Position numbers and translations under genes: made by a program
Origin: Diabrotica undecimpunctata
Taxonomy: Eukaryota > Arthropoda > Insecta > Coleoptera > Chrysomelidae
Direction: 5' to 3'
Assembly: GCF_040954645.1 (NCBI RefSeq)
Contig: NC_092809.1
Span: 76,834,935-76,898,934, forward strand
DNA: 64,000 bases
Part shown: one piece after another, positions 1 to 64,000 of the stretch
How the letters are laid out: each line of letters starts with the position of its first letter
How positions within the stretch are numbered: position 1 is the first letter of the stretch
The notes under the pieces: generated by a model
What the model saw: only the letters and a program-made list of their open reading frames with translations
The model's database searches: none
Told to the model about the DNA's origin: nothing

Positions 1-399
1 TGCATGTTAAATCATCCTGCCATACCTAGGAGCATTTATGATGTTTGTAGTATTGTTGGTACTGCCTACCCTAAAGCATTCACTCCTGTCAACATTCTTA
101 ACTGATTTAAAAAAACAGGTATAGCACCCCTAAATTCCCAAATTTTTTCAGAGAGTGATTTTATGTCATCTTATGTCACTGATAGGCCCACAGAAAATGA
201 AAATAGAAATGGTAACGAATATAAGGCTAACGAAGATGTTCAGGATGTAAAAGAACCACAACATGTCAGCCCAATTAATGGTCCATCCAATATAATAACC
301 CAGCAGAAAGTTAAGCGACACGCCAAAGCTGCTTCTAGGAAAAACCTTAGGAGAAGCAGAAAGAAGCTACAGTCAGCAATAATAACAGATACCCTATAA
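1..399 (+). pseudogene. Tigger/pogo-type DDE transposase, C-terminal remnant
   Basis: Frame 1 reads from the window edge to a stop after base 399, with one internal TGA at 103-105. The peptide contains an HP..SIYDV segment, a VGTAYPKAFTPVNI segment, then GIAPLNSQIFSESDF and SSYVTDRP. This series is characteristic of the C-terminal part of insect Tigger/pogo (Tc1/mariner-related, jerky/CENP-B-like) transposases, just after the catalytic domain. A basic lysine/arginine-rich tail follows. The catalytic domain would lie left of the window. The internal stop and the lack of continuation after 399 mark it as a dead copy. Family assignment is by remembered motifs, not a search. Confidence 0.75.
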
Positions 400-1067
400 A
401 TGATGCCATAGAGGAACAGCATAAAGAAAGATTGGCTAAAAAACACTTTCAGAAGGGAAAAAGCAGAAGGCTAAAAAAGTTAAACGTTAGGTTTTTAATA
501 ACGACATTAGTTCGAACATGATGATGATGTTAGTGAAGACAATTGCAACGATTCTAGAAATTTAGAAAGCTTCACATAAGAAAATCAAGATTTGTCTATT
601 CAAAGTCAGGACTATGTTATAGTAAGGTGCTACTTTTAAATAAAAACGTCCCAGTATGGACCAGTTTACCCTACATCGTGTGACTAATGTTGAGATCCTA
701 CGTAGAACAGGCAAGAAGTGCGAGATCATTAACACAATCAAAGGACACAAATTAGAATATCTTTGCCTTGTTATTAGAAATTAACAGAGATATGGCTTGT
801 TGCAACTCATTCTTTATCTGTAGACCCACGTCTCAAAGTTCGCCGTTGTGTCTTTAAAAACACCTGAGTGCCGGTTTATGATACATGGTGAACGTATTTA
901 TCTAACAATAAAACAGTAGAAACTTTTTAACATGTCCACAAAATTTAGTATAATTTATTATCACTACAGCTGTTTCGACAGAGTGTAATTCTCAAGTGTT
1001 TAATTTTTGTATGCGTTTACACTTTATAGTCTTCAAATGAAGAAGTTGAGTAGAGGAGAACTGTATG
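400..1067. other. No gene recognised
   Basis: AT-rich sequence with only short open frames. The first ~100 bases could be decayed 3' sequence of the Tigger copy. I see nothing else I can support. Confidence 0.5.
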
Positions 1068-1115
1068 TTTTGAATGACCAACTTGAGAACTGTGTCTCAA
1101 GTTGGTCATTCAAAA
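1068..1115. repeat. Perfect 21-bp inverted repeat (hairpin), 6-base loop
   Basis: Arms 1068-1088 and 1095-1115 are exact reverse complements; the loop 1089-1094 is ACTGTG. The core of the arm is GAATGACCAACTTGAG. It lies just downstream (minus sense) of the PLE fragment at 1150-1335 and could be a remnant of a small foldback or an element terminus. Confidence 0.9.
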
Positions 1116-1149
1116 TTATGTGTATTTTTATTTTGTTATTTTCATAGAT

Positions 1150-1335
1150 TCTAATAAAGTAGGTCAAGGCCTTTATTTTGAATGTGAAGAATTTGAAATT
1201 GGCCATTAAAAGAATGATTACGGTCTAGAAGATGAAATGCGTACGTAGAATCTGATTTTCTATTATTAAAAGCAATGTTGTGTTCTGCTATATGTTTGTT
1301 AAAAGCTCTACCAGTTTGACTGATGTAAGTTTAAA
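1150..1335 (-). pseudogene. Penelope-like element, GIY-YIG endonuclease fragment
   Basis: The reverse complement reads YISQTGRAFNKHIAEHN, then a run ending in NHSFNGQFQILHIQNKGL, i.e. the C-terminal GIY-YIG endonuclease region of a Penelope-like retroelement. The DNA is clearly homologous to 24,940-25,105 on the plus strand: both share the CAAACTGGTAGA, CATATAGCAGAACA-like, AATCATTCTTTTAATG and TTCACATTCAAAATAAAG blocks. So the two are copies of one PLE family. The RT part is absent here. Confidence 0.8.
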
Positions 1336-1339
1336 TGTG

Positions 1340-2480
1340 TGTAACGCTGTGTAAATAACAATTTAGCGTATTTAGACGTGGAATTCTTCATCTACTTTAT
1401 ATTCCAAGACTAAACTTCCCTTTGGGTTAATTATTATGTTACCTACAGCAATACCTAACTTCTGGACATCATTTCCCCCATCTAGGTTTAATTTACGTTA
1501 CAACATAATATAACTTAAATAGGATACTTATTTCTAAGACAATTTCAGTACCAACTAAATCATAAGGAATCAAGAATAAAATAATTTAAAGATGAAAATG
1601 TAACGTTCATGACGTTAACATTTCATTCAGTTTCATGATGTTTATTAATTTCCGGTTACAGGTCCCAGTTGGCATTTTTATTTTTATTTTTGATTGTCTG
1701 AGGGTTTCCTGTGATGGTTTTTGTTTTAAATGATTATGTTATGTTCATAAATTGTTCAGCCCCTACCTTGACCCACCGATTATACAACCCTTTATACTGG
1801 CGAGGCAATTTCTAAACCCCGTCGTGGCTCACGGAACTTTTTAACTGCCACTTATTCCAATTAGTCGGCAAACAACGGAAAATATCAGCGATCACAATAT
1901 GTTTCTACGATACTTCTATAGGTGGTAGCGTGTCTAAACGCACTTAGTTACCCAGACTGTTTGTGCGCTGAAAAATGGAAAACTCCAAAATACTTTCGGT
2001 ATTTTTAAGGTATGGCTGGAATTACACGATACGTTGGGAAATGGTTTTCACCTTATTAGATAAGCGTGGTGTTTATTTATCAAAGATGGTAGTTATATTG
2101 CGTGTCCAGTTAGTAAAAATGTATATAGTATCGTGCATATTAGAATAGCTAACATATAGAAATGGGTGTAATATAAGGAACTTAATATATAAACAGAGAT
2201 TTAATTAAAATACCTTACATTAAATTGAATATTAATTTGGGCCAAATTGTGTTTTATAAAAAGATTAGATAATTGCTGTTGTGTTACTTTGAAAATTTCA
2301 CTAGACTATTTTGAACTGATAAAACGTCATAGCAACCCCACGTTTCCTACTGACAAAACTCCTTCCTGCTTGTGATTTCTCAGTGACAAAATCATGACAG
2401 ATCTGCCACGAAGGTTTCTGGTAAGTCTATTGCTGTCAGTTTGACAAACGTCATTGAGGCGTAATCAATCTTGGATAGAT
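1340..2480. other. No gene recognised
   Basis: AT-rich, no repeat partner noticed within the window and no open frame of interest. The stretch 2340-2480 may be 5' non-coding sequence of the Crypton copy that begins at 2484. Confidence 0.4.
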
Positions 2481-2483
2481 ATA

Positions 2484-2868
2484 ATGAATCCAGACAAAAA
2501 ATCAAGATTTGGATGCCAGTCAGGTGAAGAAATAAAAAATTGGTTTCGGAAAATGTCCCATTGAACACGCAGAGGTCCAGAAGCTCTATTTGGACCCAAT
2601 TTTCGGAGTTCCTACGGGTGAGAAATTTTACGCTTGAAAGATGTACTACCATAACGGAACTAGCTAAAATTCTCGAGGATTATGCCTTTAACATGAAAAA
2701 AGGCAATGGCGAAGACTATAAAGAGATAGAGATACTAAGCGGTGGCAGCTTCAAAGTGTTCAAGAAAAAAGAAAACTCAGTTCAAAAGCATTATCCACCG
2801 AAGAACTATTAAAAATCATCCAAAGCTACGACGAGGAAACCCACGATGGATCACAAAAAAAAGGGGTG
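2484..2868 (+). pseudogene. Crypton-type tyrosine recombinase, N-terminal half
   Basis: An ATG at 2484 opens MNPDKKSRFG...EEIKNWFRK, then a frameshift at an A run near 2536 moves reading to the next frame, which gives NVPLNTQRSRSSIWTQFSEF, an ILEDYAFNMKKGNGEDYKE segment and finally YDEETHDG at about 2825-2850. This matches the N-terminal, core-binding part of Crypton/DUF3504 tyrosine recombinases (the family domesticated in vertebrate ZMYM and QRICH1 proteins). Such enzymes cut and join circular DNA through a tyrosine nucleophile. The reading frame stops abruptly at 2868 and resumes at 4159 after an inserted element. Family call is from recognised motifs. Confidence 0.75.
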
Positions 2869-4158
2869 TGGCAGTCCAGTGGGACTGTCGGTAGAAGTTA
2901 TACTTCTATACATGCGTTCGTCGTTACAAATTTATATGGGAGTCAATCTGCACAATCATTACATATGTAATGCTATAGGTAAGAGAGAGCAGAAAGCGAA
3001 AAAGAATTAGGTATACAGGTATATATGGTGCATCGATTGCTGTATATAAACATTTGACGTGTAATAGGAGTATAGTAAGTAAATAAAGGATTAAATTAAT
3101 ATTTTGATGAAAATATATATTTTTATTTTCATATATGTATAAAGGGAATTGAATTAAAAAAAAAATTTTTACACGTACTCTGCAGTAAAATTTATTGTTT
3201 ATTTTGTTATTAATATAAAAATACAATACAATACACTTCAACATAATTCAATATAATAATACAATACAAATTAAAATGCAATGTTCATAAGTATTTAAAA
3301 ATGGCAATATACATAACTTAATTGCGCATATGTTTAATTTACCATGATAACAATATTAATAAAAAAAATATTGTTTAGTGATACAACTGTTAATTTATCT
3401 GACATTGACAAATACAATATTCCATTGTTGTTTGTTGTGAATATAAGTACACATTTGAACTTTCTTGAGATATTTACAAGTTTTAATTTATAATTTAACA
3501 TGCCTAATGAGGCTTGTTACTACCGTGCAAATTTCCAAAGTCGAACGCGCGTATAGAAGTATAACTTCAAAAACCAACAACTCGGATTATGTTGTTAATT
3601 TTCATTTTATTTTAAAATTTAGCATTTTTGCGTATATTACATATATTTAATAAAATGAACGTGGGGTGTTTAAATAAAAAAGTAAATTCATGGATTCGAA
3701 CTCACATACACCAGCGTATGAACCAAACACGTAAAACATTTGCCAATTAGACATGACACAAACGTATTTCAAAATTGACAGTTCTCGGTCATACAGTGAT
3801 TTATTGAGATTATTATTTTGAAATACAAAAGACTAAAATAATTATGAATATTTAATAAATAATACAAAACATATCACATACATAATTAATAAATTATGTA
3901 TGTGAAATTAAATATTAATAAATATTATATTATATATTATATATATATATAGATATAATATTATATATATAATATATATAATATTAAATATATATATACA
4001 AAAGGAACATTTTTATTCTCGAGAGAAGAAAAGAGAGAAAATATATCTTCTGTCTCTCTCGTACTCATTATCTTACATATGTAATGATTTCACCGATTCA
4101 CTCCCGTACAAATTTCCAACGTGGAGAGCGCGTATAGAACTACAACTTCAAAAAGTTT
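2869..4158. mobile_element. TIR-bearing element inserted in the Crypton copy
   Basis: The segment separates two parts of one Crypton coding region. Left end: GAAGTTATACTTCTATA at 2894-2910 followed by a CGTTC block, TACAAATTTATATGGGAGTCAATC, CATTACATATGTAATG and a GAGAGAG block. The right end (4020-4150) has the same blocks in inverted order with divergence: GAGAGA, TTACATATGTAATG, GATTCACTCCCGTACAAATTT, GCGCGTATAGAACTACAACTTC. A third inverted copy of the outer ~50 bp lies internally at 3522-3573. No coding capacity is visible, so it is a non-autonomous, MITE-like element, probably with a second copy or TIR nested inside. Exact ends are uncertain by ~25 bp. Confidence 0.7.
3905..3992. repeat. 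AT-rich palindromic microsatellite
   Basis: Runs of TATATTATATATTATATATAT and similar, self-complementary, inside the TIR-bearing element. Confidence 0.8.
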
Positions 4159-4790
4159 TTTCATCTTTGCTCATTTGAACTTGCTTGGAGAGGCAATGAG
4201 GCCGTAAACTGCAAGATTCACTTTTTCCAGAAGGAATTTGATGTTATGGGAGAATTTACGGGCCGAATTGAATTCAACAGCATTTTTTCCAAAACATATC
4301 AAGGTGGTTCGAAAAGTTTGGCAAGCAGCAAATGGCTGGTAAGAAATTCATCAAACAAAAATTTATGTCTAGTTAGATTATTTTTGTAATTAATGGAAAA
4401 AAAGGGGACCAAAGATTTTATCAGACTCTTTTTTTACCGTTCACCCCAACTGGAAGGATGGATCTTGGTTCAAAAACTGTCCACTTCGAATCAACACCGT
4501 ATCTAAGTGGACAAACATGTCAGCTGAAAAAATTGGAATAGACACAAAAAAACATAATATAACAAACCATTCTCATCGATCAGCTGTGTCAGTGTCACTC
4601 AAATGCAAGCTCTGTAAAACCATATCTGCAGCTTGATTCTAGTCACCACCAGAAGTTGATCGAAAATCAACTCAGAACAACATATGAAGCTGGACCTTCT
4701 AGTTTCCAAATGCTACAGGTCAATAATACACAAAATCATGCTTTGGTAGAAAAGAATGGGCAAACTACTAATAGCTTATAATAATTGTAC
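4159..4790 (+). pseudogene. Crypton-type tyrosine recombinase, catalytic half
   Basis: Continues the protein interrupted at 2868: FHLCSFELAWRGNEAVNC, then a FDVMGEFTGRIEFN segment, GGSKSLASSKWLVRNSSN, NLCLVRLFL, and after frameshifts FTVHPNWKDGSWFKNCP, INTVSKWTNMSAEKIG, then NHSHRSAVSV and KPYLQLDS. The HSHR group at 4568-4579 fits the H-x-x-R catalytic motif of tyrosine recombinases, the R of LVRLF fits the first catalytic arginine, and the Y of KPYLQL fits the nucleophile position. Several frame changes make it non-functional. An AATAAA lies about 20 bases past the apparent stop (near 4808). Confidence 0.75.
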
Positions 4791-4863
4791 ATTTAATATT
4801 GTTAACAAATAAATAAAATTATGTTTGTTGATATGGTGTATTAGTTGTCTCGTGAAATAGTCT

Positions 4864-5078
4864 TGTCGAATATCATTTGAGAGAAAATTATTTACTGGCA
4901 AAATTTTCTACTGGTTTTATTCAAGTTTGTTGCCTTTTGGCAATTTTCGCTTATGAAATTTTGACAAAATTTTTGGCAATTTTAACTGTCAAAATTTAAT
5001 TCCCGAAAATTGCCAGGCAACAAACTTTCATATCAGTGGAAAATATTGCCGGTCAAATTTTCTCTTTTATGATATTAT
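4864..5078. repeat. Foldback (hairpin) element, ~85-bp arms
   Basis: The left arm (about 4868-4950: GAGAGAAAATT...CTGGCAAAATTTTCTACTGG...AGTTTGTTGCC...GGCAATTTTCG) is the imperfect reverse complement of the right arm (about 4995-5073: CGAAAATTGCCAGGCAACAAACTTTCAT...GTGGAAAATATTGCCGG...). The spacer also contains paired TTTTGACAAAATTTTTGGC / TGTCAAAATTTAA. No coding capacity; MITE-like. Confidence 0.75.
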
Positions 5079-5079
5079 A

Positions 5080-7320
5080 TACGAATATAAATCAATTTAC
5101 ATGATTATTTTTTAAATAATTTTTAGCATTTTGACAACTTTATATGAAAATAAATTTGAATACAGAAAAAAATAGTATTTTATTAATATACAACTTAACT
5201 CTAAAACTCTAAAAACTTTAAAAACTTGTACTTAACTCTAAAAACCTCACAAACACGCTGAATTTTACTGAAAATGTCAATTTTGAGACCCCAAAAAAGA
5301 GACGCCAAAAAGTTTGCCACTCCTACCACGAGCTTCACCATAAAGCCCCTTCGTAGGGGGTTAAAACTTAAAACATCGATTTACGAAGAATCTGTACGTC
5401 GTAGAAAAATATTTCTGAATATACAGGGTGTTCCATTAAGCATTGTATATTTAGTAACTGGAAAAACTTTTAGCACAAAATACGAAGATTTAACCTAAAA
5501 CACTTATACCTAAATACAAATAAAATATTTCTCCTTACCGAGTGTTGCGTTCTGCACATACGATGACCTCAATATAACAATTTTGGTCATCCTGAAGGGG
5601 GAGAGAAGATATTTTGTTCAATCTAGAACTCGCTGGTTTCCCCCTTTTCGGATTGGGTATGTATATTAAAATAAAAGAAATGAAAACAAGTGGACTGTAT
5701 AAAACTCTATTTAAAAAAGAGGTGAAATAAACCATAAATATACATAACCCAATATACCTACAATTATAAATAAAGAAGAATATAAACTTAAAAGAAGAAG
5801 AATATATGTAGTACAAACTTACACACAAAAAGAGAACCATAAACAAAACAAAACTGTCGATTGTATATATACCACGTTATAGATAGAAATAATATACAAA
5901 AAATAAAAAAATATGAATATATATGTCATATAAAAACAAATTATTAAACTTAATGCAAAAGTATACTCATAATACACATTATGAGTTAATATTAAGTAAT
6001 AAAATACACAACACTGTGATATATATACAAAAAGAATAGTGAAATTATTATAATATGAAAAATATACAAATCTACATAAAGGTAATGAAATGTTCTCAAT
6101 CAAGTTCAATCGCGATCGCGGCACAACTGATAAACAGTTCGAAGCAAATATGACATCTATATACCAAGTAAACGTACTTGATATATGCAGCAACAAAATT
6201 ATGGTATTGTTCCTTACCCAATGAGAAGATGGCACTCCGGCCACCGCAAAAAATATGTCTTCACCGACGAATAACAGGAACCACAAAATTTCTAATTTCA
6301 ACTTTTCTGCATCAAACCGACTTCCTCGGTCAAAGGACCGCTGGCAAGTGTCTTAAGGTACTCTTAACTCAAACGCACACACATGTGTGTGGTTTGAGAG
6401 ATAAAAACTCGACTTTGATTGTGTAGATGCATCGCTTATCTCCAATACACATCTGTGTCATTTTGCAGATTGCCCGTCTCGTAGCATGTAGTTTTTAACC
6501 CAGATGCACCCTTATACATGAAATCTTGATATACGGGGAGAATCAAAACTACCATAAAGTCTTAATATTTAATAAATGTTTATTAACAGTTGCGAAACTG
6601 CAACACCGAGATACAGAGTGATTTATTACAAATATTCCAAAATGATTTTAGCCAATTGTTTTAACCTTTCATTATTTTTTGTTCAAACTTGACGAGAAGT
6701 TTACGCATGTTAGGTTACTTTAACTAATGTCAAAAGATAGTTTTCGGCTGTTATCAGATGCGTGCTGTAGGAACAGATACTACCTTACTACTACCTAGTA
6801 AGTTTTCGGATCGAGCTTGTTAATATAATGATGGTTACATAAGAGAAAACTATTGAAAAAAATATTTATTTCGATTACTTTAACAATAAATCAATTTAAT
6901 AAGTTTTCGAAGTCTCCCTTGAAATTTCAAGATTCGCCTAAGCGACTATTTAAAATTAATAGTAAAAACATTCAGTCTCAATTCTCGTTTCGAGCGTCCC
7001 GAAATAAGTTATATTTGTTTTTTTTTAAATAAGGAACTCGTTATAGTTAGCCTTATCAGCTTTTCGATTGAAAAAGTACTTGTTTTAAAACTGTACATCT
7101 TCAGCTACATACCCCATCAAATGCGGTCTTGGTGAAAGTCTTTCTTGTGACGTGAGATCATTTGTAATGTGTTTTACATTTTATTACCAAAACTCAACAT
7201 AATCGAAATTTCATATTATAGGTTTTGAAAATTAGGCTCTAACAATGGAAATTGAACAGTTATTGGTCAATGGAAGTGGAATAGTAAAGAATGACAAAAA
7301 TCGTGCAATGTTTATTTATT
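5080..7320. other. No gene recognised
   Basis: AT-rich. Open frames at 5274-5498 (plus) and 5535-6301 (minus) show low-complexity hydrophobic or lysine-rich translation without recognisable motifs. Near 6380 there is a CACACACATGTGTGTG palindrome. A CAGGGTGTTCC phrase near 5425 recalls TE end sequences but I cannot place it. Confidence 0.4.
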
Positions 7321-7324
7321 TAAC

Positions 7325-7797
7325 AGCTTTATAGAACCTGTCTTAATTTGCGGCAAAATGCAAAAATTACATACGAAAGCTGCACTCTTCACCTTTAAAA
7401 AGTATTTTTATTTTTGTATATAGGACACTTTGATCAAAAAATATCGAATTTTTACCGTCGGCTTGATACAAATTTTATTTAACATTGATTTCCTGCAAGC
7501 AACTGACATTCAAAATCAGCGGCCGTTTCAAGCGTTGTTTCTAACAGAACGGTTCATTCTACACAAAATTCTGATCAAAATTATCGCAGCTGCATTTTTT
7601 TGTTTGAAACATTTACAGATGAAACGTACAGATTCTTGGGAAATCGATTTTTCCGTTCTCCCCGGGAGCCTGGGGTAGGGATGGCAAACTTTTTGCATCT
7701 TTGTTGGGGTCCCAAAATTGAAATCCATTGCAAAATGTCGCTTGTTCGACTCGTTTTTGGAGATCAAATCTCTGAGGACTGGACTATACAGCTACTT
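7325..7797. repeat. Long direct repeat, copy 1
   Basis: Homologous over ~470 bp to 8585-9064 (offset ~1,260 bp). Shared blocks in order: ATTTGCGG..AAA..C/GCAAAAATT, GCACTCTT.ACCTTTAAAA, GAATTTTTACCGTC, GATACAAATTTTATT, ACTGACATT, ACGGTTCATTCTAC, ACAGATTCTTGG.AAATCGATTTTT and CTGA.GACTGGA. No credible protein; open frames here are chance. Confidence 0.8.
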
Positions 7798-8584
7798 TAA
7801 AATATTTCATAGACTCGTCTAATTTACTGATCTTAGTTTTTCAACACGGGATTAAAAGCTTGCTTTTTATTTCTAAGCATTCCAAGATATTCAGCAAAAC
7901 AGCTTGAAAAATAGAAAGTCTGTAACGTTTTATACTGAATGTTCTAAAACTTTTTTATCTGCAGCATACTGAAATTCTAGTTATAACAACCTTCCAGAGT
8001 GTAGGCTCACTACAACTAACCGTAAACAGACCTCGACTGGGCTATATAAGAGTCTTTTGCACTTCATAATAATAAAAATCTCCTGTTTAAACAGTATCAC
8101 ATAAAATTCACGATGACTTCACGAAAGATAGCGAAATCCAATTTGTAAATCCTCAGATGAATATAGACGTATTTTACTATATACTAATCTATCGGTTCAC
8201 AAACGGTCACATTTCGAACGTGCGATTAGGGGCTCTGAGGGTTCCTATTATAACTGCAAATACAATCCAAACCCATTTAGATTGTCATTTGCCTCAAATA
8301 ATGCATACGTATGGCTCAAAGGATAACTGGTAATACAGCGATTACTCCATGCTATTAAGTGGCTTTGTCTTCGAGTATTTCTTATCAAATATGAAAGAAT
8401 CTATTAATATTATGTTAATTTCTATTTTAATTACGTAGTGACGTAAAATCGCGTCACATGTTATGATACTTTGGTTATTGTAAGGACATCTCTCTTACAT
8501 TGTAACGACAAACAATTTTACTTATTGTTTTTATTGTGACAGATTGTAAAAAATCTTAGATGTTAATAAAAAAAATCGCGCACA
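7798..8584. other. Spacer between direct repeats
   Basis: No gene or repeat partner recognised. Confidence 0.4.
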
Positions 8585-9064
8585 CCTTTATAAAAACTGA
8601 GTTCATTTGCGGAAAAACACAAAAATTGCATAAGAGAGTTGCACTCTTTACCTTTAAAACGCATCTTGCTTTTTGTCGATAGGCTACTCGGATAAAATAT
8701 ATTGAATTTTTACCGTCAAGCTGATACAAATTTTATTGACCATTGATTTCACGCGCATAACTGACATTTGAAATCGCCGATCGCTTTAATCGCTGTTTCT
8801 GAGTGAACGGTTCATTCTACGCAAAAAATGCTAATAAACATTTTTGTTCAAAATTATCTTTTTTTTTAATTGAAACATTTTTTTCTATAGCAAACAGATT
8901 CTTGGTAAATCGATTTTTTTCCGTTTTCCCCTTCTACGTGGGGGTTTTAGAGGAGAGCCCGGGGTAAAAGTGACATTTTCGGCAAAATTCAGCATGTTCG
9001 TATGATTTTTAGAGGTTAAGTGGTATTTTCGTCTCTGACGACTGGAGTATGTGTCTACAGAAAG
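8585..9064. repeat. Long direct repeat, copy 2
   Basis: Second copy of the 7,325-7,797 repeat, diverged by substitutions and by an insertion of about 25 bp around the CCTTCTACGTGGGGG stretch near 8930. Same orientation as copy 1. Confidence 0.8.
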
Positions 9065-9099
9065 CGGACATATTGTACTAATTGCTTATTTAGAACGCA

Positions 9100-9560
9100 A
9101 GGTCACCCCGGGGCACCAAATACCTTGAAGACCCTCAGGGTTTAATATTCGTGTTTGGCAACAGCAAAAACCCACGAGTAATGAAATAAATAATTTAAAA
9201 CTCCAGAAGACGAGGTCCACCCTGAGTACCAGGTAGCTCGAGGACCATAGCCGTCATAACATTCGTGTTCAGCGACCTCGAAAACCACAGAGAATTGACT
9301 GTTGACTGATTTAAAACGAAATTAACATGAAACTTCAGAAAATAAGGTCCAGCTTGGGCACCAGATAACTCGAGGACCATCGTCGTTATCATATCCTTGT
9401 TCAGTGATGTCGAAAACCCCCGAGTAATGTCTGTCGACTGATTTATAATGAAAATAACATGAAACTCTAGTAGAAGGTTCCCACCCCGGACACCAGGTAG
9501 CTCGAGGACCATCGTCGTTATCATCGTATTCAGCGAACTACAAAAACTCATAAACCAAAT
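9100..9560. repeat. Minisatellite, ~113-132 bp unit, about 3.6 copies
   Basis: Units start at about 9100, 9213, 9345 and 9475. Each carries AGGT(C/T)C.....GGCACCAG-like, GTAGCTCGAGGACCAT, CGTC(A/G)TTATCAT, TTCAGCGA, and CGAAAACC..CGAGTAATG. An open minus-strand frame across it merely reflects the repetition (MVLEL recurs). Confidence 0.85.
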
Positions 9561-10740
9561 TGATTCCTGTCGTTATTTTTCGAGTTGCAAACTTTTCATT
9601 TTCTATGCTCTTTTGAAATGCATTTTCCGTATGCACAAAATGTAATTTTCATTTTATCAGCATGAATTTTGTTTACAAACTTTCCTGAAACTCCTGAATT
9701 GAATGCAAAAGTTGCACAGTGATTCATCTTGGTGCAGAAAATTGGTAGGCTTAGTGCTTCGTTGCCTCGTCTATTAAAATTAGCTTGACGTGTACTAAGC
9801 TGTAAAAATTTTTAAAGTTAACTGTATCTTTTTAGACACATTCCATGACATACGTGCCAGAATTTTGTTTACAGTATTCAAAAACATATAATTAATCATT
9901 TTATTCTAGAACCATATAGTACTTAATTTGTATACACGTACTACGATTTTATTTACGAAGAGCTAATAAATTTGTCTGGTCTAACCACGAGTATCCCGTT
10001 TTGCTTTGTTTTACCAGGTAAATAGGTATGAAAATGGCGTGTAGAGTAGTCGTAAGAAGAGTCTGTTTTATTTTGTAAATTTCCGGCACTAGTGACTATT
10101 CTTGTACTGAAACTATTTAGTTTATTGCCCAAGTTAAAGAGTATTTGTAGTTCTTTAGTGTGTAATTAATCGGGTTTATCTAGGAAAATAAATTTTATAT
10201 TGTTTTGAAGGGAATTGCACTTAAATAGTAAGACTGTTGGGTTAGTTATTAAAACGATTAATTTATAGGTTAAATGCGGCTGATTTACATATAAAAATAA
10301 TTAGAAATTGTTGTACAAAGACCAAGCTTTTGTAAAAATGTTTGAAAGTTTACTATGTTGTTAACATTCAGTCCATCCAGAAATAGTACTTCACTGTCAA
10401 AATAATTGAAATAAAAAACACGTTATTAATGTTTAATCGCAAGTATTTAATAAAAAAAACTTTTAGGAATCATTTATAGTGTATTTCTTAATGATCGACA
10501 GCACAATATGCTCATTATATAATCACAAAAAGAATTATCTCTTACAGAGTGATCTTCAATTTTACAAGTGATTGCTAAAATTCTAATGCCCAAGCGAATA
10601 TATGACTGTATTTTCTGACACACTTAGAGCTCATAATACACTAGGGTGATTAAGTTTAGATACCGTTTATAATGTGCATGTATTAAAAGATAACTGTTTC
10701 GACAGTGACGGAGATTAAAAAGTAAGTAACAGTACCCGCC
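9561..10740. other. No gene recognised
   Basis: AT-rich intergenic-type sequence. No motif or repeat partner noticed. Confidence 0.4.
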
Positions 10741-10747
10741 CTTTCAC

Positions 10748-12310
10748 TTGCGAGAAGTCAATATAGCTCTAAAGAATGTAAAGCCAGGTAAAGCCTCAGG
10801 TTTTGACAACATTCATCCCGAATTCTTAATTAACAGCGGCAAATATGCGAGAGAATGGATGGTCCACTTTTTCACAGACATTATGAAGACCGGTACCATA
10901 CTACAGGAACTCAAACGCTCGAAGGTCATTGCCATATTAAAACCAGAGAAACCAAATGATAACAACCCTAAGAACTACAGACCAATAGGCTTAATGTCGG
11001 CGACGTTCAAGCTTCTAGAACGACTTATCTACAACAGAATTAGTCCAAAATACTAGAAACAATACCAGTTGACCAGGCAGATTTCCGACCGAAAAGAAGC
11101 TGCGCAGATCAGGTTCTCTTACTTACCACATTTATTGAGGCAGAGTTCTAACTGCAGCCGCATTCATAGACCTAACAGCGGCCTACGATACAGTCTGGAG
11201 AGAAGGCATGATATATAAGCTCCTCCATATAATCTCCTGTAAATCAAACGCTCGAATAATCAACAGCATGCTAGCCCACCGAACGATTCGAGTAGTCCTG
11301 GGAACCGACATCAGCAACCCAAGAAAACTGAAGAATGGACAGCCTCAGGAATCTGTCCTAGCTTATCTCCTCTTTAGCCTATACATCGCTAATATACCAG
11401 AAACCAGATCGAGGAAGTTTAGTTACGCCGATGAATGGGTCCTTGCAACAAGGTGTAAGTCATTTCAAGGAACAGAAGAAATTCTCACGGTGGACTTACA
11501 CACAGTGGGAAAGTATTTCCGTAAATGGAGACTCCAACCACACGCTACCAAAACAGAGGTTTCCACCTAAATAACAAGTTTGCAGGAAGAACACTCAACA
11601 TCAAATTCGAAAAACCACACTCGCCTACAATAAAACACCAAACCAGTACCTTGGGGTGACTCTTGATAGAACCCTATCTTTCAAGGAACATCTGTCAAAA
11701 ATAGCGAAAAAACTTAAATCCAGAAACAACGTCATTCAGAAGCTATGCGGCACAACATGGGGAGCATCGGCTTCCATCTTGCGATCATCTACCCTGGGTC
11801 TTGTCTTCTCAACCGCGGAATACTGCTCTTCAGACTGGATTAACAGCCCACATATACATGAAGTAGATGCCCAATTGAACCATACAATGAGAATCATTAC
11901 TGGCGTTATCAAATCCATTCCTACGCAATGGCTCCCAGTACTGAGCCACATTCCACCACCCAAACTACGGCGCATACACTCCCTCACTAGCGAGTACAGA
12001 AAGATACTTAGTAACGAGATCCTGCCAATCCATCAAGATATAGATGCCACTTCAACTTAACGACCACTTGGACTCGAGAATGGATGAAACAACAAAATAC
12101 CAGCTTACCCTGCATCACACAAAAACCACCAGGTTTTGACTTACCACGTAACACATGGACTATGCTGAACCGAATCAGAACCCAACACTGTAGATGTGGC
12201 TACATGATGCACAAATGGGGATAAACTACCATCCCCACACTGTGACTGTGGACAACCACAAACCATCTGTCATATCACAGAACAGTGTCCCACAAGATGC
12301 AGGTCAGAGG
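10748..12310 (+). pseudogene. Jockey-type LINE reverse transcriptase, degraded
   Basis: Non-LTR retrotransposon ORF2 from the RT fingers to the C-terminus. In order: NVKPGKASGFDNIHPEF, ILKPEKPNDNNPKNYRPIGL, a frameshift near 11,050, AAFIDLTAAYDTVWREG-like residues at 11,160-11,205, then GQPQESVLA, FSYADEWVLATR (the YADD motif reads YADE), KYFRKWRLQPHATKTEV, another frameshift near 11,570, YLGVTLDRTLSFKEHL, and the thumb and C-terminal region ending LPIHQD. A cysteine-rich C-terminal part (HCRCG, CPTRC-like, ~12,185-12,300) follows. At least three frame changes. It belongs to the same family as the copy at 52.1-54.8 kb. Confidence 0.85.
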
Positions 12311-12361
12311 CGATAGACTATATAAATAAATTATGTTCGATTGTAAACATATTATGTATTA

Positions 12362-12442
12362 AGCTCGGTACACATATATGAGCCAAACGGTATGCATACG
12401 GTATGCGAACGCTATATTCGTTAATGTGTACGGCAGAAAAAA
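12362..12442. repeat. Short foldback-like repeat
   Basis: CGGTACACATAT near 12,366 is mirrored by TTAATGTGTACGG near 12,420. The intervening sequence is rich in GGTATGC/GCGTAC. It could be a small MITE end; weak. Confidence 0.35.
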
Positions 12443-12499
12443 CCGCTTGCGTACTGTATGCGTACTTTATGCGTACTGTTTCATTGTGACTCGTCGCGA

Positions 12500-13357
12500 A
12501 CCAAATTGTTGCGGTTTATTCCACGACTTCAAAAGAAGCTCGTCTTCAATGGAGCTAATTTAGGAATACTGGATCAATTAGTAACGCAAAATACACTGGT
12601 CGTCCAAAAATAAGCCGCTCAAATGTCAATATCAAAGCAGTGCGTGAGAATGTTGGTGAAAGTCCAAAAATATTAATTCAGCGTCGTGAATAAGAATTAC
12701 AAATTTCAAGAAGCTTTCTACAGCGTATACTCACTAAAGATCTACATTCCCATGCTTACAAAGTTCAATTGACACAAGAACTGAAGCCTAATAACCATGC
12801 ACACCAAAGAAAGCTTGTGGAATGGATTATTGAACATCAACAAGTGGATTATCCTAAGCGGTGAAGCACATTTCTCCTTTATAGCTTTTTAATCGTCAAA
12901 ATAGACGCCTTGAGGATTCTGAGAACTGTCGAAAAAAAATGCATCCACAATGTGTCACTGTTTAGTGAGGATTTTAGGCTGAAGGCATCATTGGACCATA
13001 CTTCTTTGAAAATGAGGCTGGTCAAGCAATGACTGTTACTGGTACTTGAGAGTTCTTGCTTTCTAAATTAGATGATAGTGATGTGGTCGACATATGATTT
13101 CAACAAGACAGTACTACATGCCATACAGCCCGTGAAAAAATTAAATTACTGTCAATTGAATTGTGTTTTTTGAAGTCAAAGGTATATGCCAACAAGCCTA
13201 CAACCACATGTGCATTAATAAAAGAAATTTAACACCGCATCAACCACAATTTGAGCCTCATTTATACAAAATAGTCATCGAAAATATCGACAAACGATTG
13301 CGTATGTGCCAGCAAAGCCGTCAAGGTCGTTTGTCTGATGTGCTGTTCCATACATAA
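12500..13357 (+). pseudogene. Tc1/mariner-superfamily transposase, degraded
   Basis: Several short in-frame pieces spell a DDE transposase in order: KYTGRPKISRSNVNIKAVRE (the GRP hinge), RILTKDLHSHAYKVQLTQEL, HQRKLVEWIIEHQQ, GEAHFSF (remnant of the D-E-AHF motif), MHPQCVTV, EGIIGPYFFENEAGQAMTV, FQQDSTTCHTA (second aspartate motif FQQDxAxCH), and the C-terminal ENIDKRLRMCQQSRQGRLSDVLFHT ending at 13,357. Stops and frameshifts are frequent. The third acidic residue region (PxSPDLxPxDFFLW-type) seems deleted, as the text jumps from LSIELC to FFEVKGICQQAY. Confidence 0.8.
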
Positions 13358-13439
13358 CTCTATGCCCTATCCTATGTACTTTACGATTCAATAAACAAAT
13401 TACAATTTAAAGAAAAAAACAGTGTTTTCTATTAAATTC

Positions 13440-15045
13440 AAATGTTTCGTAAATTTTGGGAAACCCTTTGTAAGTATAATAATGAGTAATGTACTAAACC
13501 TACAAAATTTTACAATAATATTCCGAGAACTAAGAAAGTTTTATCTATTCTTTCTTCGGGTCTTTACGAGGAAATAAAAAAAATGAGCTCATAAGACATA
13601 TGTCATTACCTTATCTGCTGACGATCTCACAGCTTCTAATTGATCGTGAGAAACCAGTTAATTACAATTCAGACGTAACCAATAATATTGATGTTGTGCT
13701 AGCTTACCGAGATTTTTTTTTAAACTTTCTAAGCCGTTCGTGAGCGATAAGACACTTCGCGTACTTGTATGTTCTTCGACCACAATTTATAGACTCTCTT
13801 TCCTGTCTATTGTAACGATATCGTATAAACCATATACAATAAAAGAGTGGCTGTACCTCTCTGAAATTAGCGGCTGGGTATAATTAAGCCATAAAGCTTG
13901 TGGTATAAATTTTTCCTTTAACTATCGAATATTTAAATATATAAAATTTATTTGTTACGCCCCTGGCTGGTACGTAATAATAATCTGAAGTTTTGTTTAT
14001 CCAGGTGTAAGTGCGAGACATATAAAGAAAATATTAACTGCGTAGTGTCTATTTTATCACTTATCTCACTTATCATAAAAGTTTGACGGCCCAGCACTTT
14101 TAAGGTCCATTATCGAACCAAAAGCGTGATTAAAAAGAGATCCGATTGACTGGCAGTCAGAAAGTGGGACGGAAAGAAACGAGTGGACGTGAAGTGGGAG
14201 TTGAAGCTCGGAGAGAACTAATTGGGGTCTGAACGAGAAAACATCATTCAAATTTTAGCTTAATTCGAATGAGATTTGGTTAAAAAGAAGGTGATTAGGC
14301 TCAAATGCTATATGGCAGTCTTTGTGAAGTGAGATAATCACCGGTTTGTTTCTGTAAACCGTGTCACGGGATTTGATAACAGCGTTTCTGGGGGCTAAGT
14401 GAGGCCCACATGGTGTTTAAGTAAAAATTAAGCTGCCGAATTTTGAAGAATACATATTGTTATCATCCAGGTTAATCTGAAGTCCAGTTCGATGTTTGAC
14501 CTCTCCCAAGATTTGTCCAGCTTCCATTTTGTGTATCCCATGTATATCGAGATCGTTGAAGTTTGTGTGGGACAGTGTTTTTTGTATCCAATTTCAAGGA
14601 AAGAAAAACCTCCTTTCTAAATACCAAGAGGATTTTTTCAAACGGCTTCCTAATATTAAATAGTTTAGGGATCTTCTTGTGTAGTATTGCCCAGAATATC
14701 TCTGTAAGTATTTTTTTGATTTTTTTTGTAGTAACCCTTTCCAATTCCCCCAAATAAAGGAATCGTTATTCACGATTCAGATTTCTCCAACCAAAACACG
14801 AGTAGCCGTTCGCAAACGTTTCAATTTATTTGCTTATCTATCCCCAAGTCAGTAATTGTTCAGTCTTCCTTTTCACCCCCTATAAGCAAATTATAAATTG
14901 TAACAAGGTAGAAATAATCTCATCAATGGATAAACAGTTAATGACTATTTTTGTGAGAATTTCGAACACGATGAGATAAATGAAAATGATTAGGACGTAA
15001 ACGATATAACTTTGAACCATATAAACCCTATAAAAACGCGCATAT
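13440..15045. other. No gene recognised
   Basis: AT-rich. Open frames at 14,066-14,251 and 14,472-14,757 have no motifs I recognise. Nothing else supported. Confidence 0.4.
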
Positions 15046-15049
15046 AGTA

Positions 15050-15340
15050 AAATTAGTAAAGATAAAATGCATAAGATGGGTTGGTCACGTGAAAAGAATG
15101 AACCCCTGCAAACCCCACCAGAATATTTATATTCCAAAACCAAGTAGGAAGTAAAACTAAAGGACGACCTAGATTAGACTAAGATTTCTCGACGACGCAC
15201 GACGTCGACGAGGATCTCAAAATTTTTGGCATTAGAAGATGGAAAAGAAAGACATTTGGTTAATGGGAACGAATCAAAGGAAGCCCTGAAACAAGTCAAG
15301 GCTCCCAAAGGGCTGTAGAGTCATGCTGATGATGATGACT
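15050..15340 (+). mobile_element. LINE 3' end, ORF tail and GAT-rich terminus
   Basis: Reads IRWVGHVKRMNP, then a degenerate GRPRLRFLDDARRR, and FGIRRWKRK-like residues, the extreme C-terminus of RTE-like or related LINE polyproteins (RWxGHxxRM). The sequence ends GGGCTGTAGAGTCATGCTGATGATGATGAC; many insect LINEs of this type end in a GCTGTAGxGCCATTGATGATGA-type tail. The same tail recurs at 54,000-54,038. Confidence 0.7.
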
Positions 15341-17240
15341 TATGCCAATTAATTAGCTCTATCTAATAGTATATTATGTACTCTAATAGCATACTCTTAT
15401 GGTATAATAATATGTATGTAACTTAAAATTCTTTGTACGTTATTGACTTCTTAATAGTGGTGTTGTCTTTTTAGCGATTTCTCTTTTATTATTGGTAACC
15501 AGTTTTTTTAGATTGGTTTTATTATGAAAAAAACGAGCAGCTTCCTTCTTGATTTTTCTCTTTATACCATCGGTTTCCTTTAGGATAATACATGAACCGT
15601 TCCACTGAATTATGTTTATTTTATGAATTATGTATAGATCTGAAGGAAGCAGATGTTAAATTTGTGGATTACTACATGCCACTTGGCATTGCCGTAATCT
15701 AACAAGATTGCACGACTGTGATGATATTATTACGCCAAGCACTTGCTACGCCCCTAATCGAACATACTACGCGACGATTCGATCCACAGCTGTTGTAACG
15801 CCGCCAAGAAAATTCTTCGGGGGTTCCGGAAGCGTGAGGCAAAATATGTATATAAGAGAAATTTTAAATTTTAAAAAGAGAGAAGTTTTAAATTTATAAT
15901 AAGTCGGTCTAAAATATAAATTTGTACGGTAATATAAATAAATGTTATAAATTAATTGTGTTTTAGTGTTAGTGTTAAAAAACTTTCAATCCATTAAAAT
16001 AAATATAACAATATTATGTAATACGGGAAGGTGTCAAAAGTTTAAAAATAAAAATCTTAAAATAAATATTAATATTTCCAAATTAGTTGAATATTTGATG
16101 ACTGATAAATTAATAAAAAAGTGAGGATGGAACGTGCCAAAAACGTTGATAGTTGACATCTGAGAACAACGAATAAGAATGTAAAAAACACATCAAAGCA
16201 TAACTAACTAATATCCGCCTACAATAAAAATCGTGGATGGAATAAATGATGTGAATAGCCTGAAAAAAGAAAAACTAGTATTCTGTTCTTCCTTCGCACA
16301 TAAGGATCGTTGAACAAAACTCTCATATTAATTGATTGTCGACATAAAACTTTCATGGTTTTCAATTTTTCTTTATCGACGAAAACCATTTTCTTTGGCA
16401 TAGCGGCAGGTAAAACTAAATATCAGCAGTAGTAATAATTAATCGTCGCATAAATCTTACGAGGCCATTCTACCGATGAGTTATAGCAGAATTTCGCTCG
16501 ATCCGTACTGTATGCTGGTATGGAGGTGAATAGCACATTCAGGAAATGTCACTTGGCACAAATTCGTTTCTAGTGAGTTATGCGTATGTTCTTCAAAAGA
16601 AAATTTTATTCATTAGATCCGTAGATTATGTAGAGTTTGTTAGTGTAAATAATTCAATGGTTTTTACATATATTTTTCGTTACGAAATAACTGACTTTAA
16701 TCATACTGACAAATAAATTTCTTAGGTTTTGTAGTCACTAGAATATTTAATAAATTTAGAGGATTGCTTTCATAAAATTTTCCTCAACGTCTACTTTTGA
16801 TAATCGGTTTCTCTGAATTCTATTTAATATATAAAACAAATCGTTCTACACCAACGTTCCATACATATTGTCAACTATCATGTATATATCGTCCTTTAAT
16901 TTAGATTTCTTATCTCCTACCAAAACAACTCTTTCGGAAGCAGATCTATGTCAGTTTCTATTTCATTATTTTCAACGAATTATTCTTTTCCTTCTTCACC
17001 CCCTAGCTTGTTAAGCCAATATCATAGAAATTGCGCTACGGCCGCCACTTTTAGAGGGTGATAGAATGTCATTTCAATTCATAATGGAGATGATAGGCAG
17101 AGTTTAAATTAATAGGCTTTGATACTCACCGAAATACATGTTTTGTTTTGAAATTTCTTGTAGTAGAACTCAATGCACTGCAAGATCGAATCATTTTTGT
17201 ACAATTGAATATAATATATTGACAAGCCCCATTTGTTCAT
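15341..17240. other. No gene recognised
   Basis: AT-rich with short open frames only. The segment 17,020-17,060 (GCGCTACGGCCGCC) is a small GC-rich island of unknown meaning just upstream of the DUF7869-type remnant. Confidence 0.35.
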
Positions 17241-17247
17241 TTTCTAG

Positions 17248-18081
17248 ATGCTTAATTACATTAATCTGTTAAGAAATATATTGCTAAGCCACAGGGTTGG
17301 TAGTTCCGCAATCAAATCACAGATGACAGTACAGGATCCGTATAACTATATTGCACAGTGGTGTTTCTGTGAAATATTTTGTGCAAATAGTGACAAGCCA
17401 CTTTCTTATATGGCCGCCGCCTACTCGCCTTTGACAACCTGGGACGATAAAGGTGTTTTTTGTGAAAATATGGAGCAACTAGATAGCACATATAGGAATA
17501 CTGATGGACATAGTGATCCACCATTAGCTGATAGTGATCAAGATCCAAATTATGATCCAGATTCAACGGTAAGCGTATTTTACGACATTTTCCGTTTTTA
17601 TTGTGCGAATTTGTAAAAATAATAAGAATGGCAACAACCATTATTATAAGTTATTATGATTTTTACTTCTGTTTGTAATACATTTTTCTTTGTTAACCTT
17701 ATCGTGTAGAATTTACTGTGGCTTGTCAATATTTAGTCTATTGAAAATAATCTTTTCTTTTTCAGGACGATTCGGAAAATATTTCGAGTGAGAACATTTC
17801 CAAAGGCAAAAATCTAGAAAACGTAATAGGCGCAAATGCAAAAAAAATCAACCCGTCGGCGAAAACGAAAATCATCTAAATACAAAAGAAACCAAAGAAA
17901 AGTAAAACGTAATAAAGGGCAGGAATATTATAGTGAACGTACAAACAAAGTGATGGGTGTTCGACAAATTGGACTACCTTGCCTTTGTTCAAGACAATGT
18001 GCAACAAAACTTAAAGAAAATCAAGTAATTATTTTTACACAATTCTGGAATCTTAGGTCCTTTAATATGAAGCATGTTTAA
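17248..18081 (+). pseudogene. DUF7869-type RNase H-like protein, N-terminal part, locus 1
   Basis: A first exon candidate ends at 17,568 after an acidic stretch (PLADSDQDPNYDPDST), followed by a spliceable intron 17,569-17,765. Exon 2 opens DDSENISSENISKGKN in phase, but an 8-A run near 17,840 puts the following basic block one base out of frame: STRRRKRKSSKYKRNQRKVK, NKGQEYYSERTNKVMGVRQI, then LPCLCSRQCATKLKENQ and FTQFWNL. This acidic N-terminus, basic block and CxC...C cysteine cluster, then FWNL, is the N-terminal layout of a multi-copy insect family with a C-terminal RNase H-like domain, which I believe is DUF7869. Its function is not established to my knowledge. Broken by the frameshift and by the repeat at 18,105. 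Confidence 0.65.
17569..17765 (+). other. Putative 197-bp intron in locus 1
   Basis: GTAAGC donor at 17,569 directly after an in-frame acidic exon, TTTTTCAG acceptor ending 17,765 after a pyrimidine-rich stretch. Splicing joins complete codons (phase 0). Retained introns in a repeated family argue for DNA-level rather than RNA-level copying. Confidence 0.6.
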
Positions 18082-18104
18082 AATTTCTTTAAATTATTTC
18101 CCTT

Positions 18105-19465
18105 AGAAAATTAATTTCACGCCGCAAATATTTCGCCACATGTTTTCTGTTCTTTTTATCTATCCTTTGCTAAATAGAAACTTTCCTAGTAACAAAGGAA
18201 TCAGTGCCTCTTGTGAAATCTCCGGTCTACCTTCTCAGAAAAGCAGAAAAGTTGGTTTTCGGTAAAAGTATAATTCCTGTCAGGAGAGAGTGGTTAGGTT
18301 ACAAAAATGCCCACAATAGCCTTGCTATTTAAATATCATTTTTGCGTGGCACTCTTCAGCCAATACTCCCATTCCTTTTGTATCTTTAGCTTGCCTAAGA
18401 TCAGAATTCGAATTCATTTTCGAGTTAGTTCCTGTGGCAAGCGGTTTATCTCCATCACACGGCGACGTGTTCCAATTCGAAGGAACGAAGTCATCTCTGT
18501 TTGCCGATCGTTCATCTCTACCTTCATTCGACGCCATCGTTCATCTCTACCTTCATTCGACGCCACCGTTCATCTCTACGTTCATTTATCTCTACTACTT
18601 ACTACTACCTGTGCTGTTCCTGTCTGGTGGTTTCTCTTTTCGTCTGCCTAAGTCAATTCGATGGATTACGGATTGAAGACCGTAATTCGTTGCTGTACCT
18701 GCCGTCCAGTACCTGTTGCCAGGACCCAGTGTTAAGTGCCTTTATTGAGGTCGTAACGTCATTACCTGTGTCCACCTGTTGTCTACTGTATCGTGAGTAA
18801 CTATAAATTTTATTGACTAAAGCTCAACTTCGATACATTAAGTTTAATGACTTTGCTATTTATGGTTAAGTATAACCGAATGAACTATCACGGGTATAAA
18901 CTTACGATATTATATATATACGTATAAATTACGAACCATTTGTTTTATATTAAAGTGGGTTATATTTATGATAAATTTTATGAATAGATTTGAAGTGATC
19001 ACGTTCAAAAAAAAAATTTAGTAAATGTTTACGTATTCTCAAGGTATAATAATAATTTATTTTGACGAATATTGACGATTATAATATTCCTTGTTTTTTT
19101 TTTTTCTATTCTTGAGAATACTACATTATTCAGAATTATTTTTCAAAAAAGATATTTTGTTATTGTATTCGATAATAAATTGTGCAATCACTTATCTCGT
19201 GCCATTTCACTGTGCCGTAAGAATTGTTATAGTGCATTTTCTTTTACTAATATACCTGAATATAACTTTGTTGACGAACTATTTGCTTTTTATTTTTTTT
19301 TATGGTATGAATTTATATTTTTGTGCAAGGTGTATCTCTTTCAGGCATTTTTATTGATTTATATTATTATTTGTTTTATCATATAACTAGTGTATATGTG
19401 TCGAAATATTAAGTGTGTACCGCACAATCATAATACCTTTTCTCTCACGGTTTACTTTATTCCCC
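18105..19465. mobile_element. LTR-like dispersed repeat, copy A
   Basis: Homologous over most of its length to 52,850-54,595. Shared blocks in order: TTTCACGCCGC, TTTGCTAAATAGAAACT-like, TACTCCCA(T/C)TC, TTCCTGT.GCA.GCGGT, GTCAAGTGCCTTT-like, TTATTTTGACGAATATTGACG-like, ATATTCCTTG, TTCTTGAGAATACTA, AATAAATTGTGCA, TAACTTTGTTGACGAACTATT-like, GTATCTCTTT.AG, and ACGAAATATTAAGTGT.TACCGC. No ORF. It interrupts the DUF7869-type gene here and a Jockey copy there. A solo LTR would explain size and lack of coding, but I could not define TG...CA ends. Confidence 0.7.
18509..18595. repeat. 29-bp tandem repeat, ~2.7 copies
   Basis: Units begin CGTTCATCTCTACCTTCATT at 18,509, 18,538 and 18,567. Absent from copy B, so it arose within copy A. 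Confidence 0.85.
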
Positions 19466-19785
19466 CGTGATTATGTTAACTGTATCTTACCTTTCTTGTT
19501 ATCTCATTTTATATGTCTTAAGGTTTCCCTGTTCCTCTAAAAATGGGGTGGTGCCCAAATAATTCCCTTCTCTTATCTTCTAACTTCTCTTCTCTTATCT
19601 TCTAACTTCTCGTCTCTGTATCTTCAGTACTTCTCTAACTGATTCTTTATATTTGAGCTATAATAAGAGCCCCGACCAAGATACCTCTACCAGACTGAAG
19701 CCCGAGCCTAGTACCGTTCTTTGTGTAACCTCTAATCTGTCATTAAAGAGGGTACAGATATTCAAAATTCATACCTATTTTGGAT
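19466..19785. other. Pyrimidine-rich stretch, no gene
   Basis: Contains a two-copy ~21-bp repeat (CTTCTCTTATCTTCTAACT) at 19,567-19,610. TCCCTTCTCTTATCT also appears near 31,227 after a GGGGTGG block in both places, so this may be the edge of the same LTR-like repeat. Confidence 0.4.
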
Positions 19786-19789
19786 GCAT

Positions 19790-20890
19790 TAAAATTTATA
19801 ATAAAAAACGACATTATCCGAAAAAAACTAAAAGGGCAGTGTGTCTGGAAGAAATATAGTGTGGAATACAGAAACCATAAAAATATGTAAATCCAAATTT
19901 ATGTTCGTTAATGGTCTTCACCGATCTAGAGGTAGAATAAATAATATTGTATAGCAATTAGCTTTAGGTAATCCTGTGCCCAAAATAGATGGTCCTGGAA
20001 AACAATAATAAACCAAACAGAATAAGCGATGAATCTATTCAGTATGTTAAAGGCCATACCTTATTCCTAAGTATCAGTCACTATTTAAATAATGATATGT
20101 TAATAACTCGTTTATATGAATAGTTTTATGTTTCATGGTGTGAACGTAAGGCTATACCATCTGTTTCTGCATCGACATGTAGGAAAATCTTTTGTTCCGA
20201 TTTTAATATAGGTTTTAAGTTGCCAAAATCCGACACCTGCAAGACATGTCACGAAACGCTGATTGAAATAGAAGCAGCAAAAGTTAAGAGTAATGACGAA
20301 TTAACAGCTTCTTTGACGACAAATTTAAATGTTCACAAAGCAAGGGCAAAAGCAATGCAGGACTTGCTAAAAACAGAAACTGCTGATGCAAAAACCAATG
20401 ATAAAAAATTAGTTGTAACATTTGATTTATAACAGGCCCTGCCAGTACCGAAACTGACTACAGGAGTAGCTTTTTACTGCAGAACAGTATGGTTTTATAA
20501 TGTTACTATACATGACTGTGGTTCTGGAAAAGGGCACATGTTTGTATGGACAGAAGTCACAGCCAAAAGAGTTAGTGATGAAATTGGAAGGGCTGTTTTA
20601 AAGTTTTTATTTAATAAGTCAAGCATTGATGAACTGGTGTTGTTCACTGACAACTGTCCGGGACAAAATAAAAACTAAACATTAATGACCTTGTGGTTGC
20701 AGATGGTTAATGGTTAAAGAAAGGAAATTTAAAGAAATTACCCACCACTTCCTGGTTAGCGGCGACACGCACTTACCATCAGATCGGGACTTTATTCTCG
20801 TAGGAAAACCCCATCGGAAATATACTCCATTAATTTTATTTTTTGTCTATAAGATAGTCCCTAACTTCGTTCCTATTGGTCATAGAAGGT
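19790..20890 (+). pseudogene. DUF7869-type RNase H-like protein, catalytic-like part, locus 1
   Basis: Resumes the family after the inserted repeat: NGLHRSRGRINNIV near 19,910, then ISDESIQYVKGHTLFLSISH, TRLYE, VSASTCRKIFCSDFNIGFKL, PKSDTCKTCHETLIEIE, NVHKARAKAMQ, and VVTFDL, an in-frame stop, QALPVPKLTTGVAFYCRTVW, NVTIHDCGSGKGHMFVWTEV, LVLFTDNCPGQNKN (20,640-20,680), another stop, and HHFLVSGDTHLPSDRDFILV. The FDLQ aspartate and the DNCxGQNKN aspartate are the most conserved family positions and would suit RNase H-fold catalytic acids. Two in-frame stops and frame changes show decay. The C-terminal third is missing here. Confidence 0.75.
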
Positions 20891-20894
20891 TTTT

Positions 20895-23225
20895 TTTAAT
20901 GTGAGTTTTTTTACCAGCTATCCAATGGTTGTACGTACAAGTCTGTAGCTTGAAAAATATAGAAGTTATTACAATTGCTTATAAGTAAAACACTTACCCT
21001 TTTTCAAATGTTTATTTTGTAAATAATTTCGATGAAAACGCAATATGCATTTCACTTCACATATCCACAAGATAGTTTAAATCTTAAAGAATCCTATGAA
21101 ATTTGCTAAATGTGTCTAGCATCATTAATAGAGCAAGTTTAATAGTTTAAATATTTAGCCTCAGGGATAAATAAATTAAATACCTTTTAAACTTTTAAAC
21201 TATTTGACCAATCGGGGGAAATTTCGCACAAATTTAAAAGACGGTAATTTCTCGATGTTCAAATGTATTATTAACATTTTTTTTGTTAATAAAAAAATTA
21301 TTAAAATTTAAAAATTAGTGCAAAAAAACTGCTTTTTTGCAAATATCTTCGTAAATTATTTATCAATTTTAATTTAAAAAACGGGAAAATAGAGATATTC
21401 TTGATATAAAAAAAAATATTGTTTATGTAAAATATAAGGAAAAAACTTGTCAAATTGTTACCATAAATTATTGTTTAAAAAAAAACGCAATGTCTTAAAA
21501 GTTTCAGATATCTGCCAAAAATTTTTCAACCTTTTTTTAACCAGACTGGGCTAGAGTTCAACATCGAATTTATTACTACTACATCTATGAATATTTATAA
21601 TTTCTTCTTTCGAACCAACATTATACCTTTGTTGGTCTGGGGAATTCTTGACATGTACCTACTTTCACTATAAATGGTAGACAACAATGTCGCAGTTTTA
21701 TAGTTTTTACAGTACTTCATTGTTAAACCTATTTTTAAAACTGAAGACATTTAAAAAATACACATTTTTCAGTATTCTTGAGATTTTATAAGATCTTAGA
21801 AAATTTCTTAGAAATAAGTGTAATGATTACTAATTAACAACATCGTATTTCTACTTTAATAATCAAATTACACATATATCTCATATCCCGAATTCTCTTC
21901 TACAAATAAGAACCCATACAAAAAACGTTTCATTAATCATTTACTCCCATTTAGAAGACATGAGTCATCATCATTCATACCTACTTTTAGTGATGTATCC
22001 ACTTCGAAATCCCATTTACTCTATTGAAAGGGAGATTCTATTGATGATCAACGAAAACTATTCAAAGACGTGTACAAACACCCTGTAAACAGGCCGTTTT
22101 CAGCGTGATCATCCACACAATCACTAAGACGATACACAAGGGCGTGCGTTTTATGGTTCGTGAGAGACGCAGATGTGTATTTTATTTTTTGTACACCGAC
22201 TGAATAATAATGATTACAACAGATACATAAGAAATAACGAAGAACTTGGCAGAAATTCTCCTTACGTAAATATCATACTAAGGTGATATTTAGTCTTTAG
22301 GCAAAAGTTTCGTGCAACCGATTTTTATGTATTTTAAAGACATAAAAAAACTTAAAAATTAAAATCGGTCCATTAGAAGCTGAGATATTGCAAATTTATT
22401 ATTAAAAACAACAAATCATAGACTATACATTTGTGCTTATGACTTTGCTTTTGCTCAACGTGAAAAGATTTGAAGTACCTCATTTTAAAGGTATTAGTAC
22501 AAGCTTTAAAATTCATTTTGAAAAATTAAATTTTATCAATTTTTAACGAAGTAGAATAAGTTTAAAGTATACAATTTAGGTTTAAAAAACAATCGAGTTT
22601 ATAACGATTTTTCGGTGGTATTCATATATCAAACCATTTAGTATTATGTTAATGAGAACTATATTACAATGAAAAACGAACATTTTGGACTTTACTAAAC
22701 TTACATTTCAATACTTTTTTCCAGATTTTAAGTCATAGTTTCATAGTGTTTAAAACATGTTTAATTAGTGAGTTATTTAATCTTTAGTTTGAACATTTTT
22801 GGATAATGGATATTTTAACGTTGAAAAAAAAGTCCCTTTTTTTATTTTCTGTCTCATAGTTAACCAATGAAATAACGTAAATTAAATCTTGTTAAAGTCT
22901 TATATTTTCCAAGTTTAAAACAAATTCCAGTTGATAATTAGTAACAAATCACAAATATTATAATATGTAAAACTAATAAAAAAAATATGCTGTCCCACCA
23001 TGAATTCAATTGATCAATATAGGTAGATCTATAGATAGGAAAACAATTTTCACAAAGTGTTACTTATTCCATTTTTAAAATTACAAATCATAAAACATTT
23101 ATAAATTATTTCATTCATATTATGGAAATAATTTGGAAGAAATTCTATCTTTTAGTATTTTATGTTTTTTTGTCAATCCTATATTATTTTCAACAATGAT
23201 TCTACGATTGACAATGGCCCTTGTT
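20895..23225. other. No gene recognised
   Basis: Very AT-rich with poly-A and poly-T runs; no open frame or repeat partner noticed. Confidence 0.45.
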
Positions 23226-23229
23226 TTTA

Positions 23230-23700
23230 TTTTTTTTTTTTTCTTCTGTTAATTGAGCCCCTTTTTAAATGGAAGTATATTTAAATAATATTCCTTTTTC
23301 CTCTAAAAAATCTGATATATCAAAACCCGTGTTCGCTAAAATAAATTCTCCTTCAATCCTAAAATTCCGCATTCTATTTTAACTTTCTGAAATCCGCTAT
23401 CTGAAACATCAGATACATATATAATTTCACCTTTTTCAGATCATGCTATTAGTATTTTAAAGGTATTGGTTACATATGTAGAATATGTTGCCTGTTGTAT
23501 AATACGGTCATTGCTTCGATCTATTGGAATTTCGGTACGGTCCTGAATAACTTTGTACTGGTCTTCTGAAGTTGTTGCCATGTCCCAAAAGATAATTTTT
23601 TTAAGCAAGTGTAAAGATGCTCTTGGTCCACTGAACAAATATCTTAAACAGTTCGAATATCTACTGCAAAAAAATGATTTAATGTAGAACAAAACAAATT
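23230..23700 (-). pseudogene. IS5/Harbinger-like (DDE_Tnp_4) transposase fragment
   Basis: Minus-strand reading gives VIQDRTEIPIDRSNDRIIQQ, ATYSTY..NTFKILIA, a stop, then SEKGEIIYVSDVSDSGFQ, KIECGILGL and, after further breaks, a FDI.DFL..KG-like stretch and LNILPFKKG. This is the order of DDE_Tnp_4 transposases: IxDxTEI (first catalytic Asp), YSxYKxxNTxKxLI, G.I.FVSd, sGIL, aDkGFxIxDLL, LNIPpF. The tyrosine-lysine after STY is lost. The adjacent basic/serine-rich minus frame at 23,862-24,050 might be its N-terminus or unrelated. Confidence 0.7.
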
Positions 23701-24074
23701 AAGTCTATATTTCATAAGCGTTATTAACAGTTCATTTTCCACTGAAAGAGCACTATGAATCTTAATGTATGATTTTCCAAACTCTTCAGCAAAAAATGTA
23801 AATAATTTTCTTGATAAACCAAGTAAAATGTTTCTTCTGACAAAAAGTAATAAGAAATTAATTAACTTCTGGTTGAGTTGTCTTCATTAGCTGGTGTCTC
23901 TGTTGAACCACACTGTTGTGTATCATTGTTAACTGTTTGTAATAATTCTGATTCTGTTCGCTCTTTTTGTTTGTTTGGTAGCAATACTGTTGCACAAAGT
24001 CTTTTTCTATATCTATTACTTCTCCCAGCGTCCTTCACTGGAGTCTCCAACTTTCTTTTTGTTAATTTAGGTAA

Positions 24075-25220
24075 AGGTAAAAACGGTAAATAAAGATCCG
24101 ACAGAAAATTATCAAAAACAAATTAAACTAGCGTTAGAAAATTCAAAATCAATATTAAATTCAATACAATTATACTCTTTTATTAAACTACGTAAACCTG
24201 ATCACCCAATAGTTTCTTCTTATACAGCACCGTCATATAAACTTTCAAACAAATTGTTAGAGATTATTTTAGAACACACTAAATTTTCACCTAAATTTAC
24301 CGTAAAAAATACAATAGAACTAGTTAATAAAATACAATATTTTCAATTACCTAAAAACTCCAGATTAATTTCATTTGACGTAAAAAATCTTTTTCCTAGT
24401 ATTTCTCTTACAGAAACTTTTGTTCTAGTAGAAAAACTTTTAGACCATAATAGTACAAGTCCAATCATTACATCTGAAATTTTACATCTCGAAATTTGCA
24501 TAAACTAGGACTCCTTTGAATTTAATTAAATACATATATAAAAATAACAGTGCAGGTCTTATAATGGGTAATCCTCTAAGCTCATTGCTATCAGACATTT
24601 TTATGGATCACCTAGAGACAAAGATTTCAAGACATCCCGTATTCAAATAGTTTTTATATTGGTCGAGATCCGTAGACGATGTACTGGTATGTTTTACAGG
24701 AACTAACAGACAACTTGATCAATTGTTATCGTATATTAATTCACTCCATAGTCATATTGAATTTACAATAGAAACAGAACAAAATCAATCCATTAATTTT
24801 TTAGATTTAAAAATCATCAGACTTAAAAATAAACACGAGTGCTCCTCATTTCATAAACCTACCCATACTGACACGACTATACACAATTAATTAAAATAAA
24901 AAGCACTTACAGAGTGGTGTACGTGCTTTTCGTAAGTACATAGGTCAAACTGGTAGAACCTTTAACAAACGTATAGCAGAACATAAAAGGCCTTTCAATA
25001 ATAGGGAAACATTTTACATACGCACTTTACCTTCTCGATTATAATCATTCTTTTAATGACGAATTTCAAATTCTTCACATTCAAAATAAAGGCCTTAAGT
25101 TAGCTAAATAAAACCCTATTTTCAGCATAAATTCAGATGATATAAAAGTTTTATCAACAAACAATACAATATTTACAAATATGATTAAATGCTTGATCTT
25201 ATCAAAATTACCTATTAGAT
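24075..25220 (+). pseudogene. Penelope-like element RT and GIY-YIG, degraded
   Basis: Starts KDPTENYQKQIKLAL, continues KLRKPDHPIVSSYTAPSYKL, SRLISFDVKNLFPSISL (RT motif A, 24,360-24,410), a frameshift, GLIMGNPLSSLLSDIFMDHL (motif B), RSVDDVLVCFTGTNRQLDQ (motif C, YVDD region reads SVDD), FTIETEQNQSINFLDLKI, then a GVY...YIGQTGRTFNKRIAEHK GIY-YIG domain (24,915-25,000) ending NKGLKLAK. RT and endonuclease of a single-ORF PLE. At least four frame breaks. Same family as 1150-1335. Confidence 0.8.
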
Positions 25221-25224
25221 AAAA

Positions 25225-25690
25225 AATAACTACACACTACAGCAAGCATGCATTAGAGTGAAGTTTTGTGACGCAGTGTTTAAAAGGGTCACTTTAGCGC
25301 CATTAAAACTTTAAATGTCTAAATAACAGATAACACTAACTAAAACACCTCATAGATACGCCATTGAATGAACGCCGACCTCCCGATCGTTTCGCTGGTT
25401 TCCGTAACCTTGAGGACAAAGCAGATCATTACACGCAACTCAGCTAAATGACGTTTGCTGTAACTAATAATAAAACCCAAAATTAAATTTAAATATATAA
25501 CTTCTATCTATCTTTCTTCTTCTATCTTCTTATTTCTTGCCGTAGACGTCTTCATAGTATCAATCCGGTTCCGAGGCTCTACATTGTTTCTTTAAGCAGT
25601 ATTTGTTTTTACGATTGATAGGTTGCTAACCTTGCCAATCTCTCTCTACATTTTATCCGGTCTTGGGACCGGCTGTGGTAACCATCGAGC
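25225..25690. other. No gene recognised
   Basis: Contains a TTCTTCTATCTTCTTATTTCTT pyrimidine run near 25,515 and a moderately GC-rich stretch to 25,740 that could be decayed LINE sequence. Confidence 0.35.
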
Positions 25691-25734
25691 TACTCAATCC
25701 AGCCCGCAATCACCCCAGACACCCTATTGAAGCT

Positions 25735-26400
25735 GGCAATGGGATAAGACAGGGAGGAAGATTTTCTGAGTCCTGTATTGTTCAACTTGATTATGGATGA
25801 AATAATAAAAAAAGCAAGAACCAAAAAAGGATACCAAATGGGAGAAAAACAACTTGAAATAATCTGCTATGCAGACGATGCATTACTACTCTCTCAAAGT
25901 GAAGATAATTTACAAGGTATGCTGCACCAATTTAATATAATCACCAGCAAATTTAACATGTTAATTTCCCCAAAAAAGACAAAGTGCATGGTTACAACAG
26001 CAAATTTAGTAAGATGTTAATTGTAGCTGGAAGGTCAGATAATAAAACAAGCGATGGAGTTTAAATATCTAGGCATCACATTATCTAGATACGGAAACCT
26101 CGATGTAAGATGTTAGAAAATGATGTAGAAAAGGATGTTAGAAACAGCAGATATGAAAAATTGATGCTAAGACAGTGGGACAGAGCTGGAAGTACAGATA
26201 TACGACGTAGATGCAAGGTGGAGAACATCAAGAACTGGGTAAGAAATAGAAGAGTAGAATGGAACGATCATATAAGCCGAATGACAACAAATAGAGTAGT
26301 AAAGACGGCAGGAGACGGTTCCCCAATAGGAAGACCACGAAAACAGACAGAGTCATGTCTGCATAAAAAGAAGAAACAGAAGAAGAACTTGTTGAGTTAA
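25735..26400 (+). pseudogene. RTE-like LINE, RT palm to C-terminus
   Basis: GIRQGGRFSESCIVQLDYG with a frameshift, then LFNLIMDEIIKKARTKKGYQ, EIICYADDALLLSQSEDNLQ (YADD motif near 25,868-25,880), LISPKKTKCMV, then AMEFKYLGITLSRYGNLD in another frame, and the C-terminal VENIKNWVRNRRVEWNDHIS, TTNRVVKTAGDGSPIGRPRK. It ends in an AAGAAGAAACAGAAGAAGAA tail. Typical of insect LINEs whose ORF ends in xWNxHIxRM and GRPRKxW. 5' half missing; two frameshifts. Confidence 0.8.
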
Positions 26401-26534
26401 AATTTCCAAGTATGCGATTTTGAGACAGAAAAGGCTGCACGCCAATCGAAAAAGATATGAAGATAACAAAAAATGCTATGAAAAATAATAAAAAAATGAG
26501 AATGATAAAAAAATCATAGAAACATGCTTAGTTG

Positions 26535-26720
26535 AAAACATATTTCTTTTTCTTCTAATAGCACTTAAACTATTTGTGGGTCTTAGCATGCTTAACAACA
26601 TTCTTTCATACTGCTCTGTCGAATACTTTCTTTCGCCACTGCCTGATGTTCATGGTTTTAAGATCTTTATCTACATCCTCTAATCATCTTTTACCTTCGT
26701 CAGTATTTTGTGCCCAAAAA
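26535..26720 (-). mobile_element. LINE 3' end
   Basis: Minus strand reads, with one stop, DDV-D-KDLKTMNIRQWRKKVFDR, AVWKNVV-QAKTH. This is the last ~40 residues of an RTE-like LINE ORF followed by a GAAGAAAAAG tail at 26,545. Opposite orientation to the neighbouring LINE copy. Confidence 0.7.
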
Positions 26721-26744
26721 AAACGAAAAGAAAACTTACTTCTA

Positions 26745-27600
26745 GGGTAAAACAAATTATATTACATTATTTTCCCTAAGACACGATTAAAAACCTATTT
26801 ATATTTTATAATTTTGCATTATTTTTTAAAATTGAAAATAGTCTTTTTTCGATTTAATATAACATTAAGTATTTAAAATCCTTTCAACAATAAACTGTCT
26901 TTTTTTCGAATATTTTCCATCCCATTGTCGTCCAGACTACGTTACGACCGTGTCAACACACCACAACCAATACCACAATCAACAGCAAGATCGAGAGCCA
27001 CATCACAAAATAAAACCTCATTTCTCACTCTCTTGTGATGTTGGCCGTCTTCAAAGACCAAAAGAAGACCATACGAAGATATCGGCTGCCGTCGTCGTAG
27101 CGTAATGATCGAGAAAAGAACACCGGGAGAGAAAAATCGAGAGCTCATTTTCTACCTGTCCAAGATGGTACAACTGCGAGATTCCTCACAACGTTGCCGT
27201 GGTTTACTTACTTAATAATCTTTATAATTGAAACCCGCATCTTTAAATATCTCAATCTGTCAGCAAAAGGATCTCGCGACGTACATTTTTCGAATAGCAG
27301 GTTTAATGTTTTTTTAAAGAGGTATTTACAGAAACCAATTGTTTTGTATCATTTAGACAGCGATATTTTTTAAATATTGTAAATAAACAGAAAGACATTT
27401 TATAATTTGAACGACTAAATTTCCATAAATACGGTATATACCGAGTCGTATTAAGAAAATTTGTTTGTCACAAAAGTTTTCAGAACAATGTCCTTAATTT
27501 TGGACATACCACAACAGATACCATTTTTTCTACGAACAATTAAATAAGAATATCAATATTTAAAATTACACATAAAAAACAAAAAATCAGATTAATCAGA
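26745..27600. other. No gene recognised
   Basis: AT-rich, except 26,930-27,180, which is moderately GC-rich without a recognisable motif. Confidence 0.4.
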
Positions 27601-27604
27601 ATAT

Positions 27605-29227
27605 AATAGAAATATGCTTTATTGTCACTGAAAATTAACAACAGATTGGGCAGCTGTACTGAAACCCCAAAAAGGAACACCATATCGAAGATGAGACTCA
27701 GAGAACAAAGAAAAATATGTTAGTTTGGAAGATGCTAAATTGATTTCCTTCGAAACAGATCTTATTGCATAGCAGGCTGATGCTAGTTTCTTACTTAACA
27801 AATCGATATGAAGGGGCCTTTTAAGGTTGCTGTCTATAAAAACGCCAAGAAATTTTACAGAATGAACTGATACAGAAGATACTGATCTGGCTGTTATTAA
27901 GAAGCAAGGGTTGAAGGGCTCCTTTATCAAATAATGCTACTGTCTTATCCACGTTAGAGTACAATGCTTTTGTGACTAGAGTCAGTATCATTTGCTCTAA
28001 CTCGTTGTTTCCTATTCCTCAAGTAAGATTGGAACCAATTCAAAGAAATACGCCGAATTCAGTAGAAATTTAGTTTAAGCGAACTGACTTTGTGATAAAT
28101 AAAATGTTGTTTTCAACATAACAGAAAAAGAGGTTTAATCTTTGTATGTAGGTATATATTTAAAAAATAACAGAAAAGACATGAGTCGGGCTTTTATAAG
28201 ACTGTCAATAACTTTGGATAGGACCGGTAGTAAAGCAATAGGTCTATAGTTGCAGACATTCGATTTTTTACCACTCTTACGAAGAGGAATAATAAGGTCT
28301 TTAGGCACTTAGGAAATAAACTATTTTCAAAGCAATCATTAATTAGTGAGACCAGGACCTCCATCACATTTTTTGGGAGATTTATGAAAATTTTTATGGA
28401 TAGTCCATCAGTACTGCAGGAAGAATTGCTTTTGATGCTACTAATTGTTTGGATCAGTTCAGATTTATTAACTGGTCTTATAAAGAATGAATTCGAGACC
28501 TTTTTGAATTGAGGAGATAGGATCTTGTTGTGGCAAAATAGTTGATGTTATATTTTTACCCACATTAACGAAGTATTTATTTAAATTTTCAGGGTTTGAA
28601 AGAGAAAATGTTTGAGCTGTGTTAGTTTTATTTCGAAGATCGTTTATTATGGACCAAGTTTCTTTTGCAACATTTTTAGAGCTTCCCAGATGATTTTGAT
28701 AGTACATATTTTTAGCTGTTTTCATAAGTTTTTGATAGGTTGCTCTGTATTTGGCGATATATTCAGTGACAAAGGCGTTGGTAGTAAATGCCTTATAGAC
28801 GATACAAACAAGCCTATCTAAAACATCACTGAAATTATAGTCCACGTCTACAGAGGGAAGTGCAACCCAGAAGTCAAGCACAAATTTTGGAATTTACGAA
28901 AGTTCTGAGCGAAAAAAATCCTACCTAAACGTTGGGTGTTCGAGGATGGTTTGTTAAGAGTGTTAAACTTGGTATATACTGCTTGCTTCATGAGGCAAGC
29001 AGCTCAGAGAAATCTGAGACAATATAATCAATTATGGTTGATGTTTTAGTAATTCTTGTAGAAGAATTAACGTGCATTGTGAAACCATACGGTTTAAATA
29101 TATTGACCAAGGATAATTGGGTAGCACAAGCTACCCAAGAAAACGGTGAATTGATATTCGAAAACGATCTTAAATAGTATAAAAGCTTCGAAAAGGTCGA
29201 ATTTGCTGAAGCGGGGCTATTGTACAA
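27605..29227 (-). pseudogene. LINE (CR1/Jockey-related) with endonuclease and RT pieces
   Basis: Read on the minus strand: endonuclease C-terminal part (CATQLSLVNIFKPYGF, NSSTRITKTSTIIDYIVSDF) at 29,227-28,988; linker (AKYRATYQKLMKTAKNMYYQ, ETWSIINDLRNK, LNKYFVNVGKNIT) to 28,468; RT fingers with PCSTDGLSIKIFINLPKNVM-like residues near 28,400; LNWFQSYLRNRKQRVRAN near 28,000; and the post-palm HSVKFLGVFIDSNLKRPLHI to 27,625. The YADD palm segment expected between the last two pieces is absent, an internal deletion. The 5' part of the endonuclease is also gone. Confidence 0.8.
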
Positions 29228-29299
29228 ACAATTGTATGGTATGATTAGCCTTATGATCGCATAAAAATGTATGAGTATGGATTACACATTTGCACAACT

Positions 29300-30240
<941 letters not shown>

Positions 30241-30244
30241 GGTT

Positions 30245-31300
30245 GATCTGCACCCCCAAAAGACAACCTACAAATTTAAAAAATTTGAAAAAATTTGAGA
30301 AGGTATATGTGATGACTAGAAGTATTTTGACATCTTTTAAGCAAACTTCATGTTTTCGTTTTTGAAAAAACTCAAAAAAACTAGTTTTTTCCAAGTATAA
30401 AGCGGGAAAACCAAACATAGGATTTTGTTAATTTTTTTACAGAATCAAGTAATAATTATAAGAAATACTTATGAATTTTTTGAAAATTTTTGAATTTACA
30501 GTTTTGTCCCAATAGGAAAAAATAATGTGTTTCGGCTTATAATAAAGTTACCGGTACGGTAACAAACATATAACAAACATATGAAAAATCTCGTTAAACA
30601 AAGATTATGTCTTGAACTGCCGCCTTCAAATTGTAATGTAGGGAGATGGCTCCATCTTACGTTCGGCTTCGAAACGCTTCAAACGAAACGTCATACTAAC
30701 AGGGTTGCCATATCAATTACTTTGCACAACACTTTGGCAGATTATGACAAAATTTAATAGGAATGTTATCGGTTTGAATTTTGAACCGGTCATACTGAAA
30801 CTTACAGAGTTACAGAATTACAGAATAGTAGATATTGCAACTTTTATTTTGAAAGTATGATATCACAAAATTTACACTCTATAAGTAATATATCTATAAA
30901 AAACCTATTTAGTTTTAAAACCTTTTTAGGCGTTTTTAGTTAATTATTTTAGTATTTATAAACAATAGTGTTCCTTGCATAACTGGCGTACCCAGAATTT
31001 GTCTGAGGGGGGGCTTTTGAAATTTTTTTATGCTACCTCCATTTTCAGTCCCTAAAATTTTGGTTTTAGTTTAATTTAAAGTACTAAAGATAGCAGTGTC
31101 ACAGATTCAGGTATCCATTATCCTGCCTACCAACTAAAACCACCCTCTCTTACTTGTGTGCATTTGACTGTCGCACGTACCGTATTCCGAAAGTGGGGTG
31201 GCCACTGTAAGGCTGACGACATTTTTGGAACACTCCCTTCTCTTATCTAAATCTTATCTATTGTTCTAAAGCTATTTGCTTGAGGCATTTTAAAGTAATT
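30245..31300. other. No gene recognised
   Basis: AT-rich. 31,175-31,245 carries GGGGTGG and CTCCCTTCTCTTATCT blocks also found at 19,545-19,585, hinting at another piece of the LTR-like repeat. Otherwise nothing. Confidence 0.4.
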
Positions 31301-31304
31301 ACTA

Positions 31305-31352
31305 TTTTAATGGGAATAAGCCGTAATTGAATGTTAAAATAAGTTTATTGAC
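31305..31352 (-). repeat. PLE terminal module copy
   Basis: ATGGGAATAAGCCGTAATTG at 31,311-31,330 plus TTTATTGACGTTTGAC match the terminal module seen at 57,615-57,690 and, inverted, at 44,520-44,625. Confidence 0.55.
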
Positions 31353-31359
31353 GTTTGAC

Positions 31360-32450
31360 ATTAATCCAACTTGTAAATACAATACATTTTGGAGACGGCT
31401 ATCGCCGTATTCCCGTTCTTCTCCGCCAATCCTGCCAGTTTAAGGCATGCTCCTCCTCCAAACCTTTCGATTCCATCAAGTTCTACCTCTTTTTCTTCTT
31501 CCAGGGGGCTTCTATTTGTGAAGTTTTTGGGGCCAATGTTCGTCAGGCATTCTCAATAGGTGTCCAAACCATTTTGAACCTCTTCTTTCTATTCTGTCAA
31601 TGACCGTTTCTGTAGCATTATTGTTATTTCTTATAGATTCGTTGGTCTTCCTTTCCTGCCTTGATGTTCTAGCACTTCTTCTCAAATAATCCATTTCAAC
31701 TGCTAACAATCTTCAGGTCTGCATTAATTGTCCATACTTCAGAGCCATAACAAAGAACTGATTCAACCATGGTTTGCCCTATTCTTTTTTTTTCCTTTTG
31801 GAAATGTTGCGATCCCACGATAAGGAGTTCAGACATCCTCCAATTTTACGTCCCTGATTAATTCGGTATTTAATTTCGGTTTGTCCCAAGCCGTTCTTAG
31901 CAATGAGTGCACTTAAATATTTAAATTTTTCCACTTGTTTGATTTCCACGTCCTCGACGATCAACACTTCAAACCTTGCATCTGAATTGATAACTAAATA
32001 TTCTGTTTTCTTCATGCTGACTTGTAACCGCCATTTTACATATTCTCTGTATAGACGCTTCATCATAAATTCTAGATCATAAGAATCTTGAGCTAGGACG
32101 ACTTGGTCATCCGCAAAGTTCAGGGAGAACAGTACGTCATTTCCTATGGGGATTCCCATTTCCTGGCAGTGGTTTTTCCAATTTTGGAAGGCTGCCTTAA
32201 TATAATAATATAAATTAAACAGTAAGAGTGACATACTGCATCCTTGTTTTAGTCCTTTAGTTACTTTTATTGGTTCTAATAGTCTATTTCCGATTTTTAT
32301 GTAAGTAGTGTTATCTCTGTATACTTCAGTGATTATTCCTAAAAGGTATGGACTAATGTCGAGTTGTTGTAAAGCGTGGCACAATTTAAGTCTTGGAACT
32401 GTATTATACGCCTTTTCTAGGTCGATGAAGGCTAGATGTACTTTGGTACC
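31360..32450 (-). pseudogene. RTE-like LINE, RT palm and C-terminus
   Basis: Minus strand: HLAFIDLEKAYNTVPR (motif A, 32,450-32,400), KVTKGLKQGCSMSLLLFNLY (motif B), LFSLNFADDQVVLAQDSYDL (motif C, FADD, ~32,120-32,080), YVKWRLQVSMKKTEYLVI, KYLSALIAKNGLGQTEIKYR, then the C-terminal RIERRGSKWFGHLLRMPDEH and a degraded GRR..RGRT tail. The palm ORF is open for 201 codons, so decay is moderate. The element is 5'-truncated at the (TA)n array starting near 32,495, and its 3' end lies near 31,360. Confidence 0.85.
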
Positions 32451-32488
32451 AACTACTATAACACTACGTATGTATTGTACATTAATAT

Positions 32489-32589
<101 letters not shown>

Positions 32590-32599
32590 GGAGACCTCT

Positions 32600-33671
<1,072 letters not shown>

Positions 33672-33765
33672 CTACTTCAACAATACAAAAGAGCCACAAA
33701 CCGGTAATTGTATATATATTCGAAATATAATAAACACTAGAGACGTCCACCCTGTGGACAAGGCA

Positions 33766-34445
33766 TTACAGCCTGCAAATCATATACTCAACTATAAATA
33801 TCGCAGTAACTTTTTGTTTGTCTTTTTCTTTTTCTGATCTTGAAAGGATTTTCTCTTTCAGGTAGTTTTTACGTTTCGCTTGTAAACTTGGTTTATCGTC
33901 AGCATTATTAAAGAATGTACATTCTTCACACTGGTCATTTCTTGGGCTGACAGCACACTGGTCTTTCTTGGGCTGACAGGAGATATTAAAGTCTATCATA
34001 AAAATGTGATAATGCATTTGGTATGGAATATATGGTTTATCCTCAGAAATACATTTATTAACATAATTTCGGTGTAAAGTAGCAATGGTAAGACCGCCTT
34101 CTATATATTCGCGTTTAGAGCGAGATGTACAATAATGGCTCTCGATTCTCGGAATGGAGTTAATATGATCCCTGACGTTGTCGTAGGGATGGATTAATCT
34201 GGTGATGATTATTGTGTCTTGCTCTAAGGTCTTCATCCTGAATGCCTTTGACAGTACAGTTGTCGTTTTTTTTTCACAACAGTTCTGATGGTTTTCTCAG
34301 AAATATCTAGGGTATTCATAAAGAATGTTTTGCATACTCTCTTACGTTCAGTACCTAAAGGCAAATAGTATGCGGTGTTAAAATTTTTGCGTGTACTGTC
34401 AACGCGTATAATATAACGATACTTTGGTACAATATAGACTTTTTA
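33766..34445 (-). pseudogene. DUF7869-type RNase H-like protein, middle part, locus 2
   Basis: Minus strand from 34,445: RVDSTRKNFNTAYYLPLGTE, RVCKTFFMNTLDISEKTIRT, a frame change near 34,240, then VRDHINSIPRIESHYCTSRS, KREYIEGGLTIATLHRNYVN, QMHYHIFMIDFNISCQPKKD and QCEECTFFNNADDKPSLQAK. These blocks (VCkxFFxNTLxIS; V.dHI.S.P..ESHY; IF..FNI...PkkDqC..C) are the region between the cysteine cluster and the RNase H-like part of the family in locus 1. A local duplication repeats TTTCTTGGGCTGACAG (33,935-33,980). The catalytic-like part is absent. A different subfamily from locus 1 by sequence. Confidence 0.7.
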
Positions 34446-34449
34446 TTAG

Positions 34450-35210
34450 ATATCAGAGCTGGGAACAAATTAATTACAATTAAAAATTAGGTATGCACTA
34501 TACTTAAAAGTAAAAGTAATTAATTTCGCCCTGTAGCTGTGATGTGATCGTTATATTTTCTTAAGTAAAATTACTTGCTATTTCTATTATGAACTAATTT
34601 GCGGAGTATACATATTCAGACAATGTCCAAATAAAGGTCAAAATAAAATGCGGTAGGCGGTACGCTCTCAATTAAAATTGGAAATAAGCACGTTGTGTAA
34701 TATGATATTCAAACGTCTAAATTATATGAAAATAAGATGATATATTAGCACAATAAATACAATATACAAGTAAATAAAAAAACTCTCTCATTTTACTCTC
34801 ATAGAAAATGCAAAAGAATTGTATCCCAATATATGGCCCTTTTTTTATTTTAAATGATATAGGGCTCCGAGAATATCATAAAGCAAAATAAACATATTCC
34901 GTAATATATCCTTTTTGATTAAGAAATAAAAATATATATTCGAATATTTTTATAAAATGGCCGTATAAACTTAATTCCAAGCACATAGTAAAAGCAATAA
35001 ACACATACGCAATACTAGCTTTCACATAGTACTCATTTGGCGTTATAAAATCGTCGAATACGGAAACTGAAGAACTAAATAGACCAAATAGAACCGTGAT
35101 AACTAAAGACGCATCAACCACTCCAAATCATACATCCAACACACGCACACAAGGCGGGAGAAGAACGGGGTGTTTTGGAAATATCACCCACTACTTACAC
35201 GCAAACTCTT
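34450..35210. other. No gene recognised
   Basis: AT-rich; the minus frame at 34,876-35,121 is hydrophobic but has no identifiable motif. Confidence 0.4.
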
Positions 35211-35214
35211 TTAG

Positions 35215-36012
35215 ATAGTTTTCACGCGGGACGGCCAGACAGGTTCTTGTTCAGCCCCGCGTCCCATCCTGCAGGTATTTTCGGCGTCCAGTATCATTCC
35301 GATAAATCGTAAGCTTCCAATTTATGGAGGGGATCGGTTACTAGGGAAATACAGTACACCCAATTTATTTTATTGTAGTGTTTGATAATCTTGTTCCTTG
35401 CTGCGATAAAGGAGTTTTTCAAATTGAATTCCTTGTCATTGCTTTGGTCAGTATTAATTTCTAACATTTTTTTGTCGAGGTTCCTCGTCTGTAACTTTTT
35501 ATGCATTTTTGTAAGAAACCTTCTATTGATTTTAGTTAATCCCATTTTGCTTCTTGGATTCTGAATGGTATTAATTTTGAATTGCTGACACGGAAGGAAG
35601 TGAGGGAAAATTCTTTTTATGTATTACGTTCACGGTCAGATTCAAAGGTATCATCATCTGGAGGTGGCGTCGTAATGTCGGGTGACAGTTTATTAGGAGA
35701 ACCTAAACCAAAACAAATTTTTGCATACGAGACGTGCATCGCAATAATTAAAAATATTAATCGAAAACATTTTAACATTTTCTATTATTCTAATTGTATG
35801 AATGTTATGCATCAATATGAATTATTAAAATAAAAAACTTTTTAATTTCTATAAATATTTTTACCTTGTATATGTATACATAATGCAGATACTTGTATAA
35901 TTTTAATTATGAAATCATCCTCCTGACGTCCTGCGGGACGAAACGCCCGTTCCGCCACGTTTCTCGTCCCGCGTCCAATCCCGCGGGAGCAAAAATCGCT
36001 GTGCCGCGGAAC
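35215..36012 (-). mobile_element. hAT transposon remnant with GC-rich subterminal repeats
   Basis: A minus-strand frame (35,545-35,294) reads NSFIAARNKIIKHYNKINWV, YCISLVTDPLHKLEAYDLSE: the hAT C-terminal region (YYN.tNW.Yc.sLilDPrhK.e.Fdl). It is flanked by two GC-rich blocks unlike the rest of the window: 35,228-35,275 (GCGGGACGGCC...CCCCGCGTCCCAT) and 35,927-35,995 (GCGGGACGAAACGCCCG...CGTCCCGCGTCC), related in inverted orientation. These look like hAT subterminal repeats. The rest of the transposase is lost. Confidence 0.65.
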
Positions 36013-36339
36013 AAAATGCGGGTATTAGAAGAAATTAAAGCTTCACTGCGTAACAAATTTTTTTACATTATTGTTGATGCACAGATGCTTGTTGCAGATA
36101 TAGCGCACATCTGACACTAGATGTAGATAGAGCAACAAACCCAAATTTAATAGCTTCCAAGCAACTATACAAAACTAATAATGTAACCCGATTTATTAAG
36201 CAGTCCCTTCGACTCTTTTCTGAATGATGACAAATTCCGGAAGTGGAACATAACAGTTCTTTTCACTTTCTGATCTAGTCAGTTTGCTGGATTCACTCGG
36301 TTGGACAACGTCCATTTTTTCTAGCGGATGTTTTACAAC
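36013..36339. other. No gene recognised
   Basis: Unremarkable AT-rich sequence. Confidence 0.35.
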
Positions 36340-36560
36340 ATCGAGGTAGTGTTAGAATATTTTTAGAATTGAATACTTTAAATATTTAATATAAGTAAGG
36401 GTCATTTGATCTCGTTACGTGGGTAGTTTCAACTACTGTTTAGGATGATGGTACTGATGATGGTCTGATAGGACTGAAAACGTTCTAAAACTTTTAATCC
36501 TTTTTGGATAATTTAAAATTTTTAAATAAATATATACCATTTTACACCAGAAGATTTTAC
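36340..36560 (+). repeat. PLE-like terminal piece with CTGATGA...GAAA motif
   Basis: AAGGGTCATTTGATCTCGTTACGTGGGTAGTTTCAACTACT resembles 52,047-52,085 (AAGGGTAATCTGACCTCATTATGTGGCTAGTTGCAACTACT), so this is a repeat. It is followed at 36,452 by CTGATGA, a short GTC/GAC hairpin and GAAAACGTTC, the order of a hammerhead-like core as found in PLE ends. Confidence 0.45.
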
Positions 36561-37070
36561 TTCATTGCAAGTTTATTAAAAAAATATTACCCAACGTTAC
36601 CTTCTTCACTGCGCCACTAGAGATGTACCACGAAACAAATAATATAATAAATCATTTGCTTACAAGAAATAATCATAAATCTGACAACAGCGACGAATTT
36701 CGAACCTCCCACACGCATTCCATGCTTTTATTGGTTCTCCTAAGGCGAGATATTCATTTTTGATTGCATTGTTGAGTCATCTTAGGGTGCACATTGAATA
36801 TCTGTTGGAACATCTCGAGAAATTTACTGTTTAGTGCCGCTAGTGCAGTGAAGTTGCTGCAATTCGCATTTATGGCATTAAGAACCGAACAAGAAAAATC
36901 AAGATAGTACTTGTTGGTTATTAAGTATTGCTTATACCGTGTTCAGGCTTAAAAAGTTTCGTAAACAAGTCAGGATGTTTTAATGAAAAATAACAACAGT
37001 AGTCAGAAGAAAATAACAAAAGTAATAAACATTTAAGTTTTTTTGTTGCATCTAAAGCTTAATATTAAAA
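36561..37070. other. No gene recognised
   Basis: AT-rich flank of the LINE insertion; no motif noted. Confidence 0.4.
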
Positions 37071-38891
37071 ATGTCTATTTTCTGTAAGAAAGTGATAAGG
37101 CAAAATAAAAGAAGATGGGTAGACAAAAAAACGCAGGAAATAGAGCAGGAAAGAACAAACAGAAATACGAAAAGTTTTTACAAAAAAATTAAAGAACAAA
37201 ACAAAAAATACAAGGGCAAAACAAACGGAATAAAAAATAGAGAGGGAATAGTGATAATAGAGGACCAAGAATACAAACAAGTATGGAGAGATTACTACAG
37301 AGAGCTCTTGACGGAGGAAACAACAGAAGAAGAAATGCATAACGAGGAGGAAACGGTGCACGAAGAAGAAGCAGATGAAGTAGATATCGAAATTTCAAAA
37401 GAACCAACATTAGAGGAATTGGATGAAGTAATACAGAGAAGCAAAAATGGAAAAGCCCCTGGTAAAGATGGCATTAATATGGAACTAATAAAATACGGGG
37501 GAAGGGAACTAAGAGGAAAAATACTGGGACTATTGAAAAATATATGGAAAGAAGAGAAAATGCCAGGGGACTGGGAGGTGGGGCAGATCATAACAGTACA
37601 TAAAAAGGGAGACCAACAAATCTGTGAAAATTATAGAGGAATAACTTTACTAAATACAACATATAAAATATTGACATCAATAATAAAAAAGAGGTTATCA
37701 AAAATCATAAAGAAGACAGTAGGACAGTACCAATGTGGATTCACAGAAGGAAGATCTACAATAGATGCAATACACACAATAAAACAAATAATGGAAAAAG
37801 CAAACGAGTATAAATTAGAATTGGAAATGTTATTCATAGACTTCAAACAGGCATTTGATTCAATTAAAAGGAACGGATTAATGATAGCACTTAAAAAATT
37901 AAAAATTCCACATAAACTCAGAAAATTAATAGAAATGACAATGAGAACTACAAAAATAAGCATAAAGACACAAAGAGGAGAGACAGAGGAATTCATTATA
38001 AATAAAGGGATGAAACAAGGAGATGCCTTATCAACAACGCTATTTAATCTAGCATTAGAATATGTACTACGAAATATAAATAAAGGAAATCTCAGAACAA
38101 GAGGTGGTCAAATAATTGCATATGCAGACGATATTGCTATTATTGCAAAGAACAGAAAAATAATGAAAGAAATGCTAGAAGAAATAAGAGAGAAAGGGGA
38201 GGTAATGGGGCTAAGATTAAATCAAGAAAAGACAAAAATATTAAGATTAGGGAAAAAACCAATGAAAGAAAAAATCAAAATAGGTAGTTCTGAGTTTGAA
38301 GAAGTAGAATACTTCAAATACCTAGGAGTTACAATAAGTAAATCCGGAGAAAGGATATCCGAAATAAAAGAAAAAATATTAGCAACGAATAAAGCTTATT
38401 TTGCAAACAAAACATTACTTAAAAGCAAAACACTGACTAAAAAAAGTAAGATGAGCATTTATAACACCATAATTAGGCCAATATTATTATATGCAGGAGA
38501 AACAATGACGATGGTTAAAAAAGATGAAGAAGACTTAAGAATAGCAGAGAGAAAGATTATGAGAACCACACTAGGACCAATCAGAACAGAGCAAAATGAA
38601 TATAGAAGCAGAACAAATGCAGAAATTAAGGAAGAACTTAAGGAAGACATCGTAACTAAAATAAAGCAATGCAGAGTTAGATGGTTAGGTCACATTTGGC
38701 GAGCAGGCGATGAGGCAGTAACATACGCAATAATAGAATGGAATCCAGGAGGAAAAAAGAGAAGGGGAAGACCGAGATCAAAGTGGCTGCAAGAAGTTGA
38801 AGAAGACCTCCAAAGGGCAGGAGTCAGAGAATGGAGAGGAAGAACTAGAGACAGGAAAAAATGGAGAGATATTGTCAAGAAGATAAGATAA
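37071..38891 (+). CDS. LINE reverse transcriptase, 606 codons, 5'-truncated but fully open
   Basis: Reverse transcriptase of a non-LTR retrotransposon (RTE-like or related clade) that would copy its own RNA at a nicked target. The frame is uninterrupted. It starts just before CKKVIRQNKRRWVDKK, which in complete relatives follows the apurinic endonuclease, so the endonuclease is missing by 5' truncation. Order: acidic linker (residues ~80-110), KNGKAPGKDGINMELI, NYRGITLLNTTYKIL, LFIDFKQAFDSI (Asp257, motif A), KGMKQGDALSTTLFNLALEY (motif B), IIAYADDIAIIAKN (Asp353, Asp354), EYFKYLGVTISKSG, and the C-terminal VRWLGHIWRAGDEAVTYAII, RGRPRSKWLQEVEED. The ATG at 37,071 may be fortuitous. The intact frame indicates a recent insertion. 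Confidence 0.9.
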   Translation: MSIFCKKVIRQNKRRWVDKKTQEIEQERTNRNTKSFYKKIKEQNKKYKGKTNGIKNREGIVIIEDQEYKQVWRDYYRELLTEETTEEEMHNEEETVHEEEADEVDIEISKEPTLEELDEVIQRSKNGKAPGKDGINMELIKYGGRELRGKILGLLKNIWKEEKMPGDWEVGQIITVHKKGDQQICENYRGITLLNTTYKILTSIIKKRLSKIIKKTVGQYQCGFTEGRSTIDAIHTIKQIMEKANEYKLELEMLFIDFKQAFDSIKRNGLMIALKKLKIPHKLRKLIEMTMRTTKISIKTQRGETEEFIINKGMKQGDALSTTLFNLALEYVLRNINKGNLRTRGGQIIAYADDIAIIAKNRKIMKEMLEEIREKGEVMGLRLNQEKTKILRLGKKPMKEKIKIGSSEFEEVEYFKYLGVTISKSGERISEIKEKILATNKAYFANKTLLKSKTLTKKSKMSIYNTIIRPILLYAGETMTMVKKDEEDLRIAERKIMRTTLGPIRTEQNEYRSRTNAEIKEELKEDIVTKIKQCRVRWLGHIWRAGDEAVTYAIIEWNPGGKKRRGRPRSKWLQEVEEDLQRAGVREWRGRTRDRKKWRDIVKKIR

Positions 38892-38967
38892 ACAAAAAAG
38901 ACTGATCCACTTAAAAAATAGATCTAGAAAGCATTTGCGGTTTAACCCCACACTGGGGTGTATAGCC

Positions 38968-39021
<54 letters not shown>
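38892..39021 (+). mobile_element. LINE 3' UTR and (TA)n tail
   Basis: After the stop, a ~75-bp UTR contains a CCCCACACTGGGG hairpin (38,945-38,957) and TATAGCCATTA, then ~25 TA units (38,971-39,021). The microsatellite sits exactly where a LINE 3' end is expected, so it may be the element's own tail. Confidence 0.7.
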
Positions 39022-39025
<4 letters not shown>

Positions 39026-39755
39026 CTGTCCTATTTTAGTTTTTAATAATGCAAGTCAACATTAAGCAAAAATACACTTTTTGGTAATTTTAATCAGGTA
39101 TCAATAATCCCGATTTGCTCTAAACGTATTAAATCGTGGTTTATGCTTTTACTAACTTTTAACCATTAAAGACTCCATCAAGAGTTTGTACTTTCATTTA
39201 TTTTGAAGTGTTACGTTGACATGTTTTAAATACTTTCGATATATATAATTGATTATATTTATAAATGTATTATCTACCCTAACGCGAATACGTGAAATTA
39301 TAAATTCTTCATACTTTCGAGATAATCTTATTTTACCGGAATGAAATCTGGTATGTATATTACAGTTCTTCAGTTGGTTATGTTCACTTGAGAATTTTAT
39401 CAACTGATAATCTTTCCAACGAGATTAAAATACCACAAGTGCCTTGTCAGATTTTTCTTATTGAAAAATAATTATCGTATTATAAAATTAAGAAATAAAG
39501 ACAAATCATGGAATATTTGGAGTTCTTTAAAAACAATTTCCCGATTGCATAGTTCTTTGTTTAGAATTTTTCCTCGTAGTTTATAAATAAAAGCATTAAT
39601 GAAGTCACCATTTTTATAGATGACGCCATCTAATCTGTTTGATGATATACTAATGTACATATTTTTATATTGATAATTGATTACAAGGAGAATTACATTT
39701 CATGTTTGCTTTCTCGTTTCAATTTCCAGTCCGGAAGTCGTGTTAAAAAAATTCT
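39022..39755. other. No gene recognised
   Basis: AT-rich. Minus frames at 39,194-39,403 and 39,472-39,660 are short, lysine- and isoleucine-rich and unassigned. Confidence 0.4.
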
Positions 39756-39759
39756 GAAA

Positions 39760-40975
<1,216 letters not shown>

Positions 40976-40990
40976 CTGCTCCCCTCTTAG
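40976..40990 (-). other. Polypurine tract of the gypsy element
   Basis: Minus strand reads AAGAGGGGAGCAG immediately before the 3' LTR start TGTAACG. This is the plus-strand primer position, and it overlaps the last codons of the macrodomain-CCCH frame, proving that frame lies inside the element. Confidence 0.8.
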
Positions 40991-41463
40991 ATCTGAGCGT
41001 CCCGATCAGTAACTCCAAATGTAGGCCCAGGATGGCGGAATCTACAGAGCTCTCCAGCTCTACATGAACCCCTCAAGAAGAAATAACAGTCTACAGACTT
41101 TGAAGGACACGATCTCTTCGGGTTAATACAATACACAGTAATTCTTACGCCGGTTTCTCGGAAGATCACTTCAAGCATGCTTCTGACAATCTTCCAATTC
41201 AGATTTTCTAGGGCATGGCCTATCTTGGGTAAGGCCAAATTCTTGATGTCATAATTGCACACGATTTTCTTCAAATTAGTTAGAGCACGCCATATATCCT
41301 CGTAGCTTGCCCTGTCTGTATACGACTTCCTGGTCGCCATATACAGCAAAGATCGAGGACCCTCTTCTAATCTCAGTACTCTTTCAACTTTAGGCTGCTG
41401 GTTTTTTAACTCGTCCAAACGACCGAACTTCCTATAGAATACAGATGAGATTCCTTTAGTCAT
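40987..41463 (-). CDS. TARG1/OARD1-like macrodomain plus CCCH zinc finger, in gypsy element
   Basis: A 158-codon open frame from the M at 41,463; the same frame stays open upstream through RPPEIKHCVAQAFE, so the ORF was longer. Residues 1-112 match the central and C-terminal parts of the TARG1/OARD1 macrodomain (hydrolase that removes ADP-ribose from acidic residues): KGISSVFYRKFGRLDELKNQ, LLYMATRKSY, ASYEDIWRAL, LALPKIGHALENLNWKIV (77-93) and GVRITVY (105-111). Residues 126-144 form a CCCH finger, C-x7-C-x5-C-x3-H (C126, C134, C140, H144), typical of RNA binding. The TARG1 catalytic Lys84 and Asp125 (from memory) align to Arg31 and Glu86. Role in the element is inference: ADP-ribose binding, RNA packaging or countering host PARP defence. 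Confidence 0.85.
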   Translation of the reverse strand: MTKGISSVFYRKFGRLDELKNQQPKVERVLRLEEGPRSLLYMATRKSYTDRASYEDIWRALTNLKKIVCNYDIKNLALPKIGHALENLNWKIVRSMLEVIFRETGVRITVYCINPKRSCPSKSVDCYFFLRGSCRAGELCRFRHPGPTFGVTDRDAQI

Positions 41464-41499
41464 CTCAAAAGCTTGGGCAACACAGTGTTTAATTTCAGG

Positions 41500-42480
41500 C
41501 GGTCGACATAATATTCGCTTGCAATATGTTCTTCGGAAGGTCTGCAGCCAAACTCTAGGTCGCAGGGCAAACGAACTTCACGACCTAACATCAGGCAGGC
41601 TGCAGTCTAGCCTGCAGTTTCATTCACGGCCGAGCGGTAGGCCATTAGGAATAAATGAATGTGCTGGCCCCAATCTCTTTTGATGTTCTGGTACAACTTT
41701 GGACAGGTGTTTACCCATCGTTCGGTTCATCCTCTCGACCATTCCATCTGATTGACGATGCAGGTGTGTTGTTCTGGTCTTATTGACACCAATCAATTTA
41801 CAAACGTTTTGGAAAAGGGTTGACTCGAAGTTTCGCCCTTGGTCGGAGTGGATCTCCAAAGGAACACCAAATCGGCTGAAGAATTATTTAACAAGTACCT
41901 CTGCAACGGTAGCAGCTTCTTTATTTGGTATTGCGTAGGCCTCAGTCCATTTCGTAAAATAATTCATAGCTACCAGGATATATTTATTTCCATCATTCGT
42001 CTCTGGAAGTGGACCTGCAATGTCGATTGCTACTCTTTCCATAGGACATTGTACTGTTTCATGCGTGCCCTCTTTTTACCAACTGGACCATTACTGGTTG
42101 CACACAGTTCACATTTCCGGCACCATCTTCTTACATCATCTTTACAGTTCACCCAATAGAACCGTTCTCGAACCTTTAGCAGAGCCTTCGTAATACTAAA
42201 GTGTCCACCTGATGCACCGTCATGCAACTGACGAAATAGTTCTGACACTTTACTTTTAGGTACAATCAACTGAAGCTTAGTTTCTGTACCATCATCGTTC
42301 TCAAAGGTTCTATACAGAAGATCATCTTTCAGCACTAGGCAATTTCATTGGCTCCAGTAACACTTGACTTCTGGACTACATACACTAATGTCTTGCCAAG
42401 AAGGTCTTTCACTTCGACGCATCCGATCTAATACTCTTTTTATACATTTTATACATGGATCATCTGCTTAAGCGTCTTGT
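41500..42480 (-). pseudogene. Ty3/gypsy integrase
   Basis: Inserts the retroelement cDNA. Minus strand from 42,480: RPSWQDISVCSPEVKCYWSQ leader, LKDDLLYRTFENDDG, HHCC zinc domain (LHDGASGGHFSITKALLKVR, WCRKCELCA), then the core with first Asp in VAIDIAGPLPETNDGNKYIL, NYFTKWTEAYAIPNKEAATV, a stop near 41,887, second Asp in EIHSDQGRNFES and the Glu in RQSDGMVERMNRTMGKHL, then LGREVRLPCDLEFGCRPSEE and a break after YYVDRLK (~41,500). All three DDE acids are visible. A stop near 42,350 (YWSQ-stop) and the frame change before 41,500 make it defective. The C-terminal module is missing, replaced by the macrodomain frame. Confidence 0.85.
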
Positions 42481-43824
42481 AGCTGTTGAAGCTGCCTTTG
42501 ATCATTAATGACGGTGGTTCGTCTCACGGGGCAAAGTCGTTCTTCTAATTCAAAACAATGACTACGGTTTGCACTGTATGGCCGTATTGACTGAGCCTCA
42601 GCATTTGAATGACTTTTTCCAGCCCAGTGTTCGATCTGTTCTAGCTTTCTGACTGTTGTATTATTTTCATGCAATTTACGACGAATGTGACCTACGTCGT
42701 TACCATTCCAACATCTGGGTTCACATCTCTTCGGCATCATGTTACGAACTACTTTCCGTACGATTTCCTCCAGATGTTTATCGTTTTGTACGTCGCTCTC
42801 TTCAGAGATTCGTACTCGATAGCTCCGTGAAGCTCGACTAGCTGTCTCGTGTCCCAAGGCAATAGCGAGCTCTTGATCTAAAACTTTCGGTCTTACTAGT
42901 CGTAAAGCTTTCTGTAGTTCACTGTCTCTTAACCCATTGACGAAGGCATCTACAGCAATTTCTTCCAAAATGTTGTCAAATGTCAAATGCTTCAAATTCT
43001 TGCAAACTCTCACTTGCTCGTTGGATTCTACTTCTTATTTGAACTTTGTAGACTTGTTGTAGATATGCATCTCCGTAACGTTTATCTAGTCGAGTGAACA
43101 AGCTCTGGTAACATTTTTCTTGACCCTTAGGAATCGATCTTAGGATATCCGCAGCATCACCTCGTAAAGCAGCAGTCAAGGAAACAGCTTTTTCTTGTTC
43201 TGTCCAATGATTGGCTGTCGCAATAGCTTCAAATTGTCTAAGGTATATGGACAGAGGACTTTCCATCAAATGGTGGCAATTTGAATCTCGTATGTGTCGT
43301 TTCGTCTCTAGGTGATTCTTCTTTTACTACCGGATCTAAGGCTACTGTATTAACTGGTGGTAGCACTTTTGTATTGGTTATCATGCTCTCTAACTGTTTG
43401 ATCTTGTCTTCTACTTTATCAAATGTTTTAGAAATTTCTTCAAATTTCTCATTGTTCTGAATACATATTTCTTTAATTATTTGTGAAGTATCGTCGTTTT
43501 GTCTAGCTAGTTATTTAATAATTTGAGACGTTTCATCGAATCTTTTGGAAACGTTCTCGAATTTATCATCATTTTTTTAGAAGTTTCTTCAATCATTTGC
43601 GAGACGTTTTCAAATTGCTTATCATTTTTTCTGGGACTCTCTTCGATCTTCATTAAAACTGCTTCTTCTGCTAATTGATAATGAAATGTCTCTGGGTCAT
43701 CTCCATTCTTGTTAAGAAATTTCTTTAGTCGTTCTTGGAGGATCTTCTTAAATCCGCTGCAGTCTTCATCGCATTCTTCTAGTTGCTCACGCAACTGTTT
43801 TACTGAAAGTTGTACTAGTAGCAT
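42468..43824 (-). pseudogene. Ty3/gypsy gag, fused to RNase H tail by deletion
   Basis: Capsid-type polyprotein in three frame-shifted pieces: 43,824-43,507 (N-terminal KQLREQLEECDEDCSGFKKI, SAP-like), 43,269-42,976 (retrotransposon gag domain: IYLRQFEAIATANHWTEQEK, ALRGDAADILRSIPK, RLDKRYGDAYLQQVYKVQIR) and 43,013-42,468 (VDAFVNGLRDSELQKALRL, then CWNGNDVGHIRRKL at residues 101-114, a zinc knuckle that lost two cysteines). After residue ~130 the same frame jumps to KSHSNAEAQSIRPY and ELEERLCPVRRTTV, which is the RNase H end and the RNase H-integrase linker (HSNADALSRRP type). So ~2 kb of protease, RT and RNase H was deleted in frame. Confidence 0.85.
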
Positions 43825-43958
43825 CTTTGGTCAGGCACACACGTACTTTTTTAAATGTTCTTTTGTACAAATCACTAGCGAACTAAGCGGATGTTCCAAA
43901 CAATACTTTTCAAAAGTCACTGCTGAATTTATTCCTAAATCTCACACCGAACACCAAC

Positions 43959-44127
43959 TGTTTGTAAACACAACGAGCGGTTCGAATTTATATAAATATA
44001 TTTATTTATCAGTTTACAGTTCGGTACTCTCTTATCAACTAAACTCACTCATAACATCGTTACATTTTGAGTTTTCTAGATGTATCTTTCTAAGAATTAT
44101 GACGTATCGAAGATGGGATATTTCGTT

Positions 44128-44130
<3 letters not shown>
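43959..44130 (-). repeat. 5' LTR of the gypsy element, 172 bp
   Basis: Minus sense from TGTAACGAAATATCCCATCTT to TTTACAAACA. Nearly identical to the 3' LTR where aligned, but lacks ~95 bp between CGTTACA and TTGAGTTTTCTAGA. Just inside it GTTGGTGTTCGGTGTGAG is the primer-binding-site position. Confidence 0.85.

Positions 44131-44200
<70 letters not shown>
44131..44200. repeat. (TA)n microsatellite, right part of the gypsy target array
   Basis: Continuation of the array at 40,542-40,710 after the gypsy insertion. Confidence 0.98.
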
Positions 44201-44202
<2 letters not shown>

Positions 44203-44206
<4 letters not shown>

Positions 44207-44640
44207 TGAACACCGAATCTCATGGAAAGATTCGTCAATAGTTATAAAAAAGATAGGTAGAAAAAAGAGGAAAATCAAAGAAGCAGCCCTCGTCCTACTC
44301 AACGAAGAAAAATGTGTAACAAACACATTACTAAAGAGTTAATTAGCACGCCAGAAACACATCTATAATTAATTGCAACAAGCACAGAAACACCTTGCAG
44401 TATTTTCACATCAAAACCTGGCTGATGCCTATAAGATCAAGAGACGTAAGTCAACTGTCAAATCGGTATTACCACCATAGATAATATGTCTATGGTTACG
44501 ATCTTTTTGATTTTAGAATTATTTGAAAACGATTTCTGGATTGTAAAACAAAACGTCAAAGCAAATATAAAATGTAATTCTCATTACAATCAATTGTGTC
44601 TTAATCCCATGTAAAAGTATCTATGTTAAAAATACAACAA
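44203..44640 (+). pseudogene. Penelope-like element, C-terminus and 3' terminal module
   Basis: NEHRISWKDSSIVIKKIGRK, KRKIKEAALVLLNEEKCVTN (44,207-44,330) is the end of a PLE GIY-YIG protein (EHx..W..s..i...RkikEAl.I..). After ~180 bp comes GAAAACGATTTCTGGATTG, AAACGTCAA and ATTACAATCAATTGTGTCTTAATCCCATG (44,595-44,623), the terminal module shared with five other places in this window. The upstream part is missing beyond the (TA)n array. Confidence 0.75.
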
Positions 44641-44672
44641 GAAAAGAGTTTCAGAACCGTTATAAATCAATC

Positions 44673-46005
44673 GCACCTCCGCTAAAAAAGAGTCACAACT
44701 CAAAAATCGCCATTATTGAGATAAACATGCTACAAGTATTAAAATAAGTTGCACTTTCTTTCATAAACGCGTTACTCTTATATTTGAACTATTTACCGCG
44801 AGATTGCGATGTAACACTTTTGTTTTTTACAGGTTAGCTCAGTATGCATTCCGCTACAGTGTCACCATTGACTTTATAACAGACTACACTTAGTGCTGAA
44901 TCCTGAAACAAGTCACATTTATAATTGTGACAGTTATTATGTAAATTATTAGGTATATCTGATTATTTCAATAAGTAAAATACTGTTATTTTTGGTGCTG
45001 TGATAGTTTTTTATAAGTTGTAAACTAGGAAAGTATTTTTTCGTGGTGCGGAGTAGTCTTACATTTTGAGTTAAACCAGTTTTTATTGAATGTGTAAGTA
45101 TATTTTTTTAAACTATTTTTGTAATATGACTAAACACGTTCAACGACCCATAAATATTTAATAAGTGGACATAGTCAGAATAAAGGCGATTTTGTTCATT
45201 TAACTATTGAGAAGGATATGAAGAAAAGTTTAAAATCTGGTCCTATCTATGTGCCAAGTCAGTATGCACAAATTATTCGTTTGGCAAAAAAGAGAAAGAA
45301 CCCTACCATCTAGATGAATTCGATTATTTGGATTTTTATTCGCTTAAAAAAATGTGTGACGATATAGGCATGACAGGCATTAAATCTTTGAAGATTACTG
45401 AAGTAAAGGTTTTTAACTTAAATAAAGAAAATCCTACCACTCTCTTTTATAAAGCCTCCTATAAAGATAAAGCAAGTTCTCCAAAAGCAAGCCTCCTATA
45501 AAGATAAAGATAGTTCAAGCAAGTAGATCTCTGCCGAAAAAAAAACAATACTATTCCAAGTACCTTACAATAGGTCTACTAAAGTGTATTTAGCATTAAA
45601 GAGAATAAGAAAGAAAGATCTCTTGGATTTAGTAAAGAATAATCACATTCCCAGATGTTATTCTCAGCATTCTCTAACTCTTTGTAATAATAAATACAAA
45701 AGTTTTTTCTGTTTTTCTTTGTGTTTGTTTTATTATACTCTAACAACGGGATTTTTAAAAAAGTGTCACAATATTGGAATGTTTCTATTTTTTCACTAGG
45801 AACTGCAAAAATTTAATTTTCTGAGAAAAATAATACACAATAACACTGAGCTCATATATTCCAGTTTACAATAAAATAACATATCAGCTTGCATTTAGTC
45901 ACGGAACTGACAAATAGATGTTCAACTGAACTAAAATCTTTTACATCAATTTTCTCAAAACAACGTTTTTGTTTTTAAGTTGTGACTCTTTTTTGGCGGA
46001 GGTGC
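44673..46005 (+). mobile_element. TIR-bounded DNA element carrying DUF7869-type C-terminus
   Basis: Left end GCACCTCCGCTAAAAAAGAG followed by TCACAACTCAAAAA; the right end is the inverted GCACCTCCGCCAAAAAAGAG, TCACAACTTAAAAA (46,005-45,972). About 34 bp with two mismatches. Length 1,333 bp. Inside, 5' non-coding or exon-like sequence (to ~45,130, with GTAAGTATA at 45,103) is followed by the coding remnant at 45,150-45,720. Looks like an internally deleted copy. TSD not resolved (AAT/AT at both sides). Confidence 0.75.
45150..45720 (+). pseudogene. DUF7869-type RNase H-like protein, C-terminal part, locus 3
   Basis: SGHSQNKGDFVHLTIEKDMK, GPIYVPSQYAQIIRLAKKRK, a frame slip, NPYHLDEFDYLDFYSLKKM, KITEVKVFNLNKENPTTLFY, KASYKDK and, after a local duplication of AAGCCTCCTATAAAGATAAAG (45,450-45,508), VPYNRSTKVYLALKRIRKKD, LLDLVKNNHIPRCYSQHSL. 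This fits the segment after DNCxGQNKN in the family (GHTxMexDsxHxxIE; Y.P.qw...iR.ArkkkPY.V; ..FYk.s; IS..KkkDLL.LC..n.IP..Y). With loci 1 and 2 the three remnants cover nearly the whole protein. The catalytic-like region is deleted here. Confidence 0.7.
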
Positions 46006-46410
46006 AATATTATGTTTTCTAAACGATAGATCCATTATAAAGATTTTACAAAAATAAACTGACTGATATGAACGGATCTAAAAAATAGCTATGAGTATGA
46101 AACCTGTGGGAACTAGAAAATGTGGCCAGACTAACATTAACAACTACAACACTTAAGCCAACTGGATGACATAATGTTGGATTGAACAACGACGATTAGA
46201 GAAGGTCGAGACCTTGACAGTTTTTTAGATCCAACATGATTATTTCTTTTATGTTTTTAATTCAATATTTACAGATTAAAATTAAAATTAAATTATAAAA
46301 AATCTATAAAACTGAACGTATAACATAAAAGCAAGAATTAAAATAAACTAACTATTACCTAAACAATAAAAAGGTTCTGAAACTGTTTTCTTGTAGCATT
46401 AAATATTATG
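46006..46410. other. No gene recognised
   Basis: AT-rich flank between the TIR element and a PLE terminal module. Confidence 0.4.
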
Positions 46411-46412
46411 TT

Positions 46413-46505
46413 TATACTGGGTTAATCCACAATTGATTGTAATGAAAATTACATTTTCAAAAAACGTTTGACGTTTCGATCTCCACTCCGGAGGATCAAA
46501 GGCTT
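46413..46505 (-). repeat. PLE terminal module copy
   Basis: Minus strand: CTCCGGAGTGGAGATCGAAACGTC hairpin-GAAACGTC unit (CTCC/GGAG stem), then GAAAATGTAATTTTCATTAC and AATCAATTGTGGATTAACCC, matching 44,530-44,623. Confidence 0.75.
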
Positions 46506-46509
46506 AAGC

Positions 46510-46982
46510 AGTGGAAACAAGTATTCAAAGAGTAAACTCACAAAAAACATTGGTTAATGTCTCCTATCTCTAAATAAAATGTCCCAATTCAACTGGTCTA
46601 ACAATAGTACCATTTCGTTATAGTTTTAAAATCCCTATAAAATCTTTCGATTTTAGGGCCATCTATATCTTCCAAATAGTTTGATCTTAGCGTAATGTAA
46701 AGAGACAGGTCAACAACTAGTGGTAGCAAATAATAATTAGCTATGAAGACGCTTGTTTTAGAAACCAAATCCAACACCAAAACGGCCTTTGTATAGCATG
46801 GGCAACCTGAACCACGGTCACGGTCTAGGATTTTCTACATCATCTAGCCACTTAATCCTTGGTTTACATTGTAGAAGCTTTTATTCTGGTATTTTCTAAT
46901 AGGTATACTATTCTTGAAGTGAAATTTATTTCCGTAAAACATCTTTTGTCAACGGTTTTTCGGGTTCAAAGATCTTAATGTA
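46510..46982. other. No gene recognised
   Basis: Would be the C-terminal coding side of the PLE whose module lies at 46,413-46,505, but I could not recognise protein. Confidence 0.35.
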
Positions 46983-47071
46983 GTGTAGGACAGGGGTCAC
47001 CAATTATATTCCCTGAGGGTCCGTTTCAAAAAACTACTACACTTCCGCGGTCCGGACACTCAGCACTAAAC

Positions 47072-47163
47072 CAGGCAGTGGCGTAACCGGTGGGGGAGGG
47101 TTACACAGAAACCCTCCAGTACTTGTAACTCCCACCCCCCCAGGAGATCATCCTGGTTACGTA
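47072..47163. repeat. Small foldback nested in the hAT
   Basis: GCAGTGGCGTAACCGGTGGGGGAGGG is partly mirrored by AACTCCCACCCCCCCAGG...CCTGGTTACG. A ~90-bp imperfect hairpin. Confidence 0.55.
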
Positions 47164-47199
47164 CAAAAACAAGTTTTCCCTTGCACTGTAGTTTTAAAT

Positions 47200-48300
47200 T
47201 CAAGAAATTCAGATGTTTGAAGATATCCGCCAAAAATGCGATAGTTACAATGTTTTCTGTGTCCATGAGAAGCCCAAATAGTCATTTGCAGCTTCATTAT
47301 TAATAGTGGACAGAAATTCTTTTATGTTGTCAAGTATTGCAAAGAATGTTTCAAGCACTAAACCTTAAATTGACGATGCCTCAAAGATGATTTTGCACGT
47401 ACAAAGTTAACTACCTTCATGACGGTTTGCATTTTACTGTGAAGAATTGGATTTAAACTGCAACACAACATGCTTTGATGAATAATACAACGATACGATA
47501 TTAGATTTTTAATGCATATAAAATGGCTACTTAGTTGCTGAACCAAGACTTTTCTACACCCAACCATCGCTGCAGCGCCGTCCGTAGTGATTGAAATAAC
47601 TTTTTTTAAATCCAAACCGCCCTTGCCAAAATAGTCCACCACAGCCTTGTGTAAATCCTCTCCTGTAGTAGTTACTGATACTGGCAAAATAGTCAAAAGT
47701 TCTTCAACAAACTCTTCACTGGTTCTGTCCAGGTACCCCCCAAAAAATTACAAGTTGTGCTGTATCTGTAATGTCGCATGACTCATCCCATGCCAAAGCA
47801 AAAATATTTAGTGACAGCCAAGATTTGTTTTAACGTTTTGTATGTTTCATCTGCCAATACCTGTGTATTCCTTGTGCTTGAAGTAGTAGATATTGGAATA
47901 CGCTGAATAGTATCGACAACATCTTTTTTAATTTCAAATAATGAATTTCCTGATTCCAGAAAACACTCTTTAACGATAGCCGCGTCAATAAATGGCTTCA
48001 TATGTTTAGCAAGCGCCCAGGAAATGCGTAAAGAAGCCTCAGAACATTTTTCTTGATCGCTTAATAATTTCCGTAGATGTGGCGTAATTTGAAAGTAAAC
48101 TCTCAAGTTTACTTCTACGAATTAGAGTTCCTATTCTGTATTTTTCGTCAAATATTTTATATTTTGTTTCGTAATGCCGTTTAACATTCGAACTTTTAAA
48201 TATTGCCAAAGTCTGATGGCAAATTAAACTAACAGGTACTGCTCCAACTCGGTTTGGCAAAGTGAAACAATATAAAGCTGTCCATTCAACTGCATGTTTT
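47200..48300 (-). pseudogene. hAT transposase, ZBED/GTF2IRD2-like, degraded
   Basis: Minus strand in order: TALYCF..LPNRVGAVPVSL, LICHQTLAIFKSSNVKRHYE (BED-like zinc finger, first cysteine lost), KYRIGTLIRRSKLESLLSNY, CSEASLRISWALAKHMKPFI, AAIVKECFLESGNSLFEIKK, IQRIPISTTSSTRN, WDESCDITDTAQLVIF (near 47,775; first catalytic Asp region), VTTTGEDLHKAVVDYFGKGG, KKVISITTDGAAAMVGCRKV (TDGAAAM motif), and ANDYLGF-type text near 47,280. The family is that of EPM2AIP1, ZBED5 and GTF2IRD2. The C-terminal dimerisation region is missing and frames shift several times. Confidence 0.8.
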
Positions 48301-48454
48301 CTGATACAATTTTTCTTTTCTTTTCAATATTGATATCAATGTAAAATATAAACAAGTATTAACTAGAAACACGATAAAAAGAATAAAAACGGAGACAACA
48401 CTCAGAATGACGACTGATCGAAGACTGCGATGCGACAATCAAAACTGACACTGA

Positions 48455-48580
48455 GAATAGGGATAGGGATGCGCGATATTCATCGATGATTGATAAACAT
48501 CGTACTCCTTGGCTCAATGGTCGATGTTTTGCCATCGATATTTAGGTATTCGATAACATCGATGTTAAATGAAAATATCC
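48455..48580. repeat. Cluster of CATCGAT motifs
   Basis: Several ATCGATG/CATCGAT palindromic hexamer-type units within 120 bp in the transposon's 5' region, between the transposase start and the nested LINE. Possibly transposase-binding subterminal repeats. Confidence 0.45.
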
Positions 48581-48689
48581 AACATCAACACCAATAATCT
48601 TTAGTTTTATTAAATACAATAGAATTATTATAAAATTCCACAGAATTGTTACTATGTCAGAAATATGCAAATTGAAATAATGTTATTAT

Positions 48690-48950
48690 AAAATACAAAA
48701 ACGAACAGGCAGCTAAACTGAAATGGAAATGGGCTGGACATAACGAACGTCTTAAGGATGGCCGATGGAATAAAGAAATCGGGAACCGGCAGCCATATGA
48801 AGCCAAAAGACCACGAGGAAGACCGCAAATGCGCTGGAGCGACGATATTAAAAGAACTGCAGAGCCAATTTGGAAACGTCTTACAAACAACAGAGATGAA
48901 TAGCTAGAATTGGGAGAGGCCTATATTCGGCAATCCGAATAGAGAGAAGT
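48690..48950 (+). mobile_element. LINE 3' end nested in the hAT
   Basis: Plus strand: KLKWKWAGHNERLKDGRWNK, EIGNRQPYEAKRPRGRPQMR, WSDDIKRTAEPIWKRLTNNR, DE, stop, LELGEAYIRQSE. The C-terminal signature of an insect LINE (RWAGHxxRxxDGRW, KRPRGRPxxRWSDDI). Confidence 0.85.
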
Positions 48951-49534
48951 GCTTAAAAAAATACAAAAAGAATTTCAAAATTTGAAATACATACAAAAAA
49001 AATTCATTTTATTATGGTTCTATTACCTGAAAATTTGGAAAAAACATTTTAGTTTTATTGTAGACTGGTTACTACGTTACGCCATAAATATGCAAATTAA
49101 AATAATTTTAGTGTTCAGGCAACTTCCCTTTATGGTTTGCTAAAAGATTATTTTTAGCTAGATACTTCCTGAAATTTTGGAAAACCGTTTAGTCGAAACA
49201 TATTGTTTAGATTACGAGTATTTCTATATAGTATTAGTACTATGCATTTTAAAAATGTAAAGATATTTATATATTTAGATTTAATTATAATTTGACACTA
49301 TAATTGTATTACTATATTTTTAATTTAACGGCGGTCCGCAAAAAACAAGCTCACGGTCCGGATGCGGACCGTGGTCCGCCATTTGGTGACCCCTGGTGTA
49401 GGACGTGTTGATAGAGCATAAGTATTTTTTGCATTTAATATGAATTTTATGTCTACTTTAACCAATGTAGCATAAACGACGATATAGGCATGACCAAATA
49501 ATTATAGCTAAGAATTTTTTTTAATACTAGAGAG

Positions 49535-50745
49535 GATTCAAAAAGGTAGATTCACCATAGATCAAATATTTGTGTTAAAACTGATTCAGAGCAGTACGTA
49601 CGAGTTAGAAAGTAACAGTTAAAACTAAACCTACTCTTTATAGATTTCAAATAAGCTTACGATTTTGTGATAAGAAAGCGTCTGCACCATGCCCTAAGAG
49701 TACTTGGAATTCTGGAAAAGATGATCAGAATAGTAAAAATGACCTTAATGAAGACCGACAATAGAGTAAGGATGGACGTAAGCCTAACAGGAAACTTTGA
49801 AGTAAGAAGGGGACCACAGCAAGGAGATCCGCTCTCCACAAGTTCTTGCTGGAGACAATAATGGGAGAGAGTGGAATACGATCGAAAGGTATGATTTACG
49901 ACAACACAAATCAGGTCCTGGCCTTTGCGGACAATGTAGTGTTAATGGCAAGGGGAAAATCTAAAGGGGAATTGCTAAGGATTTTTAAACTCTTTAAAGC
50001 GAACGCTAAACAGTATGGACTAAAATATATGGAAATGGGGCAGACCACATATATGAAGACTCGCAACTAAAGACTACCACAAACAACGAGAGTAAAGAGT
50101 ATTGCTTCAAAAAGGTGACGAAGTTTGAGTACCTAGGAGTAACAAGTAAAGGGGAAGAAATCTAATAAATTAAGAATCGGATTTAGAGAGGAAGAAATAC
50201 GGTTGGAGCTCTACACAAACTATGAAGAGCAAAAAACATCTCCAGAGAGTCAAAATTGAGAATAGACCGAACAGTGATCCAACCCACGGCCCTGTAAGGA
50301 AGCGAAACATGGGTTATGAACAAAAATCAAGAAAATATGCTAAACATCTGAGAATTAAGTGTTTTAAGAAAGATATTCGGGTGAGCAAAAGACTATGAAG
50401 ACGTTTGGAGGAGACGAACAAATGCAGAGATTGGAAAGCCGTAGGGGAAACTAGAAATTAGCCAGATCGTCAGGACAAAAAGACTTAGATGGTTAGACCA
50501 TCTTGAGAGACTGGCAAACGGAAGGTGGGCAAAGGACTCGCTGCTGAGAGGGGAAGGAAAGAAGAGAAGAGAACGACCACGAAAAAGTGGCCAGAAAGGT
50601 AGCTAGAAGCGTGTAAGGAAGACCCACAATCAATCAGGATAAAAAATTAGAGAACTGCGGCCATGGACAGAAGAAAATGAAGGAAAACAGTGGAAAAATT
50701 CCAAGAATTGTGAATGTGTTTTCTTAAGAACACTCAAGAAAAGTG
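49535..50745 (+). pseudogene. LINE reverse transcriptase, heavily degraded
   Basis: In shifting frames: GRFTIDQIFVLKLIQSSTYE, LFIDFK-stop-AYDFVIRKRL (motif A), ALRVLGILEKMIRIVKMTLM, EVRRGPQQGDPLST (motif B), NQVLAFADNVVLMARGKSKG (motif C reads FADN, catalytic Asp lost), KVTKFEYLGVTSKGEE, SETWVMNKNQENML, DVWRRRTNAEIG, RTKRLRWLDHLERLANGRWA, KKRRERPRKS. An RTE/BovB-like or related LINE. More than ten stops or frame breaks, so much older than the 37 kb copy. Confidence 0.8.
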
Positions 50746-50749
50746 AATG

Positions 50750-51320
50750 TTTTTGACTAATTAAATAGTACTAGATTGAGATTAGTTAATAACAGCCCTC
50801 AAATAAAATTTTAGTTTTGACCTGATTCTTTGGATCAAACTAATCTTTCTTTTAATAGTCCTTACTTGGCTCTCATGAGAAACTGAAATGAACAGGGGTC
50901 AACAAATTACATGTGTTAGTAACGATATAGACATGTGTCTGTTTTTAGATAAACTAAATGTCAACAAGAATTTTATCATTTCATTACCTAAGAATAAGTG
51001 AGATGTATACAAATTTTTTAACTACTATCAAAAGTAATTAAATACTATGTTTATAATAAAAATTAATAAAACTCTTGTTCTAATCACCATTTTATGGTAT
51101 GACTGATTTTTATATCTAATTAAAGCATGTAATTGCTTAAAATCCGTAATACAGGCCAATGTTTTTGAAACGAGTACGAGTTGCTTGTGATTTTTGGAAA
51201 GATGTCTCTGGTCTAAATTTATATTTTATTACATATATATTTTTTCACCCGTCTTGAATATAGTAATACGTGTGATCAATATCATTCCTATTCTATTTAG
51301 TTTTTTGGATAAAATTTTTT
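50750..51320. other. No gene recognised
   Basis: AT-rich spacer, no motif. Confidence 0.4.
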
Positions 51321-51324
51321 TTTT

Positions 51325-51535
51325 GGTATAAATGATTCCCAAAGCATGTAAACCACTCCACGCAGTCCCCTCCTACAGACCAATGTCACTGCTTTCTCTT
51401 ATATCTGTCATTTAAAAAATGATTCGCAAAACATTTTTAGGGATGCACCAAACAGTATAATGGCAGTATTCAGCGATTTCAAAATATTGTATTAAAAACA
51501 TGGTTAATGCTTCTTTAGAACTATGAAAAAGGGCT
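51325..51535 (+). pseudogene. Jockey-type LINE scraps
   Basis: MIPKACKPLHAVPSYRPMSL, LSLISVI (51,330-51,415) matches the IPKPGKPxxxxSYRPISLL block of Jockey RTs, and SIQRFQNIVLKTWLMLL (51,458-51,510) matches the C-terminal IQRFQNxxLRxIxNAPWY block. The ~1 kb between them is deleted. Confidence 0.6.
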
Positions 51536-52135
51536 CCGTAATTAGAGCCATTTTAGAACTTTTCAGCTATTCAACAACACGGGCATTGTAAAAAGTTTCA
51601 GAAAAACAAAACTCCTCGACCTTGTTTAGTGACCAGTTTTAAGATCTGAAAGCAGAGTATAGCGCTTAAAATTGTGCATGTTACTGATTAATGAATTAAT
51701 GTTTCATACAAAATATGGACGGGAAGGAATGGATATGGGATAAGAAGAAAGAACAATTAACAGAAAATACCAGAGAAAATTTTCCAAAAAATTAATAGAA
51801 AAGGAGTAACTGAGGAAATTTGATACCGAAACGGCAAGGAAAAGGAATACGACTTTTAAAAACGGGAAATTAAGCACAAACAATGTAACAATCCCACAAA
51901 CTAAAGTGGTTGGTTGTTACCTCTCAGGGCGCAACGACCCCTTTTTCGAGCTAGGAAAATGTACATTCCCTTAAAAAATGTAATCCTCCATCATCGGCTA
52001 AGGGTCTTTATAATTTTAATATTCTTTACTCAAATTATGTAATTTAAGGGTAATCTGACCTCATTATGTGGCTAGTTGCAACTACTTTCTCTCTATATAT
52101 TTATTGAAGTAGGTCAAATTACAGTCAGCAATATT
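51536..52135. other. Repeat piece near 52,045; otherwise no gene
   Basis: 52,047-52,085 resembles 36,396-36,438 (PLE-like terminal piece). The rest is unassigned. Confidence 0.4.
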
Positions 52136-52139
52136 TTAA

Positions 52140-52845
52140 ACCCCCAGCAGTCCTGTGGCCTCCGCATGTTATTCACGCCCACCCACACCCCTCAGTTTAT
52201 GTTGGAGACTTCAGCAGTCATTATGAAGTATAGACACCTTGATCAAAACGGCGAGGCTCTGCTAAACTAGAGCCACAGGCTGACACTTATTTAGACTTTG
52301 ACGCTCAACATCGGGGAACTTTTCGATCTGCAGCCTGAAGGCGAGGATACAACCCAGACCTACGTTTTGTTTCCACAAATGAAAACAATCAACCAATGGC
52401 AGCTTCACGTACAGTACTCCCAAATTTTCCACGTAGATAACATAGATCAGTTGTAATAGAAGTTGGCATTAATATACCAATAATGGATAACCCCAACACG
52501 TGTAAACTACATGAGATTTGTTGGCGCGGTTATCTCTGCAGCGTAGAAAACTATACCATGTCCCAGGATGGGATAAAAAATGTAAGAAATGTAAGAAAAA
52601 CCGAAGTGTACTGTTTCCATCTGAATAACGCCCAAGCCAACAAAAAACTCTCCGTTCACCTAGAAAACAGACAGCTCACTCATAACTCAACACCCAAATA
52701 TCTTGGGGTGACTCTAGACAGAACATTAAGTTTTAAAGAACACCTACAAAGAACGGCAGCAAAGCTGAAAACTCGAAATAATATAGTTCAAAAGTTATGT
52801 GACACCACATTGAGTCCTCAGCCTGAAGCATATTTAAAATTTCCC
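52140..52845 (+). pseudogene. Jockey-type LINE copy B, endonuclease end joined to RT thumb
   Basis: Endonuclease C-terminal part in mixed frames: VYVGDF.S.H..MKYRHLDQ, NGEALLN, TFRSAA.RRGYNPDLCFVST, NENNQPMAASRTVLPNFPRR, HRSVVIEVGINIPI. It then passes directly to TEVYCFHLNNAQANKKLSVH, STPKYLGVTLDRTLSFKEHL and KLKTRNNIVQKLC, the post-palm region, with the RT fingers and palm deleted. The latter blocks match the copy at 11,650-11,760. After 52,845 homology stops at the LTR-like repeat and resumes at 54,600. Confidence 0.8.
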
Positions 52846-53929
52846 CAATTATTCTTCTCAGAAAAAACTTTCACGCCGCCTATGTCCATGAACTTTACTA
52901 GACCCATTAGAAATAACCCTTAAGCAACGAGTGATTTGTCACGCCTGCTCGTAACAACGAAATGTATCACAGTATGTGTCACTTTCTCTTATTATCTTTC
53001 GTTAGCTAAATAGAAACTCTTCCTCTTAACAAAAGAAGTTCGTTCCTGTTTTCGAATAGCATATTTTATAGCATAGTTTTTAAGAAAAGCTGAGATGTAA
53101 CTCTTCTATAAAATAATCTTTTCAGTCAGGAAAAAATAGAAAAGATAGGAAAGAAAACCGCACCGGATTTGTCAATTAAGTACCATTTTCGCTTGGAACT
53201 CTCCAGCGAGTACTCCCACTCTTTTTTATCCCTAGCTGGTCTAAATATCGAAAATAGAGTTTATTTTCATTGTGGTTCCTGTTGCATGCGGTTGTGTTCA
53301 GCAAACGGCGGTAAGTGTAATTCTAATTTACCATTATTCATCTATCTTCATACAGTGCTTCCTACAGTAAACTTTCTTTCTTGTCGTGCAGACGTCCTCC
53401 AATTCGATGACACTGAGTCAATTCTGTTTGCCGTATCCTCTATCCATTCAGTTCAGTCTATTCTATTCCAGTCTAGTCTATTGATCTGATGTGTTACCTG
53501 TACCTACATTGATTTGATGATTGAATCCACGGTAATTTGGTACCTTACTTATATCATCTACGCTGCTTAAGACGTCGCAATACACCTGTTGCGGCTGCAA
53601 TCTGTCAAGTGCCTTTGTCGACGACCGTTCCTTGAAACAACGTTATTACCTGTGACTGCCTGTAGCCGACTATAAGTACAATATCGTATTCTTCAATTGT
53701 TTATTTTGAATCAAACCGAACGAACTATTAATAGCATAAATTTGCGGTATTTATGTACATACAATGTATAATCAGATTTGTTTTATATTTAGTTTATATT
53801 TATTATAGATTTTATACACATATTTGAGATAATCACCATCAAACATTTCAGTAACTTCATGTTCACGTATTTTCAAGGCGTAAAAATTACTCATTTGTTT
53901 TATTTCAAGTTATAACAAATAATGGGAGT

Positions 53930-54040
53930 GCGACAATGGGAATTACTGGCACAGGATCGACAAACATGAAAGGCAATAGTAAACGCGGCAAAGTCTCACG
54001 AATAGTTGTAGCGCCATTGATGATGATGATGATGATTATA
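53930..54040 (+). mobile_element. LINE 3' tail nested in copy B
   Basis: TGCGACAATGGGAATTACTGG to GTTGTAGCGCCATTGATGATGATGATGATGATTAT, absent from copy A. It ends in the GAT repeat that terminates the LINE tail at 15,330. Confidence 0.7.
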
Positions 54041-54109
54041 TCAAATATTGACGTAGATACAACTATAATATTCCTTGCCTTTTTCTTATTCTTGAGGATA
54101 CTAAATTAC

Positions 54110-54262
54110 TCTATATAATATATAATATATAATATATAATATATAATATATAATATATAATATATAATATATAATATATAATATATAATATATAATATAT
54201 AATATATAATATATAATATATAATATATAATATATAATATATAATATATAATATATAATATA
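54110..54262. repeat. (TATAATA)n 7-bp tandem array
   Basis: About 21 copies of a TAATATA heptamer; not present in copy A. Confidence 0.95.
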
Positions 54263-54596
54263 ACACTCTATTTAAACTATAATTATATTTCAGAAAATAT
54301 AATTCGTTGTATTTAATAATAAATTGTGCAGTAACTTATTTCTTGCTATTTAACTGTTCAATAAAATTTTTCTAGACCATTTACTTTAACTGTACCTCAA
54401 TATAACCCTGTTGATGAACTATTCGCCTTTTATTTTTTTTATTATGTATATATTTATTTCATGTGCATGATGTATCTCTTTTAGACATTGTTATTGATTA
54501 ATATTACGATTTGATTTATTATATAAACAATGTATATGTAACGAAATATTAAGTGTATACCGCGTAACCATAATAACTTTTCTCTCCGATTTCCCA

Positions 54597-54848
54597 GACA
54601 ATAGCAAACACACGAAGATTATTGACACCCAATTAAACCAGACAATGCGAATTATCTCATGTGTACAATTAGACCGAACTATTGTCTTCACATTCTGAGT
54701 CACATTCCACCTTTTGCGAAGAAGTCATTCTCTTCTCAGAGAATATCAAAAAATCGAGGCTAACCATCAACTACCCATCCACCATGATAAGCTTTATATC
54801 GAAATAAACAGACTGCGCTCCATTTATTCTCCAGGTAGATATGCTGAC
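54597..54848 (+). pseudogene. Jockey-type LINE copy B, C-terminal end
   Basis: NSKHTKIIDTQLNQTMRIIS, a stop, then VTFHLLRRSHSLLREYQKIE, ANHQLPIHHDKLYIEINRLR. Corresponds to 11,840-12,060 of the other copy (VDAQLNHTMRIITG; SHIPPPKLRRIHSLTSEYRK). Ends at a (TA)n array. Confidence 0.8.
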
Positions 54849-54849
54849 A

Positions 54850-54851
<2 letters not shown>

Positions 54852-54921
<70 letters not shown>
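54852..54921. repeat. (TA)n microsatellite
   Basis: About 35 TA units separating the Jockey tail from the PLE 3' end. Confidence 0.97.
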
Positions 54922-54924
<3 letters not shown>

Positions 54925-54929
54925 AACAA

Positions 54930-56905
54930 CAAACAACACAGTTTATTAGGGTTGCAGTCAGAAAATTGGCCGGGATGTTAATGAAACACTCTTATGACTT
55001 TTTGTCTAGCTTTCGGAATGGTTTTATTCCTTTTTCAAGACACTGTAATAAGAAAAAAAATGTAAATATTTATAAAATATCACAAATCTTCAGTGCAACT
55101 TGAGATGCGTGCTAGTCGTTGAGATTATTTATAAAAGCATAGACACTCAACATTATTAACACATATAAAATATAAAATAGTGGACAAAATACATTTTAAG
55201 TTTCTTTAAAATTTAGGTACAGATAGTAAAAATTTAGTTTGTCATCTTTTACTGGTGTGTTTTAACTCTGACACATAGAGAACAAAAAGAAAAAATCCTA
55301 TGATTAAAAAGTAATTAGGTGTACTTAATATTATATTTCTTTTTAAGAAATACTAGAGGTGATTTTAATGTCTAAACCTGTCTTAATTGTATGCAACATG
55401 TTATGCATATAAGTGTAATTTGTGTGGGTACAGGTAGATATTAATTTTATTTAGGATGTTTTTCCAGTAAGTAACAATAAATGTTGCTCAGTTTATCTAT
55501 GTCTGACTTTTTATTAATGCAAGATGTACTAGATTTTATGGAACACATTTCCAAGAAAACACGTTTTGAATGGTTCTTTTCTTTTGCCAAAATACAGGAA
55601 TCCTCGAAATTAAATTCATGTTTCAACGTTAATGCATGTTCTGTCAGTGCACATGCATTTATTTTTTTGGTTTTTATATCGTTACGATGTGAGATCACCC
55701 TACTGTGAAAATTACGAGATGATTCTCCTATATATATTTTGTTACAATTATTAAACGGTATAGAATAAACAACATTCGATGACTCCTGTATTCTAAAAGG
55801 ATCTTTTGTTTTTGTGTATAACTTCGATACCGTTTTCACATTTTTGGTTGTAATTTTTAAACCACTAACATTTTTGAAGATGTTCATTAGCTTCGGTCTC
55901 AAAACTGGAATGTAGGGTAGGCAACCATAAGTTATTTTAGATGGTATCACTGATGTGTTCTATGTCAATGTCAATTGTCGGACCTCATTGTTATGAAAAT
56001 TTTGGTTGTCTCTTCTAATATAGATCTCAGCTCTTTTAGTCCCTTGTCTCTGAACTCGATGTGTGACAAGTTGATAACCCTAGTTTTCAGGGCCAAAACC
56101 AAATTTGTTTTCATATTAGATGGATGTTGAGAATGAAAGTTTATAAAACGGTTACTAAAACAAGGTTTACGATACCACTCCGTCCTTAGTAGGCCATCAT
56201 TGCCACGATGGATTAGCATGTCTAAAAAAGGAATCATATTATCAGCCTCTCTCTCAACCATAAACTTTAGGTGTTCACATTGGGCGTTAAAGGTGTTTAA
56301 CACATCAGTTACTTTGTTTTCAGGGACCGATAAAAAATCATCAACATATCGTTTAATAAAAGGTATGTGAAAAGGTATCTTTTCTTTACACGTTGTTATA
56401 AGTTCATCCAAAACAAAGTTACATAGTATGGGGGATATTTTGCTGCCCATTGGAGTGCCAAAGATTTGTTTAAAGAAATTACCATTGAATAAAAAGATGT
56501 TAGAGTCAAATATAAATGTTAAAACTCTTATGAAATCATCTAAACTGATCTTGGTATGCGGAGAGATGCTGTTCCAGCTATTTTTGATGCTGTTAAGAAT
56601 AGCATCTAGTGGTAAGTTTGTAAACAGTGACACAACATCTAAACTAATCAGTATATAATTATTCGGAACTTTAACATTGTTAATGAAGTTACTAAACGTG
56701 AAAGAATCTCTAATATAGAATTCATTGGATTCATTGTAGGCAATTGTGAGGATATCTATAAGGTGTTTAGCAAGTTTACTATTAGGAGCATCAATGACAC
56801 GATAAATAAATATTGGATTAGATTTATTAAGCATTGTAGGAAGCAGTCTCGCTGATACATCAAGTACACAGCTAATTGCCTATTCACAGCGAACCAGTAC
56901 CTATA
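54930..56905 (-). pseudogene. Penelope-like retroelement, near-complete RT plus GIY-YIG
   Basis: Minus strand. RT frame (open from about 56,895 to 55,971) contains CVLDVSARLLPTMLNKSNPI, NYILISLDVVSLFTNLPLDA (motif A), FKQIFGTPMGSKISPILCNF (motif B), IPFIKRYVDDFLSVPENKVT (YVDD), IPFLDMLIHRGNDGLLRTEW (motif D/E). After a frame change near 55,960 the second frame (55,950-55,447) has YIPVLRPKLMNIFKN and the GIY-YIG endonuclease NVVYSIPFNNCNKIYIGESS, RNFHSRVISHR, ending LEKHPK. PLEs prime cDNA at nicks made by the GIY-YIG nuclease. 55,446-54,930 is 3' terminal sequence with a GGAATAAAACCATTCCGAAAGC hairpin near 55,010. The N-terminus is truncated. Confidence 0.88.
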
Positions 56906-56944
56906 GAACAATAGATTAATTACTGATTTCATACACATGGGGGT

Positions 56945-57605
56945 CTAATTATCAGCCTCCCAACACCTGCATTATCTATTTTTTTTTCATTAACGTTGTA
57001 TTTCTATTATTTCAAATTTTTCCTTTTAGTTTTTTGTCTTAAAATAATTATAAGTTTGTAGTAATGTAATGTGGCGTACACCTGGTCAATATTACACATA
57101 TCACATGTATATTAAGAAAGTCTGGTAACGATAAGACATACCGCTGTTAGCAGATTTGAAGCAAAAAGAACATTTCTAGTTTATACTTTTTACACCCTGT
57201 ATATGTATTAACGTGTACATATTATATGTGAAATTAATAATTTTACCATGCCTAACCATCTAATTAGAGCCATTGCAAATTAGAAAAATATGTGCACGGA
57301 GACCTTGAAATAGTTCGTTTAAGTTGTTGGAAATTTAACGATAATGATATCAATATGTTTTTTACATAGATCATTTATGCAATTGATTAGTAAATACTGT
57401 TCAATGACAGAGTATCATTTGACTGTAAAGTTAAATATTAAGATAAATTTTCTACGGTTGCCAATTGGATTAACAATAGAATTATAAGTAGTTGAATGCA
57501 AACTATAGGAGGATACTTTATATTTATACCTTTATGTGAAACAAGCTAGGTATTTAAAATTTAACGGCGACCCGAAAATCAAAGTCAGTCAAAAAATTAT
57601 TTAAT
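56945..57605. other. No gene recognised
   Basis: AT-rich; TTACACCCTGTATATG near 57,190 recalls TE end phrases. Confidence 0.35.
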
Positions 57606-57611
57606 TACTAT

Positions 57612-57705
57612 TTAAATGGGAATAAGCCACAATTAAAGATTAAAGTACGTTTATTGACGATTCAATTTCCACTTCGGAAATCGTTCTCAAAATACAAACA
57701 TTAGT
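57612..57705 (-). repeat. PLE terminal module copy
   Basis: Minus strand: GAGAACGATTTCCGAAGTGG, AAATTGAATCGTCAATAAAC, then AATTGTGGCTTATTCCCATT. Same order as at 44,530-44,623: hairpin (GATTTCC/GGAAATT), GAA..CGTC, terminal AATTGTGGCTTAxTCCCAT. Confidence 0.75.
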
Positions 57706-57709
57706 AAAT

Positions 57710-58740
57710 TAAACAAATTTTTTTTTTTTAGTTACTTAGTGAAAAATCCTTCTAATAATTTAATTTTATCTGACTCATTTATATTGACAATTCAGACATA
57801 CATTATACATTTTAAAGTAGACGACTTTAAAATGATATTGCCAATATTGTTGAGTTGCGCTCCTGGGACGACTTTACCTATAAGATAGTAGTTCATTCGA
57901 TTACATGATATCAACTTTAACTTGAGAATATCCATCAGAAAAGATCATAGCATGTATTTCGCCTTTAAAAAGACAAATACATGCCATGATGACAGTAAAA
58001 TTCTCCTGTTAGTGATTCCATAGTAAATTAGGAGGGAAAATTATTTATTTTCTGAACTAATCTTAACTGAACTTTCTACATAAATTTTGAATAAATCATT
58101 TCTGCCTCAACTGTCTCGGGTTTGGGTACAAATATATTATATACGTACATCGTCTAACTAGACGAAGAGCTTGGGTTCATTCGGAAAAATATTCCCAAAG
58201 TTTTTTTGGAAAATCATTTCCATGTGATACCCCAGAATAAGGTTCAAGAGGTCGTCCATGCGAAAAGTGGTCAAAGTAGTGGTCTTTAAATAATTTTTTA
58301 ATATTAATGTTATGGTTAAACATGTTATGCCTAAATTAAATTGACGCATATCTAGTGAATATTATGTAAGTAATTGTGTCAATTGTAGAATCCACAGTTA
58401 GAATGCAGTGTTGGTCTTAAGGTGCGCAGCGATGACGCTCATGTCGGCACAGTGGTAGGTGTGTGGTAGTTTGGCGATAGACTGAGAAATCAGGACCGTA
58501 CGCGTTTCGTTTCAAAAATCTTCACTCATTTATTTAACTGAGTTAAATAAGAGAATAAACAAAAAAAATCAAATTAATTCTATAAAATTCTATTAAAAAG
58601 GCCTGTATACACAAAACATCTAATACCTTGTATATACTTATATACATATAAACAAAAAAATGCAAATAGTTTACCCTATACGACACGATAAACTTATATA
58701 CATAAAATACACAAGGAGATTATGTACTGTACGTACTGAA
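57710..58740. other. No gene recognised
   Basis: AT-rich. A small inverted repeat GCATGTATTT / AAATACATGC lies at 57,949-57,985. Nothing else. Confidence 0.4.
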
Positions 58741-58742
58741 GT

Positions 58743-58760
58743 GTACTGTACGTACAGTAC
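58743..58760. repeat. 18-bp perfect palindrome
   Basis: GTACTGTACGTACAGTAC, preceded 15 bp upstream by a partial copy GTACTGTACGTACTG. Lies just 3' of the minus-strand DDE transposase. Confidence 0.85.
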
Positions 58761-58802
58761 TAAAAAACAAATGAGCATTAAATCTGAAATATTTCTCGTT
58801 AA

Positions 58803-59650
58803 TTAATACCACTCGCAATCCACATCTAAATCGTCCTCATCCTCTGAATCATCTCCTATATTAATAATCACCGGTTCAATATCTTCCTGCAAATTTTCCA
58901 CCGCAAACATTTTTTCTTCTATTTTCTTGACGTGATTCACATAATTATGCCACTGCTCTTTAGATGCGCGATGGTAAGCTTCTTTTATCAACCATTTACC
59001 CAGTTTTTTCTTTAAAATCGACGTTGTTTGAAGCCACATACCTTTTCACTTGATCCACACCATCTCAATTCGGTTCAGCTCACAATGTTAAGGCGGCAGT
59101 CTCAAAATTCTAACGCCATATTTTTCCGCAATTGTTTCAATTTTGTACTTTTCGTACTCGTCTCTTAATGCGGCCGCACTTTTCAGAAATTCTCTTTTTA
59201 TTCACTTGATTTGCCTTTTGTTCCACAATTTTTTCGGGAGATCAAATTTGCGGGAGTGGTATGACGCGTTATCCAAAACGACAACGTTTTCTTTGTCTTT
59301 TGGCAAGTTTGGAATTAACGTCTTCTCAAACCATTTTTCATGTAGATTCCCGTTCATTTCGTCATGGTAATCAGCGGTTTCGTTCTTGGGCAAAAAAGTT
59401 TTGCTCATGCCACAAAACTACTTTCGCTTCCAGTATAAAGAAGAAAAAACCGAAGAACTCTTTGGGTTGGAGCTTTCAGTCCACTAAAGAGCTGTTTTAT
59501 GAAGGAATCTCGTGAAGTATTGATCGTTGTGTCCCTTCATTTCTTTTTGACTGAAGTACCGACGTTAATCCAAGACTCATAGGTATAAACAAGGTTTACA
59601 TTATCCTTCTTCCTCAATGTTTGTATTTGTCTATTGTACTTGTCTTTCTA
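58803..59650 (-). pseudogene. Tc1/mariner/IS630-type DDE transposase, degraded
   Basis: Minus strand: ENVNLVYTYESWINVGTSVK near 59,620-59,560 (first acidic motif, DETW/DESW type), LKAPTQRVLRFFLLYTGSES, SFV, TADYHDEMNGNLHEKWFEKT, LIPNLPKDKENVVVLDNASY (second Asp, LDNAxYH), a frameshifted KYGVRILRLPPL...LNPIEMVW-like block (59,125-59,060, third acid region, damaged), YVASNNVDFK and the C-terminus KEQWHNYVNHVKKIEEKMFA ending in an acidic DDSEDEDDLDVD tail. An IS630/Tc1-like family common in insects and cnidarians. Stops and frame changes throughout. Confidence 0.8.
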
Positions 59651-59659
59651 GGATATGAT

Positions 59660-60535
59660 ATAGTTTCGGGAATAAAAACCGTGTAAACTCAAAAAAGAAA
59701 GGCGGAAAATACCTGTTTACTGCTTAAATATTATTCAGCATTAGATCCAAAGAAAGTCAACGAATGGCTATCTCGGTAATGGAATTCGCGTAGATTGAAA
59801 TCTAGTGAGAATTTGGCAGGATATCAACCAGAATTCTTGAAGCACTGGTTGAAATAAAGAATATTGTTGCGAAGCCTTGCAAACCACAAGGCAAATGGTG
59901 TTACATATTCCTCAGCTGTAAGCAAGAAATGAGCAAGTTTGACAATTTAGGTATATTTAAATTATAGGCCAAAAAAGTATCCAACTTGAACTAATGGTTC
60001 TGAAATTATTCTCTTGGGGGGTATTTAAGTTAAATATTGTTTTATATTAAAACGAAACCAATCAATTGTGGTTTAATCCCATATAAAACAATATTTAACT
60101 TGAATTAACGGTTTTGGGAATTGCATCCAACAAAGGTTAAATTTAGACCGGGATGGTCGGATGATAACGGTACTCTTTACAGGCAGTAAGGCAGTAGGTA
60201 TCTTCAAGACCACTATCTAGAATATTTCAACATAAATATCTAGGGCTAACGGAATTTTTATACTGTAGAAATTTGCAGTCATACAAATAATATCGTAGAA
60301 AAGGATAGCAGAGAAATAATTGAATATATGCGAAACGCGAAAGTTTTCGCGAAGTTTTTTCGCGTTATACGTTACAAATAGCATAAATCCAGGAATATAG
60401 AATGTTTATGAAAGGATTTTGGTAAATTTGCCAACAATCAATAACTCTGTTGAAGAATATATTGTTTATGTTTTTTAATGAATATAACCTGATGGTATAA
60501 ACTTATTTTTTTTTTGTAGTTATGACTAACGTATG
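59660..60535. other. PLE terminus and inverted repeats, no gene
   Basis: 60,060-60,085 has CAATCAATTGTGGTTTAATCCCAT, the PLE terminal phrase, inside an inverted repeat (TTAAGTTAAATATTGTTTTATAT at ~60,028 against its complement at ~60,083-60,105). Near 60,330 is a GCGAAACGCGAAAGTTTTCGCG inverted cluster. No protein recognised. Confidence 0.5.
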
Positions 60536-60538
60536 TCG

Positions 60539-61736
60539 CTAAAGTTTTCGAAAAGTTGGAAGGCAGGAAGCATTGGATCAAGTTGCCATTGGAAACCAAA
60601 GTTAGTAAACAACTTAAACGATATAAACAATGTCACTTTTGACAAATACGGTTCGTTAAGATGTCGTACAAACTTAATATTCGTCAAAGTACTTATCGTT
60701 TAGTTGGACATGTACCAAAACGCGGTATTGTAAGAATTTTTAGTGCTCAAAATATTATTGTGTCAACAATTTTCCAGAAAATTAAAGAGTGCGAAAATAG
60801 TATAACATGCCTTAATTTGCTAGAGAGTGAAAGACCAAGAGTTTTAACTCCTGATCGGGAACAGACATTAATTATTAACAGTATAGAGAACCAATTAGGA
60901 AAGTATTTGCGAAATGTTGGCCAAAGATATAATGTTTCACGAATGACTGTAAGTAGAACAATTTCTAGAAATAATATAAAACGATATAAAAGAAAAAAAG
61001 CTCCAAGTACACATCAGCCCAGTCCATTCCTAGATGTTGCCGTACATTGAGACGTATTCATTGTTCTGGTAAAATTATCATTATTGGTGATGAAAAGTAT
61101 TATGGTATGAAATTTGCCGATAAAATTATTACGGTATTATTGGTATGAAATTTGCCGATAAAATTTTGGTATGGTGTGCCATCTCAGAAACTGGTGTTTC
61201 ACAGCCGTTAGTTGGGCGTGTTCGCGGTGAAGCTCTCAATGCTGACAATTACGTTGACAGGTGTCTTACAAAGCTTGTTCAATTTATAAATACTCATCAC
61301 CCCAATGACGTAATTATATTTTGGCCCATTACGCCAGGAGTACGACCGATTGGTTAACTGCTCAAAATATAAATTTTGCACCCAAGTGCGACAACCCTCC
61401 AAATGTGCCTCAGGCGAGGCCTATATAAAAATTTTGGGCTGTTTTGAGTCGAATAGTGTATAATAATGGCTGGGAAGCCAAAATTGAAGTTCAGCTAAGA
61501 CGAAGAATTTTGCAAAAATTTCGTAAGATCGACTTAGAAACAGTCCAAAAGCTTATTGCACATGCAAGACCAAACTTACGTGCCATCGAAGATCACGAAC
61601 CTCTTTCTGTTCTATAAAAATACATTAGAAACCTTAAATTGTAGACTTAATTTCTTTTATTTAGTTAATAAAATAAACTTACTTTACAATTAGAAAATAC
61701 ATATTTATTTTTTTCGAAAACTTTAGGGACATGCGT
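60539..61736 (+). mobile_element. Tc1/mariner transposon, full length, with TA duplication
   Basis: 1,198 bp. Left end ACGTATGTCGCTAAAGTTTT, CGAAAA; the right end is the complement of ACGCATGTCCCTAAAGTTTT, CGAAAA: about 26 bp with two mismatches. Both ends are bordered by TA (60,537-60,538 and 61,737-61,738), the target duplication of this superfamily. Confidence 0.88.
60661..61617 (+). pseudogene. Tc1/mariner transposase in the 60.5 kb element
   Basis: N-terminal 129 codons open: a helix-turn-helix-rich DNA-binding part with GIVRIFSAQNIIVSTIFQKI, ESERPRVLTPDREQTLI (GRPR-like hinge) and LGKYLRNVGQRYNVSRMTVS. After 61,050, frame changes give IIIGDEKYYGMKFADKI (first Asp), ILVWCAISETGVSQPLVGRV, VDRCLTKLVQFINTHHPNDV, IIFWPITPGV (second Asp of FWPD replaced by I), NPPNVPQARPI-type text at 61,397-61,420 (third acidic region) and DLETVQKLIAHARPNLRAIE. 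A ~39-bp tandem duplication of GGTATGAAATTTGCCGATAA at 61,105-61,170 breaks the frame. Confidence 0.82.
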
Positions 61737-61739
61737 TAT

Positions 61740-62385
61740 TATCTATAGTTATTATGAGTATTTTGTTATTAAGATGTTAGACTGTTTTATTATTAGGTAT
61801 CGTTGATTGTTAGGAAAATGTTGTAGAAGCTCATTTGTCTTGGGTATTTTGTCGCCAGTTAATTTGATGGATTGCTAGCGAAAATATTGAATTAGTATTG
61901 TTTTTACCTTACATTCATTCCATTTCTATTTTTCGTCAAAGAAAGTAGTGTTTCCAAAAATGCGTCTTACCAACATGGTGTTAAGAAGGAAAGCACTCAC
62001 CTGCAAAAAAAATAAATAATTAATACATAAATTTTCGAATATTTTTCATCACTATCTTTTTATCATTTTAACAACTGTAGCTCTCAAGTAATGTTAAAGT
62101 TCGAACAGCGTCGTTACAAAGACCGTCACAAAAAACCGGTACTTCAATTGAAGTTATATTTCGTGCCACCAATAATTGTCTTGGTTATACAGCAATAATA
62201 AAAAAAAATTGAAAATAGATTTTTGGCTTCCCCTTACATTTTCCACTGGTCCCCGTCAGGTGCATTTGTCATCCATCTTGTTTAAGCAACCTTATCAAAT
62301 TTTCAGCATTTCCTGCTTTCCACTATTTCACGGTTTACTTTTATATAAACTCTATCCGTCCACTCTAGCTAGATGGACAAAATTG
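61740..62385. other. No gene recognised
   Basis: 62,125-62,165 contains ACTTCAATTGAAGTTATATTTCG, faintly like the TIR at 2,894, not enough to call. Confidence 0.35.
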
Positions 62386-62389
62386 ACCA

Positions 62390-62715
62390 GAATTGGAGAT
62401 AAAGATGACACAATCGGGGTTCCAAATATTATATCTCCAATTCTGGTTAATTTTGTACTTGACGATTTGATCTCTAATAGACTTGAACTATTGGATTTTT
62501 ATATCCATTGTCAAGAGATATGTAGACGACATATATGTTTGGCTTTGCCATCTGATAAAGTCCAAACTACCTTAGCAATTTTCAATTCCTATGATCCACA
62601 CTTACAGTTCACATATGAACTAGAAATAAACAATAGTATTCCCTTCCTGGACATACGTGTCCATCGAGATTGTGATCAGGCATTAAGGACTTCCTGGTAT
62701 AGAAAATATATGCCA
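62390..62715 (+). pseudogene. Penelope-like RT fragment
   Basis: GVPNIISPILVNFVLDDLIS (motif B, PMGSPISP type), then IVKRYVDDIYV in a neighbouring frame at 62,508-62,545 (YVDD), LALPSDKVQTTLAIFN, LQFTYELEINNSIPFLDIRV, HRDCDQALRTSWYRK (motifs D/E). One frameshift out and one back around YVDD. Related to, but not the same as, the PLE at 54.9-56.9 kb. Neither N-terminus nor GIY-YIG is visible. Confidence 0.8.
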
Positions 62716-62719
62716 GTAA

Positions 62720-64000
62720 TTGTTTTTTGAATTACTAATGTCATCCCACGAGATTCAAATACAACCTACTCCAGTGTCTTAGTTTTAGAGTGCACAGGCC
62801 GACACATGCTCTTTACAGAATGGATTTATAACTCTATGTTAAAAACTTCCTTTAACACAGAGAAAAACAAAGATTCTCAAAAACTATGAACCCGTGTAGA
62901 ATCTATAGTAAACCTTACGTTTTTATATTTCTTGTTGCAACATCATCGCCGCCTTTAATTAACAGTCCATTAACATAATTAGTCCCTGATTAACTGGAAC
63001 TTCCCCAGTTAATCTTTGTCTACACAGTTACCTATTTTGGATCATTATTGGTTATGGTTATTTTATACTGATTTTTGGACTACATAAACATAAGATCATA
63101 GATGATGGGTTTATAGAAAACTATTGGGATGATATTGAATATTTCTTTACAAGCGTGTGTTTTAAAAGTTGAAATTTAATTAAAATATATTTCAATTATT
63201 AAAGGGATTTTACGTGTATAGATTTCTAAAGCAAATATTTACCATGTTTGCAAACTTCTGCATATGTACAATCTCATTTTGTACACTTTACATTTCTTAA
63301 ACCACTCTCAAGGAAGTGGTATTCACCGCATCCTTTTCACCAACCTACGGACTACTTTTTAAACTTATTTTACGAAATATCAGAATCTCCATACTTCATT
63401 ATTCCTTTTTTATTTCCCTGGTATGCTCAGAGAGAGTTACATACATATTTTATAATTCGATTTATTACGATTTCGGATTCAGTACTTCACTTCTTTTTAA
63501 ACTCCAGATACGAAATGAGTGTTGCGAGTTTTGTTACAATGATAATGGGAATCTTTTATTCAGAAAGACGTATGTTTGGTTCCTGCCGAGAATTTCCCCT
63601 CAAAGATGATTACTTAGAATTTATGAAACAGGAGTGAGAAAATTAAAATAAAAGTTTACAGGTGGCAATTTTCCTGGTCATTACAATTTTATTAGGTTCT
63701 GCAAAAAGTGAGTATATGTATATGATAAGTTTATAGATTTATTGGTTATAAGTTTTTGTTTAGATAAAGAATAGTGAGTTATTGATAAATGGATTTATCA
63801 TTGTTTTAGGCTTTTAAGGCCTCTTCAAGAAATTGAACTACCCTTTTCAGTAAGTACGTGGATAGTAACTGTGGCGATTGCATCACCTAGGACATGTGTG
63901 GTTGTACGATTGTACGATAATAATTATTGAATTATACGCTACCTATAAGGAATATTTTTACAACACTAACTTTATTTCAGGGAGCTCGGTGCCGACAAGT
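62720..64000. other. No gene recognised
   Basis: AT-rich. The open frame 63,248-63,637 has no motif I know. The window ends at GGGAGCTCGGTGCCGACAAG after a TTATTTCAG acceptor-like sequence (63,971-63,979), which could begin an exon continuing off the edge; speculative. Confidence 0.35.

Follow-up and report, generated by a model that had tools for sequence, protein, structure and literature searches.

The genome of Diabrotica undecimpunctata carries an abundant, recently mobile family of Ty3/gypsy retrotransposons in which pol ends with an integrase, followed by a TARG1/OARD1-type macrodomain and then by a CCCH zinc finger. One member lies in "the window", the whole 64,000-nucleotide stretch of DNA that was analysed, but deletions have reduced this copy to a remnant in which a degenerate 3' end of the element survives. 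The presence of a 3.4 kb LTR element in the window was confirmed, with LTRs placed from sequence ends and direct repeat pairs. As the original prediction stated, an open minus-strand frame ends in the polypurine tract of this element; the frame runs 41577-40987, and its stop codon, TAA at 40989-40987, overlaps the tract at 40988-40976. The features of the window copy, described in part by comparison with a better preserved copy, L022, are the following.

43959-44130, minus strand: 5' LTR, from direct repeats D2 and D3 with ends read from the sequence; shorter than the 3' LTR
42631-43824, minus strand: gag remnant with broken frame, N-terminal SAP and Retrotrans_gag (blastn against L022)
42631-42637, minus strand: deletion junction, L022 2306-4403 absent (blastn blocks and L022 domain places)
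41489-42637, minus strand: pol remnant with broken frame, comprising the RNase H/integrase connector, H2C2 zinc-binding domain and integrase core
41487-41489, minus strand: deletion junction, L022 5549-6006 absent (blastn against L022)
40987-41577, minus strand: open frame of 196 codons, stop included, with the macrodomain remnant and the finger
41128-41484, minus strand: TARG1/OARD1-type macrodomain, C-terminal ~120 of 141 residues (phmmer and alignments)
41035-41091, minus strand: CCCH zinc finger, C-x7-C-x5-C-x3-H (PF00642, 21.6 bits, cutoff 20.5)
40976-40988, minus strand: polypurine tract AAGAGGGGAGCAG, read from the sequence, overlapping the stop codon
40711-40975, minus strand: 3' LTR, from repeats and sequence

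Relative to L022, the window copy has two deletions. The first removed about 2.1 kb (L022 2306-4403), encoding protease, RT and RNase H; the second removed about 458 nt (L022 5549-6006) and took away the end of integrase together with the linker and the opening ~20 residues of the macrodomain, among them the strand of TARG1 Asp20. The pol remnant between the junctions is 93% identical to L022 4403-5548 (blastn) and matches Integrase_H2C2 at 5.8e-19, with rve fragments below the Pfam cutoff. In the gag remnant, SAP scored above the Pfam cutoff (2.5e-07) and Retrotrans_gag below it (2.3e-04). The first ~31 residues of the 196-codon frame are integrase DNA read out of frame. Runs of (TA)n enclose the element at 40544-40710 and 44131-44205; ATAT repeats are also found at both ends of copies L024 and L040, in line with the NTAY target preference described below. 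Near the gypsy copy, a 611-codon open frame on the plus strand (37056-38891) with a strong RVT_1 match (1.1e-43) is probably a non-LTR element.

Residues 15-150 of the window frame match OARD1/TARG1 (4j5q) in a phmmer search against PDB with an E value of 1.2e-21, and among the solved macrodomains it is TARG1 that the domain most resembles in both sequence and fold. A structure search likewise matched the fold of the module to TARG1. The profile check gave a divided result: the finger, which has exactly the spacing that had been predicted, exceeded the cutoff for zf-CCCH, but the Pfam Macro model scored 14.3 bits against a cutoff of 22. It is therefore the sequence match and the fold that support the TARG1 assignment, not the general Macro model of Pfam.

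The module is widespread in the same genome. A first look at the 1.74 Gb assembly yielded 5719 candidates, and all 150 that were scored match the module, with identities of 85-92% once the copy in the window is set aside, indicating that the macrodomain-finger frame of the window is not a product of chance. We read the structure of 20 loci picked by listed frame length. In six (L021-L024, L032, L033) a gag frame overlaps a pol frame of 1414 codons, and in four (L025-L028) gag and pol form a single frame of 1823-1857 codons. The two types of gag/pol border, overlapping frames of 431 and 1414 codons as in L022 and one frame of about 1857 codons as in L025, may reflect two coexisting modes of expression. 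Pfam matches above cutoff on pieces of the L022 gag were SAP, Retrotrans_gag and CCHC; those in pol were, in order, aspartic protease, RT, RNase H, H2C2, rve, Integrase_p58_C and zf-CCCH, with Macro again below the cutoff of the general model. Fourteen of the 20 loci have LTR pairs with TG..CA ends, and all 14 copies have 4-bp target duplications that fit NTAY. This pol order and the LTR pairs with their target duplications bear out the assignment to gypsy. The two LTRs are identical in nine of the 14, suggesting that the family moved recently. A polypurine tract of the window kind precedes the 3' LTR in all 14, and in the family the module sits directly before the tract and the 3' LTR. In L022 the gap between the end of pol (6504) and the start of the 3' LTR (6519) is too short for an env ORF. 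Differences in genome size in Diabrotica are credited mostly to MITEs and gypsy-like elements in a published survey (PMC8982398).

Relatives with the module were also found in proteins of other insects, in which integrase and macrodomain are again joined. A search with an integrase-module piece returned eight proteins (P0010-P0017), one from D. virgifera and the others with 40-50% identity; P0017 is without the finger. Of 1826 proteins from a profile search, the best 120 were looked at. The matches listed include a Brassicogethes aeneus protein with the macrodomain and most of the finger (Ser in place of the first Cys), a Macrosteles quadrilineatus protein with no finger, and entries labelled Aromia moschata, Callosobruchus maculatus and Pyrocoelia pectoralis. 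Relatives that keep the module have 33-55% identity across it. The full CCCH motif is absent from 12 of 22 retroelement protein rows, several of which are fragments; the leafhopper-type proteins seem genuinely to be without the finger. Integrase and macrodomain identities are correlated among eight elements (Mantel r 0.89, 0/5000), more weakly when the second Diabrotica row is removed (r 0.66, 8/5040). The module is a C-terminal extension of integrase common to several insect lineages.

To place the module we used an unrooted tree of 42 macrodomains, from which a duplicate row (B_L097), the fragments P0003, P0005 and P0008, and the window row were omitted; it includes 11 cellular animal OARD1 rows, and its bacterial and phage rows are eight IMG/VR loci and L099. 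Twenty insect-type retroelement rows group at 92/94, and these rows lie together with the beetle host gene L101, the sole insect cellular OARD1-like gene in the tree, on one side of a branch with support of 99/97. On this placement the module appears to have been captured from an insect OARD1-like host gene. This supports the idea that the element captured a host gene for ADP-ribose handling, but the capture is not private to Diabrotica, being shared by several insect lineages. L101 (1027-3309, minus strand) is a frame of 760 codons comprising a long N-terminal region and a macrodomain that has Lys84 and Asp125, and we infer that it is the beetle's own expressed OARD1-like gene. At E 0.1 it had no Pfam match, Macro included. 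A weak second macro-like stretch is present at its residues 651-747 (profile score 8.6).

A TARG1-type macrodomain is also found at a different place in pol. In L100 (231-3272), a gypsy-type pol, the domain lies between protease and RT and keeps Lys84 and Asp125. The one contig of L100, 3,274 bases long, was binned with a Candidatus Poribacteria MAG, in which it is likely to be a contaminant; our guess from the isolate name is that the DNA is from coral or sponge. L100 is apparently an independent, second capture of a TARG1-type domain. A single clade of insect retroelement rows and L100 was not rejected (p-AU 0.105), so the case for a second capture comes chiefly from the distance between the RTs and from where in pol the domain lies. 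The search of GTDB genomes that returned L100 gave three other loci, two from Ruminococcus and one from Anaerocolumna. The window protein found zero relatives in IMG/VR. With the module alignment A3, 56 IMG/VR loci were found, with matches that end by query residue 124, short of the finger; these were taken as phage or bacterial macrodomains of the TARG1/DarG type, which occur on many IMG/VR contigs (L041-L096). A fold search against viral models placed Kadipiro virus VP8 first (34% identity over 178 columns); polyproteins of several thrips-associated viruses were also among the top TARG1-like matches. These model-based matches would be in keeping with a conflict over ADP-ribose that extends more widely in insects.

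The Diabrotica copies differ from their relatives at the catalytic site. All 67 Diabrotica rows have Arg in place of the TARG1 catalytic Lys84, 65 by alignment and two (L005 and L020), which are out of register there, by motif; five places are doubled in these residue counts (L002/L035, L009/L037, L013/L038, L104/L124 and L105/L125). Catalytic activity can therefore not be taken for granted in the family to which the window copy belongs. Gly123 is replaced by Ala in Diabrotica, and position 125 is Asp in 43 of the 67 rows and Glu in 22, with two out of register; the window copy has Glu. The CCCH motif is retained in 64 of the 67. Outside the Diabrotica group Lys84 is present in 16/16 retroelement rows and Asp125 in 16/17, and the pocket residues Asp20, Gly43, Lys84 and Asp125 are kept in most rows.

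Selection was measured part by part along the module in the Diabrotica copies. Eleven of the 67 rows were dropped for stops or for sharing fewer than 190 of 217 residues with L022, and another 11 as duplicates at the DNA level, leaving 45 distinct intact sequences. The macrodomain has a dN/dS of 0.15 (0.10-0.20, 60 codon bootstraps), indicating that the domain has been maintained even with Arg84. The values may be biased low, as protein similarity or frame length guided the choice of many of the copies; the linkers and the tail of the same copies provide an internal control: 1.10 (0.51-4.82) for the linker before the macrodomain, 0.58 (0.18-6.28) for the linker after it and 1.94 (1.00-2.94) for the tail. 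Purifying selection on the CCCH finger (0.20, 0.01-2.25) is suggested weakly by these sequences. A smaller set gave 0.13 for the macrodomain versus 0.12 for RT; a value of 0.46 for RH-IN was set aside owing to possible misregister among pairs down to 70% identical, and 0.54 for CCCH-tail was later split into finger and tail.

We consider it an even call that the macrodomain on the integrase tail handles ADP-ribose, as an eraser in most lineages and as a binder in Diabrotica, with the finger holding RNA. Being the integrase tail, the module would be expected to be carried along in the virus-like particle and in the pre-integration complex. In lineages with Lys84 and Asp125 the macrodomain would most likely strip ADP-ribose, added by host transferases, from the nucleic acid ends, bases or proteins of the element. 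In Diabrotica, with Arg84 and Ala123, catalysis has probably been lost or weakened and a role in binding ADP-ribose kept under selection, and the finger probably helps to hold RNA. An eraser is favoured by the conservation of Lys84 and Asp125 in L100 and in lineages other than Diabrotica, and constraint that persists after the loss of Lys84 suggests that binding alone may be worth keeping.

The same constraint on a domain without Lys84, its placement at the integrase C-terminus and the binding of PAR by TARG1 described in PMC5928194 would also suit a reader of ADP-ribose or PAR by which the integration complex is anchored on chromatin that bears ADP-ribose, much as proposed for the chromodomain of chromoviruses, with catalysis incidental. 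We regard this as possible but doubtful: a pure reader has no need of Lys84 and Asp125, which nearly all other retroelement rows and L100 have kept, and the L100 domain is not on integrase. The NTAY duplications reflect a local DNA preference and are uninformative about chromatin tethering. It is unlikely that macrodomain and finger form an RNA- or cDNA-binding tail for packaging or reverse transcription in which ADP-ribose is irrelevant. TARG1 is described as binding RNA independently of its ADP-ribose pocket (PMC5928194) and the finger has the low dN/dS given above, but the pocket is conserved in most rows outside Diabrotica and the finger is apparently absent from the leafhopper-type relatives. 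The degenerate active site in Diabrotica might suggest a captured exon carried along by chance with no role, a very improbable reading given the contrast between the macrodomain and its flanking linker and tail in dN/dS and the retention of the module by such distant relatives. A separate host exon, or an independent insertion beside an ordinary element, could be imagined from the window alone, where a junction cuts the frame off from integrase, but it was ruled out, to near certainty, by the single open frame that joins integrase, macrodomain and finger in better preserved copies and in the proteins of relatives.

A module that handles ADP-ribose at the end of integrase has partial parallels elsewhere. 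RNA virus macrodomains have been linked to escape from host ADP-ribosylation, and those of alphavirus nsP3, rubella p150 and insect viruses share the macrodomain fold. Chromoviruses are Ty3/gypsy elements whose integrase ends in a chromodomain, proposed to anchor them on heterochromatin through its marks; their accessory domain occupies the same place, but here it is a macrodomain with a CCCH finger, and no chromodomain was among the Pfam matches of L022:5263-6504 at E 0.1. L022 differs from Errantivirus-like gypsy elements in having no env ORF after pol. Compared with the TARG1/OARD1 (C6orf130) hydrolase, the element's domain is fused to a gypsy integrase and a CCCH finger, and in Diabrotica it has the Lys84 to Arg and Gly123 to Ala changes. 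The DarG antitoxin macrodomain is bacterial and one half of a toxin-antitoxin pair, and the bacterial and phage rows group apart in the tree. Among the papers listed by searches of the open literature for macrodomains or other accessory domains of LTR elements, or for OARD1 together with retrotransposons, none was on a macrodomain in a gypsy element. The nearest precedent is provided by the fish epsilon-like ERVs, retroelements with macro domains in additional ORFs (PMC4977317, citing Basta et al. 2009). Those are described as additional ORFs in vertebrate elements, and the passages of PMC4977317 that describe them mention neither a fusion to a gypsy integrase nor a CCCH finger.

A TARG1-type domain that is carried on integrase, under selection and apparently acquired more than once by gypsy elements suggests that conflict over ADP-ribosylation may reach retrotransposons. 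TARG1 is able to act on ADP-ribosylated DNA, so the element could expose a defence in insects based on ADP-ribosylation of nucleic acid. The lineages with Lys84 and the Diabrotica family with Arg84 offer a natural contrast that separates eraser from reader. There is also a consequence for annotation, since three Diabrotica proteins that belong to the element clade (P0002-P0004) bear the name 'ADP-ribose glycohydrolase OARD1-like' in public records. More tentatively, distant Ty3/gypsy lineages may have captured TARG1-type domains at least twice, at different places in pol, with the captured enzyme turned in Diabrotica into a non-catalytic reader of ADP-ribose on integrase. If the domain was captured twice in this way, that would point to ADP-ribosylation of the nucleic acid or particle proteins of retroelements as a genuine obstacle to retrotransposition in invertebrates.
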